In this document: piece after piece, positions 1 to 64,000 of the stretch
Position numbering within the stretch: position 1 is the first letter of the stretch
Layout of the letters: the number at the start of each line of letters is the position of its first letter
Source of the DNA: Actinomucor elegans
Lineage: Eukaryota; Mucoromycota; Mucoromycetes; Mucorales; Mucoraceae
Length of the DNA stretch: 64,000 nucleotides
Assembly: GCA_026027325.1 (NCBI GenBank)
Contig: JAMSLZ010000005.1
Span: forward strand, 1,860,001 to 1,924,000
Direction of reading: 5' to 3'
The notes under the pieces: model-generated
The model's database searches: none
The model's input: only the letters and a program-made list of their open reading frames with translations
What the model was told of the DNA's origin: nothing
Made by a program: the position numbers and the translations under genes

Positions 1-229
1 TAGGAAGAAACTTTTATGGGCCTGGTAAGCTAGAATATCAAGAAAAATGGAACAAAGAGCTAGATGTTAGTATGACATGTAGGTAGTTCATATGCAAATT
101 TTGCTGGCCGCGACGCTTCACGTGGATTAGCAAAGAATTCATTTGATGCAGACATGATGGTTGATCCACATGGACCTATTGATAAACTAGAGGATTTAGA
201 TGCAAGCGACTGGGAAAGCTTAAGAGAAT

Positions 230-271
<42 letters not shown>

Positions 272-360
272 TCCAAAATTATTAACGCGTTATTATATTG
301 TAGGAGAGCCTCTTTGCTAGTAAATATCTCTTTGTAGGTAAACTGATTGAAAATCAATAA
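1..360 (+). CDS. Dap1/MAPR-type cytochrome b5-like heme-binding protein, 3' end only
   Basis: The gene enters from outside the window. Exons read 1-24 (partial), 83-231 and 304-360; introns are GT-AG. The joined protein contains YGPGSSYANFAGRDASRGLA, the signature of the membrane-associated progesterone receptor/Dap1 branch of the cytochrome b5 fold, and ends at 360. Family members bind heme through a conserved Tyr and support sterol-synthesising cytochrome P450s at the ER; the family call is firm, the role is inferred. The N-terminal membrane anchor is missing because the window starts inside the domain. The second intron has a run of 35 A directly after the donor. The stop lies 27 bp from the stop of the convergent decarboxylase gene. 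Confidence 0.85.
234..268. repeat. Poly(A)35 homopolymer inside intron 2 of the MAPR gene
   Basis: Thirty-five consecutive A immediately follow the GT donor. Similar long A/T runs recur through the window, several inside introns. Confidence 0.95.
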
Positions 361-387
361 AAAAAAAGAGTATGTGTCTTTATTGTT

Positions 388-1747
388 TTAAATGGACCCT
401 TCTTTCACTTGTAATTTAAACCAATCTACTGTTTCTTGTAATCCCTGTTTCACTGAGAATCCAGGTTCCCAACCAAGATACTTTTTAGCTCTGGTAATAT
501 CAGGCTTACGTTTCTTGGGGTCATCTAATGCGGCAGGTAATATCTTGATATCGACGCTTTCTGGTGATAACGGAGGTTGCAAAACCATTTCTCGAATCAT
601 GTCTGCAAAGTTTTTAATGGTATATTCTTCTGGATTGCCCAAATTAACTGGTTCACTGTAATTTCTGTTCATCAACAAGATTAAACCATCCACCAAATCG
701 TGAACGTATTGAAATGATCTTGTTTGTTCTCCATCACCGTATAGCGTCAATGATTCGCCTTTTATAGCTTGCATAATAAAATTACTCACTACTCTTCCAT
801 CAGCTGGTGACATTCTAGGCCCTATTGGATCAATTGTGTTAGTGAAATGCCAAGCAAAATATCTATTATTTTATGATCTATATTTACCAAAAGTACTATT
901 TAAATAGTAAGTAAGAATCATATCATGATCTAATTGAAATAAACTTACTTGAAAATACGTGCTACACGTACATCTACATCGTTCTGTCTCATGTAAGCAT
1001 AAGTTAATGTTTCAGCAATACGTTTGCCTTCATCATAACAAGCCCTTGGGCCAATTGGGTTCACATGGCCCCAATAAGTTTCTTTTTGAGGATGTTCTTC
1101 GGGGTCACCATATACCTCTATAATATAAATAAGTGAGTCATCATTCCACACTGACTTAATTATTCTATTCAACCTGAAGTCGAAGTAAGTAAAAACCTAG
1201 CCTTTGTACGTTTAGCAAGGCCTAGCATATTAATAGTGCCCATCACGCTGGTTTTCACTGTCTTTGTTGGATTATATTGATAATGGGGTGGTGAAGCAGG
1301 GCACGCTAAATGATAGATTTGAGACACTTCGATCATGAACGGATCCACTACATCGTGACGTACAAGTTCAAAATGAGGATGTCCTATCCAGTGCTGTACA
1401 TTGCGTTTAGCACCTGTAAAGAAATTGTCCAACACGATTACTTCGTGACCCATCCACATGAGTCTGTCGACTAAATGAGAACCAACAAAGCCTGCACCAC
1501 CTGTGACCAAGATACGCTTACGTTCCGAAGGCCTAAGTTGTTTTACTGGGGGAAATGCTGCAATGGTTTTGTAAATGACCAGTCCTTTATCTTCGTCAAT
1601 ATCTCGATCGTTTATTTGTTTGGGAAGGTATAAATCACGCAAGTATTCCAGGTCTGCGTCTGAACCAACAGAGGTATGACCGACACGTGTAACGAATGCT
1701 TTAGTGGCGGCGGTGGTTGGGGAATGTTCAAGGTTATGGGTAGTCAT
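388..1747 (-). CDS. UXS1: UDP-glucuronic acid decarboxylase (UDP-xylose synthase)
   Basis: Converts UDP-glucuronate to UDP-xylose using bound NAD+, supplying xylose for glycans. Exons on the minus strand are 1174-1747, 949-1117, an 8-nt microexon 888-895, and 388-821, giving 394 aa in frame. The short-chain dehydrogenase fold shows the glycine-rich NAD motif GGAGFVG (about 83-89), the TSTSEVYG strand (about 188-195) and the catalytic Tyr219-x3-Lys223 (YDEGK). The microexon restores the conserved NTFGPRM segment (residues 248-254). The N-terminus before the Rossmann fold (about 78 aa) shows no transmembrane segment, so a soluble form is likely. Known in Cryptococcus (capsule) and absent from ascomycete yeasts. 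Start chosen as the first Met in the exon open to the fold. Confidence 0.93.
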
Positions 1748-2687
1748 TAAGGTATGAATAATATGAAAATGTAAAATGCTAAATTATGAGAAAAGAAAAC
1801 AGAAAAAGAAAAACCGCCAAAGAAAACGAGTTTTTTTTATAGAAAAATGATGTCCGCCCTCAACGCGGGGTTTATTGTTTCATAAGCGTGATCCCCTTGA
1901 CACCCATTTATTAAAACTTTATTAACTCAATTACTTGGTCATATAGGCTTATTTCAAAGACATAACTCCTAATATAAAATTATTTATTACATTTCAAGTA
2001 CCCTTGAATGCTCTTTATTTTTTGTAATAGTAGAGATTCTGGTTACGAACATAAAACTAAAAACTAAGATAATCGTGTATAAATCAAAATAACTTGGCAG
2101 TCTAAATGTAAAAGTGCATGATTTTTACCTCATCCGGTACACAATTAAGTTTTTTTTTTGACGTAATTTACTAGTACACTTTGCGCTCAATTCAGTTGTT
2201 TTACTAAAGCAGATCAATTTTGGCTGGTAAACCCCGTAGACCGAGATTTCAATAATTTTGTTATTTCTTAAGGCTAGAAAAGAAGCTATTTTGTTGAAGG
2301 TAACAAAGGAATATATTTGGTACACCTGAAGGTGCACGTATATACATTGTTTGTTGTAACTTTTTAATATAAGAATCTTGACTTTGGTTATAAGTAAAAA
2401 AAAGTAATATTTGATAACAAAAATTGCACAGTATTCCACACCATTTGATATATAATAAATTTTTACGTGCTGTGTTAAAAACAGAATGTCCATGTATATT
2501 CTTGCATTATGTAAATATCTCATTAAAGCCGATTCAGCATAAGTTTTGTAGATATTGTTTAAGCTCAGAAAACCAATCAATTATTCTAAAGTAAAATGAC
2601 TAGCGCTTAAAAAGTCAAGGTATAAGGGAATGAAACGAATGTCTATGGGGGGAGATTTTGGTCGATTGATGAAGACTAGGTCTTTAT
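1748..2687. other. Intergenic, UXS start to Rab stop
   Basis: AT-rich sequence between two genes on the same strand; it must hold the UXS promoter. A 151-codon minus-strand frame at 2125-2580 has low-complexity hydrophobic composition, no recognisable domain, and is not called. Confidence 0.6.
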
Positions 2688-3634
<947 letters not shown>

Positions 3635-4790
3635 CTTGTAGAAAAAAAAAGGGTTATGTGCAAAAAGTTGGAAAAAAGAGCAAAACCCTTTTGTAAAAGG
3701 GGAAAGAGGAGGGTGAATAACGGGTGTGGGCGGGGACTGGACTATGCCAACGTGATTGGCTTGGTCTTTAATGCCCGCTTTATCCGAACTGTTCGTTTTT
3801 GCAGGAATATCAAGCTCGGTTCAATAGGATAAAAAACATGCGGAAAGGTGGAACCCGGGAACGAATGTGAGTGCAGCTCAGATAAGTATTGGACAAAAAA
3901 GCAAGGCTTCCTTTTTTTTTTTTTTTTTTTTTTTTTCTCTCATCTGCCGATAAGTATTAATTGGCTCGGTTTTTTGAAGCACAAAATCGGTAACTGTAGC
4001 AGCAGCTAGTCCTTTCGAGTTTTAGATTCGATTGAGTTCTATTTCGTGATATGCTATCAAAACTTTTGAAATCAAGTGGTATTGTTGGCAATGGCGTGCT
4101 TTCATCCATACGTAATAGCAGCAAGCATGTTTACAGTTGTTGACCGAGAATAAAAGGTTCCGGCAGCATATAAACTGCTTATGGTTTGGTCAAATAACTC
4201 GATTGATGCTGCTGCAAATGACATAGCGTAAAACTACCCAATTATACACCGGACCATAAAGTTTATGCAAGCGTTGGTGCATGGTCGGATAGGAGATTTT
4301 AGAGACATGGGTGAATAGTATTTCTTTCTGAATAGTATTTCAATGTGTATTGAACTAGTAGCTCTAGAGCATCAAACATCTGTCATTTGATGTGTTTCTC
4401 TTAACTCCAGGTGCATTGTCCATCCCTCCACTGTATGACCTCTGAGATGGTAGCACAGCAACCTTTCTCGGGCTTTCACATGCGAAATAGGTTAAAAGAG
4501 TACCTCTTGTAAGCAAAATGAACCAAGGCTCTCTATGCATCATGATATAAATGATATGATTTAGTTCGACTGGCTTAATGACGCGTCTTAGTTTCATATC
4601 ATGACTGAATGATATAACTTTTCGTTTTTCACACCCCAACAAATTTGAATGAGCGCAACAGGCATTGAGAGTTTCGCGTTGTGTCAGCGTAAATCAAGTG
4701 AAATAAGTCAGCTTGAATACCACCAGTTTCAAGGCACCTTATTTTCCTTTTTCTTCTCTTTCACCCCTCTTTTTTTTTCTTTCCTTTACC
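3635..4790. other. Divergent intergenic region between Rab8/Sec4 and PEX7
   Basis: Must carry both promoters. Contains T25 at 3912-3936. Short open frames at 4364-4642 and elsewhere lack family features. The 40 bases before the PEX7 start are very pyrimidine-rich, a common leader composition here. Confidence 0.6.
3912..3936. repeat. Poly(T)25 homopolymer
   Basis: Uninterrupted T run upstream of the Rab gene; on the Rab strand it reads as poly(A). Confidence 0.95.
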
Positions 4791-5963
4791 ATGTTTACAC
4801 AATTCCGTACTGAAGGTTTCAATGGTTACTCGGTAAACAACCCAAATGTGCGCTGCAAGCTTAATGTTGACTTTTTTTTCTTATTAGACAAAATGGAGTC
4901 CTTTTTTTGAAAACAAACTGGCAGTTGCAAGTGCCTCAAATTTTGGTCTCGTTGGAAACGGTAGGCTGTTTATTATGGGTGTAGCTGGTGATGGCATGCA
5001 AGTAGAAAGAGCGTAAGTGCATTGATAGAGTAGAGCCTTTATCAAGGATGCTCATATATTACAGTTATGAGACACAGGATGGTTTATACGACGTTGCATG
5101 GAGTGAAGTGAACGAAAATCAACTGGTTGTATCAAGTGGTGATGGTTCTATCAAGATGTGGGATACTACTCTGGCAGTAAATATCATTGGTAACTTTATA
5201 ATGTATGATAACTGACCGGCAACCATAGGATTATCCAATCCAGAACTGGCAGGAACATCAACGAGAAGTATTCTCGGTAGATTGGAATCTAGTGACAAAG
5301 GACGTATTCTCAAGTGGTTCTTGGGATCATACTGTCAAGATTGTAAGTTTGATAGTGCCATAAAAAAAGAGAAAGAGAAAGAAGGAAGTATTAATTGTCA
5401 CTTAGTGGAATCCTCAAGCACCAAGATCTTTACAAACATATACAGAACATACCCATTGCGTTTACAGTACTGCTTGGTCACCTTACAGTCCTACGCGTCT
5501 CGCTTCAGCTTCTGGCGATCAAACTGTCAAGATTTGGGACACAAATAGTCCTCGCTCGATTCAAACGCTGCGGGCTCATAATAATGAAATCCTTTCACTA
5601 GATTGGAATAAGTATCAGGATCATATGCTGGCAACTGGTTCTGTAGACAAAACTATCAAGATATGGGATTTGCGTCGTCCTGATCGAGAAGTGATCTGCT
5701 TGCCAGGACATGAGTACGCGGTGAGACGCGTGAAATGGTCGCCTCATCGACCCAACATATTGGGTAGCGCAGCTTATGATATGAGCGTTCGGTTCTGGGA
5801 TACAGCTGCTCCTCCAGGCCAAAATTTGATTCATGTACACGATGCTCATACAGAATTCGTGCTTGGCCTTGATTTCAACTTGTACGTTGAAGGTCAGGTA
5901 GCAACTTGTGCTTGGGATGAGAAAGTCAATGTATTTATGCCTCCTCCACTTTTACGGCGATAG
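4791..5963 (+). CDS. PEX7: Peroxin-7, PTS2 receptor (WD40)
   Basis: Cytosolic receptor that brings PTS2-tagged enzymes to peroxisomes. Five exons: 4791-4832, 4888-5012, 5065-5176, 5229-5342 and 5406-5963; 316 aa, close to human PEX7 (323). The start ATG opens a short N-terminus (MFTQFRTEGFNGYS) leading directly into the first blade, as in the family. WD40 signatures include SSGDGSIKMWD, SGSWDHTVKIW, SASGDQTVKIWD, TGSVDKTIKIWDLR and SAAYDMSVRFWD; the last blade has HTEFVLGLDF and CAWDEKV, the typical PEX7 ending. A generic WD40 protein is unlikely because blade order and spacing match PEX7 throughout. Ends 157 bp from the convergent methyltransferase gene. Confidence 0.95.
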
Positions 5964-6120
5964 ATTTTTATAATAAAAAGCTATTCTATTATATATTAAC
6001 AATGGAAAGGGGAGGGAGGGGGGGGGTATGACACACATATAATAAAAAAGTAGTATATACATTGGGTGCATATAATTAAATTATATAGTAAGAAGATATA
6101 GTGCTCGATCCAGCGAAACA

Positions 6121-7882
6121 TCAAGTTTTTGTAGAAATAGTAGGGGTTGTGTCCGCAAAAGTAATAGTTGTATGATGGTTATGTGTAGTCGTGATGGGCT
6201 TATTAGGGTTATCTGTCATCGAGAGAGGCTTTCTGGCTGTATAAATCACCCAATCCATTGAACAGCGCTGTTCATCCAATTCATCCATGGCTGCAGTCAT
6301 TACCTTGTCGTACTCTTCTTCTGTTACAGCCAATTCCGTGACCCACCATGGTCTCATTGATTTAAACAAGGCTCTGATTACATTTTTATACAAGAATCCC
6401 TTTTCTTGTTCAGCTAGAATAGCCAAATGAATAAGTAATGATATGACTGTTATTTGAAATATGACTATTTACCTTTGTCTTCGGGCCATTCACCAATAGG
6501 AATGGATACAACCTTCCTTGTTACATCCTCGAAATCTTCTGAAACCAGTAGTTCTTTTAAATGTTTTGCTTGTAGAGGGTCTACACCGACAGATGTAGAT
6601 GCTATTTTGTACCATTCATTGACCAAGGCCAATACAGGGCCTGGATCTCGCACGTTAAAGTCTATTAAAGCTAATCAGTACTGTGTGTCATTGTATCGAG
6701 AAGAGCCTAGAGTTTACCATATTCAACGATCTCTATATAACCGCCAGGCTTCAATACTCGCTTAAGTTCTCTGAAAAGAAATGGCCAGCCTTCATGCGGC
6801 AAGATAGGTGTCGTGTCACGTTGATAAATGATGTCGATGTAATTATCTGGTAAAGACAAATGTGTAGTGAGGTCGCCGTACTTGTATACGATGTTGGGTG
6901 AATTAATTGTAGCACTGGCATAGCCCTTTAGACGCTTATCGTCCGAAGGAAAAGCATCCAATCCAATGATTTTAGCATTAGGATAAGTATGGGCCATGTC
7001 AAGTGTCCAAAAACCTGCTCCACAAGCAACATCTAAAACAGTAATTGGTTTATCTGTAGGGATTGGTACATGAATATTGCCATTTAACACATGTTTCAAT
7101 ACATAGTGCTATAATATATATATATTAGTAGCTCATCTTGAATTCCACGTGTTTTTATTCTATCTTCTGTTTACCTGTCGTAATTGTCTAAAATTCCATA
7201 ATAAAGCCGTTAGTTCTTTTTCAACTTGATCCATCTACTTTGTTTTATACCTATCATATTCTCTTTCATCGCCATTATTATACGACCAAAATGGCCTTGG
7301 TGGGCGTTTTGCTACTGCAAATCGATCTTCAGACAAAGAACGAGTAGACAATGGCAAACTATTAAGATTAGTAGATTCAAATACAATGTCGTTGCCGTCT
7401 TTTTTATAGCCGCTTTTAATAGATGAAAAAGAAGTAGGCGATGACTTTTTTTTCTTTTTTTTGTCTGCATGATCAGCTTTGAGAAGGGTTCTATGATGTT
7501 CTTCGGAACCAACAGAGGTTCGAGGTGATATATCTACATCGTATTCATCGTCTTCGTCATCGAAATAGGACGACGAAGTTATACTTGTATTGTCATTGAT
7601 GGTGCGTGTTGCAGTTGTGATGATGCTTTTTCTCCAGGACGATCGACGTATAGGAATAGATACAACTGCGGACAGTGAAGATACAGGTGAAACATGGTCC
7701 GAGAGTACCACTTGATGTTTAACTGGTGTTGGTTGATGTATAACCAGTGGTGCAATCGAAGGCGGTTTACTCGAAGTGCTGGAGTTAATGTCAGTTTCTT
7801 TGCTCTTTTGCGACCTTAGAGACGGTAATTTCCGTCTAATCTTGGGGCGAATAGAGTGTTCTCTACTAGCCGCAGTACCCAT
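6121..7882 (-). CDS. SAM-dependent methyltransferase with candidate N-myristoylation signal
   Basis: Five exons: 7251-7882, a 13-nt exon 7175-7187, 6718-7108, 6473-6661 and 6121-6413; 505 aa. The C-terminal part is a class I methyltransferase with motif I VLDVACGAGFW, motif II YPNAKIIGLD and the post-I/IV region IIYQRDTTPILPHEGW, then LKPGGYIEIVEYD. Substrate unknown; such proteins are expanded in Mucoromycota. The first about 200 residues are basic, Ser/Thr-rich and acidic in patches, without a domain. The chosen start gives MGTAASRE, a good N-myristoylation consensus (Gly2, Ser6). An upstream in-frame Met at 7963 would add a hydrophobic poly-Phe stretch that looks like leader DNA. The 13-nt exon joins EYDR to QLRQHYVLKHV without the in-frame TAG present in the unspliced sequence. 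Confidence 0.85.
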
Positions 7883-10212
7883 ATTATCGAAAAAATTAGA
7901 AAATTGAAACAAAAAGAAAAGGAAAAAAAAAAGGGCTTTATTGGCACTTTTTTTTGATAGCACTCATTTTTAAAGTTATCATCGTGTGACCAGACCGTCA
8001 CATCGTTAGGATTGGCTTTTTCTTTTTCTTTTTATGATTCATTCGTAGCAAAACACTTCATCTTTATATTCACTGAATACAAGGACCCTTGAAGAATACA
8101 AATAATACTTTTGGCCTTTTTATTTGCGAGATAATCCCTTCTACTTTATATTTTGCATTAACCGGTGTAACCCGCATCTTAACCAATAAAGCGTCATCTT
8201 TCACCCGCTCCATCGTGGCAAAAAGACGCAGGTCATTCCGCCTCCTATCATTTTAAACGCGTCTATCATCAGAAAACGAGTGTACTCTTGCTGATCGATT
8301 TGCTGGGACCAATTTGATATGCACTCCTAAAAAAAGCACCAATCAGTTGGCACCTTAAGATTCCCACCCACCCATACATTTGTTTTTAAAAGCGCGCGCC
8401 TGACTAGTTCTTGTTATTAGCGCGACAGCCTACAACTAAAGCGCAGCAGTTTTTTTTTTTTGACAGTATATATTAAAAGTATCACAAAGATTAGCGCGAT
8501 CGGTTCTCGATTTAGTGATTAATCATCCTGTAAAACGTTTCTGCAAAATTACCATATCAAGAAGCCTCTAGTTACGCGAGTAAAGCACCATTTGACTAAT
8601 CAATCTACCAAATGAGAACACATTAGATGTAATAAAAACTAATCGAGTAGATCTCAGATCTTGCTAGATGCAGCTGCTCATTCCTAACATGGAGAACTAA
8701 TCAGATGCAACATTATACCGAGATCGCCCGAGATCGTTGGTATTGATTATTGCACCAAGCCATCTTTTTTCCAAGCTGAATTTTTTTTTTAATTTAATTT
8801 CCACGATTCAGAAAATTTATGCCTCAATATTTGAATTTGTATTCAATGGTAAAAGATTCATAAAAGCCATTTGAATACTTGACGTAACTTACGGAAAACC
8901 TAAATCTCCTTTGAATGATATATATATATATATTTTATAAGAAAACAATCAGAAGAGTTATTTCTACACCGGAAAAAAAACACTATGGTGTCGGAGTTGG
9001 TCAACACCTGCATTTTTCTACCTTTTAGAGATCGTCGTCATTGACACATGGTCGTGAAACATTGTAGCCATTCAAGATGAAGGGGAGTCCCAACCTTGAA
9101 TTGATACAATAAAATTGATAAGCATATGCACCTCTTCTATCACAATACTTTTTTTTTTGAATCGTAGTTTACATACTGAGACTAACGATGATACTAGAAG
9201 TGATTCATATGCCTCGACTGTCTTTAATAAATGTAAAATAGCTTTTAAAAATATTGGTCTTGGAGTTCAAAAAAGGGAAAAAAAAATGTCACAAGTAACA
9301 CATAAAGCTTATACTTTTCTTTATAGCAGCTATCTACAAATGTTACTATCAGTTGTCTCTTATATTAATTTTCTCAATCTTACTTATATTATTACATAAC
9401 CAAGAAAACTTATGTTTTAATTTCATTTGAAGTTTTTGCTTACCTTTTGATCAATATGGTAAAATCATATTTTCCTTTTAAGTAGTTTTTCTTTGTCTTC
9501 ATGTTTTCAACGATCTAGTCGGCTTGTTACATTAAAGAGCATTTTTCGTTTTCTCTGAAAACTAAGCCCGTTATTTTAAATAACATAAAACATGCTCTGT
9601 TACATATAGTAAAATGTACTCGGAGTGTCTACAATTCAAGATACGAGGTGGTCAAGAAAACCAAAGATGGACAGATATAAGCTGATCTAGTAAACAAAGG
9701 AACCAAAAAAAAAACAAGAACTACCAATACCTGCCACGTTATAAGATATAGATTAAGTCTGTTACAAGTAACTGAAAAATGCAACTTCAAAGAACTATTA
9801 CCGCTTGCGTACCTTAATCTCGGATATATAAAAACAGATATTGCTGTTGTGGTTTGCTCTGAGCATAGAACACGAATCAAGTGATATATTTAACAGGGAT
9901 CTATTACGAGATCTATTGAACTATATTTTACACGGAAATGTTCGTAGTTACCACAAGTCATTACTAACTAGTATTTTAGTTCTAGTTAATGCAGAGCTTT
10001 ATTCTGAATATGTACAACGGTCAAATGCTGCATTAAAGCGGAATCAGTCAAAGAGTAGATTGATTATTAGATCTAACTCATCTGAAAGGTACAAAAATTA
10101 TTTAGCAATATGGGATATGAGTTTCATAGTTTGAATGATAACATGCTATATATAAATTTTAATGAAATAATGTACTTAAATGCAAAGTTTTGTAATATGG
10201 AGAGAGACTAAT
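7883..10212. other. Intergenic with dispersed-repeat remnants
   Basis: AT-rich. Holds the methyltransferase promoter, GC-richer islands near 8200-8440, and at least one copy of the window-wide dispersed repeat (8664-8736), with a weaker copy near 9840-10100. Short open frames have no recognisable content. Confidence 0.6.
8664..8736 (+). repeat. Dispersed repeat family copy
   Basis: Has the family order TAGATGCAG...CTCATTC...ACTAATCAGATGCAACATT...CCGAGATCG, shared with the copies near 15.5, 26.6, 33.8, 39.5 and 47.6 kb. Confidence 0.7.
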
Positions 10213-11808
10213 TTATGGGGCAATCAAGACACGGACAGTGTTGGTGTTGCCAAGACCACCCTTCCAGCCTTGAACAATGACAACGGGATCATTAGACTTG
10301 ATGAGACCAGATTTCTTACCTTGTTGAATACCCCACTTAATACGAGATTCAACATCTTCATCCCACTTGGCAGCAACTTCACCGGTGTAAACAAAAGGGA
10401 AGACACCACGGTGAAGATGAGATTGACGAGCAGTTTGTTCTTCACGGGTAACAAGGATGATAGGCTGAGAAGGTCTGTACTTGGAAGCCAAACGAGCAGA
10501 ATGACCAGACTTGGAGAGGACAATAATGGCACCAGCATTATTCTCACTAGCAGCAGAAACTGCAGCACAAGCAACAGTCTCTGTAGTATCAGTGGGCCAA
10601 GAGGTCAAACCACGGAGTTGGTTGAAGAGAGGAGCATAACAAATGACAGATTCAGCAAGTTCACAAGTGGCAGCCATAGTAGAAACAGCTTCGATGGGAT
10701 AAGAACCTTTAGCAGTTTCACCAGAAAGCATGACGAGATCAGCACCATCAAGAACGGCATTAGCAACATCAGAGACTTCAGCACGAGTAGGACGAGGATT
10801 AAAGGTCATAGATTCGAGCATTTGAGTGGCACAGGCAACAGGCTTACCAACCAAGTTACATTTGGCAATCATCATCTTTTGAGCAACAAACACACGTTCG
10901 CAAGGAATTTCAATACCCATATCACCACGAGCAATCATAACACCATCGGTCTCGGCAAGAATCTCATCAAAGTTGACAATACCTTGGTGGTTTTCAATCT
11001 TACAGATAATCTTGACGTTCTTTCCCTTATCACCGAGAACACGACGGATATCCTTGACATCTTGAGCACGACGAATGAAAGAAGCAAAGATCATATCAAC
11101 ACCGTTCTCAACACCGAAACGAAGATCGTTCTTGTCCTTTTCAGAAAGAGCAGGAAGATCGACAGCAGTCTTGGGAAGGTTAACACCCTTCTTAGAGCAG
11201 AGCTTACCGTTGTTTTGAGCTTGAACGCGAACAAAGTCATCACCCTTGGAGATAACCTTGAAGGAAAGAACACCATCATCAACATAGATGTTCTTACCAA
11301 CATCAATGACTTTGGGCAAGTTCTTGTAATCAACATACATGTTCTCGCCATCACAAGCGTTGGCATACTTTTCATCTGTAGTAATGTTCATTTCGTGGCC
11401 CTTGGTGATAGGGACTTCAACATCATTAGCCATCATACCAGTACGGATCTCAGGACCTTTAGTATCAAGAGCGATACCAACGACCTTATCAGGACGATCT
11501 ATGAAATAATGTTAGCGTACGCGTCAAAATTTCTCTGAAAATGAAAACTTACTGGCAGCAGCAGCGCGAGCGTTGTCGAGAACAGACTTGTGATAAGCGT
11601 AATCACCATGAGAAAAGTTCATACGGACAATGTTCATACCGGCATCGATCAATTCAGTAAGTCTTTCGACGTTGTTGGTCTTGGGACCAATAGTACAGAT
11701 AATGGAAGTCTTACGGGCAGCCTTAGGTTGAACATCAACATCCATGTTGGCGATCCATTGCATAGGGAATTGGATGGGAGCTTGAGATAATTTGTTTTCG
11801 GCAAACAT
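10213..11808 (-). CDS. PYK1: Pyruvate kinase
   Basis: Last step of glycolysis: phosphoenolpyruvate + ADP to pyruvate + ATP. Two exons, 11553-11808 and 10213-11498, giving 513 aa, the usual fungal length. Visible features: IICTIGPKT near the N-terminus, active-site region MNFSHG, B domain after [18 protein letters not shown] with the catalytic Lys, [22 protein letters not shown], and a C-terminal allosteric loop region with [14 protein letters not shown]. Codon use is strongly biased, as expected for a highly expressed glycolytic gene; that bias leaves a 452-codon open frame on the opposite strand, which is an artefact. No second PYK in the window. Confidence 0.98.
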
Positions 11809-11872
11809 TTTTTTTTTTCGTAGTGTAGTAGGTAAAGAAAAGAAGAAAACAAACTTTATTGTTTCAACATCA

Positions 11873-11880
11873 TTATATAA
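11873..11880 (-). promoter_or_regulatory. Candidate TATA box of pyruvate kinase
   Basis: TTATATAA lies 65 bp upstream of the start codon, a spacing that would leave a short 5' leader. Position and sequence are seen; function is inferred. Confidence 0.4.
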
Positions 11881-12571
11881 AAGAAAATATCCTAATTCCG
11901 CATGTAAGACATCTTATCTTTACACAGGGGTTTTACATCACAAAGTATCATTTCAATCTCCAACCGATCGTACGATGAGACTCAGAAGGCGCGTCTTTAC
12001 AGCTATTCACAATCAATTATATCTAAATGCTTTCCAATCTTCTTGTGTATCCTATCAATATGTCTACTTTGCTGATTGTACTACATGAACCAATGGGAAA
12101 AAGGCAAATAAAGATGGGTAAAACACCTATAAATCTCCAGTCATCATAGAATACGCCGAGAGCCGAGACGAATTTAACTTCCTTGGAGTCAATAAGGCTT
12201 TCCTGTTCATGTAAACGCGTCTCTTTCTCTTATTTCTGCTAATCAGTGCTGAAAATCTGAAAAAAACTTGCGACTACGAGATCCAAAGTCCGTGAGTCCG
12301 CACTAAAAAGTGACAGTAAAGATCACTTATCTAGACATCTACTAATCCGATTAGAAAAATAAGCCCGAGAAAGGGCGTGGCCTATAAAAATTTTCTAGCT
12401 TACCCATAAAAGTAATAATTGCTTTTACGCGCCCAAGTGATAAAGAGAGACCATATTTTGTCATAGTACGCGTTATAGTTGCATATTTAGTACCTTTCGT
12501 TACTATGACGGTTTATCATTTAGTGGGGGAACTAGAATTTACTAGCATGTCATTATTATATTTCCTAGTAG

Positions 12572-12573
<2 letters not shown>

Positions 12574-12612
<39 letters not shown>
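12574..12612. repeat. Poly(T)39 homopolymer
   Basis: Uninterrupted run of T followed by a short GT microsatellite. Confidence 0.95.
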
Positions 12613-12613
<1 letters not shown>

Positions 12614-13235
12614 ATAAGTGTGTGTGTGTGAATTACACAAACAAAATACTTGCTGTAATCGATCAACTAACGTAATCCAATTTACATTTCACTGATATAC
12701 GTGTTTGAGAAATCACCTAATCTGTCAATTTACTTGCGACTGATCAAAGGATAAGGCGATTGAATCAGATTATCTACTTTCTCCCGTGAAAATATAGCCT
12801 ATTATCATATCATGTTTGGAATCACAGTTATATCAATTCGTTGCACGCTTGATTCATATCACCTGCATACATAACAATCAAGAATTCATGATTCAGTCGA
12901 CATTTGATACTTGACGAAAACATGGGAAATACACAATCACAAATGAAAATCTTGACGTTCGTGTACTCGATAAGCTTGGAGGCATACATAAATACGTAGT
13001 AGTTTTTATCAGGGTAGATGAATAGAACGAACGTGAATCCATGGATCAGTTAAATTGAATGCGTGGGATAACCTTTTAGTGGTTGGTTTTAGATTACACA
13101 AAATTAAGCCATTTCACGTTTTTTTTTATAGGCGAAAGAAACAAATAACTAGCTGTCTGATGATAAACGTCGCAAAGTAAACCGCTTTATATATCATAAA
13201 AATAATTGGAATATACCCGAAACTTGTAATAAATA

Positions 13236-13310
13236 CAGTAGCTCATTCTAAATATCTAATCTTCGGATGCGAAATTAAGCCAAGATCGATGGAAAGATCT
13301 ATAAATCTAA
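13236..13310 (+). repeat. Degenerate dispersed repeat copy
   Basis: CAGTAGCTCATTC, a CGGATGCGAAATTAAGCC block and AAGATCGATGGAAAGATCTA follow the family order but with more changes than most copies. Confidence 0.5.
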
Positions 13311-13489
13311 TCATCATACGCAATGTACGCAATTTTACTTCACTGGCCCTAAATGTATAATATTAATCGTTGTAATTCTATCTAGTATGTAACCTAGTAA
13401 ATTCAGTAGGCCATTTTCAGCATGTATTGACAATCAAATGTGACATTCAAGAAATCTCAAACATTGAATATGGATGACAACTGTGGCAT

Positions 13490-13493
<4 letters not shown>

Positions 13494-13524
<31 letters not shown>
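13494..13524. repeat. Poly(A)31 homopolymer
   Basis: Uninterrupted A run followed by five G. Confidence 0.95.
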
Positions 13525-13527
<3 letters not shown>

Positions 13528-14211
13528 GGAACATTGCTTTTCAAATTCCTAATTGCCTTTAGTATTTGTTTTGAAAATATGCTATTGCTTTATATATGTA
13601 CCTCGAATAGTAATCGTATTCTAAAAACTGCAAAAAAAAAAAAGAAAGTTGGTCTATTTAGGATAGTTTCATAAATGGATAAATATATTAGGTAATTCCT
13701 GCACTATTAAATGTATTGTTTTATTTGGAGTATCGACAGGGTTTTTGTAAATAAAGTTTATACCAAAACTTTTACTGCTTTTTTTGGGGGGCCCAGAAAA
13801 TATTTTTTAAATCATCGCTGGCCAATGAAGAACGAGAAAGCCAGATAGTTATTGTAGCTACTATGTATTAACTTGCTGACATTATAAAAGCATTTTAGAG
13901 GAATGTCTTTTGAACGTAATTATATTTGTCATTATTCACTGTATGCGTTAATATTTTTAAAATATTTTTTGTTAGACCGGAAAGCCTAATACTTTGCTCT
14001 AAATAAAAAAATGACTTTAAGTAACTTGCTATGAGAGTCATATCATAAGATATGAAAGTTGGTTAGATATTAACCACAATAATGTAGCGTTTGCACTTTT
14101 ACTATTCAAATATCGAGTGAAGTTATAATTTTTTTAAAATCAGCCAGATATTCTTTTGGCCATGGTCAAACGAACCAATCTTTGGTAGTAGTGCATGTCC
14201 GGTTCGGACAC

Positions 14212-14220
14212 TTTATATAC
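14212..14220 (+). promoter_or_regulatory. Candidate TATA element of eL36
   Basis: TTTATATAC about 125 bp before the eL36 start codon, next to a GC-richer block. Assignment is an inference from position. Confidence 0.3.
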
Positions 14221-14342
14221 CCCCTTTGCGCCGGACGGAAACTCTTACTTGCGAGATGCAGGTGTGTGGGGGAGTATGGTAAGAAACAAAGAGAGCAACA
14301 AGTTCAATTTGATATTGATCCCCCTCTTTCATCATACATACA

Positions 14343-14967
14343 ATGGTTGCATCCAAGTCTGGAATCGCTATTGGTCTCAACAAGGGCCATATCACCACTC
14401 GTCGTGAACTCAAGGCCAAGCCCTCTAACAAGATTGGTGTATGTATTATTAGATGGATCGATGGATGGGGGGTTAGGGTAGAGAAATAGCGCTATTTCGA
14501 GATTATGTCAAAATGTCAAAACAAATCGACGTACACTCATGCGCACTTATACACATATACTCGTATGCACGCAACCAAGAGAGACGTCTATTTCAAATGC
14601 TATATCTCTCTCTCTCTCTACCCCTCTCACATTGAATCTATTTTGATTACTTTACAAATTACTAAACAATTGTTGCTTGTTTTGTAGGCTGCTTCCAAGC
14701 GTACCGTCTTTGTCAAGAGCATCGTTCGTGAAGTCACTGGTTTCGCTCCCTATGAACGTCGTCTCATGGAATTGATCAAGAACTCCAAGGACAAGCGTGC
14801 CAGAAAGCTCTGTAAGGCCAAGGTAAAGTGAAATATTATTATTAGTTTTTTTATTGGAATTGTGTATTCACCCTATTCGTTTGCTGTAATAGCTCGGTAC
14901 ATTCACCCGTGCCAAGAAGAAGATTGAGGAACTCCAAACTGTCATTGCTTCTTCTCGTCGTCATTAA
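14343..14967 (+). CDS. RPL36: 60S ribosomal protein eL36
   Basis: Large-subunit ribosomal protein. Three exons: 14343-14438, 14688-14822 and 14893-14967; 101 aa, the normal family length. Hallmarks: IAIGLNKGH near the N-terminus, [19 protein letters not shown] in the middle, SKDKRARKL, and a basic C-terminal helix (RAKKKIEEL) ending in SSRRH. Codon use is strongly biased, fitting high expression. The first intron (249 nt) is long for this window, where most are 50-70 nt; long first introns are common in ribosomal protein genes. The start is the only Met before GLNKGH. Confidence 0.96.
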
Positions 14968-16980
14968 ATATAGTTCACTTTGGAAGAGAGGAGCAATCTT
15001 CTCGGCTTTAAATGCTTTGGTGTTCTCTACATAGATTTAATAAATACGAGTTCAAAGTTTATCTATACATAATACGTTCAAAGGGCTGGTTTGTTATTTT
15101 CGTTTATTGAGAGGGGTGTTTTTTAACAAAAAACATGATGAGCGAAATCCAGGGCTGTTATTGAGGTTGTCGATTGACTCGAATATCAAAGCCAAAGACT
15201 AGTTGGCTGGAGGACTTGTAAATATTGGATATTATATGATATATCGTGATCCTGAGTGACAAGAAAATGAATAGTTTATTGATGTTTGAATACCTACCAT
15301 ATATCAATTGAAATTGGAAATTGTATTAAATTTGCTTCAGAGGAAACTAGTATTTACATGTGTTGTATACCGAGTACAGCAACGCTATAATCAGAAATGC
15401 AATAGATCCGAGCAAGCAGATCAAGTTTCTATTCTTATATGGTGTAACACTCTGATTTACTGAGAGGTTCTAATAGATGTAGTAGTTTATTCTGAACATA
15501 AACTACATACTTGTCAGATGCGATATTAGATCGCGATCGGTTATGAAATCTACATGTAATTTTACAATCAATTAATTAATTGCAAACAAGTACAATACAT
15601 TGATTGCATTACTATTTTTTCTGAAAAAAAAAAGGGCTTGGCATATGCAACAAGTTATCTTGAGTGCATACTTCTTATTTGATGCAATGTCACCTTCCAT
15701 CAGTAGAGGAAACTCGATCGTTACATCAAGTTACTATGAAACGCATGCATTTTTGCTAAAGTATTTTATATCTGTTGTATTTCTATCAAATAATAACTAT
15801 AGTAATATTATTATTGCACTAATGTTGCCTATACTATATACAAATGTTCATTCGGGTCCTTTAACAACTATCGGAAATGTTAAAAAGGGATGATTTCTGA
15901 AAATCCATAAAAGGGGTCGTCACCTTCAACCCAAATTTTAAAAATCCATTTTTTTTGTAGCATGAAAGTCGTGGTTTTAAGACAATCTATCAATGTCATG
16001 GGTTAAATATAGGAGAGAGTAAACAAACTTGTCTTTTGTATATTTTATTGTATATTAAATGCTCGAGTCATGGCTAAATTTTTTAAAATAAATAGAAAAA
16101 GTTCAAAAAATCAGCTCTTATGAATGATAATATTTGGGTTAAAAAAATGCAATCAATACTTACATCATTGAACACAGTATCTATGTCTGCATACCCATTA
16201 CTAAAAGATCCTTTGTATATCAACATTTTGCTACCTTAAAGAATGGTATCGTAATTTAAGTCAGTATTTTCAGTAAGTCAAGACGATATGATGATAATTT
16301 CTGAGAGCCAACAAAGACTGATAAAACACCTAGAGAAGTGTCTTTGCATCAGTTTTTGAAGGTATTTAAGGTAGTTTACAGGTATGACTCTAACTAATTC
16401 TATTTCTCACGATTTCGAGTATATTTTAGCGCCTGTTATGTTGTCTGAAAACTAATAATAGAGCCCGAGTTCACTAATTTTAAGCTTAGCAAAAGTATAT
16501 ACGACTAATGAAACTTGACAGTTTGAAAGGAAGTGCGCATAATTATGTTGGGTAACATTGCTATGTATTCTATTTTGTTCATAGATTATGTGTCTAGGTA
16601 AACAGGCATTTTTACAAAAGCACAGCAGAGTGTCTAACTATCAGAACTTGAGCTTATATTAAAGGCAATTAGTAAAAGTGTAGTTTAAGGCTACTTTCTA
16701 TTGATTGAAAATTAGTACAGTATGATATACTATCCCTAGTTTAAACCTATTTTAAGTCAACATGCTTTTGCTTGTTGTACTGTGAAGCAGAGGAATCTAA
16801 ACCTAGAAATAAACAATGAGCTCTGCACATACTCTGAAAAGGCAACCGTGACCGTGGCACAGAAATATAATTGTATCCGCGCATTCTCAAAAAGCTACAC
16901 CTTACTTTATCAACCATACCAATTGAACTTTTTCCCGTTTATTGTCTACATTCCTTCCATCATTTTAACACATAAAAGAG
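14968..16980. other. Intergenic between eL36 and END3
   Basis: About 2 kb, AT-rich, no gene seen. Contains a clear dispersed-repeat copy (15474-15552). Short frames such as 15600-15893 show no domain, signal or codon bias. Confidence 0.6.
15474..15552 (+). repeat. Dispersed repeat family copy
   Basis: TAGATGTAGTAGTTTATTCTGAACATA, then TCAGATGCGATATTAGA and a GATCGG block, matching the family order. Confidence 0.7.
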
Positions 16981-18504
16981 ATGAATGCGATTACACAAGC
17001 AGAGCGTCAAAAATATGCAGAGATTTTCCAAGCAAGAGGCCAAGTGAATGGCTACATGTCTGGTAAAATTCCTTCGAGATGAGAAAGCTCTAAATTGTTT
17101 CTAATTGTTTGGTCTTTTGTAGGTGCAACCGCCCGCGATGTCCTTTTAAACTCGAATTTGCCTCCTAATCGTTTAGAGCGTATCTGGTAAAGTGTACTCA
17201 AAGCATATTTGTAGTTGATATTGACCAAGATGCAATAGGGATCTTTCTGACATCGACAAGGACGGCAATCTCGACTTTGAAGAGTTTTGCATTGCAATGC
17301 ACTTGACTTTTGATTGTATCAATGGTAATGAAGCTCCCATCTCGCTTCCACCTTCTTTAATTCCTGCCAACAAGGTCCATCTGTTACCACCTCAACAGCA
17401 ATACCCTCAACAAACGGGTTACCAACAGCCTCAACCAACTGGCTATCAAGGATACCAACAACCACAACCTACAGGCTACCAACAACCACAACCTACTGGT
17501 TATCAGCAACCACAACCTACAGGCTATCAGCAGCCTCAGGCTACCGGGTATTACGGTCAACCACCAGTAGAACAGGAATTCAGTTGGGATATGACACCAG
17601 ATGAAATGACATCCTATCAAAACATCTATGCCAAATATGCCAATGATACAGGAAAAGTCAAATGTAAGTGATAAAAGTACAGACCAAAATTACCGTTGTT
17701 GTTAATATCATTCTATAGTTAGCAGAATGGAAGATTTCTATACTACATTGGGACTGGCACGTACAGATCTTACCAATGCATGGTAAAATTTCTGAGAAAA
17801 TGAAGAAAAAAAAAGAATGAAACAACTAATATATACATACTTACAGGACTTTGATTGATGTAAACCATACAAACGCACTTACGCAAGACCAATGCTTAAT
17901 GTTCTATCACGTATTGAACCAACGTACACGTGGTATCCGTATCCCCAAAGAACTTCCACCCGATCTCCATGCTGCATTTGCTGGTGAATATGCAGCTGAT
18001 TTCGGAGAACGTCCAGGATCTGGCACAGGTGCACGCAAAGGAACAAATCAGTCCATGTCTAGCAGCGCCAAGTTAGCTGATAGCTATGTCAATCGTTTAG
18101 GTGCAGCTAGCACATCTTTGAGCAGCAAGGCCACAAAATCAGGCACCAAGTATGATGAAGAAGATATGCTCAAGAGAGAATTGGCCGAATTAAAAGAGCG
18201 TGTCAAAGAAGCAGAACGTAAAGCAAAAGAAGCCAAAGACAGCGAAAATTATGAGTCATTTGCTTCTCGTCCTATTCGCGATCAATTCCAAGCTTTGTAT
18301 GACTATAAACTACGCCAATTAACTGATCAAAGTGATATTGAAGATAAAGTTCGTAAGCAAGAAAGAGATATTGAGGCTGCTCGCGATGCAGTGCGTAGAT
18401 TGAATCGTATTGTGGATGATGTTAGATCAAAGAAACGTGAGTTGGAATCATTACTGGAAGAAAGAAGATTAGAAGTACAAAAGGCTTTACGTGCATCTGA
18501 ATAA
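16981..18504 (+). CDS. END3: END3, actin/endocytosis EH-domain adaptor
   Basis: Component of the Pan1-Sla1-End3 complex that drives actin assembly at endocytic sites. Five exons: 16981-17062, 17123-17186, 17239-17663, 17719-17782 and 17847-18504; 430 aa (yeast 349). First EH domain at the N-terminus with a complete EF-hand loop (DIDKDGNLDFEE, 53-64); second, degenerate EH-like domain after about residue 165 (SWDMTPDEMTSYQNIYAKY); then a Ser-rich linker and a C-terminal coiled coil (about 325-430), the order seen in End3. The extra length is mostly a Gln/Pro/Tyr-rich linker with six TGY units, four of them QPTGY. Stop lies 38 bp from that of the convergent SUMO ligase gene. Confidence 0.93.
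17409..17550 (+). repeat. In-frame tandem repeat coding QQPQPTGY units
   Basis: A roughly 24-nt unit repeated several times inside END3 exon 3 with mostly synonymous differences between units (for example CCTACAGGC versus CCTACTGGT), so the peptide is conserved more than the DNA. Confidence 0.85.
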
Positions 18505-18542
18505 TGTTAATAAAACAATGGTTGTCATAGCATTTTATTATA

Positions 18543-18604
18543 TCAGTTAAACTTGTGTACATTCATATAATGATTGCCATTACTACTACTATGATTACTA
18601 TTAC

Positions 18605-18635
<31 letters not shown>

Positions 18636-20652
18636 ATACAATGTACCGAAATGAGGCAGGATCAAGGTTTCGTCGCTATGGTTATTACTGATATCCGTAG
18701 ACTGCTGGTCGGTAATATTGCTATATAAGTCAAAGGGATTACTACGATTTCATAGAGATTGGCTTTATAGATTAATATACCTTGTACTATTATTGTTTCC
18801 TTCTTGTTCAATAAAGGGCTCTTCTAATTCATCCTCGCTGTCTAGAGTCAGATCAATTATGTTTGTCTTTTGTTTTTGTCTTGCTGGCTGTTCAGTTGGT
18901 TCTTGATGATCATCGCATGGAGACTTTCGTTTTCCAGTTGTCAATGCATCAGAAAAGGGTATATCATTGCTGGTTTGTTGAGACGGTATCACTGCTTGGG
19001 TCTCATCTGTTGTTGAATTATTTTGTACAATGGCCGGTGGGTGTTCGTCATCATCGTCCAGTAATATAGTTACTTCTTCTGGTTTAATAATATCCGCCAA
19101 AGGCGCTTCTGTTTCTTCCTCTTCTTCTGAATCATCATTCTTGTTGGCAAGATCTGGGTTTTCGTCAATAATAGTTACATGGCCATTAGGTTCAACGCGA
19201 ACTGTATCAATATGTTTGGGAGTATTTAGTAGCATTTCTGTGAAATATCCATCTACAATCAAGTCCTCCCAATCCTCTATCCGTCGGTAACATACAGGAC
19301 AAGACCATGTTGGCGTTTGCTCATTCATTGTAAGGAATGTGTATGCGTCAAAACACTGTAGATGCTGACATGTTTTAGACCGAATTGGTGTGATGATACG
19401 AGTAAAGGCCAACTATAAACAAATGGATTAGTATATGTCATCATAACCCCATTTTCAAAAAAGACCTACTGGATCTTTAGTAGATACTGTCTCTGATTCC
19501 ATGATAACATCAGAATCGTTTTGAATTTGCTGTACTGTTTTGAATAACATTAGTATGTGGCTGAATTGTTATCAAACATACGCTTACATTTCTGTAGCAC
19601 TTGCTCCTTAGGTACTACTCGGGATTCCTTTAGGACTTGAATCAGGTGATTGACAGGCGTTCTTTCTGTAATATAAACACTCGCAATATAAGGTGTATCG
19701 CTGTTAATATATACCAACTCTACATTGTTCATCGCTTGTTTTCGCGTCATAATCGTAAGATCGGCGGGATTAACGGTACCAGGTTTGCCTTTCAAACAAC
19801 GAAGCGTCTATGTGTAAATCATAATCAATACCCTATGTTGTATTTTTTTTTAGAGTATCACTTACACTGCCCTGAATAACGTTGTCGTTTACTTTTAGTT
19901 CACAAACACCGGGAAACTCCACCAATAGATTGCTCGAATTACCCGTGTATTTAGAGCAATAGAATCGAATCTGATAGGGTGGTCTTTCATCGCTAGCGTT
20001 GGAAGTCGCTAGTAGCTGTCGCTGTGTTTCAGTGAGAGAAAACTGGAACGTCTTGGATTGTCGCTGATTGCCGATTGCAACTATCAAATAGGGTCAATCG
20101 GTCCTATCGATACTGATATATGTATTTTTAAACTTACTAGGGATAATCTTAATGTTGGTTAGTCTCGTTAAAGGTTTAAAGAAAGGGCTTGGCTTAAAGT
20201 GCAGATGTTCAATTCGAGGTGCAGTCGTCTTTTCGCGTACCATATGAGACGGTCTATGGCAGTTGACAGAAATCTCATTATTTTCGTATTTCCAGAACAG
20301 CCTTGTTTTGTAAAAACACGTTAGTTTCCTCACCATAATTACGAAAGAGCTCTTACTTTCTAGGGGCAACTTCATTCACTATTCGAACAACTTGTGCCAG
20401 GCTTTGTGTCTTATTATTGGCGATTAAGCTCATTATATAATTTGTGAACCTTACAATGATCTCGTCCTTTTACCAGACACTACCATACGTGCATGATGGC
20501 TCAGAGTCGCATTGACAGTTTTGATACAATCTGTTATTTCTTTCACAGTTGCATTTCGAAGATCGTTTTTCAAAACCTAAAAGAAGGTTATTAGAGTTCA
20601 GTTTTTTTCTTTGAACAAGTTATGCCTAAAGTACCTCAAAGTTATTGTCCAT
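18543..20652 (-). CDS. Siz/PIAS SUMO E3 ligase (SAP-like, PINIT, SP-RING, SIMs)
   Basis: Promotes transfer of SUMO from Ubc9 to nuclear substrates. Nine exons: 20635-20652, 20484-20576, 20357-20409, 20138-20301, 19866-20080, 19588-19807, 19470-19534, 18781-19412 and 18543-18720; 545 aa. The short N-terminus resembles a SAP helix pair. The PINIT domain runs from about residue 60 to 260 (FKPSPFFKPLTRLTNIKIIP, then IRFYCSK). SP-RING at about 280-320 has CQHLQCFDAYTFL and WSCPVC. Two SUMO-interacting motifs follow: VTILLDDDD (about 390-398) and IIDLTLDSEDE (about 461-471). The last exon codes a poly-Asn tract from an AAT microsatellite. Least certain are the exon 2/3 junction (donor GTAGTG) and the last exon; without the last intron the protein would stop at 18765. 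Confidence 0.88.
18605..18634 (-). repeat. (AAT)n microsatellite coding poly-Asn
   Basis: About nine AAT units on the gene strand in the last exon of the SUMO ligase, followed by AGT/AAT codons (Ser/Asn). Confidence 0.85.
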
Positions 20653-21517
20653 CGTTTACAAGGCCCGTTGTGTATTTCTGCCAGTAGTTTGATAATAAAC
20701 AAAAGGATTAACAGTAGCAGCTGGGAAAAAAAATATTTTTTTATCGCCTTCCATCATGTCCTTCCGTATCAGCAGCCTTTCTCTCCCCTCTTTCGCTTGC
20801 GTTACTAGCTTTTTGCACAGATCTGGTTCGCTGCTGTAAATCTGCGTGACTAGGGTTGCGTGACTGTTATGTATAGTATGCTGTAAATGCCAATGCCAAA
20901 TGGATGCTCGGTTCGAGTTCAAGGATTATGATGTAGTCTTTAAAACGCCAGCATGTAATAAAGATACAATTTAAACACTAAAGAGAATATGTGCATACTC
21001 TTTATATATATATGGGAAACTTGATATAGTTTTCTAAAACTAAAAAGTAGGCCAGTTTGTAATTCGGATAAAAGCCTACTTTTTTTTTGATACAAGGTAT
21101 ATTACAAGTTTTACGTCATTCGATGCACAATTGAATTCTACACAAACATTATTAATAATATTCTAATTTATTTGCAGCTTTTAATTATATAATGATCACA
21201 TCAAAGCAAGAATTGATTTTGGCCATTATCCATGCCATTTACTCTCTGCGGACACTCAAAAAAAAAAAAAAGATAAAAAATTGCGTATTTCTGGAAAGGT
21301 AATGACATGAAGAATTGGCTGAAATGCATGCTTATTTGCCTTTATACTACACTATCAAGTTCTGAATAAGTAAGCCTTTTATTTTATACAATTTTAAAGA
21401 CATAATATATATATAAAAAAAAATAAAAAAAAAGTACAACGATCAAAATATTAGGAAAAAAAAAAGGTAGTGATGCAGTTAGATTATGGAAAGGAAAAAT
21501 GTAATGTTATATTAGAT
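20653..21517. other. Intergenic between SUMO ligase and NOP15-like gene
   Basis: Carries the SUMO ligase promoter. AT-rich with several short A/T runs; no gene seen. Confidence 0.6.
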
Positions 21518-22506
21518 TTAAGCAAAAGAAGGGAAATCATACTCGATACCGGCCTTCTTGATTTGCTCGCGTAATTTTTCTTCAGTCTTTTTGAGCTTGT
21601 TGTGCTTCTTTTCTAATTCTTTGGATGTCTTTGGTTTGTTGTGCATACGACGATTGTGAAGCTCGTAGTTGGCAGGCTTATAAACTTTTTCACAACCAAT
21701 GAATAACTTTTCATGCACCTTTTCAGCGGGAACCACTGAACACTTCAACATATGTTCAAATAAGAGATAGTTGTTCATGGTTTCTGCAACGATTTGAGCA
21801 ACATCTGCTGATTCAAACTCAATGAATGCATAGTGCTTAGAACGACCGGTTTTCTTGTTACGGGCCATACGAAGTCTAGAAATGTCACCGAATTGACTAA
21901 AGTAACCTCTCATTTCCTTTTCGTAAAAGCCATGAGGAATACGGCCAAGATAAATAACACCCTTTTCTTCGGTCTTAGCAGGCTAATGTAGATTAGATCA
22001 GTCAATGTTATTTTATTTTTCATCCTTGCCAGTTTTTTTTTCATTACCTTGGCAGTCTTTGATTTCTTATCAAAAGTCTGTTTGGTCTCAGTCATGCTTT
22101 CTTCCAACTTCTTTTCATCTAAAGCAACAATGTCTTTATCGTCGGCCTCTTCATCAGAAGAATCTTCACCTTCACTGCTGCTGGCAATGTCACCCAAGAT
22201 CTCTTTTCTGAAAGCTTCCTCTTGTTCCTCGGTAAGCTCTTCTTCCTCCTCTTCAGGAGCTTGTTGCTTTACCTCTTCTTCATCGTCACTGCTTTCGAGT
22301 TCTTGCTTAGCAATGACCTTCTTCTTAGGGGCAGTAGCTTTCTTTTTATTGGCAGGTTCGGCTTTGTCCTTGGAGAAAGAAACGCGCTTTCTCTTAGATC
22401 CAGCGTCAGCCTCAGTGGTGGTAGGCTTCTCAGCGGCAGCCTTCTTTACAGGTGTAGTCTTCTTGACAGGTGCTTTGGTATCCTTCTTTGATTTAACAGC
22501 AGCCAT
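21518..22506 (-). CDS. NOP15: NOP15/NIFK-type nucleolar RRM protein
   Basis: RNA-binding factor needed for 60S subunit and pre-rRNA maturation in the nucleolus. Two exons, 22048-22506 and 21518-21982; 307 aa. The first half is a Lys-rich then Glu/Asp/Ser-rich low-complexity region, typical of nucleolar proteins. The RRM follows: GVIYLGRIPHGFYEKEM (RNP2), then GRSKHYAFIEFES (RNP1), and VPAEKVHEKLF, the conserved NOP15/NIFK segment just after the RRM; a basic coiled coil closes the protein. The family pattern IPHGFYE is diagnostic against other RRM proteins. An antisense 154-codon frame here is only a shadow of the acidic codons. Confidence 0.9.
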
Positions 22507-22626
22507 GATCTAATATATATATACTGAATGGTTCAAAAAGCCCAGTACCTCAAAAGAAAAAAAAAAATATAATACCTTTCAAATATTTTTTCAAAGGGAA
22601 AGATGGTCACGCAAAAAAAGTCACGA

Positions 22627-22645
22627 TTTTTTTTTTTTTTTTTTT
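22627..22645. repeat. Poly(T)19 homopolymer
   Basis: T run between the NOP15-like gene and the chitin synthase stop; no gene in this 228-bp spacer. Confidence 0.9.
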
Positions 22646-22734
22646 GTAAGGTCTAGTGCAAAATGGTTTATTTTATAATGAAAGGGTTGGGTAAAAAGTG
22701 TTTAATTATAGATATTTAATACAAAGGTAACTGT

Positions 22735-25096
22735 CTAACCAGTAAAGATCTTCATAAACAAATAGAAGCATGCGCCGACAAAGCGCACAGCGGATAAACC
22801 TGCTACAGACCAAAGGATGAAACCGAGGTAAGCTGTGGCACGATCATTATAGTTGCCAAACCACTTTAATACGTCTTGACCGTTAGTGATAATAGTAACC
22901 AAGATCATGTTTGAAATGATCCAAACTGTCACGAGTATTGTTCTAAAGGATCGATAGTAATCTTCTTGTTTGGTCTTTGCATCTCTCTTTGTTACTTCTG
23001 GTATCACAGTTGTTTTGAGATCCAAACAAGCTTCATCGTATAATTCGTTCAAATCCTTTTGTTCGGTAGGAGCAGCCACTTCCAATTCATACTCGCCATC
23101 TTTGCCCTTTGTTCCTTTAACGACACCCAAATCGGTTGAAACGCCGTTATCACCTTTTGTACCCCAAGAGACATCGTGCGTGTTACAGAATGCATAGATA
23201 TTAAGCACGTTGATATAACTGGGAGACATAAAGATATAGGGCAAGAAACTAGTAAACATGTGCCATGGATCCAAGAATAATATACTAGCCAAAAAGTACA
23301 TGATGTAGGTAGAACAGACGGAGATGATAACATTACGGAACGTGCTTTGTTTAATGAGCGCCAGAAATTGCTCGCTCACGTTTCCAGCTGCTGCTTCTGC
23401 TTGTGCAGTAATAACAGCAATTTTGACACCCTTGGCTGTGATCCAGATTGTACAAAACATGATATAGCCCATGAGGAAAGCAAAAAAGACAATAATCATG
23501 GTGTAAGCCCACTTGAGACCTTGAGGTCGATTACCCATAGCGATAATGAATTGAATGATGAGTAGTAATACATAAATATAGTTGAGAACAGTGTGAATAA
23601 CAGAACCGATGCTAGAGCTGAAAGGTGGTTCTGGAGCCGTGATAATGGAAGTTGTCATGATGTAAAATACAAGGTAAAAGTTACCGATAGCAAACCAAGA
23701 AAAGATGAGATTGTAGAGTTGATACAAGTCATTAAACATGAATACCATCTTTCGAAGGATGTTGTGATCTGAACTCCAGACTTTACGCCAGTGAACCATA
23801 GAGTAAATACCAGCAAAGAAAGAACCATTCAACCAACGACGACGCTGAGAGATGAATTCGGCAACAGTGTCAGGCACATCAGTTTCACCAGAGGCATTCG
23901 AACAATAATGAAGCACCCAAGCAGCATCTTTTTTAGCCACGAGTTCGTAACACAAAATACGATCTTCAGCGAGATACATATTGGCTGTAAAGATATCAGC
24001 ATCACTACCGTGCATCTTTTCACCTAAAAAGTACTTTTCGAGTGGGCCAACACCATGTATGTCATTTTGAAGAGCGGAGTAACGATAGGCAGAGAAAGCA
24101 CCAGGTAACACCGAGATATGTCCAAACACAGACTCGAGAGGTTTATCAAGGATATTTGACATTTTATATTCAAAATTTTGCGAGGCTACCAAAGGATTCA
24201 GGAGCTGGACACCACCTGTACCCAACATAGCTTTGATTTCACCACAAGCACCAGCCACATTACTGTTAATATCAAAGGATTTCCAAAGGTTATAGATCGA
24301 TCTTCCTCCAGGCTTGGTTCCTACATCCAACAAGACGCAGACTTGAGGCTTCAAGAGGGGTCCAAAAGCTTGAAAGAACCAACGATGAGAATTGATTTTT
24401 TTTTGGTTCTTTTCCTTGAGGCAAAACAGGATTTGCACAGGTACAACACCCTTTTCAGTACCTCTAAAGTTCATATCTGCATCAACGGATATTTGAGTCG
24501 TATGCTTATGAAATTAACAATCTTGTTAGTACTACGTTGGACAACAAATTATAAATATAAACCAACCTCATAGATATGAGCCGTCACTGGCTTTCCTTCA
24601 ACGATATTCTTGGCCAGACCGTCTTGGTAGACGCCCATCGCTGCCAACACGGACAATGTGCGAGGATGAATTTTTGTACGGCCGTCAGACACGATACATA
24701 CAACTACTTTCTTCCAACCAGCAGCCCCCCAAGTATTTGATCTGCTACGAGAACAAAGATGAGACACGTTTTTCATCACACCGTTCATTGTTCTACAAAA
24801 CAAGATTTCGTCTTCCTATAGGGACACGTTAAAAAAAAACCCCATCAAAATCCCATATTGATTTGACGCTTACATTGTACATGGTCAATACAATGAAAAG
24901 TTCAGTTTCTCGATTCATCAAATTTTGTCGTAACTGGTATTTTTCACGCTCGAAATCAGCTGGATCACAAGTAGCAGCAGTGTATCTCATATGAGTGAAT
25001 TCGTGTTCATCCTTACGACTTACTCGTTGAAGATACTTGTTTGGAACTGGATTATCCAATACCAAATTACCACTCGTCAATTTGACCTTACGAACT

Positions 25097-25132
<36 letters not shown>

Positions 25133-25559
25133 TCAATTTTAGCAAAAAGCACGTTGTAGCTCCTTATTAAAAAAACTTACTTGTTTTGAATCTTCTTGTC
25201 TGTCGCCTGGGTGCAATACCAAAATCGCCAGGTCCGCCACCAATCATGTTCGAAGGTGGATTGCCAAATCGTGCTCCTCCTCCACTTGGAGCAACAGAAG
25301 AAGACATTGAAGTGCCATTAGGTGTTCCTAATAAAGGCTGCTGCATATTATTGGTACCTGGAATTGAGGATTCATAATATCCAAGGGTATTGTCTTGCGG
25401 ATAGCCTGGGCTATTACCACCACCATTATTATTATTGCTGCTACTATAGGAAGTCTGCTGCATAGAGTATTCTTCGCCCGTATTAAACCTCGGTCTGGCA
25501 GGCATTCTAGCAGAAGGCAATGGACTGTCATTGTTTTGTGGATTATTGTATTGATACAT
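22735..25559 (-). CDS. Chitin synthase, division 1 (class I-III type)
   Basis: Plasma-membrane family-2 glycosyltransferase that polymerises UDP-GlcNAc into chitin. Four exons: 25181-25559, 24874-25094, 24567-24815 and 22735-24504; 872 aa. N-terminal about 125 aa are disordered (Asn/Gly/Pro/Ser-rich), then the chitin synthase N domain ([17 protein letters not shown]), [20 protein letters not shown] (about 243-247), LLDVGTKPG (about 342-350), EDR (about 463-465) and the catalytic QRRRWLNGS (about 503-511). At least six transmembrane segments follow. The order matches division 1 enzymes; no myosin motor or cytochrome b5 domain, so not class V/VII. Intron 1 ends in a tract of 31 T just before its CAG acceptor. 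Confidence 0.96.
25099..25129. repeat. Poly(A)31, acting as T-rich acceptor tract on the gene strand
   Basis: Lies in chitin synthase intron 1; on the coding strand it is 31 T followed by GCAG. Confidence 0.95.
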
Positions 25560-26460
25560 ATTCTTTTAAACAAGGAAAAAGAAACGAAAAAGATAAAGGA
25601 TTGACACGTTTGTATGTATATTTAATGAAAGGAAAGGGAATAACAAAAAAGAAAAAGAAAAAGAAAGAGATGGATATAGGCTCTTGAAAAAACGAAAACG
25701 TTTGATTTAAATACAAGCTCATTTGCATCAATTAAATACTTGTGCAACAGACCATAAATAAAAGGGCAACTTCACTTACTTGCCTGGGTTGTACATATCG
25801 AGGTTATTATTACCAAAAAACTACAATTAACTTGACTGAAGCGCCTAATATTAGATTCTCTGTGTAACTTACTGCACGTTACCTACACATTAATTGAGAT
25901 ATACACATTCAAAAAGTTTAAATCCGTCTTATTGTTGGAAACAGCTTTTTGTGCAATTAAACACTTAATTACTGGTATTATATAGCAGTCTAACTAGAAC
26001 TGTGCAGCTGCAACCCATCAACGTACCTTAGTTTTATCACAAGAGGAGCCTTAAATCAAAAATTGTGTGTTTAACAGTACTGTCTGAAACTTTTTTTTTA
26101 TGTGTAATTAATGAATTCGCGCTGTACCTGGTTAATTAATGAACCTCAAATTGGTACCGAGGCTTTTTTTTTTTCAAAATATACTATCTGTGGTTTCATA
26201 CTAGTATTGTGGCTTGAATAATTGATCTCTCAAGGTGAATGCTCTGAGAAGCTTGATCTACTTATACGACTCTGATTTAGGTACCTATACTAGCACAAAC
26301 TTTGAAAAAAGGAGAGCATACTTGTATCGGTAAGTAAAAACAACTCGAGGTTGGTCATTACACGTTCACCATTTGGCCAATGCAGGTTACAGATTCAAAA
26401 ATGTCTACATGGCATTGAGTACAGCAAAAGTACTGGATGTTAGCACATGCCTTGTCAGAT

Positions 26461-26532
26461 GTAGCAACATACCTTAAGCATGAACTACTCATCAGACGCA
26501 ACATTAAACCGAGATCGACGGAGAAATCTAGA
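26461..26532 (+). repeat. Dispersed repeat family copy
   Basis: CATGAACTACTCATCAGACGCAACATTAAACCGAGATCGACGGAGAAATCTA has the family core but a shortened front. Confidence 0.6.
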
Positions 26533-26627
26533 GATGAGTAGATATGAAGTAGATATATATAAATATATAATTTATTACTTGTCATTAACAATGAAAACAA
26601 AAAATAGCCATTGTATGTAAGCCCTCC

Positions 26628-26720
26628 TAGATGCAGCTATTGCTTATTCTGTATATGGCGCACTAATCAGATGCAATATTTCTCCGAGATCCGTACCGAG
26701 ATCTATGGATCTATACATCG
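26628..26720 (+). repeat. Dispersed repeat family copy
   Basis: TAGATGCAGCTATTGCTTATTCTG, CACTAATCAGATGCAATATT, CCGAGATC and GATCTATACAT occur in family order. Confidence 0.7.
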
Positions 26721-26795
26721 ATTTTATATTGAATGTATGTAATTGTAACCAAATGGCCAAAATAGAATATCCCTCTACTTTTCAGTTAAATGATA

Positions 26796-27500
26796 GTTCA
26801 AATAGATCAACTACTTTGTTCTGAACAAAAAACAATAATCAGACGTGACGTTTAGTCATGATTGGCCGGAAGATCGAAGTCTATTGAAAATGGCATGATT
26901 TCTGATTAAATGCTCGAGGCATAGCCTTGGGCACCTCTTTCGAACCCCGGCCGATCTTTTGCATTTATTCTGAAGCTATAAATGGCATTTTGGAAGCATA
27001 TGTTTAAAGTAACGCAAATCATTTATAGGGATATACCGGTGTATCTGTTGCAGGTTTTATTTTTATGAGAGACTCGAGCTACTGCTATCTTTATAAATAG
27101 CCCAAAACATGGTGTCTATTGGAGACATCTCTACGAACTAGAGGAAATGGGTATCAAACTTTACATTATTCGGTGCACTTTTTAATTTTACACAGAGCTT
27201 GTTGTGTGCCTGAATATATGCATTATAAAAAAAAAGTTTTGAAGTATATTGAGAAAGTTTTTCACTCTCAGATGAGCGTCAGGAGAGAAGAATAATTTAT
27301 TTAAACTATTATCATCCAATCAAATCTGGACTACCTTGAATCATTGGATAAACATGATTGGCAGTCGGTAACTTAATGAATACTTGGCAGCAATATACTT
27401 TAAACCGACTTTTCAGTAAAAATGTTAAGCGTATGCAAGATACGGCTTGGCACATTTTATATGAAATATAAATACGCATCTAATGATACAAAATTTAATT
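26796..27500 (+). repeat. Longer copy of the dispersed element, with 3' extension
   Basis: Begins with the family core (AGATCAACTACTTTGTTCTGAAC, ATCAGACGTGACGTTTAG) and continues through blocks shared in the same order with 39531-40050, suggesting the full element is at least about 600 bp. Confidence 0.5.
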
Positions 27501-28376
27501 ACAATTTCCTTTAATTTATGGAATTATGCGCTATAGAACCGACATTTTGGGGTTTGTTTATAAACACAGTAATTATTCGACCATTTTAAAAGAATAAAAT
27601 TGACAGAAATACGTCATTATATATTTACCTATAAAGAACCTATAGCACCCCCAAAAATGATTCTCAAAGGTGTCATTCATAACCTCAAAATAAATGCTAA
27701 AAATCTACCGGAGTTTGAACAGAATGTCCCAAGGCTGTTCCTTGGAAACTATTTTGCTTTTAAGATTTAGACGTCCGACCAACCTCGGTCAAATCGTCTC
27801 GTTTGTTGGGTGCTTCATGTTTAATATGGGTTACTGTATCTAGAAGAACCCTTTTTTTTTAATGTGTAGTACGATGGATATATTGTATGTTAACATTATG
27901 TTTTATATTCGCATGCATGCTGCCTACACATCTCTAGAACTCAGTTGATCTCGATAAGAATATGTACTATAACACTAGATATACATATATATAATCAATC
28001 ACACCCAGAATGCATATGTGATAATTGACCCAATACATACTATTGTAGAAGTATTATGTAATAAATCTAATTTTTCTGTAGATGTCACACTAAATCAAAA
28101 AAAAGCCGAAAATGCGGCAACTTTTGCAGGTACCTTTTTTTTTGTAAAATATATATATATACATTGTCGCCTTCAAGTTGTATATACTTCAAAGACATAG
28201 GTGTCATTTAAGCCAAATGTTACGAAAGACAAACAGAAGACAAAGTGAAACTTTTTACTCATCGTCATATAAGAGAGACTAAAACTAGGTTACACAATGC
28301 ACTAGAACACACCTTCTCTCTCGGTCTGTCTGTAAAATATACTTTTTTTTTTCTTTCTTTTACAATCGATACCGTA

Positions 28377-29452
28377 ATGACAAGCACTATTCCCGTGATT
28401 CAACAGCCTGACAATTATGTTCGGGGTGTTTCTTTTGATACTATGACTGATCAAGATCAGCCCGATTACTCTTTTACTTTGAGAGGAAAAACACAAGGAT
28501 ATCAACGCACTAGACGAAGCAGAATCTTTATGGTCGCTACCGACTTGGCAAACTACAGTGATTATGCTTTGGATTGGGTTATTGAGGTAATGAAGATTTA
28601 CTCATTCCTGAATATTAATTGCAAACTAAAAATGCAAAGTAGAATGTCCTTGACCATGGAGACGAAATCATTGTTCTGCGTGTTCTCACGGTCGATATGA
28701 GTGGTATGATGAAAATAGACACTTGTGTTGTGGATGATGATTAAAAGGTTTGAATAGAAAATAGACCAAACTTGCAAGCCATGTTGAGACACGAGGAATT
28801 GCAGTCCAAAGAGAGAGCGTCAGAAGTGATGAGTAAAATCATGGCAGCAGGCGGACCAGACCTTAAGGTACATACATATGTCTAAAATGATATGGTTAAC
28901 CAATGGTCAACTCATGGGCTATTTAGATTAGTGCAGTTATAGAATTTGTTATTGGAAAGGTTCAAGAAACTATACAGAATATGGTAATTTTTTTTTTTTT
29001 GAAAAAAAAAACACTTGCGCATTAGAAAGTGAACTAAAACTTGCTGGGTGATTTTTTAGATTTCAGTCTATCAACCATCCATGCTTATTGTCGGTACTAG
29101 AGGAATTTCTGAACTCAAGGGTATGTTTATCAATAGTGTATCAAAGTACTGCTTGCAACATTCACCCGTACCTGTCGTGGTCGTTCGTCCCGAAAATAAA
29201 GTCAAGAAGCAGCAACCTAAAAAGGCAACTAAGAAAGCAAATCGTTTAAGCGGCATGTTTCGTATCAGCAGCCATTCTAGCATCTCTAGCATGAACTCTA
29301 AAGGCTCTGATCTATCAGATAGTAGCTCTGATGAAGAAGAACCTGTTTCAAATGTGGAAAAGAAGGTGCAAAGACTATCTGTCTTTGACAAAATCGGTCG
29401 TCGTTCAAGATCTTCATCTCCTACTAAACCTGCACCAGCCAAGAAGCAGTAA
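28377..29452 (+). CDS. Universal stress protein (USP) domain protein
   Basis: Five exons: 28377-28586, 28643-28703, 28758-28867, 28927-28983 and 29060-29452; 276 aa. The USP alpha/beta fold reads SRIFMVATDLANYSDYALDWVIE, DEIIVLRVLTVD, then SMLIVGTRG and SVSKYCLQHSPVPVVVVRP, which is the ATP-binding-type ending (G-x-R-G and G/N-S-V-S). Exact substrate or signal unknown; such proteins in fungi are linked to stress responses. The C-terminal about 80 aa are Ser-rich and basic (RRSRSSSPTKP), likely phosphorylated. The start chosen is the Met after a pyrimidine-rich leader; an upstream frame from 28245 reads through leader DNA. Convergent with the permease gene, 275 bp apart. Confidence 0.88.
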
Positions 29453-29727
29453 TCCCCTCTTTTATACTATACTGTAGAATTCATAATAATATATAATAAA
29501 GAAACATATAGGCTACAATGACATGCTTTTTTCTTCTTCTCTTTATTTTGATTTATAATGTAATATATGTATATACACAAGTCTAAATGATCGAAACTGA
29601 CAAGGCGAAAGAAAAAGGAAGATATAAAAATAAAAGATAACTATTATGTACCATTTCGTTTACAAAAAGGTTTAGGTAAGAAAGTAATAGATAATGTAGG
29701 AACAATGGGTGGGTATGTGTAGTATGT

Positions 29728-31086
29728 TTAACTGGGTTCAACGTGAGTAACTTTATATTTGGCAGCATCATGATCTTCGCTATCACTGGAAATGTCAGAT
29801 TTAGCAACCTTGTGTTTGACTTCATCCACGGCTCTACTCGAAGGGAGGTCATGCAAATAAGGGTCATGCTCCATGCTCTTACCAGGACCATGGAACCATT
29901 TGCGAGCTTGGAAGTGATAGTAAGCAACAGAGGCGCCAATCACGCCAGCAAAGACAACGAGAGCATAGTTCATATTGTCAGGTGTAACAGGATATTCGGT
30001 AGGGCAGATGAAGAGAATCGAAGTCAACAAGATCCAAAATAAACTGATGACATTGATGACACCAGAGAAAGGCCCCAAATGGAAAGGTCCCCGAACAAAG
30101 ACCTTTCTAGCTACTGTGAGTTTGAGAGCAATTGGGATAAAGTAGGCCATTGAAGAAGCGATGGTATTGACTGAAACAATCGCATTAAAAGCAGTTTCAT
30201 TAATAATGTAAAGCAAACCGACAAAGATGGCAAAGATAATGTTAGCCCACACGGCCCAGATGGGGGTCTTGGTCTTGGGGTTGATCCTGGAAAGGTACTT
30301 GGAAAAGGGCATGGCACCATCTCTAGCGAAAGCATAAACCATTCTTGAACTTCCCAATGTCAAAGCAGAACCAGAGAAGAACATAGCACCCATGATGATG
30401 GTGGTGAATACAACCGTCCATTTGTAACCAACACCGTCCAAAAAGACCTTGGTCATGGCAGGACTGATTTCAGTTTCTACGATTTGTGTTTGGAAGTCTT
30501 GCACACAGAAATTGACAGACACCAAGAAGACTAAACCAACAAGTGCAGCAGTACCAATGGCATAAAGAATGCCGCGAGGCGCGCTACGGCCAGCATCGAG
30601 CGTTTCATCAGACATATGAGCAGCACTGTCGAAACCAGAGAGGGTATATTGAGATTGCAAAAGACCAATCAAGAAGGCATATCCACTTTGAGAGAAACCG
30701 GTTTCATTATGAAAGTAGGTAAACTAGAGAAATGAAAGATTACATTTGAGTATCCAGTACATATGCTAATGACATGATAGATATTTACCACCCATTTAGC
30801 ACTAGGCTTATTGGGAGTCAGTACAAGTGCGACAATGACAATAAGAAGTGTACCAATAAGATGCCAGTAGAGAGAAGTTTGATTGAAGAAACCGTTGTAT
30901 CTAACGCTGATGGAGTTGATAAGACCATGCACTACAGCAATCACGATAAAAATGCCGTATTGCCAATAGATACTTGGGCTGTTGGTTTCGTCGCTAATAT
31001 TGACAATGGAAGCAATAAACTGAGCAAGGCCGAGATCAGCAGAAGTAATGGCGACTATATGAAAAGGTTATTACGTGTTCAGTCAA

Positions 31087-31129
<43 letters not shown>

Positions 31130-31736
31130 GATATAGAAAACGTACCAGTCTAACAAGAGAGTAGTTAGTTTATGAAAAATAAAAGATGATGGCAAAGGGC
31201 AGTACTTACCAAACCAAGCCAGTTACACCAACCAGTCAACCAACACATAAGAGGAACCCATTCGGGAGGAGCAAGCTTTGAGACCCAAATATAAAGGCCA
31301 CCAGTAATAGGATAGGCTGAACAGATCTCAGCCAAAGAAAGACCTACACCAAACGTGAGGACAGAAACTAGGATCCAGCCCCAGATAACTGCAATTGATC
31401 CACCTGCTTGCATAGCGTCACCCCATAACTATGCACAAGAGTTTAATTATATGCAGTCGTAATGTTTTAATGAACTTACAGGTGTGAGACCTGAAAGAAT
31501 AGAACAACAGCCAAAAGCAATTGCAAAATTGGAAACAGTGGACATTGTTTTGTTCATTTCCTTTGTAGCATTGATTTGTTAGTACCTTTTTTAAGGTTTT
31601 TAGTGTCATTTTCTGAGCTATGTACCTGCTTATAACCCATCGAACGTAAAAGTTCTTCATCGGTTTGAGCAATAGCTTTAGTTTCACCGGATTCACTGGC
31701 TTCATTATTGATTAGGTTACGGTCCATGCCAACCAT
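29728..31736 (-). CDS. APC-superfamily permease, amino acid/choline transporter (ACT) type
   Basis: Predicted 12-TM plasma- or vacuolar-membrane transporter for amino acids, GABA, polyamines or choline. Six exons: 31626-31736, 31480-31560, 31210-31428, a 4-nt microexon 31146-31149, 30789-31054 and 29728-30723; 558 aa. Motifs: TVSNFAIAFGCCSILSGL in TM1, WGWILVSVLTFGVGLSLAE, SAYPITGGLYIWVS, YTLSGFDSAAHMSDET (the family E/D-T signature), and GSSRMVYAFARDGAMPFS. The N-terminal tail (about 40 aa) and C-terminal tail (EVKHK..., Ser/Asp-rich) are cytosolic by inference. The microexon ACTG is needed to keep frame and gives LGLTVAITSADLG, the length expected from family members. Substrate not determinable. 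Confidence 0.92.
31089..31127. repeat. Poly(A)39 (T39 on the gene strand) in a permease intron
   Basis: Lies in the intron between the 4-nt microexon and the next exon. Confidence 0.95.
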
Positions 31737-33798
31737 ATAATATTTAACGTTAAGGGCGACGGAATTTTCGAATAAAAGCTGGTAAAAGAAAAGGAGGCGG
31801 TTTTTGAATCGAGTTTAATAGAACAAAATACTGAGTGCAAAAGGTGTTATTTTCTTTTGCTGTCTTTGTTGAAGGCAAATAAAAAAAAAAGAAAGAAAAG
31901 AAAAGAGAGAGAAAGAGAAAGAGATAAATGGCGGAAAAAAGCATCTACTAAGGGCTTCCTTTTATACTTCTATCAACGCGCTTTAGTGAGTGCGCTGCTT
32001 GAATGGCTTTTTAGATCTTATTTGTCCCATCCGTTGCATTGACTCCGCCTGTACAAAATAGATTTGCCTTTTGTGAATACACAACGCACGAAAAGGGAAA
32101 AGAATACCATCCTGTTAACCGAGACAATTATGTCCTAGAAGCTACCTTGATCGTACTATTGTCCTATAATATCGTTCCGCTGACAAATGCACTGTAGCAC
32201 TAATCCATGTTAAGAATACATTGGCTATAACTAAGGTCACTTGATCTTATTTTCCCCCACATTTCATAAACCATAATTGAGCAGTAATATTAAATTGGAA
32301 CCACTGCAGGGATCTTTCCCTTCTTTTGCTACCACCCAATCATACCAAGTCTATCTCACGCATATTCCTAATGTGGGTCTGCCCATGACTAATAGCCAAG
32401 GGGATAATACACTTGATTTGGTGATATTTTTCCAACTAGATATACAACCAAGTCTCTAGTATCATTTCTTAGTCATAAAGTGACGCAAGGTGATTCTATA
32501 GGTTATTAAAAAATCATCAGGCTTTTGCATTCAGCAAGCATTGAAAAAGAATACTATGGTGATATTTATTGAATGCATCTTACGAGAAAAATGATTGCTG
32601 TATAGGCTCATTTTGCTAATGGATATATGCACCCGACCCTTTTTTATACCATTGAAATGGTGCGTCCTATCTAATTAGATTGCATGTAACATGTTCTTGC
32701 ATATTGACCTTCTCGAAACCAATATTTTCAGCGAGAATTGGCTTTTTGTTTATCGCTTTGATGGCTTGTTTGGCAAGATGTTTTTATAAATCATCGCTAA
32801 GCATCAATAAATGATTGAGTGCTCTAAATGCTCGCAAATAGACGAGGCAACCTTTCTGAAAAGAGCCTTATTTAGTTTATTTTTCCCACAAGGCATACAA
32901 AGTTGGGGTGTACAAAAAGTATGCTACAAGCGAGCGATCGGAAGAATCGAGTTAGCACTAGTGCTGTAATATTATGGATTTGGTCGTGAGATCTTTTTTT
33001 TATTAGAAAGCTAGCATCATTTCGATTGTAGGTAAACAAATGACTGTTTGCAAGTGAGTAAGCTATTCAAAATGGTAACGTGATTCAATCAGCTTGAATG
33101 ATAGCGTTACTGGTTTATATAGTTGGACTGCAGCTTTTTTGATTGCGTGTTATATATGAATGGGTACAGTGCCTTTGAATATTGGTATTCATACAAGATA
33201 TACCACTTTCTCTAGTCTTGGCTTCATCTTCAATGATTCGTAATACTAAAGTTGATTGTAACATACCCAACTTGAGGTTCACAAAATGATATAAAAAAAT
33301 TAGAATTCTCTTTTTGCTTGATACCATCTATATAATATCGCATATTTAAACCGTTTTCAAAATGCACCTTTTGCTTGGACTAATAAGGAAACACTTGTCA
33401 AATACTGGCATGTATTTCTCACGAAATCTCCCCCTTTTCTTGATATGATCAGTGATAGTTGTGCGTGTGTAAAAGAAATAAAGTTTAAAGATAAGAACAA
33501 TCAAGCGATCGGCCTTGAAATGATTGTCTCCAATGGAATCTTGTGCACCATTGATATCTTTGTAACAGTAGCGGTGGTGATTTCCTTGAAATCCGAAAAA
33601 ATGGTCCTTACGAATAGTTGACTCGAGCGCAAAGCTACTACTTGCGAAGATACAAAGTTGCACATGACGGAATTGAGGCTATGCCTACTAGTTCAGCGTA
33701 CAGCAGGTTCCTGATTCAATATGAACATTTAATTAGGGCTTGGATTAACAAAAGTGATTAAGGAATTCCTTACATTTGAAATTCAATTCAAGTCTTAC

Positions 33799-33888
33799 TA
33801 GATGCAACTGCTCATTCTGGACATGAAGTAACAATCAAAAGCGACATGTGACCGGGTTCTGCCGAGAGATCTATCTCTATACATTCAG
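33799..33888 (+). repeat. Dispersed repeat family copy
   Basis: TAGATGCAACTGCTCATTCTGGACATG, GCGACATGTGACCGGG, CCGAGAGATCTAT and ATACATTCAG occur in family order. Confidence 0.7.
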
Positions 33889-33970
33889 TCGAGATCGAGC
33901 ACTCGCTTTTTTCAATGTTGCTCTTTCATGTATAATTTTCTCTTTGCAATTTAACTAAGTAGTAGTTCTA

Positions 33971-34048
33971 ATAGATCTAGTACTTTGCGTATTAGTTATC
34001 AGATGCGACATTTGACACAGATCCATTTGGAGATCTAAAGATCTATTG
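33971..34048 (+). repeat. Dispersed repeat family copy
   Basis: ATAGATCTAGTACTTTG, TTATCAGATGCGACATTTGA and AGATCTAAAGATCTATTG; about 80 bp downstream of the previous copy in the same orientation. Confidence 0.65.
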
Positions 34049-34956
34049 ATGAAGCATATGTGGATTGCATGTCGTTTATATTGCATGTTTAAAATGTAAT
34101 ACAACTACCACATTTCAGTCGAACAACAATTTTAGTGAATGCAGCAAACTGCTCTAATGATGTCCTAACCTTATATGCAACATTAAATCAGAATCGGTCA
34201 AAGAATCTGATGTTAAAAATGGGAAAATTCCCAAGGGTATGCCTCTTGGGCTCGAATTTTCGAAATTTATGACACCAGCGGTAGGGACCGTTATTGTGAG
34301 ACCTTTAAAAAATATCCTTATAAGGCGATTATTAAAGGTCTTGCAAAAAATGATTTCCGCTAGCATCCCTAGGATACTCTCAGTCTTGTTGAGGTGACTT
34401 TTTTTTTTTTATTTTTATGTCGAGGTGAAAACTTTAATCCGCTTTAGGATCCTTTAATAAGAAGTAAGCCAAGGGAAAGAAGAACAAATGAAAGGTGCAT
34501 GATTTATTTCTCGAACTTGTCTATCACATTTTCTATTTAATACATACTCCAAGATGAAAAGTTATCGTTGACATAATTTTTCACTTGTCGCTTTTCAAAA
34601 ACCAATTGCTACATTTAGAAAAATGCAATTGCTGGTTTAATTAAAAGGCTGCTTTGACGAGACTATGAGAATACCCAAAAAACTTCTAATGATTTTTAAA
34701 GGCCTCACAGTACTGATTTCCAGTCAATGTCCTTGTATTGGAATTGGTTTGCAAAGGAGCTCATTCTAGACATGTGTTCCTCATTAAATGTACCGTACTA
34801 TAAACAGTCTTCTGAATTGCATTTGCTTTGGTATCAAATCAAAAGAAATTGGCAAGATATCATTAATTTGTTTATTAAAACTAACGTAAATAAAAAGTAA
34901 CCAGAAATACAACTCTATGAAAGATACCGAGTACATACATGTAAGAAAATCTATAT

Positions 34957-37900
34957 TTAAGCCGTAGTAGCAGTCGTCTTTTCTGGCTCTTCCTCAGTCA
35001 ATACATCACTCCAAACATTCTCAGCGTATTCCTTCTTGACATCTGGGAAAACGACATCATAAACATCCTTGTAAGTATCGCAAGGAACACCAGTTAAACC
35101 CTCCTTGATATATTCAGGTAACTCATCCCAATCAGCTTGGTTGTCCTTGGGGAATAGAATGGTATCAACCTTGGAGCGTTTGGCGGCAATCGTCTTTTCT
35201 TTAAGTCCACCAATTTTCAAAACCTTACCTGTAACAGTCAATTCACCAGTCATGGCAATATTTGAACTGACAGGTTTATTAAGGGCCAAAGATAATAAGG
35301 CAGTAGTCATTGTGACACCAGCAGAAGGACCTATTACAAAAGTTTAGAGACGAATGATATATAGCCAACAAAAATACTTACCGTCTTTAGGTACAGCACC
35401 AGCGGGGCAATGCAGATGAACCTTGGCCTTATCAAAGAACTTGTTTTTGGGGAAATGAGTGGCCAGCAATGACTTGGCATATGTGTATGCAATGCTTGTG
35501 GATTCCTTCATAACATCGCCTAATTGACCTGTCTTGGAAAGATGAGGAGTAGACTTGGGTCCAAGAGACGACTCGAGAACAGATTCGATGTAAAGTGAAG
35601 AACCGCCCATGCTAGTCCAAGCTAAGCCCATCACAACACCAGGAGGAGTCTTCTCATAAAGACGTTCAGTTTGATATACCTGAGGTCCAACGTAGTCTTT
35701 CAAATTCTCGCCATTGATATCAATAGTAACATCCTTTGATACAACCAGAGGTTTTCTCTCTTCCTCTACTTTATCGCCTTCAGCAGGCGCAGAATCTTTG
35801 ATCTTTTCATTATCAACCTTCTTGTCCTCACCAATCTCTTGAACGACCTTGAAAGCAGCTTTTCTAAAGACCTTGTCGATATGTTTCTTCAAATTACGTA
35901 CACCACTTTCGCGACAGTAATTCTTGATTAACATGTCGATAGCTTCTTGTGTCAAGTTGACGTTAACGTTCTCAAGACCAGCAGCTGTTTTAGCTGTAGG
36001 GGCCAAATACTTTTCAGCAATAGCTGCCTTTTCTTCTGCGATATAACCTGAAAGCTGAATTACTTCCATACGATCCAAAAGAGGCCCAGGGATGGTATCA
36101 AGTACATTGGCAGTACACACGAAAAGAACTTTGGAAAGATCAACAGGTACATCCATATAATGATCTAAGAAACTGCTGTTTTGTTCAGGATCCAACAATT
36201 CCAAGAGAGCAGAGGAAGGATCGCCTTGATGGCCTCTACCAAGCTTATCGATTTCATCAATCAAGATCAAAGGGTTTTCGGTCTGCACCTTCTTTAATGC
36301 TTGAATAACTTTACCAGGCATTGCTCCAACATAAGTACGACGATGGCCCTTGATTTCAGCTACATCAGTCAGACCGCCAACAGAGAAACGGAAAAACTCA
36401 CGATCCAAAGCACGAGCAATACTCTTACCAATAGAAGTTTTACCTACACCAGGAGGACCAGAAAGACAAAGAATCTTACCTTCAACAGTGCCTCTTAGTT
36501 TACCAACAGCGATGAATTCCAAAATTCTATCCTTAACATCCTTAAGACCATAATGATCTTCATCTAAGACGGTGGTAGCGTGAACAATATTGTAGTTCTC
36601 GCGAGAGCGTTGACCCCATGGTATTTGAGTGATCCAGTCAAGGTAATTACGTGTCACATTAAACTCTGAAGCAGCAGGTTCCAAATGAGCAAGTTTGTTG
36701 ATTTCCTATATCAAAGATTACTTGTTTGTCTCACAAAAAAAAAATCTAATTTTTTTTCTGTATTCTGTGTTTCTTACCTCATCAAAAACCTTTTTTACCA
36801 TGGCAGGCATAGCAAGTTTACTGGCCTTTTCTTTAAAGCCTTCTACCAACTTGTCTTTACCATCGGATTCCAAACCAAGCTCTTTCTTGATACCCTTCAA
36901 TTGCTCCATCAAATAGTATTCGCGCTGGCGTTTAGCAATCTTACTTTCAACATCCTTTGATATTTTGTTTTGCAATTGAGCGTTCATCAATTCTTTTTTA
37001 AGTACAACCAATGACTTTTGAAGTCTTTCTTCGACTGGAAGTGTTTCCAACACTTCTTGAAGTTCCAAGGCCTCACCAGCAGATACAGCAGCAGCGAAAT
37101 CGGCCAACTTGGAAGGCTCATCGAATACATTGCCAGCAGATTGAGACATGGAGAAGCTAGCAATTTGATCTCTGAAAAGGGGGTTTAATGATGCGATTTC
37201 CTTGAAAACAGACACGATTTCAGAAGTAACAGCACGAATATAAGGGCTCTTTTTCGAAAACTCGGGCTCAACAAAGTTATCAACATTGACGAGTGAGACA
37301 GCATACTCATCAGCTAAAAACGAGGTGGCATATTGAGAATCGTTCTTCTTTGCTTTTGCTTCAGCAGCTTCATCTGATAAAAATTCATCTATAAAAAAAA
37401 ATGCATGTTTAGTTGATATATCTCCAACTGGAAATTGATCTATTTTTTTTTTTTTTTTTTGCTACCTGACTTTTGAACAATAGCCTTCTCAGGTTCAAAC
37501 TCTGATTGAATTGCTTTGGATGGCTTTTCCACGGCCTTTTCTCCCTCTACAGCCATATCTTTCGTTGATGCAACTTCTTCTACGGCAGCCACCGTGTGCT
37601 TCTCTTTGATAGGCAGTAGTTCATTGATCTTGATACGTCGATGAGGATACAAGACAGCAGTCAATCCTGACTCTTCTTTACCCGAACTTGCTGGGAAAAC
37701 GCTGGTGATTTGAGCAAACACACCCACCTGATGCACTTGATCGATATTTGTGATTGTATCCACGTCTAATCCTTCATCCTTTAACAGAAAAGCACCAACA
37801 TAGGGTTGTCCTCGCTTCATTAATTCCTTGATAGCAGCAGTAACAGTTGGCTCTTTGATTACCACAGCCTTGTAGAATCCCGGAAATAAAGGTCGGCCAG

Positions 37901-38402
37901 CGATCGGAAGTGCCAGCACTTGAGGATACACCTCGGGAACGGTTGGCTTTTGGAGTTGATTATCGACTACGTCCCATGAATGGTTTTTTCCAGACTTGCC
38001 GTCGCCGCTGCTTCCATTTTGGTTGCTATTATTACCGCTTTCGCCTCCAGCAGCATTTCCGCCACCAGCGGGTGGAGGTGCTTGGTCAGAAGGAGGCGTG
38101 TCTTTGGGATCTCGGTCCTTCATTTCGATAGTCGAGTAAGAAGAAGCTGCACGACGCAAGCCTGCTGCATTGCGAATAGGCTCAAGCCCAATGCATAAAG
38201 ATTGATTGGGGTTATGCTTGAGTTGTTTAAGAACAGATCCGCCACCCCAGATGGATACATTGCTTTGACTGCGGCTAGTCGAGAATGAACGCAAGTTTAA
38301 AGGTTTCGACGCTGCTGGTGATTGTAATTGAGACCAAATGGCCTGGTTGACTTTTGATCGAGGTATTGTCTTCGAAACGTGAATAAGAAACGAGTGACTC
38401 AT
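34957..38402 (-). CDS. PIM1: Mitochondrial Lon protease (PIM1-type)
   Basis: ATP-dependent serine protease and chaperone of the mitochondrial matrix that removes damaged proteins and maintains mtDNA. Four exons: 37466-38402, 36778-37388, 35382-36705 and 34957-35330; 1081 aa (yeast Pim1 1133). The N-terminus is basic and Arg/Ser-rich ([15 protein letters not shown]), fitting a presequence. Then a Gly/Asn-rich linker, the Lon N domain ([15 protein letters not shown]), AAA+ core with Walker A GPPGVGKT (599-606) and Walker [11 protein letters not shown], and the protease domain with catalytic Ser960 in DGPSAGVT and Lys1003 in GGLKEK. Acidic/Lys-rich insertions in the N and sensor regions are as in fungal Pim1, not the short peroxisomal Lon. 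Confidence 0.96.
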
Positions 38403-39411
38403 AATACTAGGAAATATCGACGAAGAAAATGAATAAGAGTGAAAAAGAAACGGCTAGAAAACTGCTGGGTATTATCAGTAATCAACAAAGTCGAGTAGTT
38501 CATTGGAACGGTTATTAAACACCGATCATTATGGCGAATACAATCAGATTTGAATTATTAATCATCAAGCGAGAAGCTTGGTAACAGAAACGCGTCTGTT
38601 TTGATTATGATTACTGTTCAACCCTATAGCTCTAAACAATACAGCAACTATAAAAAAGGCAAAAACTATATAACTATAAGGATTGATACCACATTCCAGA
38701 CGTGTTTGATAGAACAACAAGTTTCTGCCAAACAGGCGATAGGTTTGGTTTCGCATAATAAAACAGCACAATCACAATCACAATCAGAAAGATATTGATG
38801 ATACATATATAAGAGTATTTTACTAGAAATGCTTAAAGTGAAAGCCGTGTTTTCATACATTTCTAAATCTTGAAAAAATATGCGAAGGGGCCTGGTGAGA
38901 AAAAAAAAATAGATGGTTACAATCTATATATATCCTTACACGCTGTCAATTCTGCATGAAATATAGTTGGTTCTCATTACCAATAAAAGAAACTGATGGT
39001 ATTCTACTTGGCGTTTCTTCTTATATGTCTTACATAATGACTTGAAGAGAAAATTAATTAGTCTTTTGGAAGCATTCAGCAAAGAAACGCTCCATATTGA
39101 TTTTTTTTTATGCTTTTTTTTGCGATACGAAAATGCATAGGTCAGGATTGCCATTAATTATATACATTATAGAACGGTAAAACGAGGATTTTGATAGGTG
39201 AAGCAATTCATTGTAGGCAAGAACTACTCAATGGGAGATACAGCTTTTGGCTAAGATTTTCTAGGAGATCTAGGAAAAAAAACAGATATTGTGGTATGAA
39301 ATATGTATATTGTACAATCAATTTTTGACAAATGTAATTGAAATTTAGTTAATTAAATAAAGGCTCTCCTAGATGCAACAGCTCATTATCTGCATGAAGA
39401 ACTGAGCAGAT
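38403..39411. other. Intergenic upstream of Lon
   Basis: Holds the Lon promoter. No gene seen. Ends in a partial dispersed-repeat copy (39369-39411) that runs into the left arm of the inverted repeat. Confidence 0.6.
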
Positions 39412-39847
39412 GCGACTTTCGAGTATCTAAAAAAAATCACGTCTATCCATTTTGTTTGTATGGAATGGATATAATTGGGTACCAATGCTTAAAATATGAT
39501 ACATCTATGCTTGTCTATTTAAATAGTAGCTTTAGTAGACGCAGCAGTTCATTTTGAATATGAGGCACTCAATAGGTGTGACATTTGACCGAGATCAGCC
39601 GAAAGATATAGGCTGGCTGAAAATTAGATGATTTCTGAGGTATAAGGTATAAGGTATAGTGTATAAGGTGAGCCTTAGGTATCCCTGCTAGAACGTCAAG
39701 GCTTTAGTATTAATGCTGAGGCTACAAGTACGCTTGTTTGACTCAGTGTTTACTCAGCACTGATTTATTATATATAACGGCATACAGATGTATTTTATGT
39801 ATATTTTTTAAATGAGAAATACTCGAGCTACTATTACATTTCTAAGC
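39412..39847 (+). repeat. Left arm of a 436-bp near-perfect inverted repeat
   Basis: Reverse complement of 40091-40526 with only a handful of mismatches by eye (for example CACGTCT/CACATCT near the outer end and GAGCTACTATT/GAGTTACTACT near the inner end). Both arms are exactly 436 bp by my boundaries. Contains a dispersed-repeat copy (39531-39610) and tandem GGTATAA units at about 39640-39670. Confidence 0.92.
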
Positions 39848-40090
39848 TCTGAAATCATAAACCAAGCAGCAGCGATTGGCAGGCTCAAAAAATGATTGGG
39901 TAACGGTAATTTAACAAATGATTCTTCTTCTGGACGCCAATAGGTTTTTTCATAATACAAATATTCAGATATGCAAGAGTTAAATTAACATAGCCTGTAT
40001 AGAATTAAAATATAAATCTAATGGTATATATTATAATTGTCTTTTCGTTTAATCCAAGGAACTACCGTGAATAAATCCAATTTTCTCGAC
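39848..40090. other. 243-bp spacer of the inverted repeat
   Basis: Unique between the arms, but its GATTGGCAG...GGGTAACGGTAATTTAACAAATGA region resembles 27357-27385, so it continues the longer element found there. Confidence 0.7.
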
Positions 40091-40526
40091 GCTTAGAAAT
40101 GTAGTAGTAACTCGAGTATTTCTCATTTAAAAAATATACATAAAATACATCTGTATGCCGTTATATATAATAAATCAGTGCTGAGTAAACACTGAGTCAA
40201 ACAAGCGTACTTGTAGCCTCAGCATTAATACTAAAGCCTTGACGTTCTAGCAGGGATACCTAAGGCTCACCTTATACACTATACCTTATACCTTATACCT
40301 CAGAAATCATCTAATTTTCAGCCAGCCTATATCTTTCGGCTGATCTCGGTCAAATGTCACACCTATTGAGTGCCTCATATTCAAAATGAACTGCTGCGTC
40401 TACTAAAGCTACTATTTAAATAGACAAGCATAGATGTATCATATCTTAAGCATTGGTACCCAATTATATCCATTCCATACAAACAAAATGGATAGATGTG
40501 ATTTTTTTTAGATACTCGAAAGTCGC
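40091..40526 (-). repeat. Right arm of the 436-bp inverted repeat
   Basis: Mirror of 39412-39847. Beyond 40526 a further dispersed-repeat half (TCGCACCTATTTAGTAGTTCG, TACATCTAATAAAGC) continues to about 40582, without matching the sequence outside the left arm exactly. Confidence 0.92.
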
Positions 40527-40582
40527 ACCTATTTAGTAGTTCGTGCCCGGAATGAGCTACTACTACTACTATTACATCTAAT

Positions 40583-41129
40583 AAAGCCTCCATTTGACTC
40601 TAATACAGCGAATTTGTTATTTATAATTAAGATATCACTAAAATCGAATGTCATCCGTAGACTCGAATAAGCTGCGTCTTTGCGGTTCAAGTCAATTAAT
40701 ATTATGTAGATCCATGAGGAACACGAAAAGCATGGTTCCATTTGTTTAACGTAACATTTTGCCTTATATGATAATAAGCTTTGCAGTAATGTTTATTGGT
40801 ATCGCACTAAACCAGAATCAGAAGCGAAGAAAAAAATTTTTTTTCTGTTTGTTTGGTAAACAAGTGATAATTATGAGATGTTTTATTTCTTTCCTGTTTA
40901 AAAGGAAGGAGTGTTTTGTATTAAAAAATGAAGCGTAGTGTTGAACGGTATAAAAAAAACTAATATAAAAAAAGAGATAGGACATATATATAAAAAGATA
41001 GAGATATTTTGTTTAAAAAGAACCTCTAAAGGTATGTGTTGAACATATACAAAAGGCTACTTTTTTGTTGAAGAAAAGGCCATGGGGGTAAGTGTAAAAG
41101 AAAATTTACAGAAAAAAAAAAATGCTTTT
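40583..41129. other. Intergenic between inverted repeat and GATA gene
   Basis: AT-rich; holds the GATA gene 3' flank. No gene seen. Confidence 0.6.
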
Positions 41130-42275
41130 TTAGGATTGCTTTGCTTCTTGTTGATGAGGGATGAGGATAGAGCGCAAGATTGCACAACGACGTTCGAGCA
41201 TACCCAGAAAACCATGCATCTGTTGAGTATTCATACGACTAAGCAAGGTCTTGAAACGCGTATCATCAATTTCAGCCCATTCCTTTGATTGCGCAGCAAC
41301 AGAAGGAGGAGTAGGAGGCATAGCAGCAGGTGTAGCAGGAAATAGAGCAGGTGTTTCAATATGAGGCATCTTGCTTCGTTGGCTGTCAACTTGTTCGGTT
41401 TCATCACGACGACGCTTGGGGGAACCAGTAGCGGACTCATTGGTAGCAATACTGGACTGTCTATCACGGGTATAGATGGAACAAGTATGGCAAAGGGATT
41501 CACCATTCTCACCTTTTTTCCAAACAGGACTATTGGTTTGATTACAACTAGCACACTGATTAGAAGAATGGCTGAGAAGAGGGCGAAGAAGGTTAGCAGC
41601 AGCAGCAGCAGCTTCGGCGGTAGTACCAGCATTACAAACAGGGGCGATATTAGTGGTGACAGGTGAAGAAGAGGCAGGCGTGGTGGTAGGAGAAGACTGT
41701 TTGGAAGACTGTTGCTTTTGACGTACATGAAGTGGACGATGGGTGTTGTACTGCTTATAATAAAGACCACAAGCATTACAAAGAGAGTGGGCTCTGTCGG
41801 GAGTACGGCGCCAAAGAGGAGTCTTGGTGACATGACAGTTGTGGCACTCTAATTGACGTGGAGGTCGATAGGTTTTGGGCTTGCTAGTAGTGGAAGTGGT
41901 AGCAGGGGCGGGAGTGTTAGGAGAGGGAGGAGCGGTGACAGCAGCTTCCATATTGGAAGAAGGAGCGATGCTATTATCTTCTTCAAACTTGACAAATTGC
42001 TCAAAACTTTCCAATGGATTTCCGTTATCATTCTGGTACATGGCAGCAAGTGATTGAAGAACAGAGATTGGAAGGTTTTGCAAGACAGTAGGATCGATAG
42101 AAAGATGGTTGGTCATTTCAGGACTGTCAAGAGAATCTGTTGAGGAAGCTGGAGAGGGAAAATTTGTTTCAATGACAGGCGATGGCTGATGGTCTTGGAG
42201 GAAATTGGAAATCAGTTGGTCCTTTCCAAAGATATCCGAAGAGGACAAGAGCAGGTAATCGTCAGATTCAGTCAT
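41130..42275 (-). CDS. GATA-type zinc-finger transcription factor with degenerate second finger
   Basis: Nuclear DNA-binding regulator; intronless, 381 aa. Start taken at MTESDDYLLL; an upstream in-frame Met at 42356 would add a hydrophobic stretch that looks like leader. Finger 1 is canonical: C144-x2-C147-x18-C166-x2-C169 with TPLWRR and LCNACGLYYK, followed by a basic tail. A second Cys quartet (C241, C244, C262, C265; x17 spacing) keeps NSPVWKK but has HTCS in place of NACG, so DNA contact by it is doubtful. A basic KRRR (about 285) may be an NLS. The last about 50 residues (MNTQQMHGFLGMLERRC) may form a helix. Between fingers are Ser/Thr/Gln/Ala-rich tracts. Target genes unknown; fungal GATA factors often act in nitrogen, iron or light control. 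Confidence 0.9.
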   Translation of the reverse strand: MTESDDYLLLSSSDIFGKDQLISNFLQDHQPSPVIETNFPSPASSTDSLDSPEMTNHLSIDPTVLQNLPISVLQSLAAMYQNDNGNPLESFEQFVKFEEDNSIAPSSNMEAAVTAPPSPNTPAPATTSTTSKPKTYRPPRQLECHNCHVTKTPLWRRTPDRAHSLCNACGLYYKQYNTHRPLHVRQKQQSSKQSSPTTTPASSSPVTTNIAPVCNAGTTAEAAAAAANLLRPLLSHSSNQCASCNQTNSPVWKKGENGESLCHTCSIYTRDRQSSIATNESATGSPKRRRDETEQVDSQRSKMPHIETPALFPATPAAMPPTPPSVAAQSKEWAEIDDTRFKTLLSRMNTQQMHGFLGMLERRCAILRSILIPHQQEAKQS

Positions 42276-45200
42276 AGAAAATAAAAGTAAGTTTAATAGG
42301 AAAAAATATAAAATAAAAACGCTACTAGGTAAGAGTAAACGTTTATATAAAAACAAAAAAAGGTTTTTAGTTTTAAGTGGTGGGGAGGAGGTTGGGTGGG
42401 GTTCTTAGTTGACGCGACTACCAATCTTCAATAGAAAATCAATTATTGTTATAAAAAAGAAAAAGAAATCAGAATAAAGGTGTGCTAGGCTGGTTTTTTA
42501 TAGAGTCGGGACTGTCTCAGGTAACACTTATGATTCAAATGCCGATAGCCTTTGGTCATCTTGAACTAAAGCATCAAGGCGTTTATACTTTATCATTAAT
42601 TTATATAAGATATTGAAACGTATCAGCTGCTTTTATATGCTATTGTTTGCTATGGTAGACCTACCTTACAAAGAAACTCAAGGATAGCTTGTACTACATA
42701 CGCTTAGAAAAAGTTTTTAAAAGGAAAACTTGCCCAACCATACTATTAGGTACCTTTTGTACTTTACCAACTGCAAACTAGACCATACAGTGATAGCTTA
42801 AATGAGTCACAGTTGCGCTGTGTCAGAAAGAATGATTTGCAACCAATAAAAGTTGCGTCAAGTGCATTTTGTACACAAGTATGATTGGAGCTGATGTTTA
42901 ATAGAACTGCTCATTATCTTATCGGGCCAATCGTAACAATGCTGATAATCGTAAGAAAAAGGAATAACCCAATTTGTTCCATACAAGTTGTACAAAGAAC
43001 AATGTACACTTAAATGTTCTCCTTTTTTCATTGCGAAAATGGCATCGTTAGCACTTGTAATTGTCTTTGATCGGCTCCTGTCAAAAAAGATACGCCCAAA
43101 GGCCTCTGTGCTTCTTTTTTTTTTGACTTTCGGAAACCATGTTTTAATGTGATTATAAATATTACAATTAAGGTTTGAGTGTTACTCACATCAAGAGTTT
43201 CTCGGGTATATATAAAAAAAGAAGAGAAAGGATCCTAGTTACATGCACGGGCGTATTTTTTTTTTTTCAAAAAAATAAAGAACGAATCACTACAGTGTTT
43301 GATTCTATAGCACTAGTTGTAAAATGTATCCTATGAATATACTGTTGACCAATTCGTATAGAGCGGCGTTGATAATATCTTATATCCCTGTCTTCCATAT
43401 GTGCTACCTTGGCCATTTTGAATAGGATTAGTTTACCGAATAGAGAGAGCACACCTCATCTACGGTAATCATTGTAAAGGCAGCCACGAAATGGGATGTC
43501 TTTTTTGTCGATCAGTTTGTACTTGTAAAAAGCTCTTTCTTTTCTCTTTCACCAAGGACGTACAGAAAAGATAACTCATCCACAAATCAAAAGCAAGTAC
43601 GTGTTTTTGTGCGTCAATCAACTTTTGCAAATATGCATTACCAACCGTTTTTCTGTTTTGAAGAAATTTAAGTTATAGGTCTTTCTATCTTTCAAAAAGA
43701 TTCCGACTCCCCGCTCGTTGTTATCTCCTGTAATTCACGCCTTGTACTATGGTTATACCTCAGCAATGAGGATGGTGTATAATTCATAGCGCACTTTGTA
43801 AGTATACCTTTCATTATAGGTTCCTGAAATACCGTATAACAAACATATTATCATGTGGTTTCATGCTGTATAATACGCCATATATCGCAAGCGATGATAG
43901 AGTAGGAAAAGAGAGAGAAGGGGAAAAATAAAAGAAATAGTTCTATTAAATCTTTCTTTTATTTCAAATCCTTTCAGAATCGCATAATAACATCACTCAA
44001 TCTCATCTGAGATGCATCTAGAAAAGATCATCAATAATCAACCGTGAGACTTGTGCTATCAAATGCAGTTTATTGGCTGCTTTTTGATATGTGTCATTGT
44101 CAAGTGATCAGCTCTCTCACCTTTTTATAAGATGGTTATCAGCATATACATCACGTCTTTTACCAGAATTACTACAAGATTTCGCGTAAATCGGATGAGA
44201 ATGATGAAATCCAAGCTGCAGTCATATCACTACATCTACTGGTCCAGTGTCTGACTTCCTCAGTCTATGACCATTCAAGTTGGTTTATTAGGAAGAGCAT
44301 ATCCTGCCCGAGAATATTTGTATGTTTTCAAATAAAGATACGCTATTGTAAAGACGGCCTGATGAGACAGCATGCAATCACCAACTACAGATATGCTTAA
44401 GCCTCTAGACCCTGCATGTAGCTATATAGCATTATACAAGCTAATTCGTTGGTATAAGTACCTTTTTTTTTTACGTTGTGACTAATGCCATTACGTTCTT
44501 TCGGTTTGGAATTGATGGAAGGTGTATCCTAATCACTACAAAGGAAGTAATACGGGATACTATTCACTTTTCATTCCAGTCACCGAATAATGATATGCTT
44601 AACCTTTTAAAACCTGCTTATGGCTATATATCCTTATATAAAAATTGGGTCATTGGAAGAAAATAATAGCATTTTCTAATGTTTTACCCGAAAATTTATG
44701 AATTATTTTGGTACACTGCTGAATAAAAGAGTATTGCAATTGTTGCTAAATGTCATCCAATTCACGCTCCAACTACTGACTACAGACACATTTAAGATAT
44801 TAAAACATGCCAGTAATTCCATATTCTTCTATAATCTAGTTCATCATAAAGTATGTATTCAGATTTGAAAACTACTGTTATAGGTTGATTTATTATTGGC
44901 TTTGGCATGCTTTTAGGAGTGGTATGACGTTCCTGACCTATTTTCAGTCTTCTCTTTAATGATATATGTCACTGTATTAGCTCTAACGCCTATTAATAGT
45001 TTATGATAAAAATAAATATTAGAGTATTGAAAAGGATAGAAATGGATGATTTATTTTTTTCCTTGAAAAGTCTTGATTTATTTTAACATAATATCAATTC
45101 AAAAGCGATGTTGTAATGTATAGGCGACATATTTCAGGTGCCGACGCCCAATAAAAGTGGAGATAAGTTTCTCCACTACCAGTACCTGATGCAATTTAGC

Positions 45201-45539
45201 AGATGTTTTGAGTCGAGAGTTAATCATGTAACCTTATTGATTCAAAACCTCGAACTAGCTGTCACTGGAAACTTCACAGGCTTGCTCAAGTTGATAGAAC
45301 CGTCAATAGATCAATCTGCTTTTTTTTTTAGATCACTTGCTCCTAGCACTAGATCGGAATGATACATAAGCGGGTATAGCTTCTACCAAGGGCTGTCCCT
45401 GAAATCAAGTATACTCTTTCGATTATTTGCTGATCTGTTGGTGTTGTGTAACGCATTTTTAGGATTACAACCTCATCGTATTCGCGTGTGTGGATCAAAT
45501 CGAGTAATGTCAAACGTGGTTTTATTAATCTAGATGGCT
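42276..45539. other. Long intergenic region between GATA and F-box genes
   Basis: About 3.3 kb without a convincing gene. Upstream of the GATA start lies a G-rich block (42370-42410). Between about 44390 and 44870 there is a diverged tandem duplication with units of about 200 bp. A 62-codon frame at 44478-44666 lies within it and shows no features. Confidence 0.6.
44390..44870 (+). repeat. Degenerate tandem repeat, unit about 200 bp
   Basis: ATGCTTAAGCC...CCTGCATGTAGCTATATAGC at about 44393 is matched by ATGCTTAACC...CCTGCTTATGGCTATATATCC at about 44595, with a weaker third unit near 44790. Confidence 0.4.
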
Positions 45540-46370
45540 TCAAAAAGACAAGTCGCAATGTTCTAGTAGTGGGCAATGTTGAACTAGTCGCTTTTTAGAC
45601 TCTTCCGAAGCAATGCGTATTTGGCCACGACAAACGAGCTTTTTTAAATGCTTACAACCACCCAAAGCTTCCAACGATGCAGCTGTAATAGTGTTAGATT
45701 GGATTATATATTTAGGCAGTGTCACGATTAAGGTTTCAATTAAAGGACAGTTCCGTACGATGGCTAGAATGCCTGTATCAGACATGTAGCCTGATCTTTG
45801 TGAGCTGAAATACCGTAACTTGGGAGTGCCAGATGTTATTTCCTCCACCAGCGAATCTGTCATGTAGCAATCTTGTATAGAGATCCTATGGATATTGCTC
45901 TTCTTTTTAGTTAACTGCGCTGCAAGGCTAAAAGTCATATCTGTGCAGCAATTGGAAATGTCAATTTCTTGCAGTCTATGTTGAACGAATAAGCCCAAGA
46001 ACGGGTTGCAAATGTCTATACTGGCTTGTAGATTGTTGAGTCGTAATGTGCGTATGGTAATGGAGATAGAGCAGTCCAGATCTAGTATTTTATAGTCGTC
46101 TATATGTTGAGCCAAAGGAAACGAGATAGTGAGTCCTACCAGCCAGGTATGATATGGATATGCGTTGGTTTGAGTATTATTGTATGTATGCATAAATGAT
46201 TTCAAGGCCATAAGGGAACTGCATGTTGGTGTATGCCATAATTGCTTTATACTGATATGTGCTATAAATTTTGAAACAATACCAAGTTCTAATTGCGATC
46301 TTTGATCGAGGTAATGAGTAATGTGAATGAGAACGTCAACAGGTAAACCCGTTAAAGTTTTCTGAGTCAT
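45540..46370 (-). CDS. F-box / leucine-rich repeat protein, possible frameshifted C-terminus
   Basis: Substrate-recognition subunit of an SCF ubiquitin ligase by family inference. Single exon, 276 aa. F-box at residues 5-50 (LTGLPVDVLIHITHYLDQRS, then LWHTP), followed by irregular leucine-rich repeats (LQEIDISNCCTDMTF, IHRISIQDCYM, LETLIVTLP, LKKLVCRG, LLEHCDLSF). The reading frame stops at 45540 just after a T5 run; another frame on the same strand stays open from there to 45349 (about 65 codons) and reads like ordinary protein, so the natural gene may be longer with a frameshift at this T run. No intron that joins the frames was found. Target unknown. Confidence 0.75.
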   Translation of the reverse strand: MTQKTLTGLPVDVLIHITHYLDQRSQLELGIVSKFIAHISIKQLWHTPTCSSLMALKSFMHTYNNTQTNAYPYHTWLVGLTISFPLAQHIDDYKILDLDCSISITIRTLRLNNLQASIDICNPFLGLFVQHRLQEIDISNCCTDMTFSLAAQLTKKKSNIHRISIQDCYMTDSLVEEITSGTPKLRYFSSQRSGYMSDTGILAIVRNCPLIETLIVTLPKYIIQSNTITAASLEALGGCKHLKKLVCRGQIRIASEESKKRLVQHCPLLEHCDLSF

Positions 46371-47639
46371 AACAAAAAGTGATGCTTACAAGAGAAAGAA
46401 GAACTTTTGTCCTTTAAAGCCTTTGTCTTCAAGAATCAGCCTGATAGATATTTGAGGAAAAAAACAATAATAATAATAAAAAAAAAAGAGTTAGCGTCAA
46501 TTACCTTTTTCTCTGGAGATGTCCGTCAATTTCTACTCCTCTAGCTATTTCTACTCTCGAACCAAATCAATCTTAACTACAGTCAGAAAAAAAACACCTT
46601 TCTCTACTTGAAACAACTCCATGATTTAGATATCCCTTGGAATACATAATAGATAAACAGTTTATGTATTAATTAAACTGCCCCCATAGCAAACGCAATC
46701 TTGTGTTTGCGTAACCTTCAATAGAACTTCATGCATGATTGAATAGACCAGCACAAGGTGGAATCCACGCGTTATCCCTATTATTATTAGTTTTAGTTGC
46801 CGTCATCTCAACGCATTAAGCTACAATGCCCATGGTCAACTAATACTCTATTATTTTTTATATCCTGTCAGCATTGTTTTATTTTAAAAATGTTTCTTAT
46901 GGCCCCAAGGCAGTAGCCATGCTAAAGGTATCATATTCTGATTTTAGAGCAGTTTTTGATTAAGTTTTAAGGGCGGAATGCAAATGTGCGGGCTTAGATG
47001 CACATGCTATGATGATATAGAATCAATACCCATACTCCAGTAAGCTTGCTTCAAGTCAACAGAGCATGGATTCTGGTTATCATCCATTTGATTTACTGCT
47101 GATCTGTGTGCATTTTTTTTTTTTTTTTTTACCTAGGCTCTTGTCGGTGGCAACTGTAGGTTCTAGGACACTATCGCTTTCTATTAATCCATATAAACAT
47201 TGACGATATACGTCATAAGACTGCTTCATTTAATTTTCTCGAGAAATGACTAGGTCTATATTATATCATACTGCGTATTTGCTACAACTAGGTATTTAAA
47301 TATAAAATCCATTCAGCTTTTTGTTTAAGTTAACGCTAATAATAATAAACAAAAATGAAATAAACATGCCCAAGTTAAGACGAACATTTCAATAGGAAGA
47401 ACAATTTACTCTGAGAATGGATTACTAATCAACTGTGACATTTGCCCGAAATTAATTAGGGGATTCAAAAAATGAATAGGCATTTCGAGATGAAATACAT
47501 ACAATATACTGTTGATCATTAATGGCATAAAATATACTCATTGTATTTCAATTAAGCAAATAATTTCTCAAATGCAGAGGTTGGTCCTAAGCATAAAATA
47601 TTTATCAAGAGATTTTTGACCGAGATTGACCGAGAGATC
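46371..47639. other. Intergenic upstream of the F-box gene
   Basis: No gene seen. T22 at 47111-47132; dispersed-repeat copies begin near 47395 and 47571. Confidence 0.6.
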
Positions 47640-47690
47640 CGATAAATCTATACATTTAGTTTGTATGAAATGTATGCAATTGATTGTCAA
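47571..47690 (+). repeat. Dispersed repeat family copy (well preserved 3' half)
   Basis: TTTTTGACCGAGATTGACCGAGAGATCC, ATACATTTAGTTTGTATG and TTGATTGTCAAGGATAAAAATG; this tail also occurs inverted at 53315-53395. Confidence 0.7.
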
Positions 47691-49034
47691 GGATAAAAAT
47701 GTAACACATACATATTACTTTAGTCAAAGAATTGTTCAGATGAATACAGTGGTTTGTTTTGAGAATAAAACATTAATCAAATGTGACATTGGCTGAGAAA
47801 TCTAAAGTAAATGAAAATGAAAATGAAATGACATTCCACAAAACCCTTGAGAGGGATGGTTCTAATTTCATATTTTTGAACTTCGCTCCATTGTTACCAA
47901 GATTTTAGTGATAGATGCTCTCAAGATAATCAATAAATTATATATACTTAGCATTATAATATTATAGTAGTTTATAGTTGGCTTGTTCTAAAAAAAAAAT
48001 ATAGATGAATTTCTCATTATGTTCTTTTTAAGGAAATAAATGCACTTATTGGATTTAAGTAGTAATAACTTCCTACTACTAACTTATGTAACATGAATGT
48101 GAACCACCAACCATTTGCTTGTTACTACAAAAAGCGGAACTCTTTTTTTTAATTGATTATCATATCAAAGTCTGACAATTCATTCATTGAGTATCTTGAG
48201 GGTACCTAATGTGAAATTGTTAGATTAAAAGGCATATCTTTTCCGCAATTTCTGAAACTGAACCATTTTTTTAACATTTCTACATATTTCGACCGATTCA
48301 AATTTAATGTCCTATTGAGTGATTAACACATGTTCAGAATGAACCTACGCATTAATAGATACCCTTAAAGAATAAGAGATTTGAGATCAAATTATCTAAA
48401 CGAAATGCTTTTATAGATTGGAGTGATATAGAACAAGTACCGCATTTAATGATTAGTCAATGCTCAGGATGAGCTTCCCGCAATTTTTCTAAATTCGATA
48501 GAGTGTATCTAAAGGTAGACAGTCCTGCAAGTCTAAACATACCATTTCTTCATGATATAGTTTAAGGACTCTTCTACTATATTTTATCTATTAAACAATA
48601 AGCTCAATGTATGTACTCAAAATAACTTCATAATAGCCTATGCTCTCCAAGTTTTGCATTCTGTGTTCTTTTTGAAGCGAATGATAGAAGTAATCAAGCA
48701 CAGTCTTTAAAAGTAATGAAATCAGCTGTGCTGTTTGATATAATGGCTTCATAATTCGCAGGCTTGCTCTTGCTTGTAATGTTCAGTAGTGGACTTCAGT
48801 GGTACTCTCTCCGAAAATCATGTATCGTTATGATGGCTCACTTGTTCCCATATAAGATATCCCGTATGAGGTCTCTTTTATTCTATCCTATTTCTGATTA
48901 CAACAGGTAGACTTTCCATCCATCAGATACTGTCAGTGGCTGATTTACAGCCGAAGATGTCTATATATATGCCTTGTAAATGTGAGTGAAATGCGTACAT
49001 TTATTTGAATCTGTGACGCATAGTAGATATATAT

Positions 49035-49092
<58 letters not shown>

Positions 49093-49093
49093 A
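49035..49093. repeat. Compound (AC)n(AT)n(GT)n microsatellite
   Basis: AC units, about 19 AT units and GT units in a row, itself a perfect hairpin-former; the matching place in the right arm (about 52105-52135) is much shorter. Confidence 0.9.
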
Positions 49094-49267
49094 CCGATCT
49101 ATTAGTACTGGAAGTACAATCCAGTCAGAAATAAAGCATGTATTTTATTTGCTAGCATCCACTGTTCATTCTGGATTACATGTTATGTACACACAATACT
49201 TTAACAATAATTAGTTTGGCAAGGTAAAAAGATGAAAGTTTATTTGTTATTATGTAACATCATCTAC

Positions 49268-49603
49268 CTAGAAGTCGATATTCTCGCAAAAGGGTGGAAC
49301 TCCCAGACTTTCTTGAGTGTCTCTTAGCATACCATTTTGTTGCTGGCACCAATCAGACAATCGGTCTACATCAGGCCATCCACTATCAATAAAACAAACT
49401 GTACACGAGCTTTTTTGGTCATCCGAAAAGCAATTTTGAGGTCCTAATATACCATTAATCGCTGGGCATTCCTTCTCAATACCCTTGATAGCACAAGGAC
49501 GTCCATACGGTCTTCCACAGTAGAAGTAGGCTATCTCCGCAGAAGCACTGTTAATAACAATAGCTAAGATCAATGAAGCACCAGTAACAATTGAAAATTT
49601 CAT
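49268..49603 (-). CDS. Small secreted eight-cysteine protein, paralog A
   Basis: Intronless, 111 aa. Signal peptide about 22 aa (MKFSIVTGASLILAIVINS with small residues before the cleavage site) followed by an 89-aa mature part with eight Cys, enough for four disulfides, in the order YFYC, RPC, KEC, QNC, SSC, TVC, DWC, PFC. No family recognised; the layout is that of small secreted (effector-like) fungal proteins, but a role is not shown. Paralog B (51595-51930) has the same length and all eight Cys in register, with 43 of 89 mature residues identical. The start is the Met shared with B; a longer upstream frame reads the TATA box and leader. It points away from B within an inverted duplication. 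Confidence 0.85.
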   Translation of the reverse strand: MKFSIVTGASLILAIVINSASAEIAYFYCGRPYGRPCAIKGIEKECPAINGILGPQNCFSDDQKSSCTVCFIDSGWPDVDRLSDWCQQQNGMLRDTQESLGVPPFCENIDF

Positions 49604-49672
49604 GATTTTGTATACTAATAAAGTTGTGTATAGATAGTTTAAAGTAAGAGAGAGAAAAAGATACAAACCGTC

Positions 49673-49682
49673 TTTTATATAT
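49673..49682 (-). promoter_or_regulatory. TATA box of secreted paralog A
   Basis: TATATAAAAG on the minus strand about 70-80 bp before the start codon, inside a leader almost identical to that of paralog B. Confidence 0.65.
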
Positions 49683-50290
49683 GTATTTTTTTCTGAAAAA
49701 AAGTTATTTAGACGTAACGTGTTATATTCCATGTAGATCTTACTATTGCAGATGCTGCTCTTGGCTAAATTCGGTTTATTACAAAGAATGTAGATCTGTA
49801 ATTAATGAGTACATAGAAACTAAATCATTGCAAACTCGTATATATTCGCTTGTCTCCTGTCCATATAAAAAAGAAGGAACGGTTTGAATACTAGTGAAGT
49901 TTTGAAAGGTACCAAATCCTCCGCCTGACAGTTGATCATAAAATGAAAAGCTTCTTTAGTGCATCAGAAGCTGACTTGAAGGAGATGGTCTGTAAATAGG
50001 CAATCTGTTTACAACAGCTGGAAAATGCATGGACTTTTCTGAAATAAAAAAAAATGTCACTGATTAAGGTACAAGCCTATGACTACCTATCATGGACATG
50101 TAATGCTTCGATCGGACTTGTGCTTATAAATGGTCGCATGCAAGTCTTTATACTTTATCCAAGAGGAATGCAGGACACATATTATCCAAAGCATGATAAG
50201 GCAGCATGGTAATGACTATTACAAAAATTCTCACTTCTCCGGCTAATGAGAGATAAACAGCATCCGCAAAAAAAAAAGGTCAATCCAGCA

Positions 50291-50897
50291 CAACATGAAA
50301 GTAAGACAGAAGGTATAAAGTCGAGAATGGTGTAAAAAACGCCCAAAACGCATACATAACAAAGTAAGTAAAACTTGGAATGCAATAATACAATAAAGGG
50401 TTTGATCTTAGAAATAGCATTTACGGAAACCTCGCTCTTGGGAGTCGCGTTTATAAATCTTAAACCAGCTAGCAGTGCTCTTGAAATATACTCTGCTTCT
50501 TTATTGGTTGTTCCCGCTAATATTTTTTACTTTTTCCTTCAACCATGGTTCTGATCTAGCTGTTATACCAATAAAAGAACTGATGATTCTATCAAATCAT
50601 TAATATGATATATGACCTTGAAGTATGCGAATAAACCTATGCTAATATTGATGAACAAGACGCTGTAACACGTAACTACTACTCATCTAGACATAAGGTT
50701 GGAGTATCATGCAGGATGAGCATGTAGATACTGGTCAGCATTCTCCAGCTCGCCCATTTGCATATACATGAACCGAGCAGCATTGTATCAGATTTTTAGG
50801 ATACGAAAAGCTTAAAATTACTATCTTTACAAAGCATATTCAAAATAATTAAGCAACTGTCTATTGGTCATATATTAGTATGCCATCCTTGTGCTCT

Positions 50898-50900
<3 letters not shown>
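50291..50900. other. Centre of the large inverted duplication
   Basis: About 600 bp of AT-rich sequence not clearly mirrored. The left arm ends at A10 (50267-50276) and the right arm begins at T31 (50901-50931), the same tract in both arms at different length. Confidence 0.6.

Positions 50901-50931
<31 letters not shown>
50901..50931. repeat. Poly(T)31 at the inner edge of the right arm
   Basis: Uninterrupted T run directly before the mirrored sequence GCTGATGCTGTTTATC; its mirror in the left arm is only A10. Confidence 0.95.
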
Positions 50932-50935
<4 letters not shown>

Positions 50936-51516
50936 ATGCTGTTTATCCCTCATTAGCCGGAGAAGTGGGAGTTTTGGTAATAGTCATTACCATGCTGCCT
51001 TATCATGCTTTGGATAATATGTGTCCTGCATTCCTCTTGGATAAAGTATAAAGACTTGCATGCGGTCATTTCTAAGCACAAATCCGATTGAAGCATTACA
51101 TATCCATGGTAGGTAGTCATAGGCTTGTACCTTAATCAGTGACATTTTTTTTTATTTCAGAAAAGTCCATGCATTTTCCAGCTGTTGTAAACAGATTGCC
51201 TATTTACAGACCATCTCCTTCAAGTCAGCTTCTGATGTGCTAAAGAAGCTCTTTAGTTTATGACTAACTGTTAAGTGGTGAATTTGGTACCTTCCAGAGT
51301 TCTATTAGTAGTAAAATCACTCTCTCTTACCTATATGGATAGGAGACAAGCGAGTAGATACGAATTTGCCATGGTTCGGTTTCTATGTATTCAATAGTTG
51401 CAGATCTATATTCTTTGTAATAAAACAAGTTTGGTTAAGAGCTGCAACTGCAATAGCAAGATCTACATGGAGCATAATACACTACATCCAAATATTTTTT
51501 TTCAGAAAAAAATGCA

Positions 51517-51526
51517 TATATAAAAG
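51517..51526 (+). promoter_or_regulatory. TATA box of secreted paralog B
   Basis: TATATAAAAG about 70-78 bp before the start codon, followed by a CT-rich leader identical to that of paralog A. Confidence 0.65.
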
Positions 51527-51594
51527 ACGGTTTGTATCTTTTTCTCTCTCTTACTTTAAACTATCTATACACAACTTTATTAGTATACAAAATC

Positions 51595-51930
51595 ATGAAA
51601 TTTTCAATTGTTACTGGTGCCTCATTGATATTAGCCATTGCTATTAACAGTGTTACTGCGTCTCAAATCTACTTCCACTGTCAGAGAAATGATGCACCTA
51701 TTTGTCCTTTGAAGGGTATTGAGGAGGTATGCCCAGCGACTAATGGTGAATTCGGACCTCAAGATTGCTTTTCGGATGACCAAAAAAGCGTATGTGGAAC
51801 TTGCTCCATTGATGATCATTCAGCTGAAATAGGCCAATTGTTTGATTGGTGTCTGAAAAAGAATGGTCTACCAACAATGTCTCAAGAAAAACCGCAATTT
51901 CCACCCTTTTGCGGGGGTATCAACTTCTAG
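51595..51930 (+). CDS. Small secreted eight-cysteine protein, paralog B
   Basis: Intronless, 111 aa, same length as paralog A with no gaps. The signal peptide (MKFSIVTGASLILAIAINS) differs from A only at a few positions. The mature part keeps all eight Cys (YFHC, PIC, EVC, QDC, SVC, GTC, DWC, PFC) and the patches LKGIEEVCPA, GPQDCFSDDQKS, FDWC and FPPFC, but over half of the other residues differ, mostly by amino-acid-changing substitutions, while promoter, leader and 3' flank stay much more alike. Family not recognised; extracellular location is inferred from the signal peptide and Cys pattern. Confidence 0.85.
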   Translation: MKFSIVTGASLILAIAINSVTASQIYFHCQRNDAPICPLKGIEEVCPATNGEFGPQDCFSDDQKSVCGTCSIDDHSAEIGQLFDWCLKKNGLPTMSQEKPQFPPFCGGINF

Positions 51931-53395
51931 ATGGATAACGTTACATAATAACAAATAAACTTCCATTTTTTTTACCTTGCTAAACTAGTTATTGTAAAAG
52001 TACTGTGTGTACATAACATGTAATCCAGAGTGAACAATGAATGTTAGTAAATAAAATACACACTTTTTTCTAACTGGATTTTACTTCCAGTACTAATAGA
52101 TCGGTACATACACACACATATATATATATATATGCATCTAATGTGTATCACAGATTCAAATAAGAGTACACGTTTCACTCACATTTATAGGGCAAATATA
52201 CATATATATAGGTATCCTTGGCTGTGAATCAGCCACCAATAGTGTTTAATGGATAAGGAGTTTACTTGTTGCAACCAAAAAAAGGGTAGAATAAAAGAGA
52301 GCCTAGGTTATTGTGAAGTTATTTTGAATACATAAATTGAACTTATTGTTTAGTAGATAGAATATATTAAAGTACTTAAGCTAAAGCACAAAGAGTATAT
52401 TCAAACTTGCAGGGCTGCCTTGCAGAATTATCTCTTAGACGTACTTTATCGAATAGAAAAGTTACAAAAAAAATTATTCTATCTCATTTTATAGAAATAG
52501 AAGCTCATTCTGAGCATTAGTTAGTCATGAAATACAATACTTGACTTCAGATTGCTCTAACGATCTATAAAAGCAGTTTGTTTAGATGCTTAATCTCAAA
52601 TCTCAATCTTTAAAGATATCTATCTACTAATACATAGATTCATTCTCATTCTGAACGTGTGCTAATCATGATATATTAGATTTGAATCGATCGAGAGATG
52701 TAGAGATGTTAAAATGGTCCGATTTCTGAAAATGTCGCGATAGTATTCCCTTTAATTCAATTTTTTCATATTAGGTGCTCTCAAAATACTCAATGAATGA
52801 ATTGTTGAGCCTTGGTATAGTAATCAATAATAATGAACTCCACTTTTATGCTAATAAGTTAAATAGTTGGTGGCTCACAATCATAGTATTACATGAGCTA
52901 GGGTATTGTTACTTAAGCCAGATGAATGCATTTGCTCCCTTGAAAAGAGCAAAATGAGAAGCTTATGGCTCAAAACAATTAGACTTTTTCGTGGCTTTGA
53001 GTTATAGTATAAATCAACTATAAACTAATATACTAGACAGGTATAATCCATTCTTTGATCGTCTTGAGAGTATCTATTACTAATAGTTAGCTCTCCTAAT
53101 TACTGTTTACATAATAATGTCAAAACATATGCTAATAAAAATGAAGCCACAACAAAAGGACCATCCTTCAAAGATCTCATGAAAAATCTTTTTATTTTCA
53201 TCTACTTTAGACCACTCAGTCAATGTCATAACTGATTAGCGCTTTATGCTCAGAATGAATCGCTACGTCCATCCAAACTATTCGATAACTTTAATTAAAG
53301 TGTTATGAATGTATTATATTTTTGCCCTTGACAATCAATTATACACATTTTATGAAAATCAAATGTATAGGTTTATAGGTCTCTTAGCTAACCTC

Positions 53396-53665
53396 TATTA
53401 AAACCTACATCTATGTATGTACATAGTAACTCACGTTCAGGATGAACGGTTACTATTGGAATTATCATTTAATTTTGATACGATATTTCAGGTCTATATT
53501 GACGAACAGTTCCGATAGTTAACAAAGTGTAACGCTACCAATTATATACAACTGAGACATTAAAGCAAATAATCCGAGTTGGGTTAGATATTATCTTTAT
53601 TTATTGTATATAGTATAGGAGGTTATAGTATATAATGTAGTTTTATGTTATCAATGCAAAAAGTG
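53396..53665. other. Spacer between inverted duplication and kelch gene
   Basis: AT-rich; a dispersed-repeat fragment near 53420-53450 in minus orientation. No gene. Confidence 0.5.
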
Positions 53666-55752
53666 TTACTGAGGTCCATGATCAGGCTTCACAATAGCAG
53701 GAGGTTGAGCACTGACATTGACTGTTCTTTGTTCGTTATCTGGAATAGCAGAAGGCTTCACCAACATCAGTCTTTCTTGTATTCCTCCACCGGGACTGCT
53801 CACTACGGTGGAACTTTCTTTGGTATAATCATCTTCGTCATATTCATTGGGATTCGATGTCACAGTTCTTGCTGGAGGAGAGATAGGTGCGGTTAAGGTA
53901 CTCATAGATACAAACTTTTCATTTTCATGAAAGTGTGTGGAATTACCAGCGGGCTGCTCAGTGTAAAAATTCTCTACTTGATCCCAATCGACAGACATTT
54001 CTTCTAATTTCTTGGTGTTTTGTTTTTTCTTGCGAATATAGAAGAAAATGGCAGCAGCAATAATACCCACACCCTATAATACAGAAAAAAAAATCAGAAT
54101 AATTTATTGGTGATACATTATGACTTACAATAGCAGAGCAGGCAACGGCGATACCGGCAACTTGTCCTTGGCTCAAGGCTGACCCGTTAATAGTTGGCTC
54201 ATCATTGGTTGGGATGATTTTAGGTTCTCTCTCAATATAAGGATATGTGTCCGGGAAATATAAGTTGTTGACGTCTTTGACATCCAGGACTAATATGTCA
54301 CTTAATGGAGTGCCGTAGACAGCAAGGCCAAACATGATGAATAAACTATTGTTCACCAATACAGCTAGAAAAAAAATATTAACAAATATATATATATATA
54401 TTATTAGTTGAAAACTTATGTACTGTACCTGAATGTGCAAAGCGAGGTGGAGAGTTTACATCTCTAATGTCGATCGTTTGACTCTTCCAGGTATTATTTG
54501 CTAAGCTTAAAGTATAGCAAAAATCAGCATAGGCTACAAATGTTGTGGTTATATATACACAGTATTAAATGAGCGGATATAAGAAATATACCTGAAGTAG
54601 TTCCAGTGTCTGTTCCACCATATAAAAGGATATCCTCCGAATTGGGCACTGCAGTTTTCAGACACAGTGGTTAATTGTCAAAACTGATTGCTTTACGCTA
54701 TACTTACTCATTGTTGCAGTAGGATACATGCGGGCAGGAGGAGCTTTGCCGTTCAAACGAATGGTATTCCAAATACCAGATTTTGTATCAAAAGTATTGG
54801 CAGTGTTGAAAAGCATTTTGTTCTCTTTTGTATAATCATTACTGTCGGAACGGAACCCACCCAAGTAGTAAATAAGGCTGCTTCTAGGGTTAAAGACAGC
54901 TGTGTGGGCGTTGTAATTGACATTAGTAGGCGTATTCGTCTGGGGCGATCGAGTCAGCCATTGTTTAGTGTCAAAATTAAATACAGTTAAGGAAGTGAAT
55001 CCTATATGCATTACTGTTTGATTCAAGCTATCTGTTTGAATGGGTGCTGTATCGTTGAACGTAGGATTTCTATATTGTAACGATGAGTATACAGATAAGC
55101 CCCATCTATATTATTTTTACTTACTCTGTATTACCACCGTAAAAAACAATATTGTTTTCATTGGGTACCAGACTTGCTACGGCTGCGTTATATCTGTTTC
55201 ATAGAAAAAAAGAAATTCAGATAAAAATCTTTTTATACATCAAACATAATATAGTTACATTTGGGAGACTCTGCCCTGATTATCAGTATAGTTGCTCAAG
55301 GTTTCCCAAGCGTTGGAATCCGCGTGATATACGATAGTCTGATTACGAAGTGTGGTCTGATTGAGTGTATAACCGCCAGAGATTAGCAAACTGTTTTGAT
55401 TGAATACTACGGCGTTGGAGCGTCTTCTAGGTTCTAGAGCGTAATCAGGATTGGAAGGTATAACTGTATTCCAACCTTTTGCGAGATTGATCATGCTTTT
55501 GTTGACTGGAAAATCTACCAAACTAAGACTGTAAAGATTTGTGTCGATCCCTGTCGTCAAAAGGCCACCATAACAATAAATAGCAGTGCCCATAAGCCCA
55601 CATCCTACAGAAGAAAAAAACATTTATTACAAACATCAAAGATAGATAATAAACTATATACTTGATTCTGATCGTCTATCCAACTGAATAGCCTCAATCA
55701 GGCCAAACCAAGTCAGGGTAAACGCTATTTTCAAAATGATCGATATGCTCAT
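53666..55752 (-). CDS. Kelch-repeat single-pass membrane protein
   Basis: Eight exons: 55662-55752, 55259-55604, 55125-55193, 54708-55069, 54592-54648, 54429-54533, 54129-54364 and 53666-54073; 557 aa. Signal peptide at the N-terminus (MSISIILKIAFTLTWFGL), then a kelch beta-propeller with blades such as AIYCYGGLLTTG, SLLISGGYT, NIVFYGGNTE, SLIYYLGGFRSD, DILLYGGTDTG and LFIMFGL, many N-glycosylation sites, one transmembrane helix (GIAVACSAIGVGIIAAAIFFY) and a basic stop-transfer RKKK. The about 110-aa cytosolic tail is Ser/Pro-rich. Similar extracellular-kelch proteins are common in Mucoromycota; ligand and role unknown. No oxidase domain. Confidence 0.88.
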
Positions 55753-56134
55753 TTGATAATAAGCTGGAAAGAAGAAGAGAGAAGGATACTCGTAGGACTC
55801 GCAAAAATAAGAAAAAAAAAGAGGGCTTGGTTCTTTGTGTCGCGTTGATTGTACCGCCCTTGCATATCTATCGTATTCAAATTGCGTGTAAATGTTCCTT
55901 ATTTATACCAATAATGATCGAGTTGGCTTTGACATAGTAACACTACCTCCAGCAGTAAAACATTCGCCGAGAATGTTTTCTCTCGGTACGGGCCTTTTTT
56001 TAAGCCACAATAACTTGCTGGATTCATGGATCTCAAAAATGCCGATTTACAAGCCACAGCAAATTTGCGCATTTTTTAATTTTTCGACATCTCGATAATA
56101 GATCTGCTTTTACTGCAAAACCTATTAATAAGAA
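55753..56134. promoter_or_regulatory. Divergent promoter region, kelch gene / Sel1-MYND gene
   Basis: A 382-bp spacer between two outward-pointing start codons, so both promoters must fit here. No clear TATA box for either gene was picked out. Confidence 0.5.
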
Positions 56135-57958
56135 ATGTCTGAATCTAACCCCATTGAAGAGCACATGCACGACGCTGTTATTGGTGGAGAGCCTATGCAA
56201 ATTCCAGCTTTCTTGGGCATGACCGAACAGCAGTCTCGTTTATTAGTTGCTTTGTACAACGAAACTGATCCCGAGTTTGCAAAGCAAATGCCAACTGCTT
56301 TACCTGTAGCTGCTCAGCAACTCTCCAGTGAATATGAAAAGAGAAACAGCGTTGGAAAAAAGGTATAAAGCCTTCATTTTTTATTTTACTTTCTCGGTTC
56401 AATATGATTAATGCTTCTCGTACTTTTTTTTATATATATATATATGTATATAGCTTGAACGCGCCAATATCAAGTGGGCAGAAGAATATAAGCTTTTCGA
56501 TGATGTTCAACATGAAGCAGTCGAGAAATTATCCACCACTGACATGAATATCGATAAAGCAGCCGAAGGTCTTCAGTTAGGGGAAGATCAAGAAAGTAGC
56601 GTTCATGATCTTGTATTGGGAAGTTTATTATATGGCGGTATTCGTCGTGAACCTTCTGGGCCCGATGATCGTGCTTCTATGAGTCCTGTCGCTAGTCCCA
56701 ATTTTGAAGGAGCTAAACGTTTGTTGGAACGTTCTCTTGAAAAGGGCTATACGATGGCCGCCGTTCAAATCGGTTCGTTTTATATGCAAGAGGAAAAATT
56801 GGCTGGTGGCCAAAACTTGAAGGATGGACAGGATGCAAAGGTTTTAGCCTATGAATGGTACAAGAAAGCAGCTGATTTATCAAACCCTGTAAGTTTTTAT
56901 TTTATTTTGAAGAACATTCTAGTGAGTTGCCATCTTTGTACTAACACATTTGTGCTAGATGGCCTGCCATAAGCTTGCATTCTTTTTAGAGAATGGTATT
57001 GGATGTAAAAAGGATATTGAAAAGGCAGTTGAATACTATGGAAAGGCCTATGAACAAGGTATATAAACACGATAAACTGATGATAGCTAAGCACATATTA
57101 AACTATAAAGTATTCTAGGTTATCCAGATTCTGCTCATAATTTGGGCCTTATCTATCAAGGCTATACAAAGGATACCGCCTCATTTAAAGACATTAAGAA
57201 GGCTATCGAATATTTTGAAAGAGCCAAGCAATGGGGTTTCTCTCCATCATGTAATGCACGTAAGTTAGCACTTATTTAGATTCTCTCAAACACTCCACTT
57301 ATACTTTGGTTTTAGTCGGTAGAATGTATTTGTTAATGTCCAAGAATTCAGAATTAGCCAAGGAAGCTGGTAATCCTGGCAGTGAACCAGAAGATTATAT
57401 TGTAACTGGTATCGAATTGATGGAGGTGAGTCGTAATCCAAAATGATATAATATTGTTCTAATGGTATGCTTTTTTTTTTTTTTTAGGACGCTGCTAATA
57501 ACGGCGACGCAGATGCAATGATGATGCTTGGTTTAATTTTTGGATCTAAAGATTATGGCCTTTATGACATGGATAAAGCACAAAACTATATGGAATTAGC
57601 TCTTGTTCGTGGAGATCTCGAAGCTTATAATTATTTGGTGCGCATTTTACGAGCAAAGATGGCTGCTCGTATTGCATTAGAAAAGGCAAACATGGATAAT
57701 TTTGATAAATTGAGTCAAGCTGATCAAGAGAAACTGATTCGCCAACTCGCAAAGGATGCAACTCCAGACAGTGTAACTCACCGTCAATGCGCAAATATCG
57801 AATGTGATAAGAAAGAAGAAGAACCTGGTAGTTTTAAGCGTTGTGGTAGATGCCAACGTGTATCATACTGTTCTCGTGAATGTCAAAAGGATCATTGGAA
57901 GACTGGTCATAGAGCAGTTTGTAGATCACCCGTTGAAGAGCAATCAGAAACTAAGTAG
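56135..57958 (+). CDS. Sel1-like repeat protein with C-terminal MYND zinc finger
   Basis: Six exons: 56135-56362, 56454-56888, 56959-57058, 57119-57259, 57316-57425 and 57488-57958; 494 aa. Central Sel1/TPR-like helical repeats appear as FEGAKRLLERSLEKGYTMA, YEWYKKAADLSNPMA, IEKAVEYYGKAYEQGYPDSAHNLG and MDKAQNYMELALVRGD. The MYND finger at about 440-483 reads CANIEC...CGRC...YCSREC...H...H...C; its first Cys pair is spaced x4 instead of the usual x2. Sel1 repeats and MYND fingers both mediate protein contacts, so a scaffold or adaptor role is inferred; no SET or other catalytic domain is present. Ends 60 bp from the convergent orphan gene. Confidence 0.9.
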
Positions 57959-58018
57959 CTTTATACCAAAAAGAAACTAGATGCATTGGGGTAGTAATAA
58001 AGAAGTAGATCTTTTTAT

Positions 58019-58543
58019 TCATGGAGATTCAGAAGAATTTGGTTCTATGGTTGTATCTGATTCTATTGGACTTGTAGAGACTTCAAAATGAGGAGAAGGT
58101 AGTTTTGTTATATTATAAGTTTGAGTTTGCACAAGCGTGATTAGATTTTGTCGAACTATGGTAGCCTTTCTCCACTCAGCTATTAATTCCTGTCGAAAAG
58201 AATCAATGCGTTCCTTTCGAACAGGTTGACTTGCTTCTAGTTTTGACAGCACAAGCAATAAAACACGGCACATATGATTAAATTTACGGAATGATTCTTC
58301 CAGGTACTGCTGAACATGTTTAATAAATTCATCTATGGTTATCCTAGGATCATATTGCCGTTCTTGCGATAAAGGCGTCAAATAGAATGTTGGACCAACA
58401 GTTTTACTAAATTCTTCTAGTTCTTTTACCACAGATTTGGCTTTGTACAAGCAACGAGTAAATTCTATAAAACTACGGTCATTATTTGACAAAGTGGAGT
58501 ATACTGGCATGAAAGAAGGCATAACTGCAAAAGCAATGTTCAT
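58019..58543 (-). CDS. Uncharacterised 174-aa helical protein
   Basis: Single exon. Not recognised. The sequence is ordinary in composition, mostly helix-forming with several amphipathic stretches (YKAKSVVKELEEFSKT, FIKHVQQYLEESFRKFNH, FRQELIAEWRKATIVR), no signal peptide and no transmembrane helix; the last about 25 residues are Ser/Pro/Glu-rich. Its stop is 60 bp from that of the convergent Sel1-MYND gene, similar to other real convergent pairs here, and a pyrimidine/A-rich leader precedes the Met. These points favour a real gene; introns extending it upstream were not seen. Confidence 0.6.
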   Translation of the reverse strand: MNIAFAVMPSFMPVYSTLSNNDRSFIEFTRCLYKAKSVVKELEEFSKTVGPTFYLTPLSQERQYDPRITIDEFIKHVQQYLEESFRKFNHMCRVLLLVLSKLEASQPVRKERIDSFRQELIAEWRKATIVRQNLITLVQTQTYNITKLPSPHFEVSTSPIESDTTIEPNSSESP

Positions 58544-59389
58544 TCTTTTATTTATGTAAGAAGCAAAAAAAAAAAAAAAAGAGCCTGGTGTTTCCTATTT
58601 CTTTTAAAGAACAGGAGGAGTGCGGTATTCAAAAGAACATTTAAGAACAATTTCAGGTTTCTTGATTCACAAGAACGCATAAGAACATTCCTTTATTATC
58701 CAAAGTGCGTGCTGGGTCATCTTACCCAGATTATAATTCCTTGATGCCTCATTTTTTTTTAACTTTCCTTCACTACACAACAAGGCCTATTACAAGTCTC
58801 GATCATGATTAAATAAGGAAATATGTACAACACCCAAGCTGGATCATAACAATAAGCAAGGCTATTCCGCAGCTTATGACTTCATTATCTGAAACCCTAC
58901 ATAGACCTGTGGGACATGGCTATATTCATCTGTTTATCAAAGGTTTATCTACGAAATTACCCAAACTGAGTATTTCACGTTGCCATTGCAAATAGGGCAA
59001 ACCAATACGTAGTAAACTATATGTCCTGGATAGAGCATACTTTTCAGAATTGTTTGGTTCTGGACATAGTCTATTAGGATCAAATATAGATACCATTACT
59101 AAAGTCTAAATTATCCTAAATTATAGAGGAGCTTCATTTTAGCACTCTAAAAAGAAAGGTGCATTATACTATAATTGATTTGTTCGAAGAAATTTCCTGG
59201 TAATCATCAATGAAAATACAATTTAGCGCTTTTTTCAGTCCTGGTAGTGCTAATTATGCAATATACCTTATCTTTAATTAAGCGAAAAAAAAGGGGGGAA
59301 GCCAATCAAAGACAAGGAAAGTTATGTAAATGAACACTTGTGAACAAGATAACGGACAAATCAAAAGGAATTAGAACAGATTCGAACTC

Positions 59390-59466
59390 TAGTGGATGCA
59401 GTAACTCATTTTGAGCATCATCTATTAATCAGATGTAGCATTTAACCAAGATTGATTGAGATCTTA
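59390..59466 (+). repeat. Dispersed repeat family copy
   Basis: TAGTGGATGCAGTAACTCATTTTGAGCATC, TTAATCAGATGTAGCATTTAACC and a GATTGATTGAGATCTT block in family order. Confidence 0.65.
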
Positions 59467-60466
59467 ATATGTCATACAGTCTGCCATGCTAATTCTGTAA
59501 TTATAAAAAAATTGGCTTTAGAAATCGTATATCTCATTTACCTTACTAATAGTGAGGTTGTGTTAATCAGATAAATATTATTTCAGAGAATAAAAGCTGT
59601 ACCATGCCGGAGTATTCTAATACTTGCTATAGCTTAATCGATACATACAAAAAGTTAGTTTATTAAAAAGCTCCTTTTTGTAGTATGTATCTTTCTTTTA
59701 TGACTTGGATACTATTGAGGTTGTATTTCCAATCTCGCACATGAATAAAAAAATCAAGATATCAAATTTTATCAGATTGATGCAGTGACGAGCAAGTCTT
59801 ACTACTCCCATAGCGACAATTGGTAAATGTCACAGAAGTATCATGAGTGTAGTAATCATCCTTGACTATATGATGATAGTCTCAATTCGGTAGTACGTTG
59901 CTTTTTTGATACTGTTAGAGTCTAGATAAAACTAGAATGATTTTTTCAGTTTCTGTAGTTCCATTTGATCCAAGTTACAATAAGCAATTAACAAACCATC
60001 TGCTTCAGATTCATCCATAGCATTCAACAATCAAAAGAAAATTCGATTGCAGGCACAAAAGCGCAAAAAGTAGTTGTCTGATTGGCTTGCGCTGGCCAAT
60101 AGCACTATGGTATTGCGACCGTTCTACCAAGTTTAAGAATTCAATTAATGGAAAGTATATACTCCAATCATACAAAGATGTCATAATAAAGTAGAAGAAA
60201 TCCATAGACAAAAAAAAACTGAAACTTTTACAATAAGTCAAGGTAAACAAATGTAAGCTATGAACTTATGCTTGTGATTTTAACATTTATTCTGTATGTA
60301 GATAATGCAGCTGATATGAATGATATTCATGTTGAAATAGGGCAAATAAATAGCTCAGATTGTTATTGCAGTATATATATAAACGCACATTCACAACAAA
60401 ATGGAACTGCCGATATTATAAAGAAAGCTATCACATCGACAATGTATCATTCCAAAAAAGAGGTGG

Positions 60467-60712
60467 ATGTCCAAAACAAATAATTTGCCTGATGAAGATG
60501 ATTTAAACTGCTACAGTCGATTTTGTAGCCACCAATTTTCATCCAAAAATAGGTACAAATATCTTATAATGAAACACTATCAGATGAAGCTAGACTTTGA
60601 TCATCGAAAACCTGCTTCAAGTGTGTTGCCTGACATTGAAATGATCTCAACAGTTACTGCTAAATATATAACCATACATGTTATAACAAATACCGACACA
60701 GAAAGCATCTAG
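60467..60712 (+). pseudogene. Possible relic of a C2H2-like zinc-finger protein
   Basis: An 81-codon frame with LPDEDDLNCYSRFCSHQFSS, then KHYQMKLDFDHR and SVLPDIEM. The pattern 'LPD...C..C.....H..MKL...LPD' resembles repeated C2H2-like units of large Mucoromycota proteins, but the Cys spacing is not canonical, only one unit remains and no start or splice context is convincing. Called as a fragment with low confidence. Confidence 0.25.
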
Positions 60713-61192
60713 TGATTGTTCATGGAATGAGTCTGTCTCCAATCAGTCGATACCCTACAAAATCTAGTACGTTACCATAGCACCAAAATGGATGATATCC
60801 TATAATACTCTAATGGTTGGTCAACGCTTCAACCAGCTTACATAACATGTCTTCAGATAATCGTCAATTACTACCATCATTTTCTATCGTAATTTAATAA
60901 GTGATATTTGCAAGATTTTTTAACGCGTCAGTCATGTATCAAATGAAATACATATATCATGTTAAAATTAATGCAGGTTGTAACCATAAGACAAATGTCA
61001 AACATCAGTCGGGTCATGAGAAAAACTATACCCCAAAGATGTAATCGGAAATCATCCTACAACTCTAAATTTCTCAATCAAACCCTGTTAAACATCACTT
61101 TCGATTGGTAGTGATTCATGTTCAGAACTGCGGCGATTATCAAAATATTATGCGTTATTGATTGGTATTAAATTACATATGTTTCGTATATA

Positions 61193-61270
61193 GATTTATA
61201 GATTTCTCTGTCGATCTCGGTCAAAAATCGCATTTAATTAGTACTCCATACTTAGAATGAACTATAGCAT
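61193..61270 (-). repeat. Dispersed repeat family copy
   Basis: Reverse complement carries TTCATTCTAAGTATGGAGTACTAAT, GCGATTTTTGACCGAGATCGACAGAGAAATC. Confidence 0.65.
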
Positions 61271-61951
61271 TTGATAAGCAATCGTTCAACTGTAACACAG
61301 GTATATTTGTCAATAATTATCTGCAAATTATAGGTCTTTCATATAATACATCTCTAGGCCAATCCCGGTTTAATAGCGTGTCCAATACACAATCCTTAGA
61401 ATATATTACTATAATTATTGAAAAATAAGCTCCGGTAAACGAACTTTGGTCCTAGCTATATACAGGTTTGAATAAACTGTACTTGTCGTGTTCAAACCTC
61501 TTTTACCATGTTAATATCAAAACTAGCTATCGCTTGTCTAATCATTTGAAGTTATCGGGTATGTATAACTGCTAAACATGTTAGTTTTGTTGAAATGCCT
61601 ACCATAACTGGAAATTTTCCATCTAGAAATAGATTATTAATGCTTCTTTCATTTTCCAACATCTACTAGCTGCAATATCGAGTAAAATTGTACATCTCAT
61701 TATAATAAAATAATCCATATACATTCTTCCAGCAGCCCTCGATAACTTGCAACCATCAAATTAAACATTCAAATAAACGACGGGTCAGTATGGATACTGA
61801 GATAAACTTGACAGATAAAATAGACGTAATCCAGCAATGAAGCGGCTGTAATAAAGCTTTTAATGATCATCATATTTATAAATAAAGGATCCAATAGGCA
61901 CTCATTCAGTGTCATCTAATCAACTGTACAAAAAAAAAATGGTCCTCTTTT

Positions 61952-62274
61952 CTATTGCTGTCCTCCCATTTGTTGCATCTTTTCTCCAACTTTAGAGTTA
62001 ACATCAATAAATTTGGCTACACAACGATCGATACAAACAGCTTCTCCTTGGGTTAAGTCTGCTTGAACGTATTCTTTAGAGATACACTTTTTGTGACAAG
62101 AGTCAGCAATTCTATTTTTGCAATAATAATGAGTTGCTTATTCAAATCCGATTGATTGAGCAATTACCTGTTGAACAAATCAGTAACCATTTCAAGCTCT
62201 TGTTCAGCCAAAGCAATGTTTTGAGGGTTAACAGCTTGTTGCTGTTGCATACCACCACCACCGAAGAAAGACAT
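61952..62274 (-). CDS. TIM10: Mitochondrial intermembrane-space chaperone Tim10
   Basis: Small Tim protein that, with Tim9, escorts hydrophobic precursors across the intermembrane space. Two exons, 62168-62274 and 61952-62111; 88 aa, the normal size. The twin CX3C motifs are present: SCHKKC and VCIDRC, forming two disulfides after import through Mia40. The N-terminal MSFFGGGG and the NPQNIALAEQELEMVTDLFN helix fit Tim10 rather than Tim9, Tim8 or Tim13. Too short to show as a long open frame because of the intron. Confidence 0.93.
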
Positions 62275-62764
62275 TATGTTATATAAAGTAGGGAAGGAGA
62301 AAACATGATTATCAGAGATAAACAAGGGCCAACATACTTCAAAAAGGCCGTCACGTTCCTTTTTTTTTCACTGTGAGTTCAATTAAACACCAACTTCTCT
62401 TTGGTCCATTCTCATCCATTTATTCCATATTATACTATCGATTTTTATACGAACAAAAAAAAACTTTTGCATATGACAACCGTTGTTTGTTTAAATATTG
62501 GCATACGCAAAAATTTGAGAAGAGACACTGAGAAGTGATCGGCATAAAGTTCTCTAGCATTAAAAACTGAATCAGTGCAACTATCAAATTACATTTTTTT
62601 GTTGAAAATTTTAATAAATGCTAATTGCTAATCAACTGCGAAATCGGATCAGGATCGGTCGAGGGATCTATAGATCTTTAACATTAGACAAATTGTATGC
62701 CTATACACCCAATCTCCAAAGTATATTAATATATCTGAAAACTTCACTTAAATTATGGTTCTGG

Positions 62765-62840
62765 ATGATGCAGTAGTTTACTCTGAATTTGTACTATTGA
62801 TCAGATGCAAAATTAGACCAGATTCGGTCAAGGAATGTTG
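62765..62840 (+). repeat. Dispersed repeat family copy
   Basis: GATGCAGTAGTTTACTCTGAATTTGTACT, TGATCAGATGCAAAATTAGACC and AGATTCGGTCAAGGAAT in family order; a second copy lies about 130 bp upstream. Confidence 0.65.
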
Positions 62841-63464
62841 TGATGTTAATAAATTTCGCATAATCCAACTAGTTTCTCACTTCTTTCCATGCTTCAATAA
62901 GCTTTTATGATATGATGTCGAACACAAAATAACTGTTTGAATAACACAAGTTTAAAGCATGAGTTAAGATCAACCAATATTCAAGCGGTTTTAAACCGCT
63001 CATTGCGATTTTTAAAGAATTTTATTAATGACTTCAAAAACAAGTACTTGCCCTTCCGCTTCTTCAGAATGTCTCCTAAATTTTATGGTGAGGATTGCCA
63101 GGCTCCTCAAAATTTAGCTATAAACCAGTGCTTCAAATCAATGCCTTCGGAGGGCTGATCTTTGCAAACAGAAAACTATACATCTTCAAGCAAAAACATA
63201 TACTGCATCATCAATAGTCATCAGCAAGTAGCTCACCCCCATGCCTAGATATACACCTCTCATTGGATATTGACAATGCTATAGATTTTTGTGTGCAGTC
63301 AAGTTTGATGCCCAAATGATATTTTTGATTTCTCTTTTAAACCAACTTTTGAGTAATACAAATGTTCTGATGTACACGCAAAGTGTATTAGCAAAGTTTA
63401 AACAGAAATTAAACTTTGCATTAAATAATGTAAATAGTATATTGTATTTCCTTAATTCGTAAAG

Positions 63465-63469
<5 letters not shown>

Positions 63470-63528
<59 letters not shown>
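63470..63528. repeat. Poly(T)59 homopolymer
   Basis: Longest homopolymer in the window. Confidence 0.95.
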
Positions 63529-63530
<2 letters not shown>

Positions 63531-63699
63531 ATTGCAACATTATTCAAACAATTCAAGTTTAATTTCCCATCTGATGACAAGTACATCTGTAGAATGAAAA
63601 ACTGCATCTGTTAAAACTATTATTTGACCAAATTTCAAAAGACATACTATTTAATTTTAGTAATTGGTCGTGAAGGGCGTGCATTTTGTATATCCTAGT

Positions 63700-63790
63700 T
63701 CTAATCAATCGATCTCTCAAACTGATTCCGAATCTGTTATCGTATCTGATTAACAGCTTATATGCATAATAAACTACTGTATCTAGAGTC
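63700..63790 (-). repeat. Dispersed repeat family copy
   Basis: Reverse complement reads TCTAGATACAGTAGTTTATTATGCATAT, TTAATCAGATACGATAACAGATTCGG and GAGAGATCGATTG. Confidence 0.65.
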
Positions 63791-64000
63791 TTTAATAAAG
63801 GGTAACTGAACTCATTGGTTTTCACCCTGAGTTTTCGTGTATTGATCGATATCCAGTACCTTTCTCTAAATTTTTATTAGAAAAACTTGAGTAGAATGCC
63901 CAAAAGCTTCTTTTTAATTTAAATAATGTAAGAGATAGATAAAATTGAGTTATTAGTTATTAGGGATAAGAGGGTGTTTAAAGACCCTCTTTTTATTATT

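Follow-up and report, generated by a model that had tools for sequence, protein, structure and literature searches.

We describe here a family of short, cysteine-rich proteins in the Mucorales fungus Actinomucor elegans, which is characterised by a scaffold of eight cysteines and, as our codon tests show, by diversifying selection on the mature part between gene M and P-type genes. The family includes broken copies, and the arms of the duplication that carries M and its partner P show mosaic site patterns indicating gene conversion. The window, by which we mean the whole stretch of 64,000 nucleotides that was analysed, is part of contig C23 of a genome of 36.5 Mb in 27 contigs, and the two genes lie head to head within it. 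Our best explanation, which we hold to be rather probable, is that these are acidic, secreted, disulfide-rich proteins of a lineage-restricted Mucorales family, used in antagonism with other organisms.

The gene pair and its family

Both genes have 111 codons and a stop, and they sit in an inverted duplication that extends from 47633 to 53384. The features are listed below. The element TATATAAAA upstream of both genes is one that we take to be TATA-like.

47633..50277: left arm of the inverted duplication
49268..49603, minus strand: gene M, predicted secreted eight-Cys protein of 111 aa (P0001)
49268..49537, minus strand: mature part of M, including the stop codon
49538..49603, minus strand: signal peptide of M, 22 codons, putative cut after A22 placed by inspection
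49604..49713, minus strand: core promoter and 5' leader of M, TATA-like TATATAAAA at 49673-49681
49714..49903, minus strand: non-coding stretch at about -300 to -110 upstream of M
50278..50921: spacer between the arms
50922..53384: right arm of the inverted duplication
51485..51594, plus strand: core promoter and 5' leader of P, TATA-like TATATAAAA at 51517-51525
51595..51930, plus strand: gene P, predicted secreted eight-Cys protein of 111 aa (P0002)
51595..51660, plus strand: signal peptide of P, 22 codons, putative cut site
51661..51930, plus strand: mature part of P, including the stop codon
52297..53384, plus strand: distal 3' part of the right arm, mate of 47633-48647

In local alignment the arms are 82% identical over 1,415 columns and, more weakly, 66% over a further 1,137. 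Since they align over such long stretches, the likeness of M and P is not due to chance. The first-pass annotation had described a mirror-placed pair of equal length, and the two coding sequences, on opposite strands, indeed align with zero gaps. It had also noted near identity over about 85 bp before the ATG and in the signal peptide, where we count 84 of 85 alignment columns and 19 of 22 residues; our counts for the mature part (43 of 89 residues identical, all eight cysteines kept) are the same as those given there. The reading frame of M is open further upstream (49604-49732) to an earlier in-frame ATG, which would give an ORF of 154 aa. We prefer the 111 aa start because the TATA-like element falls inside the extension of the longer ORF.

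Both proteins begin with a hydrophobic leader of 22 residues, judged by inspection, and have cysteines at 29, 37, 46, 58, 67, 70, 86 and 106. The chance of all eight being kept between M and P is 0.002. The eight columns are invariant in all six intact members of the family, of which C10a carries a ninth cysteine, and the mature proteins of all six are acidic, with a charge of -5.0 to -8.2 and a pI of 4.3-4.8. M and P can be described as small secreted cysteine-rich proteins in that they are short, have a leader by inspection and share a conserved Cys pattern. From these features we infer secretion and disulfide bonds for the family.

Protein queries against the same genome (E up to 10) found at least eight family loci: six of the genes are intact, one is frameshifted and one copy is a relic. 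A second inverted pair lies about 56 kb away on C23, with its gene Lp intact and its minus gene Lm (C23:1968321-1968663; L018 2322-2664) frameshifted early in the mature part, so that broken copies exist within the genome itself. One family gene of 110 aa is found on contig C1, and two same-strand genes of 108 and 110 aa, C10a and C10b, are found on C10. The C10 neighbours (L022 2865-3197 and 3946-4272) are about 0.75 kb apart and 51% alike, and represent a direct, not an inverted, duplication. In the relic on C26 neither start nor frame is intact. The left arm of the first pair contains an AC/AT/GT microsatellite at about 49031-49093, whose counterparts in the right arm and the second pair are shorter.

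Probable gene conversion and selection along the arms

Far upstream, the K2P distance between the arms is 0.045. It rises to 0.087 at -550 to -300 and 0.285 (77.4% identity) at -300 to -110, drops to 0.038 in the core promoter, and then amounts to 0.098 for the signal peptide and 0.351 for the mature coding part. Downstream, the near 3' flank is 88.6% identical over its first 167 compared positions (K2P 0.127). The distal 3' part, aligned globally within somewhat wider limits, reaches 0.335 over 993 compared columns, with a further 394 columns containing gaps, and in the right arm its longest stop-to-stop frame is 60 codons. An earlier description of the 3' flank as about 85% alike therefore suits the near part but not the distal one. 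The first-pass annotation had furthermore argued that the coding DNA diverges faster than its flanks. This is true in comparison with the promoter and the near 3' flank, but two non-coding stretches, at 0.285 and 0.335, are about as diverged as the mature part. The coding DNA is not simply diverging faster than its surroundings, as the unconverted-looking flank stretches have diverged to about the same degree.

Taking the second pair for reference, we find 18 informative sites that unite the two arms within a pair, 38 that unite like arms across the two pairs and 10 that support the third grouping. Sites of the first kind predominate from -642 to -361 and from -108 to +107; like-arm sites do so from -332 to -149 and from +219 to +375, and past this last interval the pattern is mixed. 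The labels of these two kinds form 8 runs; in 100,000 shuffles so low a number never occurred. We read this mosaic as arm-to-arm gene conversion over the promoter and leader, and the stretch at -300 to -110 upstream of M as unconverted. Constraint may act on promoter and leader too: at the aligned place M, P, Lm, Lp and C1 have an intact TATA-like element, which is changed in C10a, C10b and C26, and even the distant C10 copies retain a recognisable pyrimidine-rich leader. Palindromes of the Y chromosome also have arms with gene conversion. The M/P arms are like them in being inverted and apparently homogenised in tracts, but they are just 82% alike over the core, and their coding middle escapes and diversifies.

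The flanks are a weak argument for selection, because the promoter, signal peptide and far upstream part mostly carry conversion-type sites. In places flank and coding divergence are nearly equal, a pattern that the first-pass annotation had named as speaking against selection, but the excess of dN over dS between M and P stands. For the mature part, NG86 gives a dN of 0.397 and a dS of 0.195, and the ranges obtained are 0.40-0.47 for dN and 0.15-0.20 for dS. A maximum likelihood codon model, for which as for all codon models we used our own code, gives an omega of 3.23 (2dlnL 8.24 against omega 1, p 0.004), with a range of 2.0-3.2 for this pair. When separate divergences are allowed for low- and high-divergence blocks, the limits of which were picked after inspection of the data, omega reaches 4.0 (p 0.0019); fixing kappa at 4.0 or 9.4 makes the signal grow. 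Plain counts of sites give marginal one-sided values, p 0.030 for nonsynonymous against synonymous sites and p 0.040 against the -300 to -110 stretch.

The frameshifted Lm and the C26 relic were excluded from all dN/dS tests. Our four-sequence tests used P, Lp, M and C1 (84 codons, gap columns dropped, the two C10 genes excluded). A single omega on this tree is 1.82 (p 0.041), and the comparison of M1a with M2a gives a 2dlnL of 33.0, a value that none of 181 simulated nulls reached. About 57% of sites are assigned an omega of 8.5, and 41 of the 84 codons have a posterior above about 0.9. Because unequal divergence along the gene, as caused by conversion, can mimic such a signal, we added synonymous rate variation. 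The statistic then is 18.15, which none of 205 simulated nulls reached (the largest being 8.8), and for all six intact members (78 codons, gap columns dropped) it is 14.1 (p 0.0009). Site models assume one tree, which conversion between paralogs breaks, and these rest on four to six sequences. Pairwise tests need no such assumption. The intact genes form 15 pairs, of which two, M-P and M-Lp, have an omega significantly higher than 1 (2dlnL over 3.84) and three, all with C10b (dS about 2), an omega below 1. The other ten do not differ from 1, including M, P and Lp each with C1 (1.2-1.5) and C10a-C10b (0.58-0.69). The diversifying selection suspected earlier is supported by the codon tests, for two of them with simulated nulls.

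The signal is not evenly spread along the protein. In residues 66-99 of M and P, pN (0.377) is close to pS (0.355), and residues 37-65 and 100-111 taken together have 18 nonsynonymous and no synonymous differences (p 0.018 for the split). The coding differences between M and P comprise 38 transitions and 37 transversions, whereas the two non-coding stretches of higher divergence have 220 and 81 (p 0.0003). Multi-nucleotide mutation was considered as a source of the high omega. Adjacent differences number 29 in the coding part against 20.8 expected, and 10 in the -300 to -110 flank against 9.5 expected, a figure that is based on 43 flank differences; this pattern argues against it.

It is conceivable that conversion explains the entire pattern. 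The arms would then be old, with promoter, signal peptide and near flanks converted and the mature part left unconverted, under weak constraint and without positive selection. The two non-coding stretches about as diverged as mature DNA, the blockwise switching of the site patterns, the even pN and pS of residues 66-99 and the ten pairs whose omega does not differ from 1 all suit this explanation. We nevertheless consider it unlikely: the mature dS of M and P is well below their dN, the excess survives both separate block divergence and synonymous rate variation, the cysteines are retained amid change, and the coding part is free of indels. Diversifying selection beside conversion is the reading that we prefer.

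Relatives, domains and folds

Two queries against 5.8 billion proteins returned 2 proteins out of 4 candidates and 5 out of 176. All matches were this genome's own family members: the five distinct sequences are identical to Lp, C1, C10a, C10b and a longer frame that ends in M. As a control we used a neighbouring F-box gene (45540-46370), which returned 18 proteins, itself included, among them matches in Mucor plumbeus (54%) and M. ambiguus (51%), so relatives of the fungus are present in the database. A primer from a Mucor paper (PMC3828624) also matches the genome at one site, with 3 mismatches and no match for the backward-read control, next to open frames that resemble an aspartic protease; taken with the F-box result, this places the genome near Mucor in the Mucorales, short of a species. 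The eight-Cys family would appear to be either lineage-restricted or too fast-changing for detection via shared five-residue words. Pfam gave rows for the family members below its cut-offs, and no family was assigned. There was no row from tblastn against a plasmid collection or from Rfam on the window. One PDB search by sequence gave a single row at E 0.49 and the second gave none.

Several known classes were compared and rejected. A CFEM domain is one of them, as its profile is absent from the Pfam matches of six members at E 1, and a cationic defensin-like antimicrobial peptide is another, given the net negative charge of all six intact members. Hydrophobins have eight cysteines with two adjacent Cys-Cys doublets, and the cysteines of M and P include no doublet.

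A different kind of wall protein could still be imagined. M and P might be structural or surface-coat proteins of the wall of spores or hyphae, in which the sequence around the disulfide scaffold is loosely specified, and their apparent secretion, richness in cysteines, acidity and multiple copies would agree with that. We regard this as quite unlikely, since loose constraint yields an omega of up to 1 but not above, the hydrophobins are ruled out by the missing Cys pairs, and the six members match no wall family in Pfam at E 1.

The structure prediction and remote-homology search proposed by the first-pass annotation brought little: two models were poor (mean pLDDT 52 and 48), Foldseek found no significant fold match with them, and no family or fold could be assigned. 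With one weak model, two KP6 chains (79 and 77 residues) ranked third and seventh, at E 2.7 and 3.7; the fold search using the model of gene M, also poor, did not list KP6. This raises the question whether the proteins are chromosomal antifungal or effector proteins folded like the Ustilago KP6 subunit, an alpha/beta sandwich. A KP6-like fold has two helices and 2-4 disulfides. KP6-like effectors and the KP6 killer toxin are small, secreted and Cys-rich, as M and P are predicted to be (PMC9632046, PMC10462633), and candidate effectors of this kind, with 2-4 predicted disulfides, have been described in plant-pathogenic fungi (PMC9632046). For the M/P family we found no significant sequence or fold match to KP6, only a weak, non-significant rank with one model, and the poor quality of the models gives both this rank and its absence for gene M little weight. 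We see such a fold as improbable, slightly more so than a role in the wall.

Putative role of the family

That the pair is merely a set of non-functional, drifting duplicates is very improbable: one sister gene is frameshifted and one copy is a relic, but six frames are intact with invariant cysteines, M-P omega is above 1 rather than at 1, and the core promoter is alike in five copies. The role that we infer for the family is extracellular antagonism. Positive selection between fixed cysteines, together with export signals and gene turnover, fits a changing partner outside the cell. According to this proposal, the conserved core promoter and signal peptide would drive expression and export of each protein, and the eight cysteines would form a fixed scaffold with a surface between them under positive diversifying selection. 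This variable surface might bind a changing extracellular partner, with microbial competitors, hosts and non-self fungi as candidates. Copies would arise by duplication of units of about 1-3 kb, inverted in two cases, and the arms would partly homogenise one another through gene conversion, with some copies dying.

The proposal can be compared with several known systems. Fungal small secreted cysteine-rich proteins and candidate effectors are similarly short, with a signal peptide (here by inspection) and many cysteines, and they share with our family the lack of homologs found outside the genome, the diversifying mature part and the organisation as paralogs. Diversifying selection, which is usual but not required in effectors, is found in the mature part, with pairwise significance in 2 of 15 pairs. 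The M/P family differs from candidate effectors in belonging to a Mucorales fungus and in having no Pfam family. Venom-peptide and defensin families are known for a conserved leader and a hypervariable mature part. The conserved signal peptide, fixed Cys framework and positive selection between cysteines are the same in our family, but no sequence link between them is shown.

Most of what is known about arms-race proteins concerns plant-pathogenic Dikarya. Searching the open-access literature by titles and abstract starts, we found nothing on selection on secreted proteins in Mucorales or Mucoromycota; a search for Mucor effectors and small secreted cysteine-rich proteins found no Mucorales protein family by title, and general surveys may touch on it. 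Judged by its sequences, the orphan family is new and its kind is already known, namely secreted, disulfide-rich, diversifying fungal proteins. A more far-reaching idea, which we consider doubtful, is an undescribed antagonism or recognition system of the Mucorales as early-diverging fungi, in which secreted eight-Cys specificity proteins are encoded in palindromic pairs, conversion keeps promoter, leader and scaffold uniform, and selection parts the mature proteins. A single locus would then export two specificities using one shared regulatory sequence. Should the proteins be directed at competitors or hosts, their variable residues would point to the binding surface. With its intact, frameshifted and relic copies and its converted- and unconverted-looking tracts, the family offers a compact and testable case.

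The spacer between the arms (50278-50921) is homologous to sequence in the second pair, the C1 copy, the C26 copy and an inverted relic on contig C1 (C1:4300359-4301505; L021 3360-4506). The inverted relic matches the spacer module alone and is without a recognised family gene. Its match stops at window position 50921, in a poly-T run (50901-50931), and adjoins 50922, where the homology of the gene-bearing arms starts. An isolated match of 67-68% to the upstream region, with no family gene found beside it, lies at C23:2243721-2244055 (L023). Elsewhere in the window, a 452-codon ORF at 10180-11538 runs antisense to a 407-codon ORF that presumably encodes a pyruvate kinase, and the antisense frame is perhaps a by-product of codon bias.
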